From Euzebyella marina (GTDB lineage Bacteria; Bacteroidota; Bacteroidia; Flavobacteriales; Flavobacteriaceae), in assembly GCF_014855515.1 (NCBI RefSeq), contig NZ_JACYFK010000001.1, positions 1,240,001 to 1,304,000 on the forward strand: a stretch of 64,000 nucleotides of DNA, read 5' to 3'. The notes below the pieces were generated by a model. It worked only from the letters and a program-made list of their open reading frames with translations. It had not been told where the DNA came from and searched no databases. Numbering within the stretch: the first letter of the stretch is position 1; every line of letters starts with the position of its first letter. The translations under genes were made by a program, and so were the position numbers. Shown here piece after piece: positions 1 through 64,000 of the stretch.

Positions 1-2891
1 ATCTTATTTATAAGGGTTACACCATTCAGCCGTATTCTCCCAAGGCCGGTACTGGGCTAAGTTCGCACGAGCTGAATCAGCCGGGTACTTATCAAGATGT
101 TACCGATACTACAGTTGTTGCGCAATTTAAGGCTGTAGAATCGACCTTGCCTTCTTTTTTGCAAGACGAGGGAGACATCTTTTTCTTGGCATGGACGACC
201 ACACCATGGACCTTGCCTTCGAATACCGCATTGACCGTAGGGCCTAAAATAGATTATGTTTTGGTCGAAACCTATAATCAGTACACCTTTGAGCCAATGA
301 ACGTGGTAGTGGCCAAAAAATTGGTCGCCAAACAATTTGCCGGAAAGTATTTTGAGGTTGCTTCAAAACCCGAATTGATTGAATACAAGTCAGGAGATAA
401 AAAGATTCCTTTTTATGTGGTCAAAGAGTTTAGGGGTGAAGATTTAGTGGGTATAAAATACGAGCAGCTTCTTGACTATGCACTTCCTTATCAAAACCCT
501 GAAAATGCATTTCGGGTAATAGCAGGTGATTTTGTAACCACTGAAGATGGTACAGGTATAGTTCACACGGCGCCTACCTTTGGTGCAGACGATGCCTTGG
601 TTGCCAAACAGGCAGAGCCTGAAGTTCCACCTTTGTTAGTGCTCGACGAAAACAACAATCCTGTTCCTTTGGTCGATTTACAAGGTAAGTTTAGACCTGA
701 GTTGAAAGAGCTTGGCGGTAAATATGTGAAAAACGAATATTACGATTTAGGTGAAGAGCCCGAAAAATCGGTCGATGTTGAAATTGCTATTCGTTTAAAA
801 GAGGAGAACAAAGCGTTTAAGGTTGAGAAATACGTTCACAGCTACCCCAATTGTTGGAGAACCGATAAGCCTATTTTATATTACCCATTAGATTCGTGGT
901 TCATTAAGATTACCGATGTAAAAGAAAGAATGTTTGAGCTTAATCAAACAATCAATTGGAAACCGAAATCTACTGGTGACGGTCGCTTTGGTAATTGGTT
1001 GGCCAATGCCAACGACTGGAACCTTAGTCGATCCAGGTATTGGGGCATACCATTGCCTATATGGAGAACTGAAGACGGCCGAGAGGCCAAAATAATCGGT
1101 TCGGTGGCGGAGTTGAAAGAAGAAATGGCAAAGGCTGTAGGTCAAGGTTTGATGCAGAAAGATATATTCGAATCTTTCACGGTTGGTGACATGTCAGACG
1201 AGAACTATGAGAAAATAGACCTTCATAAAAATATTGTTGACGGCATCACTTTGGTTTCCGATTCCGGCAAACCAATGAAAAGGGAAAGCGACTTGATAGA
1301 TGTGTGGTTCGATAGTGGATCAATGCCCTATGCCCAATGGCACTATCCTTTTGAGAATAAAGAACTGATTGATGAAGGTACTACCTATCCAGCCGATTTT
1401 ATTGCCGAAGGGGTAGACCAGACAAGAGGTTGGTTCTATACCTTGCATGCTATCGCTACCATGGTATTCGATTCGGTAGCGTATAAAAATGTAGTCTCTA
1501 ACGGACTTGTTTTGGACAAGGATGGCAAGAAGATGTCGAAACGTTTGGGTAATGCCGTAGACCCATTCGATACGATGAACGAACATGGGGCCGATGCCAC
1601 TCGCTGGTATATGATTTCGAATGCGAACCCATGGGATAATTTGAAATTTGATATCGATGGTATTGTTGAGGTGAAGCGTAAGTTTTTCGGTACGCTTTAC
1701 AATACGTATTCATTCTTTGCACTTTACGCAAATATTGATTCTTTCGATTATTCGGAGGCAGATATTCCATTAGAGGAGCGCCCTGAAATAGACCGTTGGA
1801 TCCTTTCTGAACTTCATAGTTTGATTAAGGCGGTTGATGAAGCGTATGCCGATTATGAACCGACAAGAGCTACTAGGGCCATATCTGATTACGTGCAAGA
1901 AAACCTAAGTAACTGGTATGTGCGTTTGTGCAGAAGAAGGTTTTGGAAAGGTGAATATCAAAAAGATAAAATCTCGGCTTACCAAACTTTGTATACTTGT
2001 TTAGAAACTGTCGCCAAGCTGTCCGCACCTGTGGCACCGTTTTTTATGGACAGGTTGTATAAAGATTTAGTCGCGACTACAAAGACCGAAGATTTTGAAA
2101 GTGTTCACTTATCGCAATTTCCTGTTTATGATGAAGCCTTTGTGAACAAAGATTTGGAAAGTAAGATGCAAAAGGCACAGATTATTTCTTCATTGGTTCT
2201 GTCGATACGTCAAAAAGAGAAAATTAAGGTACGCCAACCTTTGCAGAAAGTTATGATACCTGTGTTGGACGAAAAGCAGCGCCAAGAAATCAGTGCAGTA
2301 GCAGACTTGATCAAGTCGGAAGTAAACGTAAAGGAAATAGAGCTTTTAGATGATGCCTCCGGCGTGTTGATTAAAAAAATTAAACCTAATTTTAAGGTTT
2401 TGGGTCCGAAGTTCGGTAAGGATATGAAGAAAATAGCCCAAGCATTTGCTGGGCTTGAACAAAAAGACATCCAGAAAATTGAGCAGGAGGGCGAATTATC
2501 ACTTGAAATTGATAATAAAATTGTTACATTACAGTTACAAGACGTAGAAATAAGCTCTCAAGATATTGAAGGCTGGTTAGTTGCAAGTGCAGGACCATTG
2601 ACCGTGGCCCTTGACATAACGATTAACGATAATTTGAGAAGAGAGGGTATAGCCCGTGAACTTGTCAACCGTATTCAGAACCTGAGAAAAGATTCGGGAT
2701 TTGAAGTTACCGACAGAATTGACATCAAGATATTGAAAGATGGCCATGTCGAAAAAGCGGTTGAAAGTAACTTAAATTATATCAAGACCGAAACATTGAC
2801 CGCTGAGCTTGATTTTGAAGAGAAACTAGATGAAGGTACCGTAATTACCTTCGATGAGGTGAACACGAAATTATTTATTGAAAAACATTAA
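1..2891 (+). CDS. ileS: Isoleucyl-tRNA synthetase, 5'-truncated by window edge
   Basis: Class I aminoacyl-tRNA synthetase that charges tRNA-Ile in the cytoplasm. The open frame runs from base 3 to the stop at 2891, so about 960 residues are present; the N-terminal part with the HIGH motif lies outside the window. Visible are the editing (CP1) domain, starting with a YKGYTIQPYSPKAGTGLSSHE stretch split by the edge, the W-rich D-W-N-L-S-R-S-R-Y-W-G-I-P-L-P segment, the V-D-Q-T-R-G-W-F-Y motif and the KMSKR signature in DGKKMSKRLGNA near base 1530. The C-terminal anticodon-binding and tail regions are complete. The dksA-like gene follows after 5 bases, so the two are probably co-transcribed. No internal stop or frameshift seen. 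Confidence 0.97.
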   Translation, partial: LIYKGYTIQPYSPKAGTGLSSHELNQPGTYQDVTDTTVVAQFKAVESTLPSFLQDEGDIFFLAWTTTPWTLPSNTALTVGPKIDYVLVETYNQYTFEPMNVVVAKKLVAKQFAGKYFEVASKPELIEYKSGDKKIPFYVVKEFRGEDLVGIKYEQLLDYALPYQNPENAFRVIAGDFVTTEDGTGIVHTAPTFGADDALVAKQAEPEVPPLLVLDENNNPVPLVDLQGKFRPELKELGGKYVKNEYYDLGEEPEKSVDVEIAIRLKEENKAFKVEKYVHSYPNCWRTDKPILYYPLDSWFIKITDVKERMFELNQTINWKPKSTGDGRFGNWLANANDWNLSRSRYWGIPLPIWRTEDGREAKIIGSVAELKEEMAKAVGQGLMQKDIFESFTVGDMSDENYEKIDLHKNIVDGITLVSDSGKPMKRESDLIDVWFDSGSMPYAQWHYPFENKELIDEGTTYPADFIAEGVDQTRGWFYTLHAIATMVFDSVAYKNVVSNGLVLDKDGKKMSKRLGNAVDPFDTMNEHGADATRWYMISNANPWDNLKFDIDGIVEVKRKFFGTLYNTYSFFALYANIDSFDYSEADIPLEERPEIDRWILSELHSLIKAVDEAYADYEPTRATRAISDYVQENLSNWYVRLCRRRFWKGEYQKDKISAYQTLYTCLETVAKLSAPVAPFFMDRLYKDLVATTKTEDFESVHLSQFPVYDEAFVNKDLESKMQKAQIISSLVLSIRQKEKIKVRQPLQKVMIPVLDEKQRQEISAVADLIKSEVNVKEIELLDDASGVLIKKIKPNFKVLGPKFGKDMKKIAQAFAGLEQKDIQKIEQEGELSLEIDNKIVTLQLQDVEISSQDIEGWLVASAGPLTVALDITINDNLRREGIARELVNRIQNLRKDSGFEVTDRIDIKILKDGHVEKAVESNLNYIKTETLTAELDFEEKLDEGTVITFDEVNTKLFIEKH

Positions 2892-2896
2892 AGAGA

Positions 2897-3280
2897 ATGG
2901 CACAGGATTTAAAAGTTAGATATTCGGACAAAGATTTGGCCGAGTTCAAAGCATTGATAGAAGAAAAAATAGAAAAGGCCAAAAGCCACTTAGAGCTTTT
3001 GAAAAGTTCTTACATGAACGACGGTAACAATGGTACCGATGATACTTCACCAACCTTCAAGGCTTTTGAAGAAGGGTCTGAGACCATGAGTAAAGAGGCT
3101 AATACACAATTGGCTATTAGGCAAGAGAAGTTTATTAGAGATTTAAAGAATGCCATTTTGCGTATAGAGAATAAGACGTATGGTATTTGTAGGGTAACAG
3201 GTAAGCTCATTGCCAAAGAGAGACTGAAATTGGTGCCACATGCTACTTTGAGTATTGAAGCCAAAAACATGCAGAAGTAA
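2897..3280 (+). CDS. DksA/TraR-family transcription factor lacking zinc cysteines
   Basis: A 127-residue homologue of DksA, the factor that enters the RNA polymerase secondary channel and tunes transcription with ppGpp. A long coiled coil (about residues 10-90) is followed by the family's C-terminal globular motif YGICRVTGKLI...PHATLSIEAK. In classical DksA this holds four cysteines as two CxxC pairs. Here only Cys98 remains: the first pair reads C98-R-V-T101 and the second S119-I-E-A122, so it should not bind zinc through four cysteines. It follows ileS by 5 bases and ends in a strong terminator, suggesting an ileS-dksA transcript. Family assignment is firm; its effect on transcription is inferred. 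Confidence 0.88.
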   Translation: MAQDLKVRYSDKDLAEFKALIEEKIEKAKSHLELLKSSYMNDGNNGTDDTSPTFKAFEEGSETMSKEANTQLAIRQEKFIRDLKNAILRIENKTYGICRVTGKLIAKERLKLVPHATLSIEAKNMQK

Positions 3281-3303
3281 GCCATTCTGTTTATAATATT
3301 ATA

Positions 3304-3334
3304 GACCTACAAGAGACTCTCTTGTAGGTCTTTT
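3304..3334 (+). terminator. Rho-independent terminator after the DksA-like gene
   Basis: A perfect 12-bp stem (GACCTACAAGAG with CTCTTGTAGGTC) closes a 3-base loop and is followed by TTTT. It lies 23 bases after the stop codon and ends only 7 bases before the next ATG at 3342. Confidence 0.9.
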
Positions 3335-3341
3335 GGTATAT

Positions 3342-3968
3342 ATGAATATGCTAAAGCACCTAGTACTTTTATTATTTCTATGTTCGAATTGTGCATTGGC
3401 CCAAAAAGTGGTCAAGAAATCGATAGTCGATAGTCACATCAGTGCAATACATATTGATGTGAACAATTGCTATGAGCTGTCATTGGTAACATCAAAGGAA
3501 AATGAGGTAATGGCAGAGGCAATTATTGATGGAGAGTATAAAAAGGATTTAGCACTCAAGCTACATCAAAGCGGTGATACCTATTTTATCAGTGCAGGGT
3601 TTCAGCCTCTCTTTCAGAATCCCAACGATAAACTAAGTGCGCATAAGGTAGTTTCAATCAGTTTGAAGTTGATCGTTCCACAGTATTTGAATGTTTCTAT
3701 TGATGGAGGAAACTGTAACGTAGAGATTAGCGGTGACTATAAGTTGTTAAAAACAACATTAAATGATGGTAGCTGTACCTTACTCGATGTTAAGGAAGAA
3801 GTAGATGTGATGACGAACAGTGGTAATATTTATGTACAGGCAACTGCTGCGATTGTAGATGCTGAAACCAAATATGGTAAATTGAATTCTGATGAATTGC
3901 CGGCTTCCGACAACCGATACCATCTATCGAGTATTACGGGTAATATCAACATCACGAAAACCGAATAA
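3342..3968 (+). CDS. Small secreted or periplasmic protein of unknown function
   Basis: I do not recognise a specific family. The protein begins with a clear signal peptide (MNMLKHLVLLLFLCSNCALAQ). The mature part is beta-rich and resembles proteins that repeat short strands in a stacked helix, with segments such as VSIDGGNCNVEIS, DGSCTLLDVKEEVDVMTNSGNIYVQ and SSITGNINIT, similar in style to adhesin-like domains of flavobacterial periplasmic proteins (inference). The longest open frame starts with a TTG at 3333, but ATG 3342 (or ATG 3348) sits directly before the signal peptide. It begins 7 bases after a strong terminator, so its own promoter must overlap that hairpin, or it depends on read-through. 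lspA follows after 37 bases. Confidence 0.75.
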   Translation: MNMLKHLVLLLFLCSNCALAQKVVKKSIVDSHISAIHIDVNNCYELSLVTSKENEVMAEAIIDGEYKKDLALKLHQSGDTYFISAGFQPLFQNPNDKLSAHKVVSISLKLIVPQYLNVSIDGGNCNVEISGDYKLLKTTLNDGSCTLLDVKEEVDVMTNSGNIYVQATAAIVDAETKYGKLNSDELPASDNRYHLSSITGNINITKTE

Positions 3969-3974
3969 TATACC

Positions 3975-3982
3975 TACTTTTG
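3975..3982 (+). promoter_or_regulatory. Candidate -7 box upstream of lspA
   Basis: TACTTTTG matches the Bacteroidota -7 consensus TAnnTTTG and lies 23 bases before the lspA ATG. No convincing TTG -33 element is seen at the right distance, so support is weak. Confidence 0.35.
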
Positions 3983-4005
3983 CGACTTCAAACTACTATT
4001 AAGCC

Positions 4006-4671
4006 ATGGGCCTAAAAAAATCACTAGTACTTATTATAGCGGTCTTGCTAGTTGATCAGATAAGTAAAGTTTATATCAAAACGAATTTCGTTCTTGGTGA
4101 ATCGATAGAGGTTTTCAGTTGGTTTAAAATACTTTTTATTGAGAATTCAGGTGCGGCTTGGGGCGCAAAATTGAGTGACTTTCTTCCGGTAAGCGAGCCT
4201 ATCGGAAAGCTGATTCTTACTGTATTCAGGCTTTTTGCCGTGGCTGGTATTGGTTACTGGTTATTTGATACCATTAAAAAGCAAACTTCAAAGGTGTTGA
4301 TATTGGCCGTGTCGCTCATCTTTGCGGGTGCTTTGGGTAATATTATCGATTCTGTTTTTTACGGCGTAGTCTTTAACGATAGTTATCAGCAGGTGGCAAC
4401 GGCTTTCAGCGCTGAGCCTTATGGTAGCTTGTTTTATGGTAAGGTAGTAGATATGCTTTATTTCCCTATGATAGATACTACATGGCCAGATTGGGTGCCC
4501 GGTCTGGGCGGAAAAGACTTCCGTTTTTTCGAACCAGTGTTTAATATCGCCGATATGGCCATTAGTACAGGGGTCGGCATCTTAATCGTCTTTAATAAGC
4601 AAGCCTTTTCTAAAATTGATGAAAAGGAGGAAGATGCCACTGTTGAGGTTCAAACTTCTGAAAAAGAGTAA
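4006..4671 (+). CDS. lspA: Lipoprotein signal peptidase (signal peptidase II)
   Basis: Inner-membrane aspartic peptidase that cleaves the signal peptide of prolipoproteins after lipid attachment to cysteine; the many lipoproteins in this window are expected substrates. The 221-residue protein has the expected four membrane segments. The conserved blocks are present: VDQISK near residue 16, the ENSGAAWG block near 46, GALGNIIDSV with catalytic Asp115, and FNIADMAIS with catalytic Asp183. The length is usual for Bacteroidota, which carry an insert between the two catalytic blocks. The last 22 bases overlap the 3' end of the converging folate gene. Confidence 0.96.
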   Translation: MGLKKSLVLIIAVLLVDQISKVYIKTNFVLGESIEVFSWFKILFIENSGAAWGAKLSDFLPVSEPIGKLILTVFRLFAVAGIGYWLFDTIKKQTSKVLILAVSLIFAGALGNIIDSVFYGVVFNDSYQQVATAFSAEPYGSLFYGKVVDMLYFPMIDTTWPDWVPGLGGKDFRFFEPVFNIADMAISTGVGILIVFNKQAFSKIDEKEEDATVEVQTSEKE

Positions 4672-5225
4672 ACTTTCTTAGGGGTAACACAAAAATCTAA
4701 AGGAATATCGCTTTCTTCAAAATCGGATATCCTTTCCTCTGCCTCAAATAGTGAAAGACCTATTTTTATTGTGTCTTTGCGGCACTGTGCAAGAAATCTG
4801 TCGTAAAAGCCTTTGCCATAACCAACCCGTTGCCCTTGGCCATCAAAAGCCAGTAAAGGAACAAAAACAACATCAATCTTATTGGGTGCTATCTCAATAC
4901 CATCAACAGGCTCGGGAATGCTCCATTTGCTTTTTTTTAATCGGGTACTGTCCGTCAACAGAAAATGAATCATATTTTCTGAGTCAACCACTTTTGGCAA
5001 AACAACGTGTTTATCTTTTCCTTGCAGAATGGATAAAAGAAATGAAGTATCAATTTCTTTTTTTTCCGCAATGGGTAAGAACAGGTGATAGTAATCGGAT
5101 TTCCAAACGGAAGTAGGCAGTTGAAGTGCACGATTAGCAATGCTCAGACTAGAATTGACTAGAGCATCGTCCGATAAGTTGTTCCTTAAAGCGTTATAGC
5201 GAGATCGTAAATCTTTTTTTTGCAT
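4650..5225 (-). CDS. 5-formyltetrahydrofolate cyclo-ligase
   Basis: ATP-dependent enzyme that converts 5-formyltetrahydrofolate to 5,10-methenyltetrahydrofolate in one-carbon metabolism, in the cytosol. The 191 residues are the normal family length. Seen are the basic N-terminus MQKKDLRSRYNALRNNLS, the central I-D-V-V-F-V-P-L-L-A-F-D motif and the hallmark glycine-rich G-Q-R-V-G-Y-G-K-G-F-Y-D-R-F segment that binds nucleotide and folate. It converges on lspA and overlaps it by 22 bases, an arrangement that allows antisense interference between the ends of the two transcripts. ATG start at 5225. Confidence 0.93.
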   Translation of the reverse strand: MQKKDLRSRYNALRNNLSDDALVNSSLSIANRALQLPTSVWKSDYYHLFLPIAEKKEIDTSFLLSILQGKDKHVVLPKVVDSENMIHFLLTDSTRLKKSKWSIPEPVDGIEIAPNKIDVVFVPLLAFDGQGQRVGYGKGFYDRFLAQCRKDTIKIGLSLFEAEERISDFEESDIPLDFCVTPKKVYSFSEV

Positions 5226-5270
5226 TGATTCATGATCAGACTAAGGTAGTATTTGGGGGTCTAGGTTACC

Positions 5271-5357
5271 TTATTCTTTTACATTCACAAGGTAATAAAT
5301 CTTGAAAGAAATCATCAAGATTAGGTAAAGACCTAGGGTTATTACATATTTATCCAT
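5271..5357 (-). CDS. Possible 28-residue membrane peptide
   Basis: A short open frame reading MDKYVITLGLYLILMISFKIYYLVNVKE (given here in two parts: MDKYVITLGLYLILMISF, then KIYYLVNVKE), which is one membrane helix with a basic tail. A longer frame starts at 5456, but its first 33 residues look like non-coding AT-rich sequence. On the minus strand, a TTG followed after about 17 bases by TAAATTTA (7 of 8 to TAnnTTTG) lies about 35-60 bases upstream and could drive it. It ends 45 bases before the start of the folate cyclo-ligase, so it could also be a leader peptide or untranslated leader. The evidence is composition and position only. Confidence 0.25.
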   Translation of the reverse strand: MDKYVITLGLYLILMISFKIYYLVNVKE

Positions 5358-5729
5358 GCTGGTAATTGATTTTGATACTTTAAAATTAGTTAAAAATAAA
5401 TTTACATACACTATAAAGTGCAACTTTTTATCGATGAAATGCATTTTTTTGGTCAAGTTTAACTTTTTCTAACCGATAGGGTCAAGAAATTAACAGGTTT
5501 GAGCCCTTTCATGAAAGATTTTATGCCTATGACAATTTTTGAGTGTTTTTAGAGAGAATCTATCATTTTGAATTTTTCTTCTATTCAAAATCGTATTTTA
5601 AGAGTTATTTGATGAGATTATCGTCATTGTTAAAAAGGATTAAAACCCTGCTCGCTTACATTAAAACATAGTAATTTAACTGCCCCGTAACTTCAATATT
5701 GGATACTGTTGCGGCTAACTGTTTGATCA
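5358..5729. other. Intergenic region upstream of uvrC
   Basis: This AT-rich stretch contains no convincing gene beyond the small frame noted to its left. The only structure I see is a 9-bp perfect inverted repeat, ATTTTGAAT at 5565-5573 and ATTCAAAAT at 5583-5591, with a 9-base spacer and no T tract typical of a terminator. Just before uvrC, TACTGTTG at 5704-5711 is a one-mismatch match to TAnnTTTG. Confidence 0.4.
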
Positions 5730-7517
5730 ATGCCCCAAATTTCTATAGATGTTCAGTTGAGTACCTTGCCCAACGGTCCGGGTGTATATCAGTTCTATGA
5801 TGCAGATGAGAAAATACTATATGTCGGAAAGGCTAAGAATTTAAAGAAAAGGGTCTCATCTTATTTTACCAAAAATCACGAATACGGTAAGACCAGGGTG
5901 CTGGTAAAGAAAATTCGCAAAATCAAGCACATAGTGGTTCCTACAGAGTCGGATGCCCTGTTGCTTGAAAATAACCTTATAAAAAAGTATAGGCCTAGGT
6001 ACAATGTGTTGCTGAAGGATGATAAATCCTATCCATGGATTTGTATCAAGAATGAACGTTTCCCAAGAATATTTCCGACGAGAAAGCTGATTAAAGATGG
6101 TTCGGAATATTATGGCCCTTATACGAGCATGAAAACAGTGAGAACGTTGTTGGATCTGGTAAAGAGCGTTTATCCTCTGCGAACATGTAACTATGATCTT
6201 TCTCAAGAAAAAATTGAGAATGGCAAGTACAAAGTTTGCCTAGAGTTTCATCTTGGTAATTGTAAGGGGCCTTGTGAAGATCTTCAATCGGCAGAAGAGT
6301 ACCATGCTCAAATTGATGATATCAGAGAGATTATCAAAGGAAATTTTAAGTCGTCGCTTCATTATTTTAAAAAAGAAATGAAAAGTTTGGCCGCTGAGAT
6401 GCGTTTTGAGGAAGCCCAGCGGATAAAAGACAAAATCGAGGTACTTGAAAGTTATCAGGTGAAATCGACTATTGTTAATCCAAAAATCAATAATGTAGAT
6501 GTCTTTTCGATTATCTCCGATGAATCTCATGCGTATATCAATTTCTTACAATTGTCTCATGGTTCAATCATTCGCTCGCACACTTTAGAGATTAAAAAGA
6601 AGCTTAACGAAACCGATGAAGAATTGTTGGCTTTAGCCATTACCGAAATAAGGCAACGTTTCAACTCGCAATCTCGAGAGCTTTATCTACCATTTGAAGT
6701 TACCGTCGAAGAAGGCATCAGAGTAACGGTTCCTAAACTAGGTGATAAAAAGAAAATCGTTGACCTGTCTGAGCGCAATGCAAGATTTTACAGGCAAGAG
6801 CGGTTTAAGCAAATAAAAATTGTAGATCCCGATCGGCATACCAACCGGATCATGGCCCAAATGAAGAAAGATTTAAGGCTTTCGGAAGAGCCACGACATA
6901 TAGAGTGTTTTGATAATAGTAACATTCAAGGCTCGAACCCGGTGGCGGCGTGTGTGGTTTTCAAAGACGGGAAACCCTCTAAAAAAGATTACCGCCATTT
7001 CAATATAAAAACTGTTGAGGGCCCCGATGATTTTGCTTCGATGGAAGAAGTGGTTTTTAGAAGATATAAACGTCTCTTGGCAGAAGATGAACCCTTACCG
7101 CAATTAATAGTGATTGACGGTGGAAAGGGACAGTTATCCTCAGCTTTAAAAAGTCTGGATGTTCTTGGTCTCAGAGGAAAGATTGCTATTGTGGGTATTG
7201 CAAAGCGCCTAGAGGAAATCTATTTTCCTGAAGACCCAATTCCGTTGTACCTCGATAAACGCTCAGAATCTTTAAAAATCATTCAGCAATTACGTAATGA
7301 GGCCCATAGATTCGGAATAACCTTCCACAGAAAAAAAAGGAGTAAGGCCGCTATCAATTCAGAATTGGAAAGTATTGAAGGTATCGGAGAAAAAACTGCG
7401 GAAGAGTTGTTGAAAAATTTCAAATCGGTGAAGAGAATTAAAGAGGCTACCATAGAAAACCTGGCCAAAACGGTCGGTATGGCGAAGGCTAAAAAGATTT
7501 ATGAAACCTTTCATTAG
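5730..7517 (+). CDS. uvrC: UvrABC excinuclease subunit C
   Basis: Nucleotide-excision-repair nuclease subunit that makes both incisions around a DNA lesion once UvrB is loaded. Domains in order: GIY-YIG nuclease at residues 12-95 (GPGVYQF, KILYVGKAKNLKKRV); a cysteine set C153, C170, C178, C182 whose spacing fits the iron-sulfur cysteines of UvrC; a UVR helix pair that contacts UvrB near residues 205-240 (MRFEEAQRIKDKI); the RNase H-like second nuclease (IECFDNSNIQG, VIDGGKGQLS); and a C-terminal helix-hairpin-helix (IEGIGEKTAEELLKNF). The length of 595 residues is normal. The patatin gene starts 6 bases after the stop, suggesting an operon. Confidence 0.97.
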   Translation: MPQISIDVQLSTLPNGPGVYQFYDADEKILYVGKAKNLKKRVSSYFTKNHEYGKTRVLVKKIRKIKHIVVPTESDALLLENNLIKKYRPRYNVLLKDDKSYPWICIKNERFPRIFPTRKLIKDGSEYYGPYTSMKTVRTLLDLVKSVYPLRTCNYDLSQEKIENGKYKVCLEFHLGNCKGPCEDLQSAEEYHAQIDDIREIIKGNFKSSLHYFKKEMKSLAAEMRFEEAQRIKDKIEVLESYQVKSTIVNPKINNVDVFSIISDESHAYINFLQLSHGSIIRSHTLEIKKKLNETDEELLALAITEIRQRFNSQSRELYLPFEVTVEEGIRVTVPKLGDKKKIVDLSERNARFYRQERFKQIKIVDPDRHTNRIMAQMKKDLRLSEEPRHIECFDNSNIQGSNPVAACVVFKDGKPSKKDYRHFNIKTVEGPDDFASMEEVVFRRYKRLLAEDEPLPQLIVIDGGKGQLSSALKSLDVLGLRGKIAIVGIAKRLEEIYFPEDPIPLYLDKRSESLKIIQQLRNEAHRFGITFHRKKRSKAAINSELESIEGIGEKTAEELLKNFKSVKRIKEATIENLAKTVGMAKAKKIYETFH

Positions 7518-7523
7518 TACCAC

Positions 7524-9800
7524 ATGACCAACAAAAAGATACATTATGTATTTTTTATTTTATGCCTATTGGCAGTAAACCTTCGTGGGTGGTCACAAAC
7601 GACCCAAAAACGAGATTTGAAAATAGGCCTTGTACTCAGTGGTGGCGGGGCAAAGGGTATGGCCCATATCGGTGCTTTAAAAGTAATTGAAGAAGCAGGT
7701 GTTGAGATAGATTATATCGGCGGGACTAGCATGGGCGCCATTGTGGGTTCACTTTATGCGGCCGGTTATAATGCCAAAGAGCTAGATTCAATTTTCAGAA
7801 CGACCGATTTCACCAACCTTATTGAAGATAATCTACCGAGAAACGCCAAAACATTTTATGAGAAAGAAGATTCGGAGCGTTATTCGATAACCCTTCCTTT
7901 CAATAATTTTAAGGTATCAGTTCCTCCGGCGCTATCGGGTGGGCAGAACATTTATAACGAATTGGTGCGGTTGCTCTACCCTGTGAAGGATATTAAAGAT
8001 TTCAGTAAGTTACCCATACCTTTTTTATGTATTGCCACAGATGTTGAAACGGGAGATGAGGTTTTGTTAGACCAAGGTTATTTGCCCGAAGCGGTTATAG
8101 CCAGTGGGGCCTTGCCCTCTCTTTTTGCGCCTGCTTTAATAGATGGTAAGGTGTTGATTGATGGCGGTGTGGTAAATAATTACCCCATTCTTGAAGTTAA
8201 AAAAATGGGTGCCGATATTGTAATCGGTGTAGATGTACAACATGGTCTTAAAGATAGAGAGGCGCTATTATCGGCAACTGAAATTTTGATGCAGATAAAT
8301 AACTATCGTACCGCTCTCGATATGCAGGAGAAATCAGAATTGACGGATATTTATATCAAACCTGATATCACCGGTTTTTCGGTCATCGATTTTAATCTCT
8401 TCGGAACCATTGTCGATAAAGGAGAAGAGGCGGCGCGGGAAAAATTTGATGAACTTAAAAAAATAGGAAACCCCGACAGGCAAAAAAAGCAGGTTGCGAA
8501 AATGTATCTACCCTCCGATTATGTGTCGGTCGACAGGCTGACCATTACCGGAAGCGAAAACTATTCGCGTGGTTATGTAAAGGGTAAGTTACGTTTCGAT
8601 ACCGATGAGTCGCCGACTTTTGATGAACTTCAACAAGGGGTGAGCAACTTGTCGGCCACGGGTAACTTTCAGACGATTCATTATAAGCTGCTAACCAATG
8701 GCAGTGATCAAGAGTTGTTGTTGAATCTGGTCGAAAGTAGAAACAAGACTTTTCTTCGGTTGGGCGCCCATTATGATAATCTATTTCAGACGGGGGCCAT
8801 TATCAATCTCACACAAAAAAACCTTATCACCAGAGATGATGTTACTTCCTTTGATTTTATCATAGGCGATAATATCAGGTATAACCTTCAATATTATGTA
8901 GATAAAGGTTCTTATTGGAGTTTTGGTATCAACTCGAGTTTTAGGGAAACGGCCAAGGAAATCGATTTTAATCTAATAAGGGGCAATTACGAAGTGCCGA
9001 TAACATCGAACATCAATACCATAAATCTGGATATTACCGACATGACCAATCAGATTTACATTGAAACGGTTATGCGAGAAGAGTTCGCCTTTAGAACTGG
9101 GGTTGAACATAAACTGTTGAAGTTTAGTACTAGAACCTTAGGGGCTGATGAAAGTCTGGAAGGCTCTGAGTCTTTTAGGGTGAAAGACGGGCGCACTTTT
9201 TTTGAAAAAGGTGATTTCTATAGTGTTTTTGGGGGCTTGCAATTAGATACTTACGACGACAAGTATTTCCCGAAAAGAGGGGTTTATTTTGATGGAGATT
9301 TTCATTTCTACCTGCTATCTTCTGACTTCAATAACAACTTTAAAGAGTTTTCGGTCGCAAAGGCAAAAGTGGGGTCGGCTGTACCTATTTACGGTCCGGT
9401 CTCTTTAAATATTGAAACAGAGGGAGGTTTTAAATTAGGTACTTCAAACGTAACCTCTTTTGATTTTGTTTTGGGTGGATATGGTTCGGCGCAAGTGAAT
9501 AACTTAGTTCATTTCTTTGGCTATGATTTTCTTTCATTGGCCGGAAACAGCTACGTAAAACTTGGTGGGCGGTTAGATTATGAGTTTGTACCAAAGAACC
9601 ATTTGATGTTTACGGCCAATTACGCGAATGTAGAAGATGACCTGTTTCGCACAGGTGAATGGTTTACCCCGCCTGATTATTCAGGCTACGGTATAGGTTA
9701 CGGATGGGAATCTTTTTTAGGCCCCCTACAGGTGCATTACTCATGGTCCCCTGAAGGTAATAACGGCAATTTCTTTTTTAGTTTGGGATATTGGTTTTAA
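7524..9800 (+). CDS. Patatin-like phospholipase with outer-membrane barrel (type Vd-like)
   Basis: Predicted outer-membrane lipase. After a signal peptide (MTNKKIHYVFFILCLLAVNLRGWSQ, residues 1-25, given here in full as separate hydrophobic and cleavage parts) comes a patatin domain: oxyanion loop GGGAKG at 40-45, nucleophile Ser69 in G-T-S-M-G, and the D-G-G of the Ser-Asp dyad near residue 212. A POTRA-like linker (about 330-400) and a beta-barrel of the BamA/surface-antigen type run to the end, where LGYWF is a typical barrel-terminal motif. The architecture matches PlpD/FplA patatin autotransporters and the patatin-BamA proteins common in Bacteroidota. Substrate, and whether the lipase is exported beyond the barrel, are not visible. 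It sits 6 bases behind uvrC. Confidence 0.92.
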   Translation: MTNKKIHYVFFILCLLAVNLRGWSQTTQKRDLKIGLVLSGGGAKGMAHIGALKVIEEAGVEIDYIGGTSMGAIVGSLYAAGYNAKELDSIFRTTDFTNLIEDNLPRNAKTFYEKEDSERYSITLPFNNFKVSVPPALSGGQNIYNELVRLLYPVKDIKDFSKLPIPFLCIATDVETGDEVLLDQGYLPEAVIASGALPSLFAPALIDGKVLIDGGVVNNYPILEVKKMGADIVIGVDVQHGLKDREALLSATEILMQINNYRTALDMQEKSELTDIYIKPDITGFSVIDFNLFGTIVDKGEEAAREKFDELKKIGNPDRQKKQVAKMYLPSDYVSVDRLTITGSENYSRGYVKGKLRFDTDESPTFDELQQGVSNLSATGNFQTIHYKLLTNGSDQELLLNLVESRNKTFLRLGAHYDNLFQTGAIINLTQKNLITRDDVTSFDFIIGDNIRYNLQYYVDKGSYWSFGINSSFRETAKEIDFNLIRGNYEVPITSNINTINLDITDMTNQIYIETVMREEFAFRTGVEHKLLKFSTRTLGADESLEGSESFRVKDGRTFFEKGDFYSVFGGLQLDTYDDKYFPKRGVYFDGDFHFYLLSSDFNNNFKEFSVAKAKVGSAVPIYGPVSLNIETEGGFKLGTSNVTSFDFVLGGYGSAQVNNLVHFFGYDFLSLAGNSYVKLGGRLDYEFVPKNHLMFTANYANVEDDLFRTGEWFTPPDYSGYGIGYGWESFLGPLQVHYSWSPEGNNGNFFFSLGYWF

Positions 9801-9890
9801 GATAGTTAGGTCTTTAATTATTTAAAATTTCCGATATTTGTAAGAGATGCTACTATTCAGAATCGATATCACCTCGCACCTCAGAGCTAT

Positions 9891-9908
9891 GTGGTAAGTT
9901 ATTACCAC
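9891..9908. promoter_or_regulatory. Inverted repeat upstream of hppD
   Basis: GTGGTAA and TTACCAC form a perfect 7-bp palindrome around a GTTA centre, 95 bases before the hppD start. A second smaller one, AATAGG/CCTATT at 9911-9929, follows directly. They have no T tract, so an operator or a leader hairpin is more likely than a terminator. Confidence 0.35.
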
Positions 9909-10002
9909 CCAATAGGTATTAGTCCTATTTCTTTATCATCAACTTTACTTTTTTCGGCCTTTGGCCCTTAGTTATTCTTACAAATTCAACTCTTAAACTA
10001 TT

Positions 10003-11145
10003 ATGTCTACTTTAGATACTACCTCCTTAAAATTGCCTAAAGAAAATTTAGAAGCTGAAGATTTCTTGCCACTATTAGGTACTGACTATATAGAACTGTA
10101 TGTCGGTAACGCCAAACAAGCAGCTCACTATTACATGGCCGCCTGGGGTTTTCAGCCTGTTGCCTATGCAGGGCTCGAAACAGGCTTGAAAGACCGCGTA
10201 AGCTATGTTGTTCAACAAGATAAAATACGCCTTATGCTCACTTCTCCGCTGAGGCCCGGAGGAGAAATTAATAAACATATAGATTCTCATGGCGATGGCG
10301 TCAAGTCAATTGCCCTGTGGGTTGATGATGCGACCAAAAGTTATGAAGAAACCGTAAAAAGGGGTGCTGAAAGTTACCATGCCCCAATTCAAAAGGAAGA
10401 TAAAGAAGGAGCGGTAGTTCTTTCAGGGATTCACACGTACGGCGAGACCGTACATATATTTGTCGAGCGTAAAAACTATAAAGGGGTATTTATGCCAGGT
10501 TTTAGGCCTTGGAACCCTCACTACAGGCCCTCTGATGTCGGCTTAAAATATGTAGACCATATGGTAGGTAACGTAGGCTGGAACGAGATGAACAAATGGT
10601 GTGAGTTTTATGCAAAAGTAATGGGCTTTGCCCAGTTGGTTTCTTTCGATGACAAAGACATATCTACCGAATACACGGCTCTAATGAGCAAGGTGATGAG
10701 TAATGGAAACGGAAGAATTAAATTTCCGATTAACGAGCCTGCCGACGGACGTAAAAAATCGCAAATAGAGGAGTATATCGAGTTTTATAACGGGGCAGGT
10801 GTGCAGCATATGGCCTTGGCTACTGACAATATTATTGAAACAGTAGCTGCCCTAAGAGATCGCGGGGTAGAATTTTTGACCGTGCCATCTAGTTATTATG
10901 AAGATTTGTTGGATAGGGTCGGGGAGATTGATGAAGACCTACTTCCACTAAAAGAACTTGGTATTTTGGTAGATAGGGATGACGAGGGGTATCTGCTTCA
11001 AATTTTTACGAAACCTATATTGGATCGTCCTACAATGTTCATAGAAATAATTCAGCGCAAGGGAGCCAAATCATTCGGTAAGGGTAATTTCAAGGCTCTT
11101 TTTGAAGCGATAGAAAGAGAACAAGAATCTAGGGGAACCCTTTAA
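10003..11145 (+). CDS. hppD: 4-hydroxyphenylpyruvate dioxygenase
   Basis: Non-heme iron enzyme that turns 4-hydroxyphenylpyruvate into homogentisate in tyrosine breakdown. The 380-residue protein has two glyoxalase-fold halves. The iron ligands typical of the family are present: His186 in YVDHMVGNV, His269 in GVQHMALATDN and Glu348 in FIEIIQRKG; the C-terminal gating helix segment (KGNFKALFEAIEREQ) is also there. No homogentisate dioxygenase gene is in the window. The tryptophan dioxygenase gene two genes downstream also serves aromatic amino-acid breakdown, but a promoter and terminator lie between, so they are not one transcript. The 202-base upstream gap holds an inverted repeat. Confidence 0.96.
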   Translation: MSTLDTTSLKLPKENLEAEDFLPLLGTDYIELYVGNAKQAAHYYMAAWGFQPVAYAGLETGLKDRVSYVVQQDKIRLMLTSPLRPGGEINKHIDSHGDGVKSIALWVDDATKSYEETVKRGAESYHAPIQKEDKEGAVVLSGIHTYGETVHIFVERKNYKGVFMPGFRPWNPHYRPSDVGLKYVDHMVGNVGWNEMNKWCEFYAKVMGFAQLVSFDDKDISTEYTALMSKVMSNGNGRIKFPINEPADGRKKSQIEEYIEFYNGAGVQHMALATDNIIETVAALRDRGVEFLTVPSSYYEDLLDRVGEIDEDLLPLKELGILVDRDDEGYLLQIFTKPILDRPTMFIEIIQRKGAKSFGKGNFKALFEAIEREQESRGTL

Positions 11146-11294
11146 TGAGATTCTCGATATAATTAATGCCCATTTCATTTCCCGTGAGAGGGTTTTTAAG
11201 GTAGTTTTTTAATAGGTATTCTTAACGTATTGCCAAATTCTCATTTGTAGGTAAAAATAACTGTTAATGTAATAGTTAAAGTAAGTTAAAACCG

Positions 11295-11324
11295 TTGACA
11301 GTCTTAAAACAAGCAGTAAATTTG
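11295..11324 (+). promoter_or_regulatory. Promoter of candidate small RNA
   Basis: TTG at 11295-11297 and TAAATTTG at 11317-11324, 19 bases apart, match the Bacteroidota vegetative promoter (TTG, then TAnnTTTG) exactly. The expected transcription start is close to 11330, which is the first base of a perfect hairpin. Confidence 0.6.
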
Positions 11325-11329
11325 TTGGT

Positions 11330-11432
11330 GTAAGGGGTGGTTCCCTTACAACTTTAAGTATTGGTTTTTCATAATTTAAAGTTTGGTTGGTTATTTAGGA
11401 AAAGCCCTAACAGTAATGTTGGGGCTTTTTTT
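11330..11432 (+). ncRNA. Candidate small RNA of about 100 nt
   Basis: Not a family I recognise. A consensus promoter fires at about 11330 and a strong terminator ends at about 11432, with no open frame between. Three stem-loops can be drawn: an 8-bp perfect stem TGTAAGGG/CCCTTACA at 11329-11350; a second of 8 bp, AACTTTAA with TTAAAGTT, around 11350-11385; and the terminator hairpin at 11400-11429. The sequence between the second stem and the terminator is U-rich and single-stranded (GUUUGGUUGGUUAUUU). Alternatively it is a terminated leader of the DUF3108 gene 125 bases further on, that is, an attenuator. Called from promoter and terminator geometry only. Confidence 0.45.
11400..11432 (+). 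terminator. Rho-independent terminator of the candidate small RNA
   Basis: A 13-bp stem (AAAAGCCCTAACA with TGTTGGGGCTTTT, one T-G wobble) around a GTAA loop, followed by a run of T. Confidence 0.85.
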
Positions 11433-11556
11433 GATATAGTTGCCAATCGCACCTAAATAATCCTGAAGTTTAGCAGACAATACTTTGGAATAAATTTTGT
11501 TTAAGTTATTGTAATCCGAATAAAATCCCTTTGGCATTATTTATTTTTACAATAAA

Positions 11557-12345
11557 ATGGGCTTTATGAAAAAACTGTTTACTGTACTCTTTTGCTGCTT
11601 TGGTTTTTTTGTTCATGCACAATATGAAAGTTCTGCATTTAAGGTTGGTGAGTGGTTAAAGTTTCGCATGCATTATGGTTTTTTGAATGCCAGTTACGCC
11701 ACATTACATGTCAAATCTGATAATATCGGTGAAGTGCCCGTCTACCATGTAGTAGGTAAGGGCGAAACGACCGGTCTGGCGAGCTTGTTCTTTAAGGTCG
11801 ATGACACCTATGAAAGCTATTTTGGTAAAGAAGATGGCAAGCCATACCGATTCATACGTAAGATTGACGAAGGAGGATATACCAAAGATATCGAGATAAA
11901 TTTTCACCACGATAAGGATAAAGCCGTTCTAAACGACAAAAAGAACAAGAAAAAATATAATTTTGAACTTCAAGATAGCATTCAAGATCTTTTATCGGCT
12001 TTTTACTACTTAAGAAACAACTACGACCCCAAAGATTTGGTCAAAGGGGAAGCGGTAAAGCTTAAAATGCTGTACGACGATGATGGCGTTTTTAATTTTC
12101 AACTTAAATATTTGGGTACAGAAGTACTTAAAACTAAGTTCGGTAAGGTAGAATGTTATAAATTTAGGCCTTTGGTTCAGTCGGGTCGGGTTTTTAAAGA
12201 AAAAGAAAGCCTATCATTGTGGGTTTCGACCGATAAGAATAGAATACCCATAAGAATTCAAGCAGACTTGGCTGTGGGTGCGATCAAAGCAGATCTTGAC
12301 GGATATAACGGACTAAAGCACCAGTTCAAGATTATAATGGACTAA
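11557..12345 (+). CDS. DUF3108 periplasmic protein
   Basis: A 262-residue exported protein of the DUF3108 family, which is common in Bacteroidota and has no settled function. A signal peptide (MKKLFTVLFCCFGFFVHAQ) is followed by the family's opening FKVGEWLKFRMHYGFLNASYATL and a beta-rich body with LKTKFGKVECYKFRPLVQSGR and SLSLWVSTDKNRIPIRIQADLAVG; members probably fold as an antiparallel beta shell. ATG 11566 would start exactly at MKKL and is equally likely; the ATG at 11557 adds three residues. The kynA gene follows 6 bases after the stop, then the M23 lipoprotein 7 bases later, so the three probably share a transcript. Confidence 0.85.
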   Translation: MGFMKKLFTVLFCCFGFFVHAQYESSAFKVGEWLKFRMHYGFLNASYATLHVKSDNIGEVPVYHVVGKGETTGLASLFFKVDDTYESYFGKEDGKPYRFIRKIDEGGYTKDIEINFHHDKDKAVLNDKKNKKKYNFELQDSIQDLLSAFYYLRNNYDPKDLVKGEAVKLKMLYDDDGVFNFQLKYLGTEVLKTKFGKVECYKFRPLVQSGRVFKEKESLSLWVSTDKNRIPIRIQADLAVGAIKADLDGYNGLKHQFKIIMD

Positions 12346-12351
12346 CTTTTA

Positions 12352-13314
12352 ATGAAGGATAAGGAGCGAATAGACTCGCAGATAGAAAAGCTTGAAGAAA
12401 AATATAAAGACTCTGGTCAAGACTTGAGTTCTTACCTCGATGGCCTTCTCCATCAACGATACCTCACCTATTGGGATTATATCAATCTCGATACTCTGCT
12501 TAGCTTACAGCAGCCCAGAACCTATTTTCCCGATGAGGAAATATTTATCATGTACCATCAGATTACAGAGCTGTATTTTAAACTGATTTTACATGAACAA
12601 AAGCAACTGGTAGACGATAAGTCTCAAAACCTTGATTTTTTTATTGAGAAAGTTCGTCGAATCAATAGTTATTACAAAGCTTTGATCTCTTCGTTCAGCA
12701 TAATGATTAAGGGTATGGAAAGGGAGCAGTTTTTACAATATAGAATGGCCTTGCTTCCCGCCAGCGGTTTTCAGTCGGCACAGTTTCGCATGATTGAAAT
12801 CTACTCTACCCCGCTTGAAAATTTGGTACATCAGTCGCAAAGAGAAAATTTTTCCTCTGAAAACAGTATTGAAGAACTTTATGAGCAGATATATTGGAAA
12901 AGAGGTGCTACCGATATGTCAACTGGCGATAAAACACTGACCCTAAAACAATTTGAATATAGGTATACCCCTAGATTGGTAAGAATTGCCAAGCAAGTTA
13001 GGGGTAATACCATTTATCATAAATATTTACAATTACCGGAAACCAAAAGGTATAATAAAGAGCTCGTTGATGCGTTAAAGAAGATGGATATCAACGCAAA
13101 CGTTAACTGGCCTCTTATGCATATGGGATCTGCCCATAGGTATTTGGCCAAGGGAGAAGGGCAAGTTGATGCCACAGGGGGAACCAATTGGAAGGAATAT
13201 CTGCCCCCTAGTTTTCAAAAAGTAGTTTTTTTTCCAGAAATATATTCTAAACAAGAGTTAAATAATTGGGGTAAACAATGGGTAGACCATATATTTAATC
13301 CCGAAAAGAAATAA
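12352..13314 (+). CDS. kynA: Tryptophan 2,3-dioxygenase
   Basis: Heme enzyme that opens the indole ring of tryptophan to N-formylkynurenine, the first step of the kynurenine pathway. The protein has the family blocks L-T-Y-W-D-Y-I-N-L-D-T-L-L and the F-I-M-Y-H-Q-I-T-E-L-Y-F-K motif that lines the substrate pocket, R-M-A-L-L-P-A-S-G-F-Q-S-A-Q-F-R, and W-P-L-M-H-M-G-S-A-H-R-Y with the heme-ligating histidine. At 320 residues it is a little longer than the proteobacterial enzymes (about 280), as is usual in Bacteroidota. It is sandwiched between an exported DUF3108 protein and an envelope peptidase in a tight run; no other kynurenine-pathway gene is present here. Confidence 0.95.
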   Translation: MKDKERIDSQIEKLEEKYKDSGQDLSSYLDGLLHQRYLTYWDYINLDTLLSLQQPRTYFPDEEIFIMYHQITELYFKLILHEQKQLVDDKSQNLDFFIEKVRRINSYYKALISSFSIMIKGMEREQFLQYRMALLPASGFQSAQFRMIEIYSTPLENLVHQSQRENFSSENSIEELYEQIYWKRGATDMSTGDKTLTLKQFEYRYTPRLVRIAKQVRGNTIYHKYLQLPETKRYNKELVDALKKMDINANVNWPLMHMGSAHRYLAKGEGQVDATGGTNWKEYLPPSFQKVVFFPEIYSKQELNNWGKQWVDHIFNPEKK

Positions 13315-13321
13315 GAGACGA

Positions 13322-14617
13322 ATGCAAAAATATTGGGGCCTAATTTTAGTACTAACCTTATCTCTAGCCTGTAAAGAGAAAGCCGTTCAAGAAACCAAAC
13401 AAGTTAAAGACGTATTGGCGGTTGCTCCTATTGAAAAGCCGATCGTTAAACATTTTGGTTTTAACCTTGATGAGTTTACCGTAAAATTGGATACTGTCAA
13501 GAGGGGTGATAGTTTCGGTGAACTTATGCTTCAACATAAGGTAGATTACCCAAAAATTGCAAGAATAACCCAAGATTTCAAAGATACTTTTGATGTTAGA
13601 CGAATTCGTGTAGGTAAGCCCTATATGATTTTAAAGTCTCGCGATACCACTGAAACTGCCCAGGTATTTATCTACGAAAACGATGCAATCAACTACACCG
13701 TGGTCGATTTACGTGATTCCGTGAGGGCATACAAAGAAAAGAAACAGGTAAAGTTTGTTGAACGAGAGGTCTCAGGGGTAATCAGAACAAATTTATCGGA
13801 AGCCCTGTTAGAGCAAGGTATCGACTACATGGTTACACACAATTTGGCCAACGTGTATGCTTGGACCATAGATTTCTCAATGTTACAAAAAGGCGATAGG
13901 TTCAAGGTAATTTATAAAGAGAGATTTATAAATGATTCGATCTATGCTGGGTCAGAAACAATCGATGCCGCCTATTTCGAACACAATGGTAAACCAATTT
14001 ATGCGTTCGCTTACGAAAATGATTCTTTGAAAAGTTTGGTCGATTATTTCGATGAAAGCGCCAATAATCTTAGAAGAACTTTTTTAAGAATGCCGGTAGA
14101 ATTTGGTAGACTTTCGTCTCGATACAATCTTAAAAGACGAATTCGTTACTACGGTAATAAAATCCGTCCTCATAAGGGTACCGACTATGCCGCGCCTATA
14201 GGCACCCCGATTATGGCAACTGCCGACGGTACGGTTACAGAGTCTACAAGAAGGGGCGGTAATGGTAAATATGTGAAGATACGCCATAATGGTACCTACA
14301 GTACTCAGTACCTTCATATGAAAAAACAAAACGTCAAGAGAGGTGATTTTGTTCGACAAGGAGATGTTATCGGGTGGATTGGTATGACAGGAAATACCAG
14401 TGGGCCTCACGTATGTTATCGTTTTTGGAAAAACGGCAGACAGGTGGATCCTCTAAGGGAAGAGCTTCCGAAGGCAGAGCCTTTGGCAGAGACCTTACAG
14501 CCTGCTTACTTTGATTACATTACCCCTATTAAAGATCAATTAGACTGTATTGCCTATCCGCCGGAACCGGTCGAAGAAGAATTATTGGCCGGTGAACTGA
14601 CTACCTTAACGGAATAA
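13322..14617 (+). CDS. M23-family peptidase lipoprotein with atypical HxC metal site
   Basis: Predicted envelope endopeptidase or amidase regulator acting on peptidoglycan. MQKYWGLILVLTLSLAC is a lipoprotein signal with Cys17 as the lipid site. The N-terminal half (residues 50-240) resembles the OapA/LysM-like domains of MepM-type proteins. The C-terminal M23 domain has H284-K-G-T-D288, His332 in QYLHM and G-P-H363-V-C365-Y-R-F-W. In classical M23 enzymes the last motif is HxH and its second His binds zinc, so here Cys365 takes that place. It could still bind zinc (His-Asp-Cys) or be a non-catalytic activator, as EnvC-type proteins are. Last of a three-gene run. Confidence 0.88.
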   Translation: MQKYWGLILVLTLSLACKEKAVQETKQVKDVLAVAPIEKPIVKHFGFNLDEFTVKLDTVKRGDSFGELMLQHKVDYPKIARITQDFKDTFDVRRIRVGKPYMILKSRDTTETAQVFIYENDAINYTVVDLRDSVRAYKEKKQVKFVEREVSGVIRTNLSEALLEQGIDYMVTHNLANVYAWTIDFSMLQKGDRFKVIYKERFINDSIYAGSETIDAAYFEHNGKPIYAFAYENDSLKSLVDYFDESANNLRRTFLRMPVEFGRLSSRYNLKRRIRYYGNKIRPHKGTDYAAPIGTPIMATADGTVTESTRRGGNGKYVKIRHNGTYSTQYLHMKKQNVKRGDFVRQGDVIGWIGMTGNTSGPHVCYRFWKNGRQVDPLREELPKAEPLAETLQPAYFDYITPIKDQLDCIAYPPEPVEEELLAGELTTLTE

Positions 14618-14695
14618 TCACATTTTGCGGGTTGTGAATAGTGCTATTATGGCTTAAATTAGCCGTTTTAGTAACTAATAAGGTAAACAACCCTC

Positions 14696-16333
14696 ATGTC
14701 TCTACATAAAATTAATCCTACGCAATCAAAGGCTTGGCAACTTTTAGGCAAGCATTTCGAAACTGCCAAAAATTTAGAGTTAAAGCAACTTTTCGCAGAA
14801 GATAAAAATCGAGCTGATCGGTTTTCAATAGTTTGGAACGACTTTTTGGTCGATTTTTCGAAGAACCGAATATCCCAAGAAACATTAGATTTATTACTTC
14901 AATTGGCTGAAGAGGTACAATTGGCCGATGCCATTTCTCAACAATTCTCGGGCAATCATATTAACGAGACTGAGAATAGGGCTGTTCTTCACACTGCACT
15001 CAGGGCCAAATTGTCGGATGAGGTTATCGTTGATGAAGAGAATGTAGTTCCCGAAGTTTTTGAAGTTAAAAATCACATAAGGGAATTCGCAGAAAGCATC
15101 ATCAACGGAGAGAAAAAAGGTTTTACGGGTAAACAATTTACCGATGTGGTCAATATAGGCATTGGAGGTTCTGATTTAGGGCCTGCTATGGTAACCGAAG
15201 CATTAAAATTTTATAAGAACCACCTTAAGACCCATTTCGTGAGCAACGTTGATGGTGACCATGTCCATGAGGTTCTTAAAGAACTCGATCCTGAAACCAC
15301 TCTTTTTGTGGTTGTTTCTAAAACTTTCACGACTCAAGAAACCCTGAGTAATGCAACTACTATCAAAAAATGGTTTTTAGGGCATGCCTCGCAAAAAGAT
15401 ATCGCAAAACATTTTGCCGCAGTTTCCACCAATACGAAGGCTATTTCCGAATTTGGTATAGATGCTGCCAATGTCTTTCCGATGTGGGATTGGGTCGGAG
15501 GCCGCTTTTCATTGTGGAGTGCTGTAGGCCTTTCCATTGCCTTGGCGGTAGGCACTAACAATTTTGAGAAGCTATTGGCTGGAGCACATGAAATGGATAA
15601 TCACTTTGAAGCTACAGACTTTGAAGAGAATATTCCTGTCTTGCTGGCTCTAATTAGTGTTTGGTACAATAATTTCTTCGATGCCGAAACAGAAGCTATA
15701 ATACCTTATTCTCAATATTTAAGTAGGTTCTCGGCTTATCTTCAGCAGGGAATCATGGAGAGTAATGGTAAGAGTGTTGATAGAAACGGAAATCGGGTCG
15801 ATTATCAAACGGGTACCATTATTTGGGGTGAACCCGGTACAAATTCGCAACATGCCTTTTTTCAGTTGATTCACCAAGGCACTAAAATTATTCCAGCAGA
15901 TTTCATAGGCTTTAAGCATTCGCTTCACGGCGATGAGGATCATCATAATAAATTGATGGCAAACTTTTTCGCACAGACAGAGGCATTGATGAATGGTAAA
16001 ACTGAAGAAGAAGTCAAGGCCGAACTTACCTCGAAAGGTATGAGTGAAACTGAAATGAAAGATTTGGTTCCTTTTAAAGTATTTGAGGGTAATAAACCGA
16101 CCAATACGATATTAATAGACCAGCTAACTCCTGAAAGCTTAGGCAGTTTAATTGCTCTCTATGAACATAAAATCTTTGTTCAAGGTGTCATTTGGAACAT
16201 TTTTAGCTATGATCAATGGGGTGTTGAATTGGGAAAACAGTTGGCCGGTAATATTTTGAAAGATATTGAAGGTTCAGAGATTGGCGATCATGATGGTTCT
16301 ACACTTAGGCTTTTACATTATTTTAAGAAATAA
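14696..16333 (+). CDS. pgi: Glucose-6-phosphate isomerase
   Basis: Glycolytic and gluconeogenic enzyme interconverting glucose 6-phosphate and fructose 6-phosphate. The 545-residue protein belongs to the long eukaryote/E. coli-type PGI group. Visible signatures are [15 protein letters not shown] for the phosphate site, [10 protein letters not shown], the PGI signature [15 protein letters not shown], the E-S-N-G-K region, [13 protein letters not shown] with the catalytic His, and [12 protein letters not shown] with the catalytic Lys near the C-terminus. It appears to be a single-gene unit: a 78-base gap precedes it and 171 bases separate it from the TonB receptor. Confidence 0.97.
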
Positions 16334-16504
16334 TCTGAAGATATCCCAATAATTATTCAATAAAGGGTAACTCATTGCTTGTCAGTCTTCTTAGTGCAAA
16401 AATTGTGTTAATTTCGCGGTGTTTAATTTAACGTTGTGTTAATGTTCATATTTATAAAATGGAGCACTTTTGCAGCGAAATTGAAGACTAACAAACACAT
16501 TCAA

Positions 16505-19153
16505 ATGAGAAAGATTTATTTTACAATGGTCGTATTCTTCATGACGGCCGTAGCATTTTCACAAGGTACTATTACAGGAACCGTCATTGATGGAGAAACA
16601 GGTAGTCCGTTGCCTGGAGCCAACGTTGTGGTAAAAGGCACTACAGTTGGAGCAACAACGGATTTTGATGGGAACTTCAGTATTGAAGTAGTCTCCAACT
16701 CCGGAACCCTAAGGTTTTCTTACTTAGGTTTTGTTACTCAAGACAAAAACTACAGTTCAACAGGAGATTTGGGTAGTGTAACTTTGCAGCCAGATGCGGA
16801 ACAACTAGGTGAGGTGGTAGTTATTGGGTCAGGTATTATTGACTTAGAAGAAGACAGAAGTACCCCGATAGCGGTATCTACAATTACGAAAGATGTAATT
16901 CAGGCAACTTCTACCGGTAACGTTGAGTTTCCAGAGGTGATGAAGAACGTCCCTTCTGTCTATGTTTCAAACCAACAAGGTTTTGGTGATTCTCAAATGT
17001 TCCTTAGAGGATTTGACCAAACTAATACCGCATTTTTGCTTAACGGACAGCCAATTAATGGTATGGAAGATGGTCAAATGTACTGGTCTAACTGGCAAGG
17101 GGTTATGGATATAGCGAATGCAGTGCAGGTGCAAAGGGGGCTTGGTTCTTCTAAGCTAGCTATATCTTCTGTTGGAGGAACGGTAAACATAGTTACAAAG
17201 GCAACGGATAGAAAAGAAGGTGGTTTTGGTAGATTTATGACCGGTAACGATAGTTATTTCAAGGCTACAGCTTCATATGATTCCGGACTTAATGATAATG
17301 GATGGGGCTTTTCTGTAATGTTAGATCATTGGCAAGCGCAAAGAAAATATGCTGAAGGTACTAAGGGTCAAGGACAGAATTACTTCTTTTCAGTGGGTAA
17401 GTTGTTAGGAGACCATAACTTTAACTTTTTGATTTTTGGTGCCCCTCAATGGCATATGCAGCGCTGGTCGCAGCCGGAAGAAGTTGCTACTATTTATAGA
17501 AAATATAACCAGCACTGGGGTATCGACGAAGGAGAGCTGGAATCTGAGAGAACCAACTTTTATCACAAGCCTGTTCTGAACTTGAACTGGGACTGGAATA
17601 TATCTGACAAATCAGATTTATCGACAGTTTTATATGCTTCTTTCGGTAGAGGTGGTGGTACTGGTAACAGAGGTAACAGCCCATTGAGACTTCCGGATTA
17701 TCCTCTTGCTGGGGGAGTTGACGGTCAAATCGATTATGCTGCAACCAGAGAGAGAAATGCTCTAGTTGGTATTGGTGGTGATTACGGTGCCCCGAATGGA
17801 GCTGGATATATTAGACGGGCTTCTATGAATAACCATAGATGGTTTGGTTTGGTTTCAAACTATGGTCTGGAATTGAGCGAAAGTTTGAGTATGAATGTGG
17901 GTGCTGATTTCAGGTTTTATACTGGAGACCACTTTAGACAGGTTGTAGATTTCTACGGTTTAAGTGGTTGGGGAGATGATCGCCCAGATGGTAGAGTGGT
18001 AACCGAGTCTTTTGATTTTAATCCTTGGAAAACTGTTAGTAATTTTGCTGATGAATCAGAAAGAATTAACTACGACTACTCTGAAGATATTAATTATCAA
18101 GGTGTTTTTGGACAGTTAGAGTACTCTAAAGAAACATACTCTTTATTTTTTCAAGGAGCTTTATCCAATCAGTCATATATAAGACAAGATAGATTTGCGA
18201 CAGATTCAAGCGGAAATCAAACAACTGAAGAATCAGATAAGGCTAATAAGATTGGTTACAACGTAAAAGGAGGTGGTGCCTACAACTTTAATACAGAAAA
18301 TTCAGTTTTCTTAAATGCAGGTTACTATTCTAGACAACCTTTCTTAGATAATATATTTGCCGGAACAGCCGAATTAGCTGAGCCTGAGGTTGATAATGAA
18401 GAGATTACAGGTATCGAGCTTGGTTACAAGTATAATACATACGATTTGAGGGTAAATGTTAACCTTTATCGCACACAATGGGCAAATCGTTTCGTAGCTA
18501 ATGGTAACACGATTACAAGTGTGGCAACAGGTGAAGATGTTGATATTAACCGAGAGCAAACAGATGTTACCCAATTACACCAAGGTATAGAGCTAGATGC
18601 TCAGTATCGTGTAATGCAAGGACTAGTTCTTGGGGGCTACACTTCTATTGGTGATTGGAAATTTGATGGAAGCACACCATATAGAACTCGCGATTTTAGA
18701 GATAATACATATTTTACCAACGCTGATATTGATGATTTTGTAGATCAAAATGGCAACCCCCTACCTGCTAATTTCTTTGATGGTAATGTTAATTTGGACG
18801 GTGTGGAAGTAAGTAATGCAGCTCAGTTCACTTTCGGAGCAAACGTAACTTATGAAACGCTTAGCGGGTTTGAAGCTTCGTTATTCTATAATCGTTTCAG
18901 TAATGTTTACGAATTTGTTGATGTTGCTGACGTAGTCGCAGAAGGTAATACTTATGAAACTCGTAAATTAGATCCGTACGGGATTATCGATCTTTCGGCA
19001 GGCTATACTATTGAAATGGGTGACCAAGATATCGTTTTGAGAACAAACCTTTATAACCTTTTTAATACATCTTACATAAATCAAACCGATGCATTTGGTG
19101 TATTTTACGGTTTGGGTCGTACTTGGAACGCTAGTGTTATGTACAGGTTCTAA
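16505..19153 (+). CDS. TonB-dependent outer-membrane receptor with carboxypeptidase-regulatory-like domain
   Basis: Outer-membrane transporter energised by TonB. ATG 16505 is chosen because MRKIYFTMVVFFMTAVAFSQ is a clean signal peptide; the longer frame from a GTG at 16436 adds 23 residues without signal character. Next come a carboxypeptidase-regulatory-like domain (ITGTVIDGETGSPLPGANV, about residues 24-100), a plug domain with F-L-R-G-F-D and an unusual W-S-N-W-Q-G-V-M-D-I block, and a barrel ending in MYRF. No SusD partner is adjacent, so a glycan substrate cannot be assumed. The plug is clearly related to the receptor at 21526-24252. It ends with its own terminator, so it is monocistronic. 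Confidence 0.93.
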   Translation: MRKIYFTMVVFFMTAVAFSQGTITGTVIDGETGSPLPGANVVVKGTTVGATTDFDGNFSIEVVSNSGTLRFSYLGFVTQDKNYSSTGDLGSVTLQPDAEQLGEVVVIGSGIIDLEEDRSTPIAVSTITKDVIQATSTGNVEFPEVMKNVPSVYVSNQQGFGDSQMFLRGFDQTNTAFLLNGQPINGMEDGQMYWSNWQGVMDIANAVQVQRGLGSSKLAISSVGGTVNIVTKATDRKEGGFGRFMTGNDSYFKATASYDSGLNDNGWGFSVMLDHWQAQRKYAEGTKGQGQNYFFSVGKLLGDHNFNFLIFGAPQWHMQRWSQPEEVATIYRKYNQHWGIDEGELESERTNFYHKPVLNLNWDWNISDKSDLSTVLYASFGRGGGTGNRGNSPLRLPDYPLAGGVDGQIDYAATRERNALVGIGGDYGAPNGAGYIRRASMNNHRWFGLVSNYGLELSESLSMNVGADFRFYTGDHFRQVVDFYGLSGWGDDRPDGRVVTESFDFNPWKTVSNFADESERINYDYSEDINYQGVFGQLEYSKETYSLFFQGALSNQSYIRQDRFATDSSGNQTTEESDKANKIGYNVKGGGAYNFNTENSVFLNAGYYSRQPFLDNIFAGTAELAEPEVDNEEITGIELGYKYNTYDLRVNVNLYRTQWANRFVANGNTITSVATGEDVDINREQTDVTQLHQGIELDAQYRVMQGLVLGGYTSIGDWKFDGSTPYRTRDFRDNTYFTNADIDDFVDQNGNPLPANFFDGNVNLDGVEVSNAAQFTFGANVTYETLSGFEASLFYNRFSNVYEFVDVADVVAEGNTYETRKLDPYGIIDLSAGYTIEMGDQDIVLRTNLYNLFNTSYINQTDAFGVFYGLGRTWNASVMYRF

Positions 19154-19172
19154 TAGACTTATATTTTTAATT

Positions 19173-19200
19173 AAAACCCCGCTATTAGCGGGGTTTTTTT
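19173..19200 (+). terminator. Rho-independent terminator after the TonB receptor
   Basis: An 11-bp perfect stem (AAAACCCCGCT with AGCGGGGTTTT), ATT loop, and further T residues; it starts 19 bases after the stop codon. Confidence 0.92.
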
Positions 19201-19248
19201 ATGCTCAAAAAGCCGTACATTTAGAGCTTAAATTTCAATTTGACCATT

Positions 19249-19689
19249 ATGTATGAAATCATTCAGGTAGTTCACTCTTACTTAGCTTATATCGTTTTGG
19301 CCTTGCTAATTTTGGCAGTGTTCAATGCTTTTTCGGGTTGGCTAGGTAAAAAGGTTTTTACCATGCATAAAGATCTTCGTTTGAGCCTCTTTGCCCTTAT
19401 ATTATCGCATATTCAATTATTGGTTGGCCTAATCCTATATTTTGTATCCCCAAGTGGGTTAAATGCCATTCAGTCTTTAGGTATGGGTGGTCTGAACGCT
19501 CAAGCACGATTACTAGCTTTAGAACACCCTGTGATCAACATAATAGCTATCGCTTTGATAACCATTGGTTGGTCAAGGCATAAGAAATTCGTAGAAGGAG
19601 ATAAGAAGTTCAAGAGTATCGCCATTTTCTACGGCCTTGGGTTAGTATTTCTCCTCAGTAGAATTCCGTGGTCGGCCTGGTTCAACTAG
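19249..19689 (+). CDS. Four-helix inner-membrane protein, cytochrome b-like
   Basis: A 146-residue protein with four predicted membrane segments. Histidines sit in or next to the helices (VVHSYLAY, TMHKD, LSHIQLL, LEHPVIN), a layout that suggests a small heme-binding or quinone-linked membrane protein. Relatives in Flavobacteria are, as far as I recall, loosely labelled cytochrome b; the function is not established. The longest frame starts with a TTG at 19240, but ATG 19249 begins MYEIIQVVHSYL and is preferred. It lies between a terminator and the DUF1080 gene (38 bases on), so these two may form a small unit. Confidence 0.78.
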   Translation: MYEIIQVVHSYLAYIVLALLILAVFNAFSGWLGKKVFTMHKDLRLSLFALILSHIQLLVGLILYFVSPSGLNAIQSLGMGGLNAQARLLALEHPVINIIAIALITIGWSRHKKFVEGDKKFKSIAIFYGLGLVFLLSRIPWSAWFN

Positions 19690-19727
19690 TATTTTAAATC
19701 CAAACTCTAATTATACCAAATTTATTA

Positions 19728-20318
19728 ATGAAGAAGTTACTTGTATTATCTGCAGTACTTTTTGCGTCATTTACCTTCGCGCAAAAAGAGAAATTGTTCA
19801 ACGGGAAAAACCTTGATGGGTGGACGGTCTACGGTACCGAAAAATGGTACGTGGAAGACGGTCTTTTAATTTGCGAAAGTGGTCCTGATAAGGGTTATGG
19901 CTATTTGGCTACTGACAAGCATTACAAAGATTTTGAATTGAACGTAGAGTTCAAGCAAGAGGCAAATGGCAATAGCGGTGTTTTTATTCGTTCTACCATT
20001 GAAGGAACGAAGATTACCGGTTGGCAAGTCGAGGTGGCGCCTCCAGGGCACGATACTGGTGGGGTGTATGAATCTTATGGTCGCGGATGGTTGATCAAAC
20101 CGGATGCCGAAAAAGATAAGGCCTTAAAGATGGGCAAATGGAACAAAATGAAGATACGTGTTGAAGGTGACAAAATCACTTCATGGCTTAACGGAACCGA
20201 AATGATTACATTTACCGATGAAAAGATAGGTGCTGGCGAAGGTTCGGTAGCATTACAAATTCATGACGGTGGTGGTATCAAGGTGAAATGGAGAAACCTT
20301 AAAATCGAACAGCTTTAA
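19728..20318 (+). CDS. DUF1080 / 3-keto-disaccharide hydrolase domain protein
   Basis: Exported protein with signal peptide MKKLLVLSAVLFASFTFAQ followed by one complete DUF1080 (3-keto-disaccharide hydrolase) domain, a concanavalin-like beta sandwich. Typical features are the opening LFNGKNLDGWTVYG, the WYVEDGLLICESG strand, F-K-Q-E-A-N-G-N-S-G-V-F-I-R-S, and the closing G-S-V-A-L-Q-I-H-D-G-G-G-I-K-V-K-W-R-N. Some members hydrolyse 3-keto-glycosides, others are only sugar-binding modules, and nothing here decides between them; no 3-keto-sugar dehydrogenase is next door. At 196 residues it is a single-domain form. A strong terminator follows. Confidence 0.9.
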   Translation: MKKLLVLSAVLFASFTFAQKEKLFNGKNLDGWTVYGTEKWYVEDGLLICESGPDKGYGYLATDKHYKDFELNVEFKQEANGNSGVFIRSTIEGTKITGWQVEVAPPGHDTGGVYESYGRGWLIKPDAEKDKALKMGKWNKMKIRVEGDKITSWLNGTEMITFTDEKIGAGEGSVALQIHDGGGIKVKWRNLKIEQL

Positions 20319-20338
20319 AAGCGTTTTAAAATATTGAG

Positions 20339-20367
20339 AAAACTCCCCTGCTTAGGGGAGTTTTTTT
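20339..20367. terminator. Shared bidirectional terminator
   Basis: AACTCCCCT and AGGGGAGTT, with flanking A/T pairs, form an 11-bp stem around GCTT; the T run follows on the plus strand and the A run precedes it. The site lies between two converging genes and can serve both, touching the stop codon of the EEP gene. Confidence 0.88.
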
Positions 20368-21406
20368 ATTCTGGTTTCCGAAGCAAATATATGTAGACCG
20401 GGAAATGGTCGGAGTAACCACCTGTATAGTTCCCTCCGGAATAAGTTCTAAACGGGTAACCTTTATACCTTCCTTTTTGCGTAACTAAATAGGCAGGGTT
20501 AAAAATGCCGGCCTTCCAAAATTGATATCCTTTGTTTTCGTTATTTACAAGGCTTTCAGTAAAATAGATTTGGTCAAAAAGATTCCATTTATCCCTGTAG
20601 GCAAGCGAGCCGACCCCTTTTTTGAATAATTTTTCCATGGGATTGAACAATTCTCCTTCTTGCAGCTTTCGCTTATTAGCTTTTGTTTTCAGCACCTTTT
20701 TAAAACTTCTATTGTTGGGGTCATCATTAAAATCGCCCATGCTAATTATTTTGGCCTGACTATCCATCTTTTGAATGGAATCAATAATACGTTTGTTTAA
20801 ATGGGCCGCTGCCAAGCGATTTGGCTCGCTTCGTGCTTCACCGCCACTTCTAGAAGGCCAGTGATTGACTATAAAGTACATCTGTTCATTGTCTAATCTT
20901 CCTCCCACCACAAGTTGGTCCCTTGTATAGTTTCGCTCCTCGTTTTCATCCATTAAAATCAATCGATGGCTGGCATATGATGCAGGTAAAAAGGCGTTTT
21001 CTTTATAGAGTAGGGCTACGTCGATTCCGCGTTCATCGGGCGAGTCGTAATGCACAATTTCATACCCTAAGTTCTTTAAAGACTTACTGACCAAGAGATC
21101 CTGTATGACCTCAATGTTTTCTACTTCACAGATTCCGATAATATCAGGAGCGGTACCTGTGTTAGAAGAGCCTATTTCAGATAGCGTTTGTGCCATGTTG
21201 TGAAGCTTTTTTTGATAGCGTTCATCGGTCCAATTGTCTTTTCCTTCAGGGGTTCTGTCGTCATCAAAAGTTAAAGTATCGTTCTTGGTATCAAATAGGT
21301 TTTCCAAGTTATAAAAAGCGATAGTTCTAACCTGATAGGTTTGTTCAGTCTGCCCGTGAACCGATAAAAGGGATAAAATAAAGTAAATTAAAAGGCCAAT
21401 TTTCAT
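20366..21406 (-). CDS. Secreted endonuclease/exonuclease/phosphatase (EEP) family enzyme
   Basis: Mg-dependent phosphodiesterase of the DNase I/EEP superfamily, exported through signal peptide MKIGLLIYFILSLLSVHGQ. Motifs in order: F-Y-N-L-E-N-L-F-D with the metal-site Asn, G-I-C-E-V-E-N with the metal Glu, D-E-R-G-I-D-V-A-L-L-Y, V-N-H-W-P-S-R with the catalytic His, M-G-D-F-N-D-D-P, and a terminal Y-S-D-H-F-P-V pair. All catalytic positions are intact. The longest frame starts with TTG at 21418; ATG 21406 is preferred. It is divergent from a TonB receptor followed by a DUF5689-lamin-tail lipoprotein. Nuclease action on extracellular DNA or RNA is a good guess, but other phosphodiesters are possible. 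Confidence 0.9.
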   Translation of the reverse strand: MKIGLLIYFILSLLSVHGQTEQTYQVRTIAFYNLENLFDTKNDTLTFDDDRTPEGKDNWTDERYQKKLHNMAQTLSEIGSSNTGTAPDIIGICEVENIEVIQDLLVSKSLKNLGYEIVHYDSPDERGIDVALLYKENAFLPASYASHRLILMDENEERNYTRDQLVVGGRLDNEQMYFIVNHWPSRSGGEARSEPNRLAAAHLNKRIIDSIQKMDSQAKIISMGDFNDDPNNRSFKKVLKTKANKRKLQEGELFNPMEKLFKKGVGSLAYRDKWNLFDQIYFTESLVNNENKGYQFWKAGIFNPAYLVTQKGRYKGYPFRTYSGGNYTGGYSDHFPVYIYLLRKPE

Positions 21407-21525
21407 TTTAAGAATCAAAGCATATCATTTAATAAACGAAAAAATATAGATAATATGTCATCCATATGTAAGAATGTTCTTAATTTTCGTTATAGAAACG
21501 GCAAAAGATTTATCAAAAGTATCTA

Positions 21526-24252
21526 ATGCGGTATCTACTTCTTTTTACTGTTACATTTTTCATTGGCCTGATAAGTTACGCGCAAGATGTTTATGGGGTC
21601 AAGGGAAGAATAGTGTCTTCAAGAACTAATACCCCTATCAGTGAAGCATTAATTGGAATAGACCAGACCAATATTTCAGAACTGAGTGATGAAGAAGGCT
21701 ACTTTCATATTGAATCACTTACTGCCGATGTACTACTAACAGTTGAGGCTCCGGGATATTCCTCAAAAAGGATAGAACTCTATTTAGAAAAGGCGGAATT
21801 GGAACTTGGCACTATTTGGCTCGATGACGATGTCACAATCGAACAATCTGCCAATCTTATAACACTTACCGATTCAGAGCTCACAGATGATAATGATATC
21901 TCTAACCCCTCTGGTCTTCTACAGGCTACACGTGACGTTTTTCTTCAAAGAGCGGCTTTCGATTTCGGACAAGCTTTCTTCAGGGTAAAAGGTTATGATT
22001 CTAGTAATGGAGAGGTGTCTATCAATGGAATATCAATGAACAAGTTCTACGATGGCAGACCTCAATGGAATAATTGGGGAGGGCTTAATGATATTCAGCG
22101 AAATCAACAATTTTCAAATGGTATGAGTCCTTCAGATTACACATTTGGGGGAATTTTGGGAAATACCAATATTGATGTTCGACCCACTGGTTTAAGAAAA
22201 GGTACTCGATTGACAGCTTCGGCATCGAACAGAACCTATACGGGCCGATTAATGGTTACCTATAATTCCGGTCTTAAAGATAATGGTTTGGCCTATACCG
22301 TATCGTCTTCCAAAAGATGGGGCGGTGAAGGGTATATTGATGGAACCTTATATGATGCCTATAGCTTTTTCGGCGGATTGGAATATCACTTTAATAACCA
22401 TCACAGTATTAATTTCACAGGAATTTTAGCATCTAATCGGCGAGGTAGGTCTTCTGCCATTACCGAAGAAGTTTTCAATTTAATGGGTAATACTTACAAC
22501 CCTTATTGGGGCGAGCAAAATGACAAAATAAGAAACTCGCGCGAAAGAAAGATTTCTGAGCCCATTTTAATGTTCAATCATAGATATGAATCCGACAAGG
22601 TTAGTATAAATTCTGGATTTGCCTATCAGTTCGGGACTCATCGAAGAAGTAGGTTGGGCTATTATAATGCGCCAAATCCCGATCCAACTTACTACAGGTA
22701 CTTACCTAGTTTTTACATCAATGGTCCTTTAGGAGCCAATTTTAAGAGTGCTGTAATGGCGGAAAAAGGTTTCGTTGAAAATCCGCAAATAAACTGGTCA
22801 AAATTATATACGGCTAACAACAATGGTATGGCTAGCTATATGCTGTATGATGACGTGATAGACGATGAGCAGTATACCGTAAACACTATTGCCAATATTT
22901 ATTTGAACAATCATTTACAATTAGATTTTGGGGTGAATGCAAAATTTCTTAAGTCTTCCAATTACGCTAAAATAGATGATTTGTTGGGTGCTGATTACCA
23001 TTCTGACATTGATACTTTTTCAAGCACGTTAAATGACGTTAATGGTCCGATAGAAAAGAGAGAAAATGATATTTTCAATTACAACTATCGATTGAGTGCC
23101 GCGGAATATCGGCTTTTTGGACAGGCTAGATATCACAGTAAAAAATTCAATGTCTTTTCGGCCATTGCATTCAAAAGTTTAGGTTATAGTAGAGAGGGGC
23201 TTTTTCAAAATGAGCGCTTTAATGATACTTCGTTGGGTAAGAGTGAAGATGTTTCTTTTCAGAATATCGAAACTAAGGCCGGCTTAGGTTACAAGATTAA
23301 CGATAGGCATTGGCTTGATTTAAATGCGGGTTATATTTTAAAAGCGCCCACCCTCCAAAATACCTTTATTAATCCTAGAGAAAACAATTTGGTAGTTCCA
23401 GAGATTCAAAATGAAAGATTGAACGCCATTGATTTTAGTTATCATTTGAGGCTACCAAAACTAAGCGGTAGACTAAACGCTTATTACACCCGTTTTCAAA
23501 ATACTACCGATATCAACTTCTTTTTTGTAGATACAGGTGTCGGCTCTGACTTTGTTCAGGAAGTATTGACAGACTTGGATAAACTTCATAAAGGATTAGA
23601 ACTAGGGCTCGAATATCAAGCCTCATCTTACGTAAAGTTAAGTGCAGTTGCAGCAGTTGGTAGATTCGTATATGCTAGTAACCCGAACGTGAGAATAAAT
23701 TTTGATACAGCAGGTCGCGAGGAGGACCTTATTAATTTGGATGGGGCTTTGGACTTAGGTCCTGCCATGGTCAAAGATTATAAATTGGCCCAAGGGCCGC
23801 AACAGGCCTATTCAATGGGCATAGAATATCGCGACCCTAAATATTGGTGGTTGAGCATGACAACCAATTACCTTAAGGATAGTTACATAAATATTTCTAC
23901 TATTACTCGTACCCAAAGTTTCTTGCTAGACCCTGAAACTGGTCAAAATTTTCCTGATGCAACTGAAGAAAACGTGGCTGAATTATTGAGGCAAAGTCCG
24001 CTAGAAGACTTCTATCTACTTAATTTGGTGGGAGGCAAATCTTGGCTTCACAACGGTAAGTATTTAAGCGTTTTTGCCAGTATAAACAACTTGTTCGATG
24101 CTACATTTCGAACTGGTGGGTACGAACAGAGTAGAAATGGAAATTTCGGGCAATTACGAGATGATAACCTAAGCGGTAGCCCATCTTTTGCGCCCAAATA
24201 TTGGTATGGCTATGGCCGAACTTATTTTATCAACCTTGCTTTTAGTTTTTAA
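21526..24252 (+). CDS. TonB-dependent outer-membrane receptor linked to the EEP nuclease
   Basis: Outer-membrane transporter of 908 residues. Signal peptide (MRYLLLFTVTFFIGLISYAQ), carboxypeptidase-regulatory-like domain (VKGRIVSSRTNTPISEALIG, about 24-110), plug with F-F-R-V-K-G-Y-D and the W-N-N-W-G-G-L-N-D-I block shared with the receptor at 16505-19153, then a barrel ending in NLAFSF, a typical terminal aromatic. The lipoprotein gene follows after 12 bases, so the two are co-transcribed. The EEP gene diverges from it across 119 bases. The cargo is probably related to the products of that enzyme (inference). Confidence 0.92.
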   Translation: MRYLLLFTVTFFIGLISYAQDVYGVKGRIVSSRTNTPISEALIGIDQTNISELSDEEGYFHIESLTADVLLTVEAPGYSSKRIELYLEKAELELGTIWLDDDVTIEQSANLITLTDSELTDDNDISNPSGLLQATRDVFLQRAAFDFGQAFFRVKGYDSSNGEVSINGISMNKFYDGRPQWNNWGGLNDIQRNQQFSNGMSPSDYTFGGILGNTNIDVRPTGLRKGTRLTASASNRTYTGRLMVTYNSGLKDNGLAYTVSSSKRWGGEGYIDGTLYDAYSFFGGLEYHFNNHHSINFTGILASNRRGRSSAITEEVFNLMGNTYNPYWGEQNDKIRNSRERKISEPILMFNHRYESDKVSINSGFAYQFGTHRRSRLGYYNAPNPDPTYYRYLPSFYINGPLGANFKSAVMAEKGFVENPQINWSKLYTANNNGMASYMLYDDVIDDEQYTVNTIANIYLNNHLQLDFGVNAKFLKSSNYAKIDDLLGADYHSDIDTFSSTLNDVNGPIEKRENDIFNYNYRLSAAEYRLFGQARYHSKKFNVFSAIAFKSLGYSREGLFQNERFNDTSLGKSEDVSFQNIETKAGLGYKINDRHWLDLNAGYILKAPTLQNTFINPRENNLVVPEIQNERLNAIDFSYHLRLPKLSGRLNAYYTRFQNTTDINFFFVDTGVGSDFVQEVLTDLDKLHKGLELGLEYQASSYVKLSAVAAVGRFVYASNPNVRINFDTAGREEDLINLDGALDLGPAMVKDYKLAQGPQQAYSMGIEYRDPKYWWLSMTTNYLKDSYINISTITRTQSFLLDPETGQNFPDATEENVAELLRQSPLEDFYLLNLVGGKSWLHNGKYLSVFASINNLFDATFRTGGYEQSRNGNFGQLRDDNLSGSPSFAPKYWYGYGRTYFINLAFSF

Positions 24253-24264
24253 AATGGTATCAGA

Positions 24265-25668
24265 ATGAATCTTTTATCAAAATACATCACCTATGATTTA
24301 TTTGCACCAATAATAAGGGCCTCAATACTATTGGGTATTTTGATTGTGTTTGTTTTGAATTTTGCATGTAATAGAGAATTTGAGAATCCTTCCGATTTTT
24401 GCCGTGAAAACCTAAGTGCCAACATTAGCTATTTAGAATTGATGAGTCTCCACGAAGGAGAAACATTTCAGATTCAAGATGACTTGATAATTGAAGGTTA
24501 TGTCATTTCATCGGACAGGGACAATAATTTTTTTAGCGTAATTTATTTTCAAGACCGTTCTACTAATCCAACTGCAGGGCTTCAAATAGAAATCGATTTA
24601 CGGGAAAGTCATTTGTTTTATCCGGTAGGCAGTAAAATATTTATAAAACTCAAAGGCCTTTATTTTGGAAAGTCTAATGAGCAATACAAGTTGGGGGCTA
24701 CTTTTGAGTCTTTTGGTAATACGTCGGTAGGGCGCTTGCCCGCAGGGGTAATCGACGATTACCTTTTCAAGTCTTGTGACGCCCCGGCCGAGATAAATCC
24801 AGTGATTATTTCCGTAGCTGATATAGAAGAGGCGCCATTGGGCACTTTGGTTCGTTTCGACCGTGTCGAATTTTTAGAAAATGAAGTCGGTGAACCCTTT
24901 GCCATTCGAGAGGAGGAAACCGTACGAAATCTGATTGATTGTAATGATGAAGATTTAAAAATTTTGAATAGCGGGTATTCCGATTTTCAGTCAGAGGTAA
25001 TACCCAATGAAAGTGGAAGCTTGACAGGTGTGCTGATTTCAGACAGAAGCAATCGGTATTTGGTCATTCGTGATTTAAACGATTTGAGCTTTACGAATGA
25101 CAGGTGCGAAGAATTGATAGATGAATTTACGTCTGATCAGCTTTTTATCTCAGAATTGGCCGACCCTGATAATAATTCCGGCGCCCGTTTTGTTGAACTT
25201 TACTATTCAGGTTCCGAAACTTTAAGTCTAAAAGGATGGTCATTGGTTCGCTATACCAATGCCAATTCAGATTTGAGCTCAATTATTGATTTATCCGATT
25301 ATTACATAGAGCCGGAATCTACTATGGTTATATCGCCCAATGCTACCGAATTCGAAATCGTTTATGGTTTTCCGGCGGATATTTCAGTAGGTACCAATAC
25401 GCCTGCAGACTCTAATGGAGACGATAATTTACAATTGATAGACCCTTTCGGAAACGTTATAGATACATTTGGCCGTATTGGCGAGGACGGTTCGGGAACC
25501 GACCATGAATTTGAAGATGGCCGCGCTGTGCGCTTACCGGAAGTCTTAAGAGCAAACTCTAATTTTAATGCTGCCGAATGGCAGATATTTAATGATACAG
25601 GTGATTCCGGTACTATAAATCAGCCTCAAATAGCACCGAGTGATTTCTCTCCTGGAATCAGGGATTAA
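24265..25668 (+). CDS. DUF5689 and lamin-tail domain lipoprotein
   Basis: Surface or outer-membrane lipoprotein that partners the upstream TonB receptor. A hydrophobic stretch (LLGILIVFVLNFAC) ends in a lipobox Cys near residue 35. Residues 40-280 form the OB-fold-like DUF5689 domain (LIIEGYVISSDRDNNFFSVIYFQD; SLTGVLISDRSNRYLVIRDLNDL), and residues 290-460 a lamin-tail domain (LFISELADPDNNSGARFVELYY; LSLKGWSLVRYTN; GNVIDTFGRIGEDGSG). OB-fold and lamin-tail modules accompany EEP nuclease domains in ExeM-type extracellular DNases, and a separate EEP gene lies just across this receptor. A binding role for nucleic acid or its products is inferred. Confidence 0.85.
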   Translation: MNLLSKYITYDLFAPIIRASILLGILIVFVLNFACNREFENPSDFCRENLSANISYLELMSLHEGETFQIQDDLIIEGYVISSDRDNNFFSVIYFQDRSTNPTAGLQIEIDLRESHLFYPVGSKIFIKLKGLYFGKSNEQYKLGATFESFGNTSVGRLPAGVIDDYLFKSCDAPAEINPVIISVADIEEAPLGTLVRFDRVEFLENEVGEPFAIREEETVRNLIDCNDEDLKILNSGYSDFQSEVIPNESGSLTGVLISDRSNRYLVIRDLNDLSFTNDRCEELIDEFTSDQLFISELADPDNNSGARFVELYYSGSETLSLKGWSLVRYTNANSDLSSIIDLSDYYIEPESTMVISPNATEFEIVYGFPADISVGTNTPADSNGDDNLQLIDPFGNVIDTFGRIGEDGSGTDHEFEDGRAVRLPEVLRANSNFNAAEWQIFNDTGDSGTINQPQIAPSDFSPGIRD

Positions 25669-25691
25669 TTGTAAAGCTCAAAAGGGAATAA

Positions 25692-26096
25692 TTAGGTAGA
25701 GAACCTAGCTTTTAAGGTTTCATAGGTAACCGGTTTAGAAAGATAGTTTTTCTCTAGACCCAGTATTTTGGCGCGATTTCTATCAGCAGGATCAATTGAC
25801 GAACTCATAATGAAGATATGAGGGGCAAGATGCTTCAAACTTTCATCTCTTTTGATGTCTTCAACAAATTCCCAACCGTTCATTACCGGCATGTTCAAAT
25901 CAACAAAAATGATGGAGGGTAATTCTTCATTCACTTCAACTCTACGTTCGAAGGTCTCAAGGGCATCCAAACCATTTTCAAAAACTTCAGGTTCGGGGTC
26001 ACAATCGGGGCAGAATTTTCGAAGGGCCCTTTTAAGCCCGAAAATTGATATGGCATCATCATCGACTATACAGATGTTTTCAAAACCTTTTTGCAT
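25692..26096 (-). CDS. Stand-alone response-regulator receiver (second)
   Basis: A CheY-like receiver domain of 134 residues without any output domain. Key residues: acidic pair in ICIVDDDAIS, phospho-acceptor Asp in IIFVDLNMPVMNGWEFVED, the switch Ser in IMSSSIDPADR, and Lys in YLSKPV. It belongs to the group with a P-V-M-N-G-W-E-F motif found beside phytochrome-like and PAS kinases. The longest frame adds one residue from a TTG; ATG 26096 is preferred. It is the last of three minus-strand genes (kinase, receiver, receiver) and probably takes phosphate from the PAS kinase upstream, acting through protein contact. Confidence 0.92.
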   Translation of the reverse strand: MQKGFENICIVDDDAISIFGLKRALRKFCPDCDPEPEVFENGLDALETFERRVEVNEELPSIIFVDLNMPVMNGWEFVEDIKRDESLKHLAPHIFIMSSSIDPADRNRAKILGLEKNYLSKPVTYETLKARFST

Positions 26097-26158
26097 CAAG
26101 AGTTAAGTTTTATTTATTCTGTGTGGGGATGATTTAAAAATACGACACAAAAAGTACT

Positions 26159-26575
26159 TTAACTACTCTGAACGCCACTTATCTGCTCTAAAACCGTATG
26201 CAGGTCTTCGCGAACCACTGGCTTAAGAATATAATTGTTGACGGCAGGGTAGTTTTTGATTCTCTCTAAGTCACGGGGATCGATAGAAGAACTGATGATG
26301 TAAATGACCACCTGTTCACGATTAGGGTTGGGTATTTGAACAAAATCATCTAAAAATTCCCACCCATTCATTATGGGCATATTTAAATCGAGAAAAATTA
26401 CCGGAGGCAGTTTCAAATTATCCTCAACCATATCTGATAATCCATCAATGGCATCTTGGCCATTGTTGAATACAATGATTTCGTCACTAAAATCGACCTC
26501 CTTCATTATTCGCTTCGTGCTGTAAACAAAAATGGGGTCGTCGTCAATAATACAAGTAGTGTTAATTTTAGCCAT
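26159..26575 (-). CDS. Stand-alone response-regulator receiver (first)
   Basis: A 138-residue CheY-like receiver without output domain, close in sequence to the one just downstream (shared FLDLNMPIMNGWEF / FVDLNMPVMNGWEF and SSSIDP.D motifs), so the two are tandem duplicates. Acidic pair in CIIDDDPIF, phospho-acceptor Asp in LDLNMP, Ser in IISSSIDP, Lys in YILKPV. ATG start at 26575, two bases from the stop of the PAS kinase gene, so translation is probably coupled. Two receivers for one kinase suggest a branched signal or a phosphate sink (inference). Confidence 0.92.
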   Translation of the reverse strand: MAKINTTCIIDDDPIFVYSTKRIMKEVDFSDEIIVFNNGQDAIDGLSDMVEDNLKLPPVIFLDLNMPIMNGWEFLDDFVQIPNPNREQVVIYIISSSIDPRDLERIKNYPAVNNYILKPVVREDLHTVLEQISGVQSS

Positions 26576-26577
26576 CT

Positions 26578-28785
26578 CTATTTAATTTGAGTCCTGTCAA
26601 AATATAATTTGAAAGTGGTTCCCTTGTTAACCTCACTCTCAACTTCAATATGACCGTTCATCGCTTCAATTTGGTTTTTGGTAATGAAAAGGCCAATGCC
26701 TTTGGCATCTTTGTTTCTATGAAAGGTTTTGTACATTCCAAAGATTTTCTTTCCGTGTCTCTTTAGATTAATGCCCAAACCATTGTCTTCAAAGCTTAAA
26801 ATTACATTTTTATCAGTAATTTCTGAAGATATCTTCAACAAAGGCGCTCTATCGGGCGAGCTGTATTTAATTCCGTTGGTAAGTAAATTAAGAAAAATAC
26901 TATCTACGTAAGCTGGTATGCCCATGATATTCAAATTTTTGGGCATATCAACTTGGCATGTAACATCTTTTTCTTGAAAGAGTACGCTCAGATTTTTCTT
27001 AACGGTGAACAAGGTATCGTATAAATTGACCAGTACCATTTTTTCTGAGGCACCTACCTTTAATTGTACCACATCATTCAAGTGAATGACTGTTTCATTC
27101 AAACTTTCTGATGCATCCTTCAACATTGAGTGAATTTCTGTCACTTCCGCTTCGTCTTTCTCGCCAGCTAAGAAACCAGTAAGCATTGATAGATTGGTGG
27201 CGTGCGATCGTAGATTATGAGAGACGATGTGCGCAAAATTCAAGAGGCTGTCATTTTGGTTTTTGGTCACCTCAAGCAATCGGGTCAATTCCTTTTCAGC
27301 TCTAATTCGATGGGTAATGTCCATAATTTGAGATACGAAGTGCGAAAGGTCGCCATCGATATTTCTCACAGCGGTCACCGTTAAAATGGCGTATACCGTA
27401 TGCCCTTTTTTATGCAGGTATCGTTTCTCTATTCTATAACTGTCTCTTTTGCCATCGATAACCTCATATAAAAGTTGTAGGTCTTTATCCAGATCATCTA
27501 CATGTGTGATATCTTGAAAGGTGGTCTTTAGAAGTTCTTCTTGCGAATACCCCAGCTTTTCGCACAATCTTTTATTAACTCTGATCCAATTACCTTCGAT
27601 GCCGACCAATGCCATACCCGTATTGGATCGTTCAAATGCCTCATGAAAAGATTCTTCGCTCTTTTCAAGCATCATTTGAGTTTGAGTGAGTTCTGTAATA
27701 TCAAGATTGGTACCAATCATTTTGATTGGTTTGCCCTTACTATTTTTTAGAATGACGGCCCTAGCACCAATATGTTTTACTTGTCCGTCGGGCCATCTCA
27801 CCCTGAATTTGGTGTTATAATCTTTTTCTCCTTCTAGTGCGGCGGCATGGGTTTTAGATAGAGCTTCCATATCCTCGGGCGTCATTATCGATGTCCAATC
27901 CTCCGTATTGTTAGGATTAAATTTTTTCCTTTTTACCCCGTAAAGGGCATACATGTTGTCATCCCATACAATGTTTTCAGTAGTCAGGTCATATTCCCAA
28001 ATACCGATTTTAGACCCGGTTGTGGCTATCGCCAGCCTATTGGAGACCTCATTAAGTTTGAGCTCCATTTTCTTTTCATCATCAATATCTTGAAATGTTC
28101 CGAAGATACGAACACACTTGCCGTCACGCATTTCAACATCGCCCATTGCCCGGACCCATTTTTCCCTTCCTTTGGCGGTTACTATGACCAGCTTGACATC
28201 CCATGGTGTCCCTGTGGTTATAGCCCTATCCACCACCTTGTTGATAGTATTTCTATGTCTTCCCTCTTTATAAAAATTAATACCCTCTTCTAATTTGGGT
28301 ACATAATCGAGGGGAACTTCATGAATTTCTTTGGTAATATCAGTCCAGAAAAGGTCATTGGTCAATAGGTCGATTTCCCATCCTCCGATACGGGCTACCT
28401 CCAAGGCGCGTTGGTGAATGACTTCTTTTTTGCGCTGTTCCGTTACATCTTCAAGAACAACTATAAGACCGTCTATTTCACCCGCTGAATTCTTTTTAGG
28501 GTTCACCTTCCACTTGAGCCATTTAAAGGCCCCATTGTCCGAAAGAAATTTTTTGCCGGTATGTTCACTCGATTGTCCTTCAAGTGCCAACGGAAGCACA
28601 TCGTTAAGGTCTAAGGGTAAATTTGGCATAATGTCGAAGAAAAACTTTCCTTCGATATCTGTATGATCAGGGCAGAATTGATGTAGCCAAACAGTGGAAT
28701 AATTTTGAAAACGACAGTCCTCATCAAGTAGGGCAATGGCTACTGGAGAATCTTTTATAAGTGAATCAACGGTCAGTGCATCCAA
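26578..28785 (-). CDS. Multi-PAS sensor histidine kinase
   Basis: Cytoplasmic sensor kinase of 735 residues with no membrane segment. Four PAS domains are visible at about residues 8-118, 125-235, 250-368 and 375-495; the second and third have the PAC-type endings FGTFQDI and IGTNLDITE, the fourth VSQIMDITHR. Then come the phospho-acceptor His in HIVSHNLRSHATNLSML (about 517) and a HATPase domain with N-L-L-T-N-G-I-K-Y, D-N-G-L-G-I and K-G-I-G-L-F. The frame opens with TTG directly after an in-frame TAA; no in-frame ATG occurs for about 50 residues, so TTG 28785 is the likely start. It leads the kinase-receiver-receiver operon. Confidence 0.92.
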   Translation of the reverse strand: MDALTVDSLIKDSPVAIALLDEDCRFQNYSTVWLHQFCPDHTDIEGKFFFDIMPNLPLDLNDVLPLALEGQSSEHTGKKFLSDNGAFKWLKWKVNPKKNSAGEIDGLIVVLEDVTEQRKKEVIHQRALEVARIGGWEIDLLTNDLFWTDITKEIHEVPLDYVPKLEEGINFYKEGRHRNTINKVVDRAITTGTPWDVKLVIVTAKGREKWVRAMGDVEMRDGKCVRIFGTFQDIDDEKKMELKLNEVSNRLAIATTGSKIGIWEYDLTTENIVWDDNMYALYGVKRKKFNPNNTEDWTSIMTPEDMEALSKTHAAALEGEKDYNTKFRVRWPDGQVKHIGARAVILKNSKGKPIKMIGTNLDITELTQTQMMLEKSEESFHEAFERSNTGMALVGIEGNWIRVNKRLCEKLGYSQEELLKTTFQDITHVDDLDKDLQLLYEVIDGKRDSYRIEKRYLHKKGHTVYAILTVTAVRNIDGDLSHFVSQIMDITHRIRAEKELTRLLEVTKNQNDSLLNFAHIVSHNLRSHATNLSMLTGFLAGEKDEAEVTEIHSMLKDASESLNETVIHLNDVVQLKVGASEKMVLVNLYDTLFTVKKNLSVLFQEKDVTCQVDMPKNLNIMGIPAYVDSIFLNLLTNGIKYSSPDRAPLLKISSEITDKNVILSFEDNGLGINLKRHGKKIFGMYKTFHRNKDAKGIGLFITKNQIEAMNGHIEVESEVNKGTTFKLYFDRTQIK

Positions 28786-29032
28786 TTATTTAGGGGAATT
28801 TGGTTAGTGTGAAGTTAAAAATAAAGTTTAAAGTAGGAAAATAACTAACTGGCTATGGACATTTCTTTCAAATTTTTTGCCGACGTCGTACGAAGTCAGC
28901 TTTCAAACTATAAACAAAAGCGATGAAGCCATAATATTAAAATACGCTTTATAAACTTTGTAAACATCGATTTTCGTAATTTACAATGACAACTTAATAC
29001 TATAGATTAACTGCTTTTTCGGGTGAATTATT

Positions 29033-29512
29033 ATGGCAAACATGAATGAAGATTTTTTAAACGACATTAGGGAGGGTAATGTGACCAAGGTAGAGAAGAA
29101 GGTTCAACAAAATCCAGAATTGATAGGTCTAAAAGACCAACGCGGCTCTACACCCTTAATATTGGCAACCTACTACAATCAATTTGATATTGCCCAATTA
29201 CTTTTAAACCAAGGGGCCGGGGTAGACGAAGTTGACGGGGCGGGCAATACCGCCTTAATGGGAGTCTGTTTTAAAGGCTATGACCAATTGGCCGAACTTC
29301 TGGTCGAAAACGGAGCGAATGTCAATCATAGAAATGCAATGGGCGGTACTAGTCTTATTTACGCCGCAACTTTTAAGAGGCCTGAGATAGCAAAGTTATT
29401 ACTGGCAAACGGCGCTGATAAATCGGTAAAAGATAATCGGGGTCAAACAGCCCTTGATCACGCCAAACTTCAGGGTTCCGATGAGTTGGTGCAACTTTTA
29501 GAGCGAGATTGA
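29033..29512 (+). CDS. Ankyrin-repeat protein
   Basis: A 159-residue protein made almost wholly of about four ankyrin repeats (GSTPLILATYYNQFDIAQLLLNQGA, GNTALMGVCFKGYDQLAELLVENGA, GGTSLIYAATFKRPEIAKLLLANGA, GQTALDHAKLQGSDELVQLL), each quoted here only by its diagnostic start and end residues in the family. There is no signal peptide or membrane helix, so it is cytosolic, and it presumably acts by binding another protein. Its stop codon TGA shares a base with the ATG of the NUDIX gene, which points to translational coupling; the partner or process is not known. ATG 29033 is the best start, though ATG 29042 is also possible. Confidence 0.88.
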   Translation: MANMNEDFLNDIREGNVTKVEKKVQQNPELIGLKDQRGSTPLILATYYNQFDIAQLLLNQGAGVDEVDGAGNTALMGVCFKGYDQLAELLVENGANVNHRNAMGGTSLIYAATFKRPEIAKLLLANGADKSVKDNRGQTALDHAKLQGSDELVQLLERD

Positions 29513-30141
29513 TGGGTTTAACGAATGAAGATCAGCTTACTTTAATAAAACGATTAAAGGCTATAGCCGAAACAGGTCTTGTGTACGCTGAAAGCGATTA
29601 TTCCGAAGAGCGATATACCGAAATAAGACAAATAAGCCTTCAATTATTGAGTCATTTGTCAAATTCTGAATTATCAGTTTTAGACAATTTCTTTTTACCT
29701 GAGAAAGATTATCCAACCGTAAAGGTAGATGTTAGGGCCTTTGTGCTAAATGACAAACAGCAAATACTTTTGGCAAAAGAGCGTATAGATGGTAAATGGA
29801 CGATTCCTGGAGGATGGGCCGATATCGGCGATACGCCTTCGGAAGCTGTACTGAAAGAAATTAAAGAAGAGACGGGGCTGGAGGCCGAGGTGAAACGGTT
29901 GTTGGCGGTTTATGATAAGCGTTGTCACCCGCACCCACCGCAACCATTTTATATTTATAAGCTTATATTTTACTGCGAAGTTAAAGGAGGTCATCTAAAC
30001 CACGGATTCGATATGCAAGGAGCTGATTATTTTGATGTGGATAAATTACCCGAGCTATCGGAGGACAGAATTTTGAAATCTCAAATTGAACACCTGTTCG
30101 AATTGACCAATAATGGTTCAAATCAAGTTTATTTCGACTAA
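29512..30141 (+). CDS. NUDIX hydrolase
   Basis: Pyrophosphohydrolase of 209 residues. The N-terminal helical domain (about 1-65) matches the Nudix_N_2 type found in ADP-ribose/CDP-choline pyrophosphatases such as Bacillus YjhB. The NUDIX box is G-G-W-A-D-I-G-D-T-P-S-E-A-V-L-K-E-I-K-E-E-T-G-L, with the catalytic E-I-K-E-E in place; the first box Glu is Asp and the usual Arg is Lys, both tolerated changes. An HPHPPQP loop follows. A TTG at 29509 extends the frame by one codon; ATG 29512, overlapping the ankyrin stop (TGATG), is preferred. The next gene starts one base after its stop. Confidence 0.92.
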   Translation: MGLTNEDQLTLIKRLKAIAETGLVYAESDYSEERYTEIRQISLQLLSHLSNSELSVLDNFFLPEKDYPTVKVDVRAFVLNDKQQILLAKERIDGKWTIPGGWADIGDTPSEAVLKEIKEETGLEAEVKRLLAVYDKRCHPHPPQPFYIYKLIFYCEVKGGHLNHGFDMQGADYFDVDKLPELSEDRILKSQIEHLFELTNNGSNQVYFD

Positions 30142-30142
30142 A

Positions 30143-30916
30143 ATGAAAGACCAGCTAAAGATTGCGTTGATACAGGCACCTCTTGTTTGGGAGAATCCCG
30201 AAGCCAATAGAAACTATTTTGAGAACAAATTGGCTGATGTAAATGAGGAAATTGATATGATGATTCTGCCGGAAATGTTCACGACTGGGTTTACCATGAC
30301 CCCTCAAAATATCCACAGCTCAGAAGGAGAAAACACTTTGGTATGGATGAAAAAGTTGGCCCAAAAACAGAATGCCGCCATTGTTGGTAGCATTGTTTAT
30401 GAGGCACAAGAATTCTTTACCAATCGTTTGTTTTTTGTGAAGCCGGATGGCGGAATTGACTATTATGACAAGAGGCACACTTTTACCTTGGCAGGTGAAA
30501 ACGAAGTATATAACTCGGGTGCTAAAAAGTTGATTGTCAATTTTAGAGGCTTCAAGATTTGCCCGATGGTTTGTTATGATTTAAGATTTCCGGTTTGGGC
30601 CAGAAATGTCGAGAAATATGACGTATTGCTATATGTAGCTAATTGGCCAAAACCCAGAGTCGGAGCCTGGGATGCACTTTTAAAGGCTAGGGCTATTGAA
30701 AATATGGCCTATTGTGTTGGCGTCAATAGAGTAGGTGTAGACGAGAAGGGGCATAAATATTCCGGCCACTCTGCTACATACGATTGCTTGGGCGAGCAAT
30801 TGGCGTACTCCGAAAGGGAAGCTATTCTCTATTCAACTATCGAAAGAAACCACATCGAGGAAACTAGAGAGAAATTAAAATTCTTAGAAGATATGGATGA
30901 CTTTACTCTCGAATAG
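30143..30916 (+). CDS. Omega-amidase (carbon-nitrogen hydrolase, YafV/NIT2 type)
   Basis: Nitrilase-superfamily amidase, 257 residues, likely hydrolysing alpha-ketoglutaramate or alpha-ketosuccinamate formed by glutamine or asparagine transamination, or repairing deaminated glutathione. The Glu-Lys-Cys triad is visible: Glu in MILPEMFTTGF, Lys in YYDKRHTF, Cys in CPMVCYDLRFPVWAR. The longer frame from 30113 adds ten residues that overlap the NUDIX gene; ATG 30143, two bases after the TAA stop, is preferred. It overlaps the 3' end of the converging Ig-like lipoprotein gene by 14 bases. The ankyrin-NUDIX-amidase trio reads as one transcript. Confidence 0.92.
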   Translation: MKDQLKIALIQAPLVWENPEANRNYFENKLADVNEEIDMMILPEMFTTGFTMTPQNIHSSEGENTLVWMKKLAQKQNAAIVGSIVYEAQEFFTNRLFFVKPDGGIDYYDKRHTFTLAGENEVYNSGAKKLIVNFRGFKICPMVCYDLRFPVWARNVEKYDVLLYVANWPKPRVGAWDALLKARAIENMAYCVGVNRVGVDEKGHKYSGHSATYDCLGEQLAYSEREAILYSTIERNHIEETREKLKFLEDMDDFTLE

Positions 30917-32519
30917 TAAAGGTTTCCACTTTTTCCCAGTTGGCACGAATCTCGATAACGTCTGGGTAGTAACTTATTTTTTCGGGTTGTCTTTTTTTGA
31001 GGTAGCTGCCAGTATCCCATTTGCCGTTATCATTAGTGTCGAAAATAACCCTTAGCAGGTACATCGCTGGCTCTAAATGGTTGAATTCAAATGATTGGGG
31101 CTCTCTTGCGACAATCTCCCTTTTGAGGGTGCCTTGTTCATCCGTGAGTTGAACTATTAAAGGGTATCTATCTTCTTTGACGTTTACTTCAAATCTGAGG
31201 TTTCCATAATCGGCATAACTGCCAGTGGAAAGAAAATAAGCGGTAGTATCATTGCTTTGACCAAAAAAGTCGGTTATAGCACCTGGTAGAAGGTCTAATT
31301 GATAGCTTTGATTGGGTTCTCGTTCAAACTTAAAGTCAACTTTATTCTCTATACTATCTAAAGATGCCAAATAGGAAACGGGCAGCGAATCTTGGTTCAT
31401 CATGCTCATTTTTGTGGTATCGACCTCACTGATAGGTGTGTTTGATGCTATATAGAAAGGCAGACTAAAACTTAAGGAGCCACTTTGATTAGGGTTCAAT
31501 CGCATAGAATCAATACCCACTTTTCTGTTTTTAACAGTAAAGGTATCCCTGACCATTAAACGCTCATTGGTTACGGTGAAAATGAGAGAGTCCATTTCAA
31601 AGGGTGTCAGCCAGTAGTTGAGCGTATCTTTATCACGTTCTTTTACCACTTTCGTCCTTACAGTATCGGGTAAGGCCGTAAGAGGTTCGATTTTCACACC
31701 TGAGGCATCCCCATAATAACCAAATTGAATCCGGTTTTTAGCCACTAAACTGGGCACTGCCATACTAAAATTGGGCACTTCTTTGAACAGTGTCAGCACA
31801 TAGGTAGAATCTGTGGGCAAAGTAATCGTGTCGTTCAAAAAGGCAATCTTATCGGCATTTTGATCGAAAATATTATTCTTTCCTGCGTCTTTGAGTGCGA
31901 ATAACTTGTACTGACCCTCCTTCAAATTTTTTAATCTAAAGATTACGGCACTATCAAGTGTATTGGTGATATAGTTGGGTGGTTTCTGAAAAATAGTAGA
32001 ATCGGTATATGCCGTATCGATTTCGTATAGCATTACGCTGATAAAATCATCAGCCTTTTTTTTGAAGGCATCTCTGACCGCCCCAGATAATCTTAAAGAG
32101 TCGATATAATCACCCGTAGAAAAAACATAGGTTAAGAAACTACTTGGGTTGCCTTCATTGTTATCTTGAACGCTTTGCCCAAAGTTGAGGGTGTAAGTGG
32201 TATTTTCTCGTAAGGTATCCTTAAATTTAAACTCAACATATCTGTTGGCACCCCCTTGAGGCGTAATTTCAGGCTGATATTTCAATGGAGGGGAAACTAT
32301 TAATTGATTTTGTACATCCTCCAATTTGATGAGTTCATTAAAGTAGAGGCGAATTTTACTCGCCTTGAAATTGATAGTCATGCTATCGGGCTCGGTTCTG
32401 ACCAATTTAGGCGGCGTTATATCTTTCGGCCCTCCCGAAGGGCTGCCTTTTCTGGCGCATTGCCATACAGTAAGAGCGATGAAAACTAAGAAGAGAAAGG
32501 CCACCAACCTACGAACCAT
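30903..32519 (-). CDS. Ig-like domain (SbsA-type) envelope lipoprotein
   Basis: Lipoprotein of 538 residues: MVRRLVAFLFLVFIALTVWQC carries the lipid Cys, followed by the small-residue linker ARKGSPSGGPKD that Bacteroidota use to place lipoproteins. Residues 30-135 form an SbsA-like Ig domain (PPKLVRTEPDSMTINFKASKI; TYTLNFGQSVQDNNEGNP). The rest is beta-rich with several more Ig-like or carboxypeptidase-regulatory-like segments (EGQYKLFALKDAGKNNIFDQ and AMYLLRVIFDTNDNGKWDTG). ATG 32519 is chosen because the signal starts there; the longer frame from 32549 adds ten residues of no signal character. It is probably co-transcribed with comF upstream (38-base gap). Role unknown, presumably structural. 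Confidence 0.85.
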   Translation of the reverse strand: MVRRLVAFLFLVFIALTVWQCARKGSPSGGPKDITPPKLVRTEPDSMTINFKASKIRLYFNELIKLEDVQNQLIVSPPLKYQPEITPQGGANRYVEFKFKDTLRENTTYTLNFGQSVQDNNEGNPSSFLTYVFSTGDYIDSLRLSGAVRDAFKKKADDFISVMLYEIDTAYTDSTIFQKPPNYITNTLDSAVIFRLKNLKEGQYKLFALKDAGKNNIFDQNADKIAFLNDTITLPTDSTYVLTLFKEVPNFSMAVPSLVAKNRIQFGYYGDASGVKIEPLTALPDTVRTKVVKERDKDTLNYWLTPFEMDSLIFTVTNERLMVRDTFTVKNRKVGIDSMRLNPNQSGSLSFSLPFYIASNTPISEVDTTKMSMMNQDSLPVSYLASLDSIENKVDFKFEREPNQSYQLDLLPGAITDFFGQSNDTTAYFLSTGSYADYGNLRFEVNVKEDRYPLIVQLTDEQGTLKREIVAREPQSFEFNHLEPAMYLLRVIFDTNDNGKWDTGSYLKKRQPEKISYYPDVIEIRANWEKVETFTIRE

Positions 32520-32557
32520 AATCGTAAAATCTAGGCCACAAAGAAACAACTAATTTT

Positions 32558-33277
32558 TCAATTGCCAGTTTTAGGAACCACTGCCATACTGGCTATATAG
32601 ATGGTGGTATTTGTGCCTTTTGATAGTGCTTGGGCACAAATTTCCATAGTTCCTCCGGTTGTAATTACATCGTCAACCAATAGTATTCTTTTGTTGTTGA
32701 CTCGCGATGGGTCTTGCAATTTGTAAAGTGATTTTTCTTGTTGCCATCTGCCCACCCTACTTTTACGTGTTTGTGTTTTGGTATTTGATGTTTTGACCAA
32801 AAGATTATCAACGTATTCAGCTTTTAGATAGAATGCGAGTTTCTGGGCAAATTTTGAAACTTGGTTATAGCCTCTTTTTCTTAGTTTTTTGAAATGTAGG
32901 GGTACGGGTATAACCAAATCAATAGTATTCTTGAGCTCGTGGTTTTCTAGTAGCTGTTGCCCATACCAGTCTCCTAGAAAATCGCCTATATGTTCTTGGT
33001 TTCTGTATTTTAGGTTGTGTATGACTTGTTGAACGATGCCTTTTTCAATGAAAAAGAGGAACGAACTGGCCTTTTCTATGTTAATTCTACCATAAAATAT
33101 ACGGTCTACTGGGTTTTCTTCGTTAAAAGTATAATCGGTGAGTGGCAAATTGTTCCGACAAACTGTACAGAGCGTTTCCTCTCCTCTGATTAAATGGTCA
33201 TTACATCCAAAACACACCCTTGGAAACAAAACCGAATTGATATCTATTAGTATATTTGTTAACTTTTTGTACAGCAA
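32558..33277 (-). CDS. ComF-family phosphoribosyltransferase-like protein
   Basis: Homologue of ComF, required for DNA uptake in naturally competent bacteria and otherwise widespread with unknown enzymatic role. The N-terminus has a zinc-type set C-F-G-C and C-T-V-C (about residues 22-40). Then come P-V-P-L-H-F-K-K-L-R-K-R-G-Y-N-Q and the PRPP-binding loop R-I-L-L-V-D-D-V-I-T-T-G-G-T-M. There is no in-frame ATG: the frame opens at TTG 33277, with only ATT and similar codons upstream before a stop, so a TTG start is inferred. Its upstream region faces the divergent coiled-coil gene across 47 bases. Confidence 0.9.
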   Translation of the reverse strand: MLYKKLTNILIDINSVLFPRVCFGCNDHLIRGEETLCTVCRNNLPLTDYTFNEENPVDRIFYGRINIEKASSFLFFIEKGIVQQVIHNLKYRNQEHIGDFLGDWYGQQLLENHELKNTIDLVIPVPLHFKKLRKRGYNQVSKFAQKLAFYLKAEYVDNLLVKTSNTKTQTRKSRVGRWQQEKSLYKLQDPSRVNNKRILLVDDVITTGGTMEICAQALSKGTNTTIYIASMAVVPKTGN

Positions 33278-33324
33278 AATCTTAAGTCTTAAAGCCCAAC
33301 TTACCTAAAGCTCATCCGTTCCCA

Positions 33325-34221
33325 ATGAACGTTCAAGATAACAAATTCAATTACAAGATAATTTTTGCTGCCTTAGTCGCTGTGATTATAGGTATTTTGA
33401 TTGCATTCTATTATAGCTATGCCCAATCAAGAAGCGAAATAGCTTTCTTGGAAAGGGAAAAGCAGATCTTGGTGCAAGATTTAAGCCTTATGAAGACCGA
33501 TGTAGATCGATTATCGGCTCTCAACGAGGTAAATGAAATAGAACTGGAAAGTTCAAAGTATCGAATTCAGCAATTATTGGATTCTGTCGGTCAATTGAAC
33601 TTTACGGTTGAAAAGCTAAGGGAATACAAGACCGAACTCCGCAGGTTAGAAGCCAAGAACGATAGTCTTAAGCTTAAGAATAATTTCTTGAGATATAACA
33701 ATGTTCTGCTTACCGAAAAATACGAAAAGACGAAACAAGAGCTTGAGCAATTAAAGGGCAAGAGTATATCGTTGGCAGAGGCCGAAGCTTTGCAAAGACA
33801 AAAAATTCAAGAACTTAATAGAGAGCTTAAATCAAAGAGTTATTTAAGTCTACAGGCTACAGAAGGCAGTGGTTTCCGTTTGAGAAGTGGCCGTCCTATC
33901 AATACCAATAAAGCCTCGATTATCGAAAAGTTACGTGGCTGTGTTACTGTACTTGCCGATATAACCGAGATGAATACCACTAAGGTTATTTACTATCAGT
34001 TTCTAGATCCCAATATGAAGGTTATAGAAGACAACGCCAATACAATCTCATTTAACGGCAACGTATACAGCAAAAGGGTCGAGTTCAATTTTGATGGTGA
34101 AGAAACCACTATCTGCGATTTTATAACCATTCCTCAGGGTTCGTTGGAAGAAGGTACGTACAGGCTTAATATTTTTGAAGGCCAGAAACTGTTGTCTTCC
34201 ACAGAATTTGAACTGAAATAA
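33325..34221 (+). CDS. Single-pass membrane coiled-coil protein
   Basis: Not a named family to me. Residues 11-32 form one membrane helix (IIFAALVAVIIGILIAFYY), residues 35-175 a long coiled coil rich in Leu, Glu and Lys, and residues 180-298 a beta-type domain outside the membrane (GCVTVLADITEMNTTKVIYYQ; EEGTYRLNIFEG). The layout resembles flavobacterial envelope proteins whose terminal domain binds a partner or cell-wall component. It may act as a spacer in the periplasm (inference). The gene stands alone between comF (divergent) and glyQS, which has its own promoter in the 37-base gap. Confidence 0.8.
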   Translation: MNVQDNKFNYKIIFAALVAVIIGILIAFYYSYAQSRSEIAFLEREKQILVQDLSLMKTDVDRLSALNEVNEIELESSKYRIQQLLDSVGQLNFTVEKLREYKTELRRLEAKNDSLKLKNNFLRYNNVLLTEKYEKTKQELEQLKGKSISLAEAEALQRQKIQELNRELKSKSYLSLQATEGSGFRLRSGRPINTNKASIIEKLRGCVTVLADITEMNTTKVIYYQFLDPNMKVIEDNANTISFNGNVYSKRVEFNFDGEETTICDFITIPQGSLEEGTYRLNIFEGQKLLSSTEFELK

Positions 34222-34227
34222 TTTTTT

Positions 34228-34254
34228 TTGACTTTCCGTAATATCCTATTTTTG
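34228..34254 (+). promoter_or_regulatory. Candidate glyQS promoter
   Basis: TTG at 34228-34230 and TATTTTTG at 34247-34254, 16 bases apart, fit the Bacteroidota promoter, though the spacer is slightly short. The -7 box ends 4 bases before the ATG, so the transcript would be nearly or fully leaderless. Confidence 0.45.
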
Positions 34255-34258
34255 CCGC

Positions 34259-35803
34259 ATGGCAAAACAAGAAGACGATTTTAAGAGGGTAATTTCCCAT
34301 GCTAAGGAATATGGTTATGTATTCCAATCAAGTGAGATTTATGATGGGTTGAGCGCTGTTTATGACTATGCTCAGAATGGCTCTGAACTTAAGAAAAATA
34401 TAAGGGATTATTGGTGGAAGGCCATGGTGCAACTGAACGATAATATCGTCGGTATAGATGCTGCCATATTTATGCACCCCACCACGTGGAAAGCTTCGGG
34501 CCACGTAGATGCTTTCAATGATCCGCTTATTGATAACAAAGACTCTAAAAAAAGGTATAGGGCCGATGTTTTAGTAGAAGATTATGTTTCAAAAATCGAA
34601 GCAAAAATCGAGAAGGAAGTTGCTAAAGCAGCCAAGAGATTTGGCGATAAGTTTGACAAAGAGCAATTTTTGGCAACCAACCAACGTGTTGTTGATTATC
34701 AAGAACAAGCAAATACGATACTTAAAAGATTGGCCAGATCCTTGGAAAAGGAAGATTTGGCCGATGTAAAAAAGTTGATTGAAGAACTTGAGATAGCTTG
34801 CCCAATGTCAGGTTCAAAAAACTGGACCGATGTTAAGCAATTCAATCTTATGTTCGGAACCAAGCTCGGTGCCTCTGCCGAAAGTGCTATGGATCTTTAT
34901 CTTAGGCCAGAGACTGCGCAAGGTATTTTTGTCAACTTCTTGAACGTACAGAAAACGGGAAGGATGAAAATTCCTTTTGGGATCGCACAAACCGGAAAGG
35001 CTTTTAGAAACGAGATTGTCGCGAGGCAATTTATTTTTAGAATGCGGGAATTCGAACAAATGGAAATGCAGTTTTTCATTAAGCCGGGAACCCAGCAAGA
35101 ATGGTACGAGAAATGGAAAGAAACCCGTATGAAGTGGCATCTTTCTTTAGGAATGGGAGAGGATAACTATCGTTTTCATGACCATGAAAAATTGGCCCAC
35201 TATGCAGATGCCGCTGCCGATATAGAATTTAGATTTCCTTTTGGCTTTAAAGAATTGGAGGGCATACACTCTCGAACCGATTTTGATTTGGGCAGCCACG
35301 AAAAGTATTCAGGAAAAAAACTACAGTATTTTGACCCCGAAACTCGTGAAAGCTATGTGCCCTATGTATTAGAAACGTCAATTGGTCTTGATCGTATGTT
35401 CTTGGCCGTTTTCGCAAATTCTCTACAGGAAGAAGAACTGGAGAACGGAACTTTTAGAACTGTTTTGAAATTACCGGCTGTTTTGGCTCCTACAAAAGCG
35501 GCAGTTTTTCCGTTGGTTAAAAAAGACGGTCTGCCGGAAGTTGCCCAAGAGATTGTTGATGACCTTAAATGGGATTTCAATGTTCTTTATGATGAAAAGG
35601 ATGCTGTGGGGCGACGTTATAGAAGACAGGATGCTAATGGTACCCCTTTCTGTATCACGGTTGACCACCAAACTCTAGAAGATAAAACCGTTACAATCCG
35701 CTATCGGGATAGTATGGAGCAAGAGCGTGTGGCCATTGATGATTTGAAAAGTATCATTCATCAAGAGGTCGATATGAAAGGGTGGCTTAAAAAGATGCTT
35801 TAA
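34259..35803 (+). CDS. glyQS: Glycyl-tRNA synthetase, single-chain (alpha2) type
   Basis: Class II synthetase charging tRNA-Gly. The single-chain form is the one used by Bacteroidota, archaea and eukaryotes rather than the alpha2beta2 type of Proteobacteria. Visible are F-Q-S-S-E-I-Y-D-G-L-S-A-V-Y-D-Y at the start, motif 2 with F-R-N-E-I-V-A-R-Q-F-I-F-R-M-R-E-F-E-Q, the E-L-E-G-I-H-S-R-T-D-F-D-L glycine-pocket block, motif 3 S-I-G-L-D-R-M-F-L-A-V-F, and a C-terminal anticodon-binding domain (about 405-514). Length 514 is normal. Position 34259 follows a promoter box so closely that a leaderless message is likely. Confidence 0.96.
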   Translation: MAKQEDDFKRVISHAKEYGYVFQSSEIYDGLSAVYDYAQNGSELKKNIRDYWWKAMVQLNDNIVGIDAAIFMHPTTWKASGHVDAFNDPLIDNKDSKKRYRADVLVEDYVSKIEAKIEKEVAKAAKRFGDKFDKEQFLATNQRVVDYQEQANTILKRLARSLEKEDLADVKKLIEELEIACPMSGSKNWTDVKQFNLMFGTKLGASAESAMDLYLRPETAQGIFVNFLNVQKTGRMKIPFGIAQTGKAFRNEIVARQFIFRMREFEQMEMQFFIKPGTQQEWYEKWKETRMKWHLSLGMGEDNYRFHDHEKLAHYADAAADIEFRFPFGFKELEGIHSRTDFDLGSHEKYSGKKLQYFDPETRESYVPYVLETSIGLDRMFLAVFANSLQEEELENGTFRTVLKLPAVLAPTKAAVFPLVKKDGLPEVAQEIVDDLKWDFNVLYDEKDAVGRRYRRQDANGTPFCITVDHQTLEDKTVTIRYRDSMEQERVAIDDLKSIIHQEVDMKGWLKKML

Positions 35804-35840
35804 ACTTTAAAAGGAATCTGGCCTTACTCCAAGTAAATAA

Positions 35841-37913
35841 TTACAGCTGATAACCCAATCGTAGGCTGCCGTAATAATTTCTTGCATCACCGGGATAGTA
35901 ATAGCGGGGTTCACCGCCAAAACTTCCGGCATTGATAAGAACTGACGAGGCATAAACTTCATCAAAAATATTATTGATTCCGAAATCGGCACCCAATGTA
36001 AATTTGGGTGTCAATTTTTTGTGGTATCCTAATCTGGTAGTAAATACGGTATAAGGATCGCTTTCCAAACTATTGTCATCCCGTAGGGGAATTTCCGAAA
36101 CATGTCTGTGGGTAATATTCCAATAAAAGTCTTGGAACAAACGCAGCTGAATACCGGCTGTTCTTTGTTGTTTTGGCACTCCTGTCAAAGGGTTACCAGA
36201 ATACACTTCATCTTCGTCAACAAAGTCTACGAACTTATGGTCATTGAGGGTAAAGCTCAAAAATGGCGATAAAACTATGTTTGAATTTATATTCCACCTA
36301 TAATCCATGGTGATTTCTAACCCCCTGTGTTTGGTCTTACCTGCATTTCTGCCAATATATTGGTCTTCGGCAACTCTTTCGGCCACTAAAAGGTTTTTTA
36401 CATCCATTTGATAGCCCACTAGATTTAAATGAAACCGTTTTTGATGTAAAAACAGCTCTGTTCCGATTTCATAATTGATGCCGATTTCTTGCGCTATATC
36501 TGGGTTGATCACACCTTCTGGGGTGAGAGTTTGTTCGACTGTAGGGTTAGAAAAACCTCTACTGATATTCGTGAAGAATTGCAGGTCTTCGTTCATGCTA
36601 TATTGAAGGTTCAAACTTGGCAAAAAGATGGTTTTAAAACTTCGTTCTGCACTCGTATTGGCCGCACCCGTATTAAATTTATCACGAAAATCGTAGCTGG
36701 TCTTATTGATGTTGAAGCCCAACTGTGAACTTAATTTTTCTGTTATTGGAAATAATACAGTGCCAAATAAGTTGAGTTGCCTCCTGAACTCTTTATTGTC
36801 AGCGAACAAATTGCCTTGTAGGCTGCCGTTACTTTCTGTTTCAAGAGTTTCATATAAGGCCCAATCATACTCATCTTTATAAAGCTCCCCTCCAAAAGAA
36901 TATTCCGTAACCGTTTCGAAAATGGAGAAATCACCGGTAAAGTTGGTTCGAATTCCGTAACCATTTGTATGTTCATCAAGAAAACCTAAAGGTCTGGGCC
37001 TTTTTTCAAAGTGATCTAAATAACTATAGAAAACACTGGTAGAATTCGACAAATGCTCACTGATCGAGCGTTTATAGTTCAAGCCTACCAAAGTATAGTT
37101 ATTTGCCTCGTAACCCGAAACGCCTCCCCAATTGGCGGCGGCCTGTGTTGGGTCTTCTGCAAACGCCGTTGCTCCGATAGAACTGGCGATGTGCGCAGTA
37201 TAGTCAATATGGTTGACCAAGAGACCAAGCGTATTTTTATCATTGATCTTGTAAGATGTATTAAGCAACAATCCGTCTCTGTCAAAACGGCTGTTATCAC
37301 GATAGCCATCAGTTTCCATATGGCCATACTGAAGGCCGACCCGTAACTTGCCGTCATTATGATTGAACGAAAGATTGTTCTTTATCATTCCGAATGAGCC
37401 CACTGTAAAATTGTTATTCAGGTTGGTCGAATTGCCAATGGCCTTTTTTGGTGTTAAAATTATGGCGCCCCCAAGGTTGGAGCCAAAAGAAGATGCCTTC
37501 GGGCCTTTAATGACCTCAATCTGACTCAGGTTTTCTAAGTCAAAGGCCTCGATGGTCGAAAAACCTGAACCATCTGTTACAGGAATATCGTTATAATATA
37601 ATTTGAGCTTATCGGTGCCAAAAGCAGTTCTACTGCCTATACCCCTAATAGTTATACGGTTGGTGTTCAAAGCTCCGGAGAGAATGAAAACTCCCGGTAT
37701 TTGATTTACCGAAGAAGCCAAATCGGCAGGGCTATAATTCTGGAATATTTGGGCCGATATAACCGAAGATGGCTCAATACCTATGGCATTTTTGGTTTTC
37801 AAGGCATCTAACAATATCACTTCATCCAGTTGGGTGATACTATCATTTTGTGAATTGTTTTGGGCAAAGACTAAGGCGGTAAAAAGTAAAAAGGGGAATG
37901 TAAGTGCTTTCAT
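35841..37913 (-). CDS. TonB-dependent receptor, siderophore/iron type
   Basis: Outer-membrane transporter of 690 residues without the N-terminal carboxypeptidase-like domain of the other receptors here. Signal peptide (MKALTFPFLLFTALVFAQ), then a TonB-box-like D-E-V-I-L-L, plug (V-N-Q-I-P-G-V-F, R-I-T-I-R-G-I-G-S-R, I-E-V-I-K-G-P-K-A-S-S-F-G-S-N-L-G-G-A-I) and a barrel ending in LRLGYQL. The plug style and barrel spacing are those of FecA/ferric-siderophore receptors, so iron complexes are the likely cargo; other metals or cobalamin cannot be excluded. Single gene with no Fur-box-like site that I can confirm by eye. Confidence 0.92.
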   Translation of the reverse strand: MKALTFPFLLFTALVFAQNNSQNDSITQLDEVILLDALKTKNAIGIEPSSVISAQIFQNYSPADLASSVNQIPGVFILSGALNTNRITIRGIGSRTAFGTDKLKLYYNDIPVTDGSGFSTIEAFDLENLSQIEVIKGPKASSFGSNLGGAIILTPKKAIGNSTNLNNNFTVGSFGMIKNNLSFNHNDGKLRVGLQYGHMETDGYRDNSRFDRDGLLLNTSYKINDKNTLGLLVNHIDYTAHIASSIGATAFAEDPTQAAANWGGVSGYEANNYTLVGLNYKRSISEHLSNSTSVFYSYLDHFEKRPRPLGFLDEHTNGYGIRTNFTGDFSIFETVTEYSFGGELYKDEYDWALYETLETESNGSLQGNLFADNKEFRRQLNLFGTVLFPITEKLSSQLGFNINKTSYDFRDKFNTGAANTSAERSFKTIFLPSLNLQYSMNEDLQFFTNISRGFSNPTVEQTLTPEGVINPDIAQEIGINYEIGTELFLHQKRFHLNLVGYQMDVKNLLVAERVAEDQYIGRNAGKTKHRGLEITMDYRWNINSNIVLSPFLSFTLNDHKFVDFVDEDEVYSGNPLTGVPKQQRTAGIQLRLFQDFYWNITHRHVSEIPLRDDNSLESDPYTVFTTRLGYHKKLTPKFTLGADFGINNIFDEVYASSVLINAGSFGGEPRYYYPGDARNYYGSLRLGYQL

Positions 37914-38065
37914 TTATGAGGCTGGGTAAGTACCAAAAATACGGCTAAAATCTTAACCAGTCGTAAATAGAGTGCTTCTTTGAAATAAGCGGAGAACGGG
38001 TAAACTCACCACACGTTTTTTTAATACTGGGCTAATACCTATTTTGCCATTAATTCTTCAAATGC

Positions 38066-38830
38066 ATGAAAATAGTTTCTTATAACGTAAATGGGGTGCG
38101 TGCAGCTTTAAACAAAGGTCTTTTGAATTGGTTGCAGGCCGTCAAACCTGATGTTGTCTGTTTACAAGAGATAAAGGCCATGAAAGAGCAGCTTGATCTT
38201 ACCCTTTTTGAAGCCGCAGGCTTTCCTTATCATTATTGGTTCAGTGCCCAAAAGAAAGGCTATAGCGGTGTGGCCATTTTATCAAAGATTAAACCCGATT
38301 TCATACAAGTTGGCACCGGCATTGATTACATGGATTTTGAGGGAAGGAACATAAGGTGCGATTTTGGAAATTTGTCGGTCATGAGCATGTATCTGCCATC
38401 AGGTACTAACTTAGCCCGTCTTGAACATAAATTGACCTATATGGCCGATTTTCAGAAATATACCGAAGAGCTCAGAAAGAACCATCCGAACCTTGTTGTT
38501 GTAGGCGACTTCAATATTTGCCATAAGGCAATTGATATTCACAACCCTGTAGGCTTAAAAAACGTATCAGGGTTTCTACCTGTTGAACGTGAATGGATAG
38601 GTAATTTTATTAATAGCGGGTTTATAGATAGTTTTCGTCACTTCAACAAAGAAGCTGATAATTATACTTGGTGGAGTTATAGGGCCAATGCCCGGGCAAA
38701 CAATAAAGGCTGGCGCCTTGATTATGGCATGGTAGCCGAACCATTAAGGGATCAACTTAAAAGGTCTGTTATTCTTAAAGATGCCAAACATAGTGACCAC
38801 TGTCCGATTTTACTAGAAATCGAAAATTAA
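38066..38830 (+). CDS. xth: Exodeoxyribonuclease III
   Basis: Mg-dependent DNA-repair enzyme (AP endonuclease and 3'-5' exonuclease on duplex DNA). The 254 residues start with the family's M-K-I-V-S-Y-N-V-N-G-V-R-A-A; L-Q-E-I-K-A contains the metal Glu, P-S-G-T-N is conserved, G-D-F-N-I-C-H-K-A-I-D holds the catalytic Asp-Asn, and the C-terminus has W-R-L-D-Y and K-H-S-D-H-C-P with the Asp-His pair. It has no signal peptide, unlike the secreted EEP enzyme at 20366-21406, which is of the same fold but different role. Start at ATG 38066 is firm. Confidence 0.96.
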   Translation: MKIVSYNVNGVRAALNKGLLNWLQAVKPDVVCLQEIKAMKEQLDLTLFEAAGFPYHYWFSAQKKGYSGVAILSKIKPDFIQVGTGIDYMDFEGRNIRCDFGNLSVMSMYLPSGTNLARLEHKLTYMADFQKYTEELRKNHPNLVVVGDFNICHKAIDIHNPVGLKNVSGFLPVEREWIGNFINSGFIDSFRHFNKEADNYTWWSYRANARANNKGWRLDYGMVAEPLRDQLKRSVILKDAKHSDHCPILLEIEN

Positions 38831-38863
38831 CCTGAGCAACAGACTTAGGCCATAGGTTTTGCT

Positions 38864-38871
38864 TAAATTTG
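38864..38871 (+). promoter_or_regulatory. Candidate -7 box of the aldo/keto reductase gene
   Basis: TAAATTTG is an exact TAnnTTTG match 35 bases before the ATG. No clean TTG lies at the expected distance upstream, so it is a tentative call. Confidence 0.4.
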
Positions 38872-38905
38872 GGTTTTTCAAGAAACAACACCCCAAATAA
38901 ACAAC

Positions 38906-39946
38906 ATGAAGTACACCCAACTTCCGCACACCGATATTGAAGTAAGTAAAATTTGCCTAGGTACAATGACCTGGGGAAATCAAAATACGGAGGCTGAAGG
39001 TCATGAGCAAATGGATTATGCTGTTGATCAAGGAATCAATTTTTTTGATACCGCCGAGCTTTATCCCATTCCTGCCCATCCCGATAGGCATTCGGTCACA
39101 GAAAAAATTATTGGCACTTGGTTTAAGAAGAACGGCAATCGCGATAAAATTATTTTGGCCTCGAAGATTGCCGGAAAGGCGGAGATGACCAAGTTCATTC
39201 GCACAACGGGTTTTAGTAAAGAGTCGATAATTGAGGCGGTCGAAGGTAGCTTGGGTCGCTTGCAAACAGACTATATCGACCTTTATCAACTTCATTGGCC
39301 AGAAAGAAACACCAACTATTTTGGAAAGAGGGGTTATAAACACGATGTTTCTGACCATTGGCAAGACAACATTCATCAAGTATTGGAAACTCTTCGTGAT
39401 TTGGTAAGGGAAGGGAAAATTCGACACATAGGAATATCGAACGAAACCCCATGGGGTACGATGCGTTTTTTGATGGAAAGTAAGGTGCATGCTGGGCTAC
39501 CACGCTCCTTGACTATTCAAAACCCCTACAATTTATTGAACCGATTGTTCGAGGTAGGTCTTTCTGAGATTTCCATGAGGGAGAAAATCGGATTGTTGGC
39601 CTATTCCCCTTTAGGTTTCGGTACCTTATCAGGAAAATACCTAGGTGGAATGAAACCAGCTAACGGACGAATCAGTCTTTTTCCGCAATACAATAGATAT
39701 AGTAGTGAAACGGCGGTGAAAGCTACGGAAAAGTATCATCAACTGGCAAAAGAAAACAACCTGTCGCTTACTCAGATGGCTTTGGCGTTCGTTAATACGC
39801 GACCATTCGTAACAAGCAACATAGTGGGTGCGACTACCATGACTCAATTGAAAGAAAATATAGGTAGTATCGATGTTAAACTGACAGACGATGTGCTAAA
39901 AGGTATAGAAGAGATTCATAATCAAATCCCTAATCCGGCACCATAA
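38906..39946 (+). CDS. Aldo/keto reductase, Tas-like
   Basis: NADPH-dependent oxidoreductase of the TIM-barrel aldo/keto reductase family, 346 residues. The Asp-Tyr-Lys-His tetrad is visible: Asp and Tyr in N-F-F-D-T-A-E-L-Y, Lys in I-I-L-A-S-K-I, and His in Y-Q-L-H-W-P. The insert Y-P-I-P-A-H-P after the Tyr and the YFGKRGYKHDV segment are typical of the Tas branch, whose physiological substrate is not settled. The NADPH-binding C-terminal part (FVTSNIVGATTMTQLKENI) is intact. A 32-residue membrane peptide starts 2 bases after the stop. Confidence 0.94.
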   Translation: MKYTQLPHTDIEVSKICLGTMTWGNQNTEAEGHEQMDYAVDQGINFFDTAELYPIPAHPDRHSVTEKIIGTWFKKNGNRDKIILASKIAGKAEMTKFIRTTGFSKESIIEAVEGSLGRLQTDYIDLYQLHWPERNTNYFGKRGYKHDVSDHWQDNIHQVLETLRDLVREGKIRHIGISNETPWGTMRFLMESKVHAGLPRSLTIQNPYNLLNRLFEVGLSEISMREKIGLLAYSPLGFGTLSGKYLGGMKPANGRISLFPQYNRYSSETAVKATEKYHQLAKENNLSLTQMALAFVNTRPFVTSNIVGATTMTQLKENIGSIDVKLTDDVLKGIEEIHNQIPNPAP

Positions 39947-39948
39947 GT

Positions 39949-40047
39949 ATGATTTTCTTAAAAGTAGGGTTAGGGCAATTGGTGCTAATTGTCTTGGTAA
40001 TTTTGGTCATTTTAGTTTGCGCTAGAATTATGAGAGATAGGCGCTAG
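39949..40047 (+). CDS. 32-residue membrane peptide, TatA-like start
   Basis: A short open frame that starts with ATG 2 bases after the aldo/keto reductase stop. It encodes MIFLKVGLGQLVLIVLVILV, then ILVCARIMRDRR: one strongly hydrophobic helix followed by a basic tail. The G-Q-L-V-L-I-V-L-V-I-L-V style recalls the N-terminal helix of TatA/TatE, but the amphipathic helix and acidic tail of TatA are missing, so it may be a remnant or an unrelated small membrane protein. Its stop overlaps the converging radA stop by 4 bases. It is translated only if coupled to the upstream gene, or if it has its own start signal. Confidence 0.45.
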   Translation: MIFLKVGLGQLVLIVLVILVILVCARIMRDRR

Positions 40048-41405
40048 CCGAATAAATCGCCAACAACATCTTCGATTCTAGCAGCTTTGTGAACGGCTAT
40101 TTTTGTATTCTTTAAACTAATCTTATTGTTTTTTGATACGTAGATCGAGGTGAAGCCCAATTTTTCAGCTTCCAAGATTCGTTGGTCAACTCGTTGTACG
40201 GGCCTTATTTCTCCTGCCAGACCTACTTCGGCGGCAAAACAGACTCCCTTTTCAATTGGAATATCTTCATTGCTTGAGAGTATGGCGGCAATTACGGCAA
40301 GGTCAATAGCGGGGTCGTCAACAGATATTCCACCTGTAATGTTCAAGAAGACGTCTTTCGCCCCCAGTTTAAAACCGGCCCTTTTTTCCAAGACGGCCAG
40401 AAGCATATTAAGTCTTTTTGCGTTGTAGCCAGTAGTCGACCTTTGCGGGGTGCCATAAACTGCAGTGCTGACTAATGCCTGTATTTCTATCATTAATGGC
40501 CGCATACCCTCGATAGTAGAAGCGATTGCCGTACCACTTAGTTTCTCTTCGTTTTTTGAGATCAATATTTCAGAAGGGTTATTGACCTCTCGAAGGCCAG
40601 CGCCCTGCATTTCGTAAATACCAAGTTCTGCGGTAGATCCAAATCTATTTTTTAAAGACCGCAAAATTCTGTAGACGTAATTTCTGTCTCCCTCGAACTG
40701 TAGAACCGTGTCTACCATATGCTCCAATATCTTAGGGCCGGCTATTGATCCGTCTTTGGTGATATGACCGATCAAAATGACCGGGGTATTCGTTTCTTTG
40801 GCAAATTTCATCAGTTCGGCGGTACATTCCCTAATTTGAGAAATACTTCCGGCGGCAGATTCTATATAATCGGAGTGTAAGGTTTGAATGGAATCGATTA
40901 CCACAATATCAGGTTCCGTGGCTTCTATTTGGCGAAAAATGTTCTGTGTTTTTGTCTCGGTCAGAATATAACAATTCTCGCTATCGGGGTGTATGCGGTC
41001 AGCACGCATTTTTATCTGCTTTTGGCTTTCCTCCCCCGAAACGTACAATGTTCTATAGGGTAGTTTTAAAGCGATTTGCAGTAATAATGTACTTTTTCCA
41101 ACACCAGGTTCGCCACCCAATAGCACCAAAGCACCAGGAACCAAACCTCCGCCTAGAACCCTGTTGAACTCAAGGTCAAAAGTATTTAACCTCAGTTCCT
41201 TATCGGTGCTAATTTCATTTACACGAAGGGGTTTAGAAACTTTTTTGGCGGTGTTCGAAGTAGTTTTCCAACTTTGCTTTTCCTCCTTCTGAACTAACTC
41301 TTCTACAACTGTATTCCATTGTTTGCAAGAACTACATTGACCGACCCACTTGGAGTACTGGGCACCACAATTTTGACAGAAATAAGCGGTTTTTGTTTTG
41401 GGCAT
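40044..41405 (-). CDS. radA: DNA repair protein RadA
   Basis: RecA-like ATPase that helps process recombination intermediates (also called Sms). Domains: N-terminal C4 zinc finger (Y-F-C-Q-N-C, then Q-C-S-S-C about residues 9-30); RecA-like core with Walker A G-G-E-P-G-V-G-K-S-T at about 92, Walker B V-V-I-D-S-I-Q-T and the RadA signature K-N-R-F-G; and the C-terminal Lon-protease-like domain (about 285-453), which lacks the protease Ser. Length 453 is normal. It converges on the small membrane frame on the other strand. No sign of an operon. Confidence 0.96.
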   Translation of the reverse strand: MPKTKTAYFCQNCGAQYSKWVGQCSSCKQWNTVVEELVQKEEKQSWKTTSNTAKKVSKPLRVNEISTDKELRLNTFDLEFNRVLGGGLVPGALVLLGGEPGVGKSTLLLQIALKLPYRTLYVSGEESQKQIKMRADRIHPDSENCYILTETKTQNIFRQIEATEPDIVVIDSIQTLHSDYIESAAGSISQIRECTAELMKFAKETNTPVILIGHITKDGSIAGPKILEHMVDTVLQFEGDRNYVYRILRSLKNRFGSTAELGIYEMQGAGLREVNNPSEILISKNEEKLSGTAIASTIEGMRPLMIEIQALVSTAVYGTPQRSTTGYNAKRLNMLLAVLEKRAGFKLGAKDVFLNITGGISVDDPAIDLAVIAAILSSNEDIPIEKGVCFAAEVGLAGEIRPVQRVDQRILEAEKLGFTSIYVSKNNKISLKNTKIAVHKAARIEDVVGDLFG

Positions 41406-41496
41406 GAACTACCTTTTAAGAATAGGGTAAAGGTAATGAGTAAATTATAGATTACTTGGCTTCTTAAGAAGTGAATGTGGTTAAATGGTCATTAGA

Positions 41497-43719
41497 TTAA
41501 AGTTGCAGGGTAACTGTACTGCCGGCATCAACACCCACTGGCATATTAATTTTTATGTGGGATTGTTTTTCACGTTTTTCCCACTTTGCCGAAAAGTGCT
41601 CCCCTTGTTCGTTTATTTTGGCAGATACTGTAAGCTGCATTTGTAAAAGTTCTCTGTTTGGATCAGAAACTGATATTTGGTTTATGTTATTTCCATCGAT
41701 TTTTAGCATAACTATTCCCGGAGTAGTTGAGGTTAGTTCTAGATATTCGTTAAGTTTAATTGTGCCTCCCTTATAAAAAACCACTTGATAAATGCCTAGG
41801 TCGTTATTTTTTACGGCCTGTAGGTAAGGGGTGTTTGAAAGGATGGATATAGCCTCGTTGATATCTGAATTCTTTAAGTTATCTATTGTGGTTGCCGGCT
41901 TTACTATGTATTGATAAGACAGGTTTTTGGGTTTCGCCCCATGATCTAACCATATGGCAAACACATCTTTGGAAATTTGTTCTTTGGAGGATGTGACTTG
42001 TTTATTGATTCTCCACCAACTTCCACTTTCTTGTTGATTTTTTACATATACCGTTGTTGGTTTGGGAAATACGTATCCTATGCCATCTTGAAATACCCAG
42101 CTGGTGTTATCAATCTTTTCTATACCTGGTTTTAATTCTAGTAGGGTATTATTACTGAAAACAGCAGGTTGACTTCGTAGCAATGTTTGATTTAATGTTG
42201 TTACGATTTTATCACTATCATTATCGGCCGAAATACCGGCCCCTAGACAAACAAACTCTGTGTCAAAAAAGAACCAAGATTTTCTGGCAGTTAGAGTATC
42301 GCTTAATGTTTTAAAGTCGAATGCCACCGCGCCATATGTGCCGTCGGTTACCGCTCCTACAAAATCTGTATGCCCTAATTTAGTAATTTCTTTAGGGGTT
42401 GGCATTTTGTCATTTTGGGCAATGGTGGCTCCAGGAATCTTGCGATAATCGTAGACAGGCCAGATGTCGAAATACTCATCACCAGAAATTGAAATATGGT
42501 TGGCACCATCGCCCCTGTAGTGGTTCATTAATCCTTCACTATTGTAAGGTTCTTCCATGTTGTGCACTCTGGTAGAATACATTCGCACAGATGTAAAGAA
42601 ATTTGGACGTTGAAATGTAAAGTGCTCGGAATGTCTAAAATAGGTGGCGTGGGAAATTATATCGCCCTTTTTATCTTGCCTAAGATTAATTATCGACCGT
42701 AATTCTTTTTTTCTATAATCGGAAAGCGATAATAGCTTTTCAGGCATGTCAGGATTAAAAGGTTTTAGAGATCCAGGTCTGCTCATACTTCTATTTTTAG
42801 CACCTGGATCAGGAAATTTGCCATATATGGAGGTCTTACAAATACCATCTAAAAAGTAATCGGTCAACTCTTCTATTTTGGAGTTTGAAAATGAATATTG
42901 GGTGTCATCAACAAAGACGGCCCACTCGATAAATGCACTGGCATATCCCAGACCGTATGACAAGGTATTGTTGACCCCATCTCCTCTATGGTGAAAACTA
43001 TTGTCGTACTGAATACCCCTACCATTTGCTTCTCTGCTACCAAAACCTCCTTCGCCGTCTCTAAATCCATAACCAAAAGTGTCACCAATCCATGGTACAC
43101 GCTTTATTTCATTTTCAATCACTTTAATGACATGTTTGAAATTTTCATGATTATCTAGAAACAACATATTTTTAGCCTCAATACCGGCTATTTTTACCCT
43201 GTCGCCCCCAGGTCTTGCCCCTTGAGCATTCACATTGGCCCTGTTGATAATAGGTTGTAGCTCATTAATTAAATCTGAAGGTAAATCGTCATTCATAAGC
43301 AGACATATTCTTACCATTAAATCAGGAATGCCAATCTGATTATACCACCAGTTATCACATATGTAATCATTGTCAGCCCAGTGTTTAAGAGCCTTTATAA
43401 TCGTATTTTTAACTTGAGGTTTTTTAAAGAACCGGGAAGAATCTGTTCTATATGACTTTGCAAGGGTAAGAATGTTGCTGGCGTGAAAACGATGTAGAAA
43501 ACCTTCTCTTGATACATCGCTATAGTCAATTTCTGGCCATGTGCCGTTATCCTTTATTGAAGAAAGAATTTTTTCGACATCGTTGTTTGATACTGGGTCT
43601 AATATAGAGGAAACAACCCTTTTCTTGATTGTTTGTAAATCGAGCTCGTTACTAAACAGGATTAGGTGGGATAGTAAGCACATTAGGCATAATGCGTACA
43701 CCCTAATTTTGTTAATCAT
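41497..43719 (-). CDS. Polysaccharide lyase family 8 (hyaluronate/chondroitin-type lyase)
   Basis: Secreted lyase that cleaves acidic polysaccharide by beta-elimination. ATG 43719 is chosen because MINKIRVYALCLMCLLSHL is a signal peptide; the longer frame from 43812 adds 31 residues without signal character, leaving 740. The alpha/alpha-toroid part carries the PL8 motifs C-D-N-W-W-Y-N-Q-I-G-I-P (about 122), catalytic His in S-F-H-H-R-G (243-244), Tyr in S-Y-G-L-G-Y (255), paired Arg in R-S-M-S-R (310, 314) and E-G-L-M-N-H-Y-R-G-D-G; the C-terminal half is the beta-sandwich domain. Substrate (hyaluronan, chondroitin, xanthan or a marine uronate) cannot be told. No SusC/SusD, sulfatase or other lyase is adjacent. 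Confidence 0.9.
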   Translation of the reverse strand: MINKIRVYALCLMCLLSHLILFSNELDLQTIKKRVVSSILDPVSNNDVEKILSSIKDNGTWPEIDYSDVSREGFLHRFHASNILTLAKSYRTDSSRFFKKPQVKNTIIKALKHWADNDYICDNWWYNQIGIPDLMVRICLLMNDDLPSDLINELQPIINRANVNAQGARPGGDRVKIAGIEAKNMLFLDNHENFKHVIKVIENEIKRVPWIGDTFGYGFRDGEGGFGSREANGRGIQYDNSFHHRGDGVNNTLSYGLGYASAFIEWAVFVDDTQYSFSNSKIEELTDYFLDGICKTSIYGKFPDPGAKNRSMSRPGSLKPFNPDMPEKLLSLSDYRKKELRSIINLRQDKKGDIISHATYFRHSEHFTFQRPNFFTSVRMYSTRVHNMEEPYNSEGLMNHYRGDGANHISISGDEYFDIWPVYDYRKIPGATIAQNDKMPTPKEITKLGHTDFVGAVTDGTYGAVAFDFKTLSDTLTARKSWFFFDTEFVCLGAGISADNDSDKIVTTLNQTLLRSQPAVFSNNTLLELKPGIEKIDNTSWVFQDGIGYVFPKPTTVYVKNQQESGSWWRINKQVTSSKEQISKDVFAIWLDHGAKPKNLSYQYIVKPATTIDNLKNSDINEAISILSNTPYLQAVKNNDLGIYQVVFYKGGTIKLNEYLELTSTTPGIVMLKIDGNNINQISVSDPNRELLQMQLTVSAKINEQGEHFSAKWEKREKQSHIKINMPVGVDAGSTVTLQL

Positions 43720-43831
43720 TTTGACAGTTCTTGGTTGTTGGTCTGCCCCAAGGGAGGTTGTAAGGTTTCCTTCAGGAAGAGAATTTAAAGGTAAATTCCT
43801 TTGAAGATACAAAAACCAATAGTAACTACGT

Positions 43832-43845
43832 CAATTAATTAGTTG
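43832..43845. promoter_or_regulatory. Near-palindrome upstream of the PL8 gene
   Basis: CAATTAATTAGTTG is a 14-base near-palindrome (one mismatched pair) 113 bases before the PL8 start, in the gap behind the upstream esterase-like gene. It could be a regulator site. The A/T-rich content makes chance occurrence likely. Confidence 0.25.
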
Positions 43846-43895
43846 TCTAATGTCTTTTAAAGGTAGGTGATAAATAGGAGTTTAAGGGTTAAATT

Positions 43896-45038
43896 CTAAT
43901 ACCCGAAGTCAGCCTTTAAAGCGTCAATTTTTTCAAGGGCCATTTCTTTGGTCAAGAAATCAATCTCATCCATTCCGAAAGCTTTTTCAAAAGTTTTGAG
44001 AGCTTTTTTAGGTTCCCCTAATTGCTCATAATATTCTCCTTCGAAATAAAAGCCCATCATGGTGTCAGGAAACTCTTTCTTGCAAAGATCTGATAGCGGT
44101 TTTAACGATTCGATATCTTCCTTTTTTCTGCTGGCCGCGTAGATGGCCATTATATCGTTGAGGTCGACTGTCTTTTGAATGCCGAACAATTCTTCAATGC
44201 CCTTGTATTTATTCTCTAAATATTTAAATACAGGGTCTTCTGAGGTCAAAATTTCTTCTTTATATTCTTTTGGACTTATGGGTTTGAACATGCCGAATAT
44301 ATTATCGAAGGCCTTACCGATACCATAGGTGGCTACAGAAATGTGGTCTGCACTCTCATATTGATGAAAGTTGTAGTGCAGGGTTTCTTTTTCGATTGCC
44401 TTAATAGCATTGTGCATTGCCATTATTCTGGGGGTATCTTTATTTTTTTCGCCTTCCACTATTAGTTCGTAGAACATTTGTTTATCGAAAGCCGACAAGC
44501 GAGAAGGAACCCTATTTTCCATTTCTGGAGCCAAAGTGGGAGAAATATTGATGTAGGCATTAAAAAGAGAGTTTTCTTTAAACAACCAGTAATTGGTATA
44601 ATTGGCTGTAATGTCATAACCAACTACCATCTTAAATGGCGCCGTACTGTAGTTCAAGTCTAGATATGGAATGATTTCCATTCCTAAAAATTCGAAAAAC
44701 AACTTTCCTTTTTCTGAAGGAAGACCATCTTCTTCATTCCATGCGCAATCATCGAAACGTATGCTTTTTTTACTTTGATCGATACCTACTACAATACTCG
44801 CGGGCATACCATGAAATTGGTTGTAGAATTTGGCATTGGCTACCACTTGATCGAACAAATATTCGGCATCGAGCACTACAATAAGAGGATATTTTTTTTC
44901 CTTGTCATAGTCCTCTGGAAAATAATATCTCACATCTCTTCTTTCTTGTAGTTTGAAAGATTCGAATATTTCTTGGGTAACTTGACCGTATATACCGGAA
45001 CACACCAAAAGTGCGATAAAAGTAAATTTGCGTAGCAT
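43896..45038 (-). CDS. Esterase-fold (PF00756-like) protein without nucleophile Ser, with C-terminal TPR-like part
   Basis: Exported protein of 380 residues (signal MLRKFTFIALLVCSGIYGQ). Residues 25-245 match the esterase D/IroE alpha-beta-hydrolase family (Y-P-L-I-V-V-L-D-A-E-Y at 50-60, S-I-V-V-G-I-D). The elbow that should read G-H-S-x-G is G140-Y-D142-I-T, so Asp replaces the catalytic Ser, while a His in E-S-A-D-H-I remains at 232. Hydrolysis by the usual mechanism is therefore unlikely. The C-terminal third (about 290-380) has TPR-like helices (FYFEGEYYEQLGEPKKALKTF). It starts 14 bases behind the flippase-like gene and is the last of a panC-panD run, so its product may be a binding or chaperone-like protein (inference). 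Confidence 0.75.
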   Translation of the reverse strand: MLRKFTFIALLVCSGIYGQVTQEIFESFKLQERRDVRYYFPEDYDKEKKYPLIVVLDAEYLFDQVVANAKFYNQFHGMPASIVVGIDQSKKSIRFDDCAWNEEDGLPSEKGKLFFEFLGMEIIPYLDLNYSTAPFKMVVGYDITANYTNYWLFKENSLFNAYINISPTLAPEMENRVPSRLSAFDKQMFYELIVEGEKNKDTPRIMAMHNAIKAIEKETLHYNFHQYESADHISVATYGIGKAFDNIFGMFKPISPKEYKEEILTSEDPVFKYLENKYKGIEELFGIQKTVDLNDIMAIYAASRKKEDIESLKPLSDLCKKEFPDTMMGFYFEGEYYEQLGEPKKALKTFEKAFGMDEIDFLTKEMALEKIDALKADFGY

Positions 45039-45052
45039 GGTTAAATGTTTGG

Positions 45053-46018
45053 CTATCTATTTCTGTTCAATAACGGTAATAGCAGAAAAGATATTGCACC
45101 AAATACAACAACCATTAAAGTCTGGGCAATCCACATAATCCAACCATAAGCGTCTCCCGAAACCTTGCTGATTCCGTAAATGGCGAGTGCTTTGCTGATG
45201 GCCAGTGGATATAGCCCTATACCGCCATTGGTAAACATCATCGCCAGAGAGCCGGCTAAGAAGGCGACAAGCAGTTCGCTGGTGGTAAGGCCCAATGTCT
45301 CGGGCACCGTAAATTTAATGACCCACAGCATGCCAATATAGCATGCCCAAATAAACACGGTGTGAGCAATGAACGCCCACTTTTTTTCCATTTTAAAAAT
45401 GCTCAGAACACCGTCCGAAAGGCCTTTTAGAAATGATTTTAACCGAACTGCAAAAGGTTTGGTAGACTTTTTAATGAAAACCAAGAAAAGAATACCGACT
45501 AAAACAGCCAATGCCAGTAATAACAAGATTTTATTTAAGGGTATGCCAATGTTGTCTAAATAACCTAAAATAATATCGGTCTGTAATAATAACGTTATCA
45601 GTATAACAAGCAAAAGCATGATTACATCGATAACCCTTTCGGTAATAATCGTTCCGATTCCTTTATCGAACGGAACCCCTTCGTAGGTGGTTAGTGCCGT
45701 GGCTCTCAAAATTTCCCCAGCCCTGGGAATGCCAAGGTTGGTGAGGTAGGCCATTAAAATGATGAAAGTGTTATTGATGATTTTTGGCCGATAGCCCAAA
45801 GGCTGTAAAAGACAATTCCATCGTATAGCTCTTGAGATATGGCCTAGAATGCCAAGTATCATCGAAGCACCTACCCAGAGCAAATCAGCATTCTTGATAT
45901 AAAAAATAATTTGCTTTATCTCCTCTTCTGATGTGGAATAGTACCAGTATAAAACCAAAAAAACTCCCAATGCAATTGGGAGTAAGGTCTTAAGTATTTT
46001 TGTGAGGGTCGTCTTCAA
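45053..46018 (-). CDS. Flippase-like inner-membrane protein (UPF0104/YbhN family)
   Basis: A 321-residue protein with about eight predicted membrane segments, of the lysylphosphatidylglycerol-synthase-transmembrane-region (YbhN, UPF0104) family. The first segment is LLPIALGVFLVLYWYY; G-H-I-S-R-A-I-R-W, N-L-G-I-P-R-A-G-E-I-L-R-A and the G-G-I-G-L-Y-P blocks are family motifs. The soluble synthase domain of MprF is absent, so lipid lysylation is not expected; a role in lipid translocation is the usual proposal. It begins 3 bases behind panD, so it is co-transcribed with pantothenate synthesis. The reason for that pairing is not known; it is common in Flavobacteria as far as I recall. Confidence 0.88.
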   Translation of the reverse strand: MKTTLTKILKTLLPIALGVFLVLYWYYSTSEEEIKQIIFYIKNADLLWVGASMILGILGHISRAIRWNCLLQPLGYRPKIINNTFIILMAYLTNLGIPRAGEILRATALTTYEGVPFDKGIGTIITERVIDVIMLLLVILITLLLQTDIILGYLDNIGIPLNKILLLLALAVLVGILFLVFIKKSTKPFAVRLKSFLKGLSDGVLSIFKMEKKWAFIAHTVFIWACYIGMLWVIKFTVPETLGLTTSELLVAFLAGSLAMMFTNGGIGLYPLAISKALAIYGISKVSGDAYGWIMWIAQTLMVVVFGAISFLLLPLLNRNR

Positions 46019-46021
46019 TGA

Positions 46022-46372
46022 TTAATTCAACAAGTTGTTCTGTTCGTTAGGAAAAACCAAGGCGGGATTAAATTCTTTCGCTTCTTTGATATCCATCCAA
46101 GCATAGGTGATTAAGATCAGTATGTCGCCAACGGCAACTTTTCTGGCTGCTGCCCCGTTTAAGGTTACTTCACCACTGTTTCTTGGTCCTGGTATTGCAT
46201 AAGTTTCTAGCCTTTCACCGTTGTTATTGTTAACGATTTGTACCTTTTCGCCCCTGATGATATTAGCAGCGTCCATAAGGTCTTCATCTATAGTAATACT
46301 ACCGATATAATTTAGGTCGGCGCCAGTAACTTTAACTCGGTGAATTTTAGATTTTACAACTTCTATTTGCAT
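46022..46372 (-). CDS. panD: Aspartate 1-decarboxylase
   Basis: Pyruvoyl enzyme that makes beta-alanine from aspartate for pantothenate and coenzyme A. The 116 residues show the self-cleavage site G24-S25 in Y-I-G-S-I-T-I-D, in the same place as in E. coli, so Ser25 becomes the pyruvoyl group. Other family positions present are K9 in KSKIHR, Y22 and the G-A-A-A-R-K block near 73. It sits 61 bases behind panC and 3 bases before the flippase-like gene in one transcript. The C-terminal extension after residue 100 is usual in Bacteroidota. Confidence 0.96.
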
Positions 46373-46433
46373 GGCACAAAGGTAAATATAAATTTTGCGA
46401 TGACACTTCTGGCTTTCGGTTGCTCAAAGGTCA

Positions 46434-47279
46434 TTAGTTAAGGGCAATGTTGTCTATCAGTCGCACCCCTCCGGCATAAACGGCAATAAAGGCCCTATAT
46501 TTTTCAGATTTCAGTTTTTCTTCGATCGGTTTCAATGTTTTAACATTGGCGATTTCAAAATATTCCAGTTCTAATTCCGGTTGTTTTTCAAATGCGCTAG
46601 TCACCCAATCCTTCACATAAATAGCACTTTTCATGCCAAATTTTGTCTTGGCAGTCAACAAGGTTTCGTAAATAAAACCTGCTTTTAGTCGAAGAGCAGA
46701 GCCCAACCTTTCATTGCGCGAACTCATTGCCAGACCGTGCGCTTCCCTAACTATCGGACAGGGTATTATTTCTACAGGAATCTGTTTTTGTTCAACCAGT
46801 TTCTTTATAATTTGCAACTGCTGAAAGTCTTTTTCCCCAAAATAGGCTTTGTTCGGTTCGACCAATCTTAAAAGGGCCTCCACTATGGTTCCGACACCAT
46901 TGAAATGATCGTCTCTAAAGGCACCCTCCATAACTTGATCTAAACCTTCGAAATCATAGGCTTTTGATTCTACTTGATTTCCGTACATCTCCGATTCTGA
47001 GGGGGTGAAAATTATGAGCTCATCGGAAACGTTCTTAAGAAGGTCGAGATCGGCCTCGAGCGTTTTGGGGTACTTCTCAAGATCTTCTTGTTTGTCAAAT
47101 TGGGTCGGGTTTACAAAAATGCTTACGACAGTTAGTGCGTTTTCGTCGACGGCCATTTTCACCAAAGAAATATGCCCTTGATGTAGGGCGCCCATAGTAG
47201 GGACAAGGCCTAAGGTGTTCGTTGGTTCTAAGCCTGCTACCGCTTTTTTTAACTCATTCTTGGTGCTGCAAATCAACAT
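46434..47279 (-). CDS. panC: Pantothenate synthetase (pantoate-beta-alanine ligase)
   Basis: Joins pantoate and beta-alanine with ATP to give pantothenate, in the cytosol. Motifs: L-V-P-T-M-G-A-L-H-Q-G-H with the HIGH-like adenylate loop at residues 26-38, V-S-I-F-V-N-P-T-Q-F, F-G-E-K-D-F-Q-Q-L and the S-S-R-N-E-R-L phosphate loop. 281 residues is standard. Together with panD just downstream, this covers the last two steps of the pathway; panB is not in the window. It faces the GT5-like gene across about 100 bases that hold promoters for both strands. Confidence 0.97.
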   Translation of the reverse strand: MLICSTKNELKKAVAGLEPTNTLGLVPTMGALHQGHISLVKMAVDENALTVVSIFVNPTQFDKQEDLEKYPKTLEADLDLLKNVSDELIIFTPSESEMYGNQVESKAYDFEGLDQVMEGAFRDDHFNGVGTIVEALLRLVEPNKAYFGEKDFQQLQIIKKLVEQKQIPVEIIPCPIVREAHGLAMSSRNERLGSALRLKAGFIYETLLTAKTKFGMKSAIYVKDWVTSAFEKQPELELEYFEIANVKTLKPIEEKLKSEKYRAFIAVYAGGVRLIDNIALN

Positions 47280-47337
47280 GGGTTTTATTTAAAAGCGAGC
47301 AAACTTACTATATTACAGCTAATCTGCATAATTTTTG

Positions 47338-47345
47338 TAATTTTG
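47338..47345 (+). promoter_or_regulatory. Candidate -7 box of the GT5-N-domain gene
   Basis: TAATTTTG fits TAnnTTTG and lies 35 bases before the ATG at 47381. The -33 region (TTAC about 21 bases upstream) is only a partial match. Confidence 0.4.
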
Positions 47346-47380
47346 CAGCCACGTTACACCAAAAGAAAAAAGCAAAATAC

Positions 47381-48190
47381 ATGAATGGTAAAAAGATATT
47401 GTTCGTATCGTCGGAATTAGTACCCTATCTTCCGGAGAACGAAGTTTCCTTAATGTCTTACGAAACTCCGAGGATGGTAAACAGTAACGGTGGCCAGATT
47501 CGGATTTTTATGCCAAGGTACGGCAATATCAATGAGAGAAGGCACCAATTGCATGAAGTCATTCGATTGTCGGGCATGAATTTGGTTATCAATGATATGG
47601 ATATGCCTTTGATTATCAAGGTGGCTTCTATTCCCAGAGAAAGAATTCAGGTATATTTCATAGATAATGACGAATACTTCAAAAGAAAGGCGACTTTCTC
47701 CGATGCTGACGGCAATTTATTTCCCGACAATGACCAGCGAGCTATCTTTTTTGCCAAGGGCGTTGTCGAAACGGTGAAAAAGTTGAATTGGACTCCCGAT
47801 ATTATACATGTTCATGGTTGGATGGCCTCTCTTTTGCCTCTATATCTGAAAAAGTATTACGCCGATGAGCCTCTTTTTGATACAAGTAAAATCGTAATTT
47901 CTGTTTACGGTAAGTCATTCGAGGGTGAATTGGAAAAAGATATGATCAAAAAAATAGCTTTCGATGGTATACCCGAAGAAAGTATTTCTGCTCTTGAAAC
48001 CCCTACGTATAATAATTTGTTAAAAGTTGCCGTAGATCATTCCGATGCCGTTATTTTAGCCGCGGAAGAAATTCCGGCAGACTTGAAAGACCATATTTCC
48101 AACCTAGAAAAACCGGTGTTGCCTTACGTTTCTTTGCAAGAGTTTGAAGAAGCGTATGCTAATTTTTATAACACTGAAGTTTTAAAATAG
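47381..48190 (+). CDS. Glycogen/starch synthase N-terminal-domain (GT5-like) protein
   Basis: 269 residues matching only the N-terminal Rossmann domain of glycogen synthase (K-I-L-F-V-S-S-E-L-V-P at the start; I-I-H-V-H-G-W-M-A-S-L-L-P-L-Y-L, the acceptor-binding H-x-H-x-W region). The second Rossmann domain that binds ADP-glucose is missing, and the K-T-G-G-L loop after S-S-E is replaced by L-P-E-N-E-V-S-L, so ordinary synthase activity is unlikely. Such short forms occur beside panC in Flavobacteria and are annotated glycogen synthase; I think that name is misleading. ATG 47381 is used; the frame from 47222 overlaps panC. The DUF4270 gene follows after 5 bases. Confidence 0.82.
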   Translation: MNGKKILFVSSELVPYLPENEVSLMSYETPRMVNSNGGQIRIFMPRYGNINERRHQLHEVIRLSGMNLVINDMDMPLIIKVASIPRERIQVYFIDNDEYFKRKATFSDADGNLFPDNDQRAIFFAKGVVETVKKLNWTPDIIHVHGWMASLLPLYLKKYYADEPLFDTSKIVISVYGKSFEGELEKDMIKKIAFDGIPEESISALETPTYNNLLKVAVDHSDAVILAAEEIPADLKDHISNLEKPVLPYVSLQEFEEAYANFYNTEVLK

Positions 48191-48195
48191 TCCGA

Positions 48196-50046
48196 ATGAC
48201 ATTTTTAAAGAATTCAATTTTTGCTGCTTTGGCAGTGGGTTTTCTAATGGCCTTTGTAGTGTCTTGCGAACAGGATCCTACCACTATTGGGTCTGGGGTA
48301 ATTGGCAGTTCACCTTTTATTACTGATAAGGCTGTTTTTGATGTTTATGCCTACAACAAAAAGATAAAGGCCGTAAGTACCAATAAATTGCCTATTTATC
48401 AATTGGGTTCTTTTACTCATCCTGTTTATGGTAAAACAACGGCTAGTGTAACTTCGCAAGTGCAGTTGTCAAGTGTAAATCCGACTTTTGGGATAAATTC
48501 ACAAGCTCAAGAAGATAATCCGAGTAGTACAATCGCTACGCAAATTCCCGAAAACGAAAAAATCGACTCTGTTTATCTCTATATACCTTTTTTGACAAAC
48601 CCAGGAGGGGACTCTGATGGTGACGGGCTGGTAGATGAACTGGACCAGTATCCCGATGACCCGGCAGGTGACTCTGATGGTGACGGACTGTCAGATGCGC
48701 AAGAAATAAATCGTGGAACCGACCCTAATGATTCTGATACCGACGACGATAATATTGGAGATGCAGAAGATGATGATTTTACCGCCAACCAATACAAAAA
48801 AACACTTGATATTGATAGTCTTTTTGTGGATGGAAAATTGTATGGCCCATCTACAGCGGTAGGCCCCTTAAATTTAAGAGTTGAAAGGTCAAGCTACTAT
48901 CTGCGTGATTTAGACCCTAATGCTAACTTTCAAGAGGCTCAAGAATATTATAGCAATCAAGAATTTTCTCCAACTTTTGTTGATAGCTTACTATTCGACG
49001 GGGAAGTAACAATTAACCCAGATCAGATAGCTCTTAAAAGTAGAGATGATGCTTCAACTGAAGATGTCGATGAGTCGGAAAACTTCACTTATCTGAATCC
49101 TGGGATCAGGGTTCAATTAAGCAATGAATTTTTCCAAAATAATTTCATTAATAAAGAGGGAAGTGCAGAGCTCTTGAATCAAGAAAATTTCAAAGACTTT
49201 TTTCGGGGTATTCATTTATCGTTAAACGGGGTGTCTAATGAGGTAATGATGCTGTTCGACATTAAGAATGCAAATATTACCATTTCATACAGTTACGACA
49301 CTGCCGATTCTAATGGTGTTGTAACAGAAGGTAATGGCAAGCGTGATTATGTCTTGAATTTTTTAACTGCTGTGGTTGGTAGTACTGGTCAGGCTACTGG
49401 TCAGGTTAATGGCAATGCTGCCAATACCTATATTAATGAAAGTTACCCAGCTGAAATTTCTGATGCTATTACAAGTGAAGAAAATGCAGAAAAGATATAC
49501 CTTAAGGGTGGCTCAGGTACAATGGCCGAAATAAAGCTTTTTGATGAAGAGAATGGCCGTTCTGTAATTAATCAGATTAAGTCAAACAATTGGATTATTA
49601 ATGAGGCCAATTTAGTATTGTATGTAGATGATAATAGTGATGTTGCTACGCCTCCTAGTTTGTATTTGTACAATACAGAGACCACTTATCCGGTCTATGG
49701 AATACCTTCAAATCAGAATGATCAATCAGTCAGAATTTTTGATTATGATGGCAAGCTTGAAAGAACAAGTGCTGGTAAAGCATTAAAATATACCATTAAA
49801 ATTACCGAGCACATTAATGACTTGATTGTTAGAGACGCTCAGAATGCCACGTTAGGTTTATCTATAGCTTCCGCATTAAACAGAACGGGGTTGCGTAACT
49901 CCATTTTGCCCGATGATAGCGAGGAAGAAGTTCCTTTAACGTCAACCCTCAGCCCATTAGGAACTGTACTTTACGGCAGCAATGTTGCCCCTGAAAATTT
50001 AGATAAAAAGCTTAAGCTTGAAATATTCTATACTGAGGTAGAGTAG
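48196..50046 (+). CDS. DUF4270 lipoprotein with inserted calcium-binding (TSP3-like) repeats
   Basis: Envelope lipoprotein, 616 residues; lipobox F-V-V-S-C with Cys24. The framework (E-Q-D-P-T-T-I-G-S-G-V-I at the start; K-L-E-R-T-S-A-G-K-A-L and L-K-L-E-I-F-Y-T near the end) is DUF4270, a Bacteroidota family of unknown function. An insert at about residues 136-196 contains thrombospondin-type-3-like calcium motifs (DSDGDGL twice, with D-P-N-D-S-D-T-D-D-D after); the two are encoded by a direct repeat 60 bases apart. Adjacent to the GT5-like gene and ahead of glmS. Calcium-dependent folding of the insert is inferred. Confidence 0.85.
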   Translation: MTFLKNSIFAALAVGFLMAFVVSCEQDPTTIGSGVIGSSPFITDKAVFDVYAYNKKIKAVSTNKLPIYQLGSFTHPVYGKTTASVTSQVQLSSVNPTFGINSQAQEDNPSSTIATQIPENEKIDSVYLYIPFLTNPGGDSDGDGLVDELDQYPDDPAGDSDGDGLSDAQEINRGTDPNDSDTDDDNIGDAEDDDFTANQYKKTLDIDSLFVDGKLYGPSTAVGPLNLRVERSSYYLRDLDPNANFQEAQEYYSNQEFSPTFVDSLLFDGEVTINPDQIALKSRDDASTEDVDESENFTYLNPGIRVQLSNEFFQNNFINKEGSAELLNQENFKDFFRGIHLSLNGVSNEVMMLFDIKNANITISYSYDTADSNGVVTEGNGKRDYVLNFLTAVVGSTGQATGQVNGNAANTYINESYPAEISDAITSEENAEKIYLKGGSGTMAEIKLFDEENGRSVINQIKSNNWIINEANLVLYVDDNSDVATPPSLYLYNTETTYPVYGIPSNQNDQSVRIFDYDGKLERTSAGKALKYTIKITEHINDLIVRDAQNATLGLSIASALNRTGLRNSILPDDSEEEVPLTSTLSPLGTVLYGSNVAPENLDKKLKLEIFYTEVE

Positions 50047-50125
50047 AGTAGTTAGCGTCAATTTTCTTCTCTTGAATTCAACATACTATTCAAGAAAATA
50101 CCCCGTTTAACATTTTATAGAACCG

Positions 50126-50153
50126 TTGTTTTTAAAAGGTTCTTGTACATTTG
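50126..50153 (+). promoter_or_regulatory. Candidate glmS promoter
   Basis: TTG at 50126-50128 and TACATTTG at 50146-50153, 17 bases apart, match the Bacteroidota consensus. AGAACC and GGTTCT flank the region as a small inverted repeat (about 50118-50143). The ATG is 40 bases downstream; no glmS ribozyme is recognisable in the 147-base gap. Confidence 0.5.
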
Positions 50154-50193
50154 TTTGAAACACTAACTCACTTCAGCTATAAATTACTAATAT

Positions 50194-52041
50194 ATGTGTG
50201 GAATAGTAGGGTATATCGGTCATAGAGATGCTTATCCGATTATAATTAAAGGACTTAGAAGACTTGAATATCGAGGTTATGATAGTGCTGGTATTGCATT
50301 ATATGACGGGGAAGATATCAACTTATCAAAAACTAAAGGGAAGGTAGAAGACCTTAAAAAGAAAGCCGATAAATCAATATCTACTTCAGGGGCTTTAGGT
50401 ATGGGACATACAAGATGGGCAACACACGGGGTGCCCAACGATGTTAACTCACACCCCCATTATTCGAATTCAGGTAATTTGGTCATTATACACAATGGGA
50501 TCATTGAAAACTATGAATCCATAAAAAAAGAGTTGATAAAAAGAGGCTATACTTTTCAGTCCGACACCGACACCGAGGTTCTAGTTAACCTGATTGAAGA
50601 AGTCAAAAAACAGGAAGATGTAAAGTTAGGTAAGGCCGTTCAAATAGCCTTAAATGAAGTTGTTGGCGCGTATGCCATTGCCGTATTTGATAAACAAAAA
50701 CCAGATGAGATAGTAGTGGCTAAATTAGGTAGCCCTTTAGCAATCGGTATTGGTGAAAATGAGTACTTTATCGCTTCGGATGCGTCACCTTTCATCGAGT
50801 ACACTAACAATGCCGTTTATCTTGAAGATGAAGAAATGGCCATTGTAAGACTGGGCAAAGAAATTAAATTACGTAAAATTAAGGATGACGCGATAGCCTA
50901 CCCCAATATTCTTGAACTCAAAATGAATATTGAACAGATCGAGAAGGGCGGATATGACCATTTTATGTTGAAGGAAATTTATGAGCAACCTAGGGCTATC
51001 TTAGACACCTATCGAGGTCGTTTGCGTGCCGATCAAGGTATTATCAAGATGGCCGGTATTGATGAGCATCTAGAAAAATTCATGAATGCCAATAGAATAA
51101 TTATCGTTGCCTGTGGTACGTCTTGGCATGCCGGTCTTGTAGCCGAATATATTTTTGAAGATTTAGCACGGGTTCCGGTCGAGGTCGAGTATGCTTCTGA
51201 ATTTCGTTACAGAAATCCTGTGATAACAAATAAAGATGTTTTGATTGCTATTTCGCAATCTGGAGAAACTGCCGATACCTTGGCAGCTATCAAACTTGCA
51301 AAAGAAAAAGGTGCGTTTGTTTTTGGCGTTTGTAATGTAGTTGGTTCTTCTATAGCTAGAGAAACCGATGCGGGAGCTTATACGCATGCCGGGCCGGAAA
51401 TTGGGGTGGCTTCTACCAAGGCATTTACTACTCAAATCACAGTTTTGACGCTAATAGCCTTAAAATTGGCCAAGGAAAAAGGTGAATTTTCAGAATCTAA
51501 GTTCCATGAATTTTTAACAGAGTTGGAAACTATTCCCGCCAAAGTTGAAAAGGCCTTGGAATCAAATCCCCTAGTTGAAATTATATCTGATGTTTATAAA
51601 GATGCGACCAATTGTTTATACTTGGGTAGAGGGTATAATTTTCCTGTAGCACTCGAGGGCGCACTTAAGTTGAAGGAGATAAGTTATATTCATGCAGAAG
51701 GTTATCCTGCGGCTGAAATGAAACATGGTCCCATAGCCCTAATAGATGATCAAATGCCGGTTTTTGTAATCGCTACCAAAAAAGGGCATTATGAAAAAGT
51801 GGTCAGTAATATTCAAGAGATAAAATCTAGAAAAGGAAAAATCATAGCTATCGTTACCGAAGGTGACGAGCAAGTAACAGAATTGGCCGATCATGTTATA
51901 GAGGTTCCAGAAACTTTGGAAAGTCTTTCGCCATTACTTACTACCATTCCGCTGCAGCTATTATCATACCACATTGCGGTAATGAGGGGTTGCAACGTTG
52001 ACCAGCCACGAAATTTGGCCAAATCGGTTACGGTAGAGTAA
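50194..52041 (+). CDS. glmS: Glutamine-fructose-6-phosphate aminotransferase
   Basis: Makes glucosamine 6-phosphate from fructose 6-phosphate and glutamine, the entry to peptidoglycan and lipid A amino sugars. The N-terminal Ntn glutaminase keeps Cys2 (M-C-G-I-V-G-Y-I-G) as nucleophile, R-R-L-E-Y-R-G-Y-D-S-A-G and G-H-T-R-W-A-T-H-G. Two SIS isomerase domains follow (V-A-C-G-T-S-W-H-A-G near 300 and the Y-L-G-R-G block near 475), with E-G-A-L-K-L-K-E-I-S-Y and the closing N-L-A-K-S-V-T-V-E. Length 615 is standard. It has its own promoter and terminator. Confidence 0.97.
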   Translation: MCGIVGYIGHRDAYPIIIKGLRRLEYRGYDSAGIALYDGEDINLSKTKGKVEDLKKKADKSISTSGALGMGHTRWATHGVPNDVNSHPHYSNSGNLVIIHNGIIENYESIKKELIKRGYTFQSDTDTEVLVNLIEEVKKQEDVKLGKAVQIALNEVVGAYAIAVFDKQKPDEIVVAKLGSPLAIGIGENEYFIASDASPFIEYTNNAVYLEDEEMAIVRLGKEIKLRKIKDDAIAYPNILELKMNIEQIEKGGYDHFMLKEIYEQPRAILDTYRGRLRADQGIIKMAGIDEHLEKFMNANRIIIVACGTSWHAGLVAEYIFEDLARVPVEVEYASEFRYRNPVITNKDVLIAISQSGETADTLAAIKLAKEKGAFVFGVCNVVGSSIARETDAGAYTHAGPEIGVASTKAFTTQITVLTLIALKLAKEKGEFSESKFHEFLTELETIPAKVEKALESNPLVEIISDVYKDATNCLYLGRGYNFPVALEGALKLKEISYIHAEGYPAAEMKHGPIALIDDQMPVFVIATKKGHYEKVVSNIQEIKSRKGKIIAIVTEGDEQVTELADHVIEVPETLESLSPLLTTIPLQLLSYHIAVMRGCNVDQPRNLAKSVTVE

Positions 52042-52069
52042 TTTTAACAACTTATAAGCAATATTTTTT

Positions 52070-52100
52070 AAGGGTCACGGTTCTTACCGTGGCCTTTTTT
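52070..52100 (+). terminator. Rho-independent terminator after glmS
   Basis: AAGGGTCACGGT pairs with ACCGTGGCCTT, with one bulged G and one T-G pair, around a short loop, followed by T6. It begins 28 bases after the glmS stop. Confidence 0.82.
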
Positions 52101-52235
52101 ATTGGGTTTTCTTAATATTTGCACGTTCTGATTGAGAAAAATATATTATGCGCGCATAATTTTTTTCAAATTAGTATTTTTGGAGTGAAAAAAAATGTAA
52201 CTTGCCTATACGAACCTATTTAACTTAAACTTAAC

Positions 52236-55022
52236 ATGAAAAGAGTACTATTTTTGGCATTGCTGTTTTTTGGTGGATTTGCTATCGCCCAAACGACGGT
52301 AAACGGGAAAGTGGTAGATCAGAACAATGAGCCCATACCTGGTGCGAATATCGTGATTACTGGAAAAGCGATTGGGGCAACAGCGAACTTCGATGGGGAT
52401 TTTACTCTTGAAACTTCTGAAGTCCCCCCCTTTCAGTTAACTATTACCAGTATCGGTTATGCTTCCGCAACCGAGGAAGTAACCTCAAACAACCAAACAC
52501 TTACAATTGTACTTTCTGAAACCCAAACTTTTTTGGATGAGGTGGTCATTTCGGCATCTAGAACTCCGGAACGTATCTTTGAATCACCAGTTACCGTTGA
52601 ACGTTTTGGTTTACAGGAAATTAGGAATACGGCATCCGCGGATTTTTATGACGGACTAGAAAATCTTAAAGGGGTTGATGTCAACACCAACAGTTTAACC
52701 TTTAAAAGTGTCAATACTAGGGGTTTTGCCACCTTTGCAAACACGCGCTTCATGCAGTTGGTAGATGGAATGGATAACTCAACACCTGCCTTGAACTTTC
52801 CTATAGGTAACTTGGTCGGTATGATTGAGACCGATGTACAAAGTGTTGAACTTTTGCCAGGGGCATCTTCTGCGCTTTATGGGGCCAACGCCTTTAACGG
52901 AATTCTTTTTATGAGAAGTAAAAATCCATTCGACCACCAAGGGTTGAGTGGTTATATTAAAAGAGGTATCACTTCTCAAGAAGCCGCAGGCGATAATCCG
53001 TACACCGATTTTGGTATCAGGGCCGCCCATAAGTTTAGTGAGAAGTTTGCCGGTAAAGTGAACTTCGGATACTTGAAAGGCACCGACTGGGCCGCCACCA
53101 GTGAAGTGGACAAAACTCGCGTTGGAGGTACAAGGTCCGATCTTAACTATGATGGTATCAACGTTTATGGGGATGAGGTTTCCGCCGATATCAAAGATGT
53201 AGCGGTAACATTGGAGGGTTTAGGCTTATTGCCAGCTGGCGCTAATGCTTTGGTTCCATCCCAAGAAGTAAGTAGAACGGGTTACAATGAAAGATACCTT
53301 ACTAATTACAACGCAGAAAGTGTTAAGGCGGATTGGGGTCTTTATTACCGGCCTTGGGAGAACGATTTTGAAATTGCTTATGTGGGTAAGGTAGGTACAG
53401 GATCAACCATTTATCAAGGTACCAACCGCTATAACATCAATAACTTCTTTCAAGAACAGCATAAAATAGAATTTCGAAACGATAATTTCTTTCTAAGAGG
53501 TTATATGGTGGCCGATAAGGCTGGTGATTCTTATGACATGGTATTTACGGGAATAAATATCAATAGGGCTTGGAAAGATGACCAAACTTGGTTCGGAGAG
53601 TATACTGGGGCCTATGTACAAGCGACTTTGGCAGGAGCTACGAATGAGCAAGCTCATGCGGCGGCAAGGGCCCAAGCCGAATCTGGTCGATTTGAACCGG
53701 GTACACCAGAATTTGAAGCGGCCTTTAACAGAAGTATCAATGATCCTAATTTGTCTACCGGATCTCAATTTAGAGATGCTTCCAAATATTATCATGTAGA
53801 TGGTAATTATAATTTCAGCCATTTGGTAGATTTTGCCGAAATTCAGGTCGGTGGTTCGTTTAGAAGATATGGCCTAAACTCGTTCGGCACCATTTATACA
53901 GACTATGATGGAACTATCGATTATTCGGAATTTGGACTGTATACCCAAGTTCAAAAAACAATCGACTTCAACGAAGGCATGAACCTAAAACTAACGGGTT
54001 CTGTGCGCTATGATAAATCGGAGTTTTTTGATGGTTTCTTCTCCCCGAGGTTATCCGCAGGTTTGACGTTGAACAGAGACCACAATATTCGTGCGTCTGT
54101 ACAGACCGGCTTCAGAAATCCGACTACACAAGACCTTTTTATCGGTCTTGATGCCGGTCGGGCAATTCTTGTAGGTTCGGCACCTGATAACTTAGATAGG
54201 TATTCAAGAAGTTTCGAAGTCAGTGGTGCAGCTCAACAGAATTTTCAGCAGCCCGCTGCCATTACTCAAACCGGTAAAGCGGCTTATGAGAATTCATATT
54301 CCTTAAGCTCTGTGCAAAGACTTGGGGTTACTGGCAATCCGGCCGATTTGGTCATAGCCAACCCAGAAGTGGTGAAGCCTGAGCAGGTAACCTCGGTAGA
54401 GGTAGGTTACCGTGGTAAAATAGATAAGTTAGTCATTGATTTTAGTGCTTATTATAACAACTACAAAGACTTTATTTCGCAAGAGGTGGTAATAGCACCT
54501 TATTACGGAACGGTCGGAGACGGTTCTCTTTCTGTGGCGGCCATAGTCAATGATGATTTTCAAGCATACAGCGCTTATACCAATTCAGATGTTGATATAT
54601 CTTCTTACGGAGCTTCCATTGGTTTAACGGCTTCATTGTTTGGAGGGTATGATTTAAGTGGAAGTTATACCTATGCCAAGCAAGATTTTGATCAAGAGGC
54701 GAATCCTGATTTTATGAGCAACTTCAATACGCCTGAGCACAAGTTCAAGGCCTCGTTGGGCAATACCGATGTGTTCAAAAATTTTGGGTTCAATCTTGCC
54801 TATCGTTTTAGTGATGATTATTTCTGGGAGGCAACTTTTGGTAATGGCGTCGTGCCCGAATTTCATGTATTGGACGCTCAGATAAGCTACAAAGTGCCAA
54901 AAATTAAATCATCTTTTAAGGCTGGTGCTACCAACTTGCTGGGCGATGAATACTTTACCGCTTTTGGTACCGGATTTATCGGATCGATGTATTATGTTTC
55001 TTGGACAATCAACAACCTATAA
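52236..55022 (+). CDS. TonB-dependent receptor paired with SGNH lipoprotein
   Basis: Outer-membrane transporter of 928 residues: signal peptide MKRVLFLALLFFGGFAIAQ, carboxypeptidase-regulatory-like domain (VNGKVVDQNNEPIPGANIVI, about 21-100), D-E-V-V-I-S-A-S-R TonB-box-like link, plug (F-K-S-V-N-T-R-G-F, V-E-L-L-P-G-A-S-S-A-L-Y-G-A-N-A-F-N-G) and a barrel ending in SWTINNL. The SGNH-hydrolase lipoprotein starts 6 bases after the stop, so the two are one unit, which suggests transport or handling of a lipidic or acylated compound (inference). This pair directly precedes atpD but is separated from it by a terminator and a promoter. Confidence 0.92.
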   Translation: MKRVLFLALLFFGGFAIAQTTVNGKVVDQNNEPIPGANIVITGKAIGATANFDGDFTLETSEVPPFQLTITSIGYASATEEVTSNNQTLTIVLSETQTFLDEVVISASRTPERIFESPVTVERFGLQEIRNTASADFYDGLENLKGVDVNTNSLTFKSVNTRGFATFANTRFMQLVDGMDNSTPALNFPIGNLVGMIETDVQSVELLPGASSALYGANAFNGILFMRSKNPFDHQGLSGYIKRGITSQEAAGDNPYTDFGIRAAHKFSEKFAGKVNFGYLKGTDWAATSEVDKTRVGGTRSDLNYDGINVYGDEVSADIKDVAVTLEGLGLLPAGANALVPSQEVSRTGYNERYLTNYNAESVKADWGLYYRPWENDFEIAYVGKVGTGSTIYQGTNRYNINNFFQEQHKIEFRNDNFFLRGYMVADKAGDSYDMVFTGININRAWKDDQTWFGEYTGAYVQATLAGATNEQAHAAARAQAESGRFEPGTPEFEAAFNRSINDPNLSTGSQFRDASKYYHVDGNYNFSHLVDFAEIQVGGSFRRYGLNSFGTIYTDYDGTIDYSEFGLYTQVQKTIDFNEGMNLKLTGSVRYDKSEFFDGFFSPRLSAGLTLNRDHNIRASVQTGFRNPTTQDLFIGLDAGRAILVGSAPDNLDRYSRSFEVSGAAQQNFQQPAAITQTGKAAYENSYSLSSVQRLGVTGNPADLVIANPEVVKPEQVTSVEVGYRGKIDKLVIDFSAYYNNYKDFISQEVVIAPYYGTVGDGSLSVAAIVNDDFQAYSAYTNSDVDISSYGASIGLTASLFGGYDLSGSYTYAKQDFDQEANPDFMSNFNTPEHKFKASLGNTDVFKNFGFNLAYRFSDDYFWEATFGNGVVPEFHVLDAQISYKVPKIKSSFKAGATNLLGDEYFTAFGTGFIGSMYYVSWTINNL

Positions 55023-55028
55023 TAGAAT

Positions 55029-56651
55029 ATGATGATGAAAACTAGATATATTGCATTAATGGCCATGTCATTGGTCTTTGTTGCTTGTAATACTGAAGAG
55101 GATTTTGACCGCACCGAAGAGGTGGCAGAAATACCCGAACTCACAGCTGGGTCGGCAGACTTTTCAACTTATGTTTCTTTAGGAAATTCCCTTACGGCAG
55201 GTTATACCGATAACGCACTTTTTATTGCAGGTCAAGAAAATTCAATGCCAAATCTACTTGCGGCCAAATTTTCTTTGGTAGGAGGCGGAGCGTTTACCCA
55301 GCCATTGGCGAACGATAATATTGGCGGTCTGTTGGTAGGCGGTGCTCAATTAGAAGGTTTTAAGCCGAGGTTGGTTTTCGGTGGTGCCGGACCGGTTGAT
55401 TTAGAGGAAGTAGTCGGACCTATAAGTCCTACGACCGATATAGTACTGAACAATCCATCGGGGCCATTTAATAATTTAGGAGTTCCTGGAGCTAAGAGTT
55501 TTCATCTTTTGGCACCGGGGTATGGAAATATTGCTAATCTTGAGGCTCAATTAGCGAACCCTTTTTTTGTTAGAATGACGGGCAGTACGCCCGATGCAAG
55601 AATTTTAGAGCTTGCGTTGGCACAGTCCCCTACTTTTTTCACCCTCTGGGCAGGTAATAATGATGTGCTCGGGTATGCCACCTCTGGTGGTGACGGTACC
55701 AACCCGATTACTGATCAAGCCACTTTTGATGTGGCCATCAGTACGTTGGTCACTAGTTTGACTGGCAATGGTGCAAAAGGAGTAATGGCCAACATACCTT
55801 ATGTGACTTCCATACCTCATTTTACGACCGTACCTCATAATCCATTAGATCCTACAAACCCGGATTTCGGACCTCAGATTCCTACATTGAATACTATTTT
55901 TGGTACGCTCAATCAAATCTATACGGCACTGGGAGAAACTGATAGAATTGTAACATTTTCCGAAACAGAAGCCAGTGCGGTGGTCATTTTAGATGAAAAC
56001 TTAACCGATTTGTCGGCTCAAATTGCCGGAGCATTAAATGCAAACCCTGGTTTTCCTTTGTTCGTTCAACAATTCGGTCTTCCTTCAGAGGCGGCGCCTA
56101 TTGTAGCTAATCTTTTAGGGGTTACTTACGGGCAGACCAGACAAGCAACCGAAGAAGACCTTTTGGTGTTACCTAGTAGTAAGATCATCGGAACGGTGAA
56201 TACAGACTCGGTTGCCTTTCTAATGTCTCAAGGATTGCCAATGGAAATTGCCGGCCAGTTTTCTGTTGAAGGTATTAGTATGCCTTTGGCCGATAAGTGG
56301 GTTTTGACCCCTGAAGAGCAAGCTGAAATTAGCACGGCAATAGATAATTTTAATGCTACGATTGCTGCAGCTGCCTCAGGTGCCGGCTTGGCTTTCGTTG
56401 ATGCAAACGCTATTATGCAAGACTTGGCAAATGGCGGCGTCACCGATGGTGATTTCACTTTATCTGCCAATTTAGTAACAGGGGGCGCCTTTTCACTTGA
56501 TGGTGTTCACCCTACCGCTAGAGGTTATGCCCTGTTGGCAAATGAGTTTATGAAAGCTATCGACGCCACTTATGAATCGAACTTTGAGGCTTCCGGAAGT
56601 CTATACAATATAGGAGATTTCCCAACCAATTATTCACCTAGTTTGCGATAG
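55029..56651 (+). CDS. SGNH/GDSL-type hydrolase lipoprotein
   Basis: Outer-membrane lipoprotein of 540 residues, with the lipobox F-V-A-C at Cys20. The SGNH blocks are visible: block I S-L-G-N-S-L-T-A-G (nucleophile Ser55; Asn replaces the usual Asp of GDS), block III W-A-G-N-N-D-V-L, and block V S-L-D-G-V-H-P with the Asp-His pair, so the catalytic set Ser-Gly-Asn-His appears complete. It is larger than typical SGNH esterases (about 220) because of beta-rich inserts. It works next to the TonB receptor upstream, probably on the cell surface. Start could be either of the first two codons. A terminator follows. Confidence 0.88.
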   Translation: MMMKTRYIALMAMSLVFVACNTEEDFDRTEEVAEIPELTAGSADFSTYVSLGNSLTAGYTDNALFIAGQENSMPNLLAAKFSLVGGGAFTQPLANDNIGGLLVGGAQLEGFKPRLVFGGAGPVDLEEVVGPISPTTDIVLNNPSGPFNNLGVPGAKSFHLLAPGYGNIANLEAQLANPFFVRMTGSTPDARILELALAQSPTFFTLWAGNNDVLGYATSGGDGTNPITDQATFDVAISTLVTSLTGNGAKGVMANIPYVTSIPHFTTVPHNPLDPTNPDFGPQIPTLNTIFGTLNQIYTALGETDRIVTFSETEASAVVILDENLTDLSAQIAGALNANPGFPLFVQQFGLPSEAAPIVANLLGVTYGQTRQATEEDLLVLPSSKIIGTVNTDSVAFLMSQGLPMEIAGQFSVEGISMPLADKWVLTPEEQAEISTAIDNFNATIAAAASGAGLAFVDANAIMQDLANGGVTDGDFTLSANLVTGGAFSLDGVHPTARGYALLANEFMKAIDATYESNFEASGSLYNIGDFPTNYSPSLR

Positions 56652-56670
56652 GTAAGTGTGAGAAAATCAA

Positions 56671-56706
56671 CAAAAAACGGTGCTATTGTAAGGTGCCGTT
56701 TTTTGT
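56671..56706 (+). terminator. Rho-independent terminator before atpD
   Basis: AAAAAACGG and CCGTTTTTT pair as a 9-bp stem with a 15-base loop that can itself partly pair. The poly-T lies within the right arm. Confidence 0.75.
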
Positions 56707-56729
56707 GTTTAAAAAAGAACAAAAAGTAG

Positions 56730-56760
56730 TTTTTAGTTAAAATTGAAAAAGCTACCTTTG
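56730..56760 (+). promoter_or_regulatory. Candidate atpD promoter
   Basis: TACCTTTG at 56753-56760 is an exact TAnnTTTG box. A T-rich stretch TTTTT at 56730-56734 is about 18 bases upstream and lacks a clear TTG. The ATG is 72 bases downstream. Confidence 0.5.
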
Positions 56761-56805
56761 CACCCTGAAAAACACAGGTGAAAAAAACTGTCTATCAATA
56801 GTTAA

Positions 56806-58341
<1,536 letters not shown>

Positions 58342-58342
58342 A

Positions 58343-58411
58343 TAGTTATAAGTTAATAGTTCAAGGTTTAGGTACTTTGGCTTTTGACTTAAAGCTTAGA
58401 ACTTATAACTA
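58343..58411. repeat. REP-like palindromic intergenic repeat between atpD and atpC
   Basis: TAGTTATAAGTT at 58343-58354 and AACTTATAACTA at 58400-58411 form a perfect 12-bp inverted repeat around 45 bases rich in AGTT/TTTGACTT words. This sort of palindrome, made of GTTATAAGTT-type words, is found as a dispersed short element in flavobacterial genomes (from general memory). It can fold into one long hairpin inside the atpD-atpC message. Confidence 0.55.
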
Positions 58412-58418
58412 ATAAGAG

Positions 58419-58697
58419 ATGTATTTAGAAATCGTATCACCAGAAGCAACCCTTTTTTCAGGAGAAGTTACCTCGGTAACCGTACCCGGTGTAAATGGAG
58501 AGTTTCAGATGTTAAATAATCACGAACCGATTATTTCATTGTTGCAAGAAGGTAATGTGAAAGTAGATGGCAATGTTGTCGTCGATGAAGAACATGCTTC
58601 TAAATTCTCTAAAGATTCAGATGGTAAGACCCTTTTGCACATAAAAAGTGGTACCGTCGAAATGAAGGACAATAAAGTGATAGTTCTGGCAGATTAA
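58419..58697 (+). CDS. atpC: ATP synthase epsilon subunit, N-domain only
   Basis: Only 92 residues, compared with about 135-140 for E. coli epsilon. The N-terminal beta-barrel (M-Y-L-E-I-V-S-P-E-A-T-L-F-S-G-E-V; V-N-G-E-F-Q-M-L-N-N-H-E-P-I, the loop that meets gamma; L-H-I-K-S-G-T-V-E-M) is complete, and it stops before the two C-terminal helices that inhibit the enzyme at low ATP. The short form is normal in Bacteroidota, so it is not truncated by mutation. It follows atpD across a 77-base gap holding a palindromic repeat. A strong terminator follows. Confidence 0.93.
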   Translation: MYLEIVSPEATLFSGEVTSVTVPGVNGEFQMLNNHEPIISLLQEGNVKVDGNVVVDEEHASKFSKDSDGKTLLHIKSGTVEMKDNKVIVLAD

Positions 58698-58718
58698 TTA
58701 TAATTGCCAAATAATTTT

Positions 58719-58749
58719 AAAGCCCAAAAGTTATCTTTTGGGCTTTTTT
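58719..58749 (+). terminator. Rho-independent terminator after atpC
   Basis: A 12-bp perfect stem (AAAGCCCAAAAG with CTTTTGGGCTTT), TTAT loop and T run. It can also serve the converging kinase gene, since A residues precede it. Confidence 0.9.
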
Positions 58750-58794
58750 GGTTCACTTTATTTAGGTAATAGAATATAATTAACTGCGAAAAAC

Positions 58795-60123
58795 CTAAAA
58801 ATCCTGTTTTTTGGGTATGAAGATTTCAAAAGTTACCCCTTGACCCAAGGTGCTTTTGGCCCGAATATGGCCATGATGGTTTTGAACTATTTTTTTAACA
58901 ATGGCCAAGCCGATACCCGTACCCTCATATTGCTTGCGGTCATGAAGTCTATGGAATATTTTAAAGATCTGTTCGGCATATTTTTGATCAAAGCCTATTC
59001 CGTTATCTTTTAAGGTTAAAAGGCTATATGATCGTTCTTGGTTAAGGGGTAAGCCTTTAATATCTACTGGCATTGCCTCCTGTAATTCAATATCGATAAC
59101 CGAAGGCATATCTTTTTTTGAGAACTTTAGAGAATTGATAATAAGATTAACGAACAACTGCTTGAATTGTGAAGGTATCACTTCTGCCTTACACGAACCT
59201 TTTAGATTTAAATTCGCTTTTTTATCGTGAAGTTCTTCTCTAAGGTTTTCACTTACCTCTTTGATCAAGGTTTCGAATTTGGTTTCTATAAACAGTTGAC
59301 CTGACTTTTCCGCACGGGAATATGATAATAAATCTTGAATCAAGGTCTGCATTCTATTAGCGGCCAATTGCATTCTATTGAACCTATAAATACCTTTTTC
59401 TGAAAGGTTCTTATGTTCGGTTGCCAAAATTTGCGATACGAAAGTCTGTATTTTGCGCAAGGGTTCTTGCATGTCATGGCTCGAAATGTAGGCGAACGAT
59501 TGAAGTTCGGCATTCATCTTTTCAAGCTCTTCATTTTGGGCTTTAAGCTCTTGGGTGCGCATCTTCACCTTATTTTCCAAATCTTTGGAGAGCAGTGTTA
59601 GTTCGTTGTTTCTCTTTTCCAGTTCTAGCCTGCTTTTTCTTAGTTCGAGCAGATTCATTACCTGTTCGGCCAAAATGTTCAAGGCTTCAATTTGGCTTTG
59701 ACTAAGCGAATGGGGTTTATGGTCGATTACACATAGGGTTCCTAATGGTAACCCTAAAGAATCTTTTAGCGGTACCCCCGCATAAAAAATAACATTGGGG
59801 TCTCCCGTTACCAAAGGGTTATCAAAAAACCGTTCGTCTTCACGGGAGTCATTCACCATAAATACCCTATCTTTATGATGAATGGCATGGCTGCAAAAGG
59901 CTTGTTCTTTGGGGGTTTGCCTAACGTTCAAACCATGGTTCGATTTAAACCATTGCCTGTGGTCATCTAAAAGGGTAATCAGAGAAATAGGTGTTTGGCA
60001 AATTTCAGCAGCCAGTTTGGTCAGATTATCATAATCTTTTTCCGGTAAGGTGTCTAAAATGGAATAGGAATTTAAAAGCTCTAGCCGTTCAGCTTCCTTC
60101 TCATGTTCTGGGGCTACTTTCAT
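58795..60123 (-). CDS. GAF-domain sensor histidine kinase
   Basis: Cytosolic two-component kinase of 442 residues. Residues 15-175 form a GAF domain of the type with [16 protein letters not shown] and [16 protein letters not shown] (seen in small-molecule and redox sensors). A coiled coil (about 178-220) leads to the phospho-acceptor His in [12 protein letters not shown] and a HATPase domain with [16 protein letters not shown] and G-T-G-I-G-L-A. The longest frame adds three residues from TTG 60132; ATG 60123 is used. No receiver gene is adjacent; the stand-alone receivers at 25.7-26.6 kb are possible partners. Confidence 0.92.
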
Positions 60124-60240
60124 ATTTGACAATAACTCTTTTTCAGGGGAATTCTAATTGTTTAAAGTTATTATGGTCTACAATATAGAGATTTACAATA
60201 TTATTTCCATAGAAAGTAAAATTTGAAAGCCCGATTTGAA

Positions 60241-60786
60241 TTACTTCAATTGAATGATTTTCCAAAATGTGCTTCCAGACCAATAACCCGTTAAGTCGGT
60301 AAAACCTATCGCTTGATGGGCCGCTAGAGACCTCTTGTTTTCAGCATCAACTTCGGTAACGATAGATGAAAACTCGGGGAAAACGGTAGTTTTCATAGTT
60401 TGGTATAATTGCCTGAACACGCCTTTTCTTCTAAATTGTTTATCTATACAAATCTGTCCCATAGCTATAAAATCAGTAAGTTCTAACTTTTCTATTTCAT
60501 TGAACATGGGTACAAGCACCTCAATCTGGTTGCCAAACTTGGGGTGCATGCTGAGCGCGTAGGCTATTACTTGATCATTAGCAATGGCTATAATGTGGGG
60601 GCAGGCTTCGTTCATTTTCTTTAAAATCTCAAAGGTGTGAACAACCGTAACAAATCCTTCTTTGCTTTTTTCTTCCTCAGTCAGGGCGCTAGGTAGATTT
60701 TTTTGCTGCAGCGATAATATTTGCTGTAACTCACTATCTGAGCTACAACTTTTGTAAGTAATTAAATTTACTTGCTCCACAGCCAA
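60241..60786 (-). CDS. GNAT-family N-acetyltransferase
   Basis: Acetyl-CoA-dependent acetyltransferase fold, 181 residues. The acetyl-CoA loop is visible as Q-F-R-R-K-G-V-F-R-Q-L-Y, preceded by M-G-Q-I-C-I-D and followed by the V-D-A-E-N-K-R-S-L-A-A-H-Q-A-I-G-F motif. The acceptor is unknown. There is no in-frame ATG: the start must be TTG 60786 or GTG 60780, which overlaps the M61 peptidase stop by about 13-19 bases, so translation is probably coupled to it. Confidence is high for the fold, low for the substrate. Confidence 0.87.
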   Translation of the reverse strand: MAVEQVNLITYKSCSSDSELQQILSLQQKNLPSALTEEEKSKEGFVTVVHTFEILKKMNEACPHIIAIANDQVIAYALSMHPKFGNQIEVLVPMFNEIEKLELTDFIAMGQICIDKQFRRKGVFRQLYQTMKTTVFPEFSSIVTEVDAENKRSLAAHQAIGFTDLTGYWSGSTFWKIIQLK

Positions 60787-62570
60787 TTTTCTCTTTTTTT
60801 AAGTTGCTTTTTCGATGGTTTTTGACCCTTTTTTTCAAAGGTGTAAAGGGAATACGATGGGTCGGCTTCTAAAGTTACTTGTGTACTTTTCTGAATCCCG
60901 AATCTCTCAAAGGTTATATTTAACTGATCGCCAATTTTAAGACCACCTATGAATTCGGTAAACTGTTGACCGTTCGGGAAGTTTTCACCATTTATTTGGG
61001 TGATGATATCACCTTCCTCCAGTTCGGCTCTATAAGCGGGAGAACCTATTTTGGGTGTCGAACTGATTTCGCCATTACCATCGCCATTAAGACTTACATT
61101 GACCCCAAAATGAGGTCGCGATTTTGATTGTTCCAATATTACGCCCACCGTTTCAAGCAGTGATCGGTAATCGGGCATTTGGCTGTCGAATATGTACTTG
61201 TCGAAAAATTGGTCGGCGAAATTTTCACCTGCGTACACTTGAAGTCCTTCACGTAGGTTATGCAATGTGTACGGCTTTTCAGGTTTACCCATCGTTGACC
61301 ACATGTGTTTCATATAATCATCTAGAGTGAGATCGTTTTCGCGCAGTGATAGGTCTAATGCAAGGCCGAGAATGCTTCCGTAAGAATAGTACGAAATGAA
61401 AGTGTTGCCTCTGTTGACAGGGTCTACCGAAGTGGCCGCATCAACAAAGGGGGCTTGGTAGCTCATTTCAACTGGATTGAAAAATTGACGACCCGGAGAG
61501 TTCCACACATAATTGAACGTTCCCGTTATGCCTTCTATGTATTCATCTGCCGATAATATTCCCGCCCTGCATAGGCTTAAACCGGTATAATAGCTGGTGA
61601 ATCCTTCTGCAAACCAAAGTTCTCCGCTCATATTGGCCTCTTCAAAATCAAAAGGCTCCAATGCTTTGGGTCGTAACCTTTCTACATTCCAGGCATGAAA
61701 GAACTCGTGCGAAACCGTGCCGATATTGCCTTTCATTCCCCCGTCGGCCAAAGCCGTGGTGCTAGTTAAAATGGTCGAATTACGGTGTTCCATACCATCA
61801 CCTGAAGCATTTGGTATGTAACAAGCCAAAAAAGTGTAACGGCCGTAATCGAATTTAGGTAACTCGCCGTATACTTTTTCTTCAGCAATTACCACACTTT
61901 TTACCTGCTCGAAATATTGATCTAGTTCTTCTTCACTTCCGTTGTGATGAAGCACCAATTGAATGGTCTGTTCATTGTTATTGGGCCCCACTTTAAATTC
62001 CCTAACGGAATAGTTGCTTATTTCTACAGGGCTATCCATAAAATAATATAGGTTCGGTGCACTATAGGTGGTTCCTGACACTAAGGGTAACTGTGTGGCC
62101 ACCTTCCACCCAAGGTCTTCCCGAACATTGAAATCAACCTCTATTTTTCTTTCTTTGAGGCCTGGGGCAAACATAAAAGTGGCGGGTATATTCAAATGTG
62201 AATGGGTTTCATCAACTTGCGAATACGTGCCGTCTCCTCTATTCGCAAATAGAGTGTATTGAATATTGATTGTGCCATCATGGCCGCTAACCAACCACTG
62301 ATAAGGGTCGGGCCGGATAACCGTTAATTCTTTTCCCGAACTGTCGGTGGCTTTAAAGCCATATACATTTTTGGCGAATTCGTGCAGGGCATATCGGCCC
62401 GGAGATGTTCGGCTCATTCTTAGGGAAAGGGTGTCGTTTTCTAAGTTTGTAAATTTTGCCTGAATAGTCGCTTCATGGTGTACCGCATTTTCAAAAGAAA
62501 TAGTGTAAGTGTTGGTCTGTGCAGAAACAAAGGCGGAAGCAAACAGTATCAGAAGAAGATTCAAATTCAT
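60768..62570 (-). CDS. M61-family metallopeptidase with PDZ domain
   Basis: Exported zinc aminopeptidase or endopeptidase of the glycyl-aminopeptidase family, 600 residues. Signal MNLNLLLILFASAFVSAQ; a beta domain to about 250; the zinc site H-E-F-F-H-A-W-N-V near residue 288 with the third ligand Glu in A-E-G-F-T-S-Y-Y about 25 residues later; a helical domain; and a PDZ domain (about 480-560: S-P-A-Y-R-A-E-L-E-E-G-D-I-I-T-Q-I-N-G-E) that binds substrate C-termini. It probably acts in periplasmic or surface protein turnover. It overlaps the GNAT gene behind it. Confidence 0.93.
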   Translation of the reverse strand: MNLNLLLILFASAFVSAQTNTYTISFENAVHHEATIQAKFTNLENDTLSLRMSRTSPGRYALHEFAKNVYGFKATDSSGKELTVIRPDPYQWLVSGHDGTINIQYTLFANRGDGTYSQVDETHSHLNIPATFMFAPGLKERKIEVDFNVREDLGWKVATQLPLVSGTTYSAPNLYYFMDSPVEISNYSVREFKVGPNNNEQTIQLVLHHNGSEEELDQYFEQVKSVVIAEEKVYGELPKFDYGRYTFLACYIPNASGDGMEHRNSTILTSTTALADGGMKGNIGTVSHEFFHAWNVERLRPKALEPFDFEEANMSGELWFAEGFTSYYTGLSLCRAGILSADEYIEGITGTFNYVWNSPGRQFFNPVEMSYQAPFVDAATSVDPVNRGNTFISYYSYGSILGLALDLSLRENDLTLDDYMKHMWSTMGKPEKPYTLHNLREGLQVYAGENFADQFFDKYIFDSQMPDYRSLLETVGVILEQSKSRPHFGVNVSLNGDGNGEISSTPKIGSPAYRAELEEGDIITQINGENFPNGQQFTEFIGGLKIGDQLNITFERFGIQKSTQVTLEADPSYSLYTFEKKGQKPSKKQLKKRENWLWSK

Positions 62571-62695
62571 TTGAATATTTTTAGAGCTAATATAGGGTTA
62601 ATAGAGTGCATACACTAAATTTGTTGTACGCTTTAATCCATTTTAAAAGCACCCGATTCGTCGGTTATTTAAACACTTTTCTATCGATTGGGTTC

Positions 62696-63277
62696 ATGGT
62701 AAGAACTTTAGTTCAAATTCTCGTTTTCTTTTTCTCCTTATCCGTTGTAGCACAAAATGAATCGGTTTCTGAAAACCTTAATAATCAGATTTCCACTAAT
62801 CTAGTTTTGCCGATAACGGGTAGTTTTGATTTGAGCTATGAACGTATTGTGGCCAATAAATGGGCTGTAGGAATAGGTGCTGCTCTCTATGGCGAAGGTT
62901 TCCAAAATTTAAGTACTTACGACTCTTATTACGAGCGCATAACAAATTACGAGATTACCCCTTTTGTAAGAATCTATTTTAATGGGTCACAAAAGAGAAG
63001 TCATTTTCTAGAGGTGTTTGGGTCTTTAAGTCAGGTAGAAGAATCTGGTAGGTATTTAAGGCATGTGAATCAAGAGGGTTATGGTGTTTATTCTGTCGGT
63101 TCAAAAAGCTTTTCGGTCGGCGGGTTAGGAGTTGGTTACGGATATCGCTTTTTGTTTTACCGGAGAAAAGTAGTGTTAGAAGCGCAGATAGGATTACGAA
63201 CCAATTTTGACGTAGATTTCGTGTTCTTGAATGCTGCTTTTGTACGAACCGGAATTAAAATAGGATATCGTTTTTAG
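62696..63277 (+). CDS. Predicted outer-membrane beta-barrel protein
   Basis: Not a named family. The signal MVRTLVQILVFFFSLSVVAQ is used as the start, ATG 62696; the longer frame begins with GTG 62606 and adds 30 residues of no signal character. The mature part is a run of amphipathic strands (VLPITGSFDLSYERIVANKW; AVGIGAALYG; FVRIYFNG; VGGLGVGYGYRFLFYRRKVVLEAQIGLRTNF) ending in TGIKIGYRF with a terminal Phe, as expected of a small barrel of about 8-10 strands. The lipoprotein gene follows after 9 bases, so both may be one unit. Confidence 0.72.
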   Translation: MVRTLVQILVFFFSLSVVAQNESVSENLNNQISTNLVLPITGSFDLSYERIVANKWAVGIGAALYGEGFQNLSTYDSYYERITNYEITPFVRIYFNGSQKRSHFLEVFGSLSQVEESGRYLRHVNQEGYGVYSVGSKSFSVGGLGVGYGYRFLFYRRKVVLEAQIGLRTNFDVDFVFLNAAFVRTGIKIGYRF

Positions 63278-63286
63278 GTTGTAATT

Positions 63287-63853
63287 ATGAGGCTTTTCAA
63301 ATTTTTTCTATCTCTTTTCTCATCATTGTTGTTCTTGGGTTGCTTGTCAACAGATGATGATGAATATAGGCCTATCTGGTTAACGGCACAAAATGCTTTT
63401 GACTTTCCTTTGCAAAATGAGTTTTCGGTTGGCGATACACTTTATGTTGAACAATATTTTAGTAGATATCTACCGGAAGAAGGCTACGAAGAGCTGTTAG
63501 ATGTTTATGAAACTACTAAAGATGAGGAGTTTGGCTATAGCTTTCAAATAGAAAAATATTCAAATCTTTCGCAAGACTACAATTGGGTTAATCTCGACCC
63601 TCAGTTTATTTTAGGCAACAAAGATGATGGGGGCTATAATTCTCTAGAAATTTTGGCATTACTCAATTCTTCAAGAGATGCGTACGAATCAAGATTCGGA
63701 ATTGTTTTGGCTGAAGCTGGTAGCTTCAGGCTCAATCTAAGCCATGTTATCTTTCATAATGGTTATAATCAGGCCAACGAAATCTATCTTGATATTCGCC
63801 ATGAATTTTCAAATGAAGAAGAAGCGCTGTGGGAGTTTACCGTTACTGAATAA
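63287..63853 (+). CDS. Small lipoprotein of unknown function
   Basis: A 188-residue lipoprotein: MRLFKFFLSLFSSLLFLGC has the lipobox L-F-L-G-C with Cys19, followed by the acidic S-T-D-D-D-E linker used in Bacteroidota lipoproteins. The rest is beta-rich with many aromatic residues and no motif I know. It probably works with the barrel protein encoded 9 bases upstream, in the outer membrane. No terminator is obvious downstream; an imperfect repeat CAAAAGTGCCTTTTG follows without a T tract. Confidence 0.75.
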   Translation: MRLFKFFLSLFSSLLFLGCLSTDDDEYRPIWLTAQNAFDFPLQNEFSVGDTLYVEQYFSRYLPEEGYEELLDVYETTKDEEFGYSFQIEKYSNLSQDYNWVNLDPQFILGNKDDGGYNSLEILALLNSSRDAYESRFGIVLAEAGSFRLNLSHVIFHNGYNQANEIYLDIRHEFSNEEEALWEFTVTE

Positions 63854-63953
63854 TCCAATCAAAAGTGCCTTTTGAGTGAAAATCCCTGAAAAAAGGGGTA
63901 GGTAAGAATTATTGCAGATTTAATTTTGTTCCAACAAAAGAAAAATACGCATT

Positions 63954-64000
63954 ATGATTACAACCATTAAAAAGTGCTTCTCATTATTCATTCTCTTTTT
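63954..64000 (+). CDS. Start of an exported protein, cut by the window end
   Basis: ATG at 63954 opens a frame of 15 codons, M-I-T-T-I-K-K-C-F-S-L-F-I-L-F, up to the window edge. A basic start with a following hydrophobic run is a signal-peptide beginning. TAATTTTG at 63921-63928 is a promoter-like -7 box. Nothing else can be said. Confidence 0.4.
   Translation, partial: MITTIKKCFSLFILF

Follow-up and report, generated by a model that had tools for sequence, protein, structure and literature searches.

In a window of 64,000 nt from Euzebyella marina (the whole stretch of DNA analysed here) we found a conserved gene for a presumably regulatory RNA of about 100 bases, which is present in many genera of the Flavobacteriaceae. 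The gene has the features of a trans-acting base-pairing sRNA, namely a promoter and a terminator of its own, a conserved structure and a conserved seed. We think it probable that this gene stands alone and that its product is a trans-acting antisense sRNA, which would dampen TonB-dependent and related uptake at translation starts; that the RNA is expressed, pairs and represses is predicted from the sequence. The best-supported predicted targets are exbB and an actP-like symporter gene, together with some of the SusC receptor genes in the window's genome. The locus and its neighbours comprise the following features (window coordinates):

10003..11145, + strand: ORF that we take from its sequence to be hppD (4-hydroxyphenylpyruvate dioxygenase), the upstream syntenic neighbour (upstream in 47/71 loci)
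11262..11291, + strand: putative activator site of three GTTAA units, TGTTAA..GTTAAA-N4-GTTAAA, with spacings of 12 and 10 bp
11295..11297, + strand: -33 TTG, present here and in 8/51 related promoters
11317..11324, + strand: -7 box TAAATTTG of the sigmaA promoter, 19 bases after the TTG (TAnnTTT in 49/51, TAnnTTTG in 41/51)
11330..11432, + strand: sRNA gene (predicted transcript), fold z -7.1; matched at 11328-11432 with 113 bits by covariance model R1, which was built from 38 rows, the window's own copy among them
11330..11349, + strand: hairpin 1, 8 bp, starting at the first base of the transcript, with a conserved GUGGU in or beside the loop and a covarying stem
11350..11383, + strand: hairpin 2, a 10-bp stem capped by an inner hairpin; its 3' arm carries the AAUUUAAAGU part of the antisense core
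11365..11399, + strand: antisense core UUUUUCAUAAUUUAAAGUUUGGUUGGUUAUUUAGG, a conserved block complementary to the translation starts of exbB, actP and SusC
11384-11396, + strand: linker (putative toehold), the mostly single-stranded part of the antisense core
11397..11432, + strand: intrinsic terminator with a 15-16-bp stem, ending in seven T; its sequence varies with compensation (9/9 counted pairs two-sided)
11486..11499, + strand: sigma54-like element TGG-N8-TTG, the likely promoter of the DUF3108 operon (50/52 main-type copies, 3/52 reversed controls)
11557..12345, + strand: gene for a DUF3108 protein (PF11306; Pfam E 8.7e-58), the downstream syntenic neighbour (downstream in 65/71 loci)

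The predicted 103-nt transcript folds into three hairpins at -40.5 kcal/mol, compared to a mean of -20.3 (sd 2.8) for 200 dinucleotide shuffles, none of which reached so low an energy (0/200; z -7.1). A preliminary description of the locus had proposed one RNA of about 100 nt, whose first base opens an 8-bp hairpin and which continues through a second stem to a terminator reaching 11432, with no open frame across the element. All of these structures are present in sequence and fold, the stems and the synteny are conserved, and the 411-base gap between the end of hppD (11145) and the start of the DUF3108 gene (11557) holds no ORF of 60 aa or more. An 8-codon ORF on the minus strand (MKNQYLKL) was rejected, as the T-run and the promoter lie on the plus strand and the frame is broken in variant copies (by eye). 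A generic sigma70/terminator scan of positions 10000-13000 was uninformative, with 7 promoter-like sites versus 9.0 expected, and its 4 terminator-like sites do not include the sRNA terminator. According to the predicted pairing of 156 distinct sequences, AUUUAA is mostly paired (mean pairing >0.5 in 147) and the GUUGGUUA linker is unpaired in 97 (mean pairing <0.2), and is therefore open in most sequences, not in all.

Of 298 family genomes searched with the covariance model, 82 gave a match at E<=1e-8 and 149 at E<=0.001 (122 of 236 genera), where the first number is the count from the model-search table and the further 67 genomes were counted by score. Some of the weak matches arise by chance, since among five inspected same-family loci with E >1e-6 two (L393, L394) keep hppD and DUF3108 and three (L392, L396, L397) have neither. 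An order-level sample gave matches at E<=0.001 in 28 of 196 genomes; 25 of these belong to the same family, and the other three matches score poorly, with E no better than 1.3e-4. When 299 family genomes were searched at the DNA level, 49 gave long matches at E<=1e-18 (about 87-100% identity), and more distant copies came up besides; the tally of 298/299 at E<=1 is meaningless because terminator-like fragments match. Carriers among the matches listed are Zobellia, Maribacter, Arenibacter, Cellulophaga, Allomuricauda and Christiangramia, and further Salegentibacter, Gillisia, Kordia, Robiginitalea, Galbibacter and Capnocytophaga, the names being taken from at least 120 listed stretches (4 of 120 are not the RNA, by eye). 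The RNA is also present at 17 inspected loci of one large genus, probably Flavobacterium, with DUF3108 downstream in 17/17 and hppD upstream in 16/17. The window's genome holds a single copy; elsewhere there is one, sometimes two to four model matches, weak ones counted. Two loci carry tandem copies, about 310 bp apart in L012 (genome G226) and about 280 bp apart in L068 (genome G180), and contig C1 of genome G025 has three copies resembling those of Capnocytophaga loci. A second DNA match in the window's own genome (C2:299710) was discarded, as only a similar terminator stem is found there.

The neighbourhood of the gene is conserved as well. At 71 loci found by BLAST, some with neighbours cut off by the locus ends, DUF3108 lies downstream on the same strand in 65 and kynA in 58, while upstream, again on the same strand, we found hppD in 47, a patatin-like gene in 25 and one or the other in 61. 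In the 38-row alignment, 13 of the 14 consensus pairs of hairpin 1 and the terminator show two-sided changes. Pairing is kept in 92.1% of the pairing cells versus 73.9% in shuffles, falling to about 58% if the partner is slid by one column, and 0/500 shuffles were as good on any of five measures. Stem conservation in relatives with syntenic flanking genes, on which the RNA was originally said to stand or fall, is thus what we observe (DUF3108 in 65/71, hppD or patatin-like gene in 61/71, 13/14 pairs covarying). The covariation proposed earlier for all three stems holds for hairpin 1 and the terminator, and not for hairpin 2, which shows none in the main type and is in another register or weak in the distant types. 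The 77-nt core is near-identical among main-type copies. As the 38 rows were picked by the core pattern, the invariance of the core there is partly due to construction; without core-based selection, the pattern is kept in 69 of the 71 BLAST-found loci (L049 and L052 being the exceptions).

As to the start of the gene, the promoter had been described as exact. Indeed TTG, 19 bases and TAAATTTG are all present in the window; the -33 TTG is conserved in just 8/51 relatives, and therefore the exact match at -33 is mostly particular to the window's genome. A repeat GTTAAA-N3-5-GTTAAA, starting at -54 to -58 from the hairpin, occurs in 49 of the 51 main-type upstream regions, with a spacing of 10 bp in 48 of those 49, and the third unit TGTTAA lies upstream of it in 43/51. 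No other copy of the GTTAAA repeat was found in 1.264 Mb of the genome, where the site at the sRNA promoter stands alone. From its sequence, the sRNA promoter looks like an activator-dependent sigmaA promoter. TAnnTTTG is the sigmaA -7 box of F. psychrophilum, for which sigma54 -24/-12 sites are likewise described (PMC9723704, here and below cited from an extract of that paper).

The most conserved part of the RNA reads UUUUCAURAUUUAA...GUUGGUUA, and the reverse complement of the core is TAACCAACC..AAACTTTAAATTATGAAAA, with the AUG included. Outside the sRNA, the complementary pattern was listed 11 times; we examined 10 of these occurrences (L114, L145, L151 and L179, exact, among the matches listed, and 6 of 7 from a scan of 120 genomes), and in every case an ORF begins at that ATG. 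These ORFs comprise 17 to 1420 codons, several being cut by the end of the stretch, and their N-termini are mostly signal-peptide or lipoprotein-like (by eye). Thus the core is the antisense counterpart of a kind of translation start seen in Bacteroidota. Shorter motifs are not enriched: among 949 ORFs in 1.264 Mb of the window's genome, AACCAAC was found near starts 30 times versus 31 times for its reversal, and in 48 sRNA genomes we counted 25 sites of the 13-mer TAACCAACCAAAC outside the sRNA, compared to 43 for its reversal. We inspected 21 of the 25 sites; four of them lie upstream of transporter-like genes, namely members of SSF and SBF (Pfam) and, by eye, an NCS1-like permease gene and a SulP-like gene (site at -46), and the NCS1-like protein has no Pfam match. 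The overall duplex energies of the 949 own starts mostly reflect long interrupted duplexes and are too noisy for target calling. All starts share some complementarity: for random genes of the own genome (n=200) the z value is -3.7 against the core and -2.1 against the linker, and the kynA control starts given below reach -3.5. Given the absent motif enrichment and this mild excess of random genes, we expect few targets, or imperfect ones, and attach little weight to small z values. A side observation concerns a 492-aa permease-like protein (G000:C1:653913-655391), whose start is preceded by TAACCAACCAAAC at a distance of 22 bases and whose core duplex (-25.1 kcal/mol) is the best among the 949 own starts; its 472-aa form gave no Pfam match.

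The product of exbB is the proton channel that drives TonB. Against the core, the exbB start region reaches a mean duplex energy of -22.4 in 37 sRNA genomes compared to -12.4 for shuffled sequences (z -21), where the rows include one wrongly picked start (L440) and are not independent, since exbB UTRs are conserved among relatives. In 10 of the 11 genomes without an sRNA match (G005 was left out) the values are -11.6 and -12.3 (z +0.9), 'without' denoting no match under strict filters, with congeners of G015 and G019 having weak matches. The difference between the two sets (p 1.3e-6) has to be read with caution, as the genomes are relatives of one another and the two sets come from different clades, so that p-values overstate independence. 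A representative exbB start (L450) pairs with the core at -25.2, which is matched by 0/949 own starts, 1/3000 dinucleotide-shuffled cores and 2/3000 shuffled UTRs, and the drawn duplex spans most of the UTR. In the window's own genome, exbB ranks 3/949 and exbD 8/949 by core duplex. For the variant-type genome G025, where the tests covered 0.8 of 2.6 Mb, exbB ranks only 68/610 by the core and 38/610 by the linker.

The actP-like sodium:solute symporter gene (PF00474) was chosen from the genes with a 13-mer site via one genome (G028) and then tested elsewhere. In 30 sRNA genomes, namely the loci returned from 45 genomes with an actP match, a set that includes G028 itself and two carriers of the variant RNA (G219, G098), the start pairs with the linker at -13.0 versus -9.3 kcal/mol for base-shuffled sequences (z -9.2), and 2/300 shuffled linkers do as well. 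Control starts from main-type loci gave z values of +2.4 (hppD), -0.9 (DUF3108), -3.5 (kynA) and +0.7 (M23). In genomes without an sRNA match the mean is -9.5 (p 0.016), based on 8 usable starts of 21, as the rest had neither ATG, GTG nor TTG where the match placed the start. In the large genus with the variant RNA, two actP starts showed complementarity neither to the main-type linker nor to that of their own type (-5.0 to -6.8; -6.0 and -6.8 with the own type), and the window's own actP start is weak (-10.3). For SusC, the 21 starts in the own genome pair with the core at -15.4, compared to -12.2 for 454 other signal-peptide-like genes (p 1.6e-5), and the difference is also seen among starts beginning with ATGAA (p 0.004). 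With the linker alone, 18/200 shuffled linkers are as good for 30 SusC starts, and the 9 SusC genes of the variant-type genome G025 are not significant (p 0.24). The window's genome has 59 matches to the SusC/RagA family TIGR04056, with 35 ORFs over the cut-off, a polysaccharide-degrader profile; the Flavobacteriaceae are leading marine polysaccharide degraders.

As the core is complementary to the starts of nutrient-uptake genes, the RNA would probably turn down their production, and we propose the following course of events. An activator bound to the GTTAAA direct repeats, possibly in answer to a physiological cue, would switch on the sigmaA promoter, giving an RNA of about 103 nt that ends at its own terminator. 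Hairpin 1 would cap the 5' end and hairpin 2 would partly hide the 3' half of the antisense core, leaving the linker UUUGGUUGGUUA largely open as a toehold. The linker could then nucleate on an AACYAAC-type sequence just before the start codon of a target mRNA, and pairing would displace hairpin 2 and spread to the start codon, first via AUUUAA and then via UUUUCAU against AUGAAAA. The resulting duplex in front of the start codon would block the ribosome. In enterobacteria, OmrA/B, MicA and RybB repress outer-membrane proteins at the start codon, and the predicted action on outer-membrane uptake genes is of the same kind (the sequences were compared via Rfam only). To our knowledge, Bacteroidota mRNAs have no Shine-Dalgarno sequences, and few sRNAs of the Flavobacteriaceae have known targets. 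If true, the model would show how antisense RNA acts in a phylum without such sequences, and if the predicted exbB pairing holds, post-transcriptional control would be tied to all TonB-dependent uptake; the predictions are specific down to the bases of the exbB 5' UTR. Tentatively, and with rather more doubt than confidence, we extend this to a throttle working throughout the family: by pairing with nearly the whole exbB 5' UTR the RNA would limit the energiser common to all TonB-dependent receptors, while also dampening SusC and the actP-like symporter, so that one sRNA would scale total outer-membrane uptake, and the core would act generally against the translation starts of envelope genes in bacteria without Shine-Dalgarno sites.

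The closest parallel is FopS/GibS of Bacteroides thetaiotaomicron, a Bacteroidota sRNA acting at SusC-type translation starts, as is predicted here; pairing of FopS is reported to stop SusC translation, with EMSA, in-line probing and in-vitro translation reported for FopS-10 (PMC11697453, likewise cited from an extract). In contrast to FopS, which has 14 paralogues in B. thetaiotaomicron (12-15 per genome) and is conserved in the Bacteroidaceae, the flavobacterial RNA is mostly single copy with fixed neighbours, and where FopS has a single-stranded 5' seed followed by a terminator (PMC11697453), the flavobacterial RNA has a covarying 5' hairpin and, before its terminator, hairpin 2. A FopS-like complementarity of the seed to SusC starts is seen in the window's genome and not in G025 (p 1.6e-5 with 21 genes and p 0.24 with 9, as given above). 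Our best reading is that the RNA would work like the Bacteroides FopS and is not a member of it. An Rfam search, proposed earlier as a check, gave no family at gathering score in the window. None of the sub-threshold matches (PyrR, MicC, Thr_leader, Spot_42 and others) has an E below 0.13, and we rejected them as probable chance driven by the terminator. FopS, deposited in Rfam according to PMC11697453, is absent from the 14 sub-threshold matches at 11146-11600 in the release used, which may lack its model.

A different possibility, which we consider unlikely, is that the RNA is a trans-acting sRNA with mainly other targets, such as metalloproteases, and that the matches to exbB, actP and SusC largely reflect a shared style of 5' UTRs. 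The short-motif counts, which are not enriched, and the mild complementarity of random own starts are in line with it, as are the failure of SusC in G025 and of actP in two variant-type carriers; exbB and actP, however, beat composition-matched shuffles and neighbouring-gene controls. The example comes from Rfp18 of Flavobacterium psychrophilum, which is strongly structured and conserved beyond its species, as is the RNA described here, and is reported to affect metalloprotease mRNAs (PMC9723704). Rfp18 reportedly pairs with them via its third stem-loop (PMC9723704), whereas for the RNA of the window pairing is predicted via the linker and hairpin 2; compared by description, the two may or may not be identical. 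In the extracts of the literature on flavobacterial and Bacteroidota sRNAs we recognised no description of this RNA, the candidate sRNAs there being compared by description only. It may correspond to an Rfp RNA of F. psychrophilum, a set of which 85 were newly described (PMC9723704), or to a candidate sRNA of F. columnare (PMC5395568, extract).

Less likely still, the molecule is a structured sRNA that mainly binds a protein, rather than mRNA, via the conserved GUGGU loop and the GGUUGGUU repeats. Such binding would account for the G, U, G and U of the loop being invariant in the 38-row alignment and for the near-identity of the 77-nt core, which exceeds the needs of a short seed. However, when reverse-complemented the core reads as a translation start, AUG included, and the complementarity is present in separate genes. 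Protein binding and mRNA pairing could also both be true.

Downstream of the terminator we found a second promoter-like element: TGGHH-N6-TTG lies between the terminator and DUF3108 in 50 of the 52 main-type copies, compared to 3/52 in reversed controls. The DUF3108-kynA-M23 run is therefore probably under the control of its own sigma54 promoter. The preliminary description had named as its alternative an attenuated or riboswitch-like leader of this operon, whose hairpins and terminator would sense something and allow read-on, but although the RNA does lie upstream of DUF3108 on the same strand in 65/71 loci, we regard this as very improbable because the sigma54-like element separates the two in 50/52 copies so that no promoter appears to be shared, DUF3108 gave no match downstream at L058, L060, L061, L068 and L070 despite room (L033 is cut by the contig end), tandem copies exist (L012, L068), and inspection of the fold showed no alternative antiterminator pairing.

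Returning to the antisense sRNA gene and its own promoter, we observed an inverted repeat TATGC-TT-GCATA upstream of the -7 box in the distant copies L058, L060, L063, L065, L066 and one copy of L068, in which the GTTAAA repeats are less regular; this suggests that these copies might use a different regulator. As a separate observation, the window's genome has an RpoN-like sigma54 gene, recognised by eye, at a distance of about 1.4 kb from its exb gene cluster (G000:C1:324605-329797).
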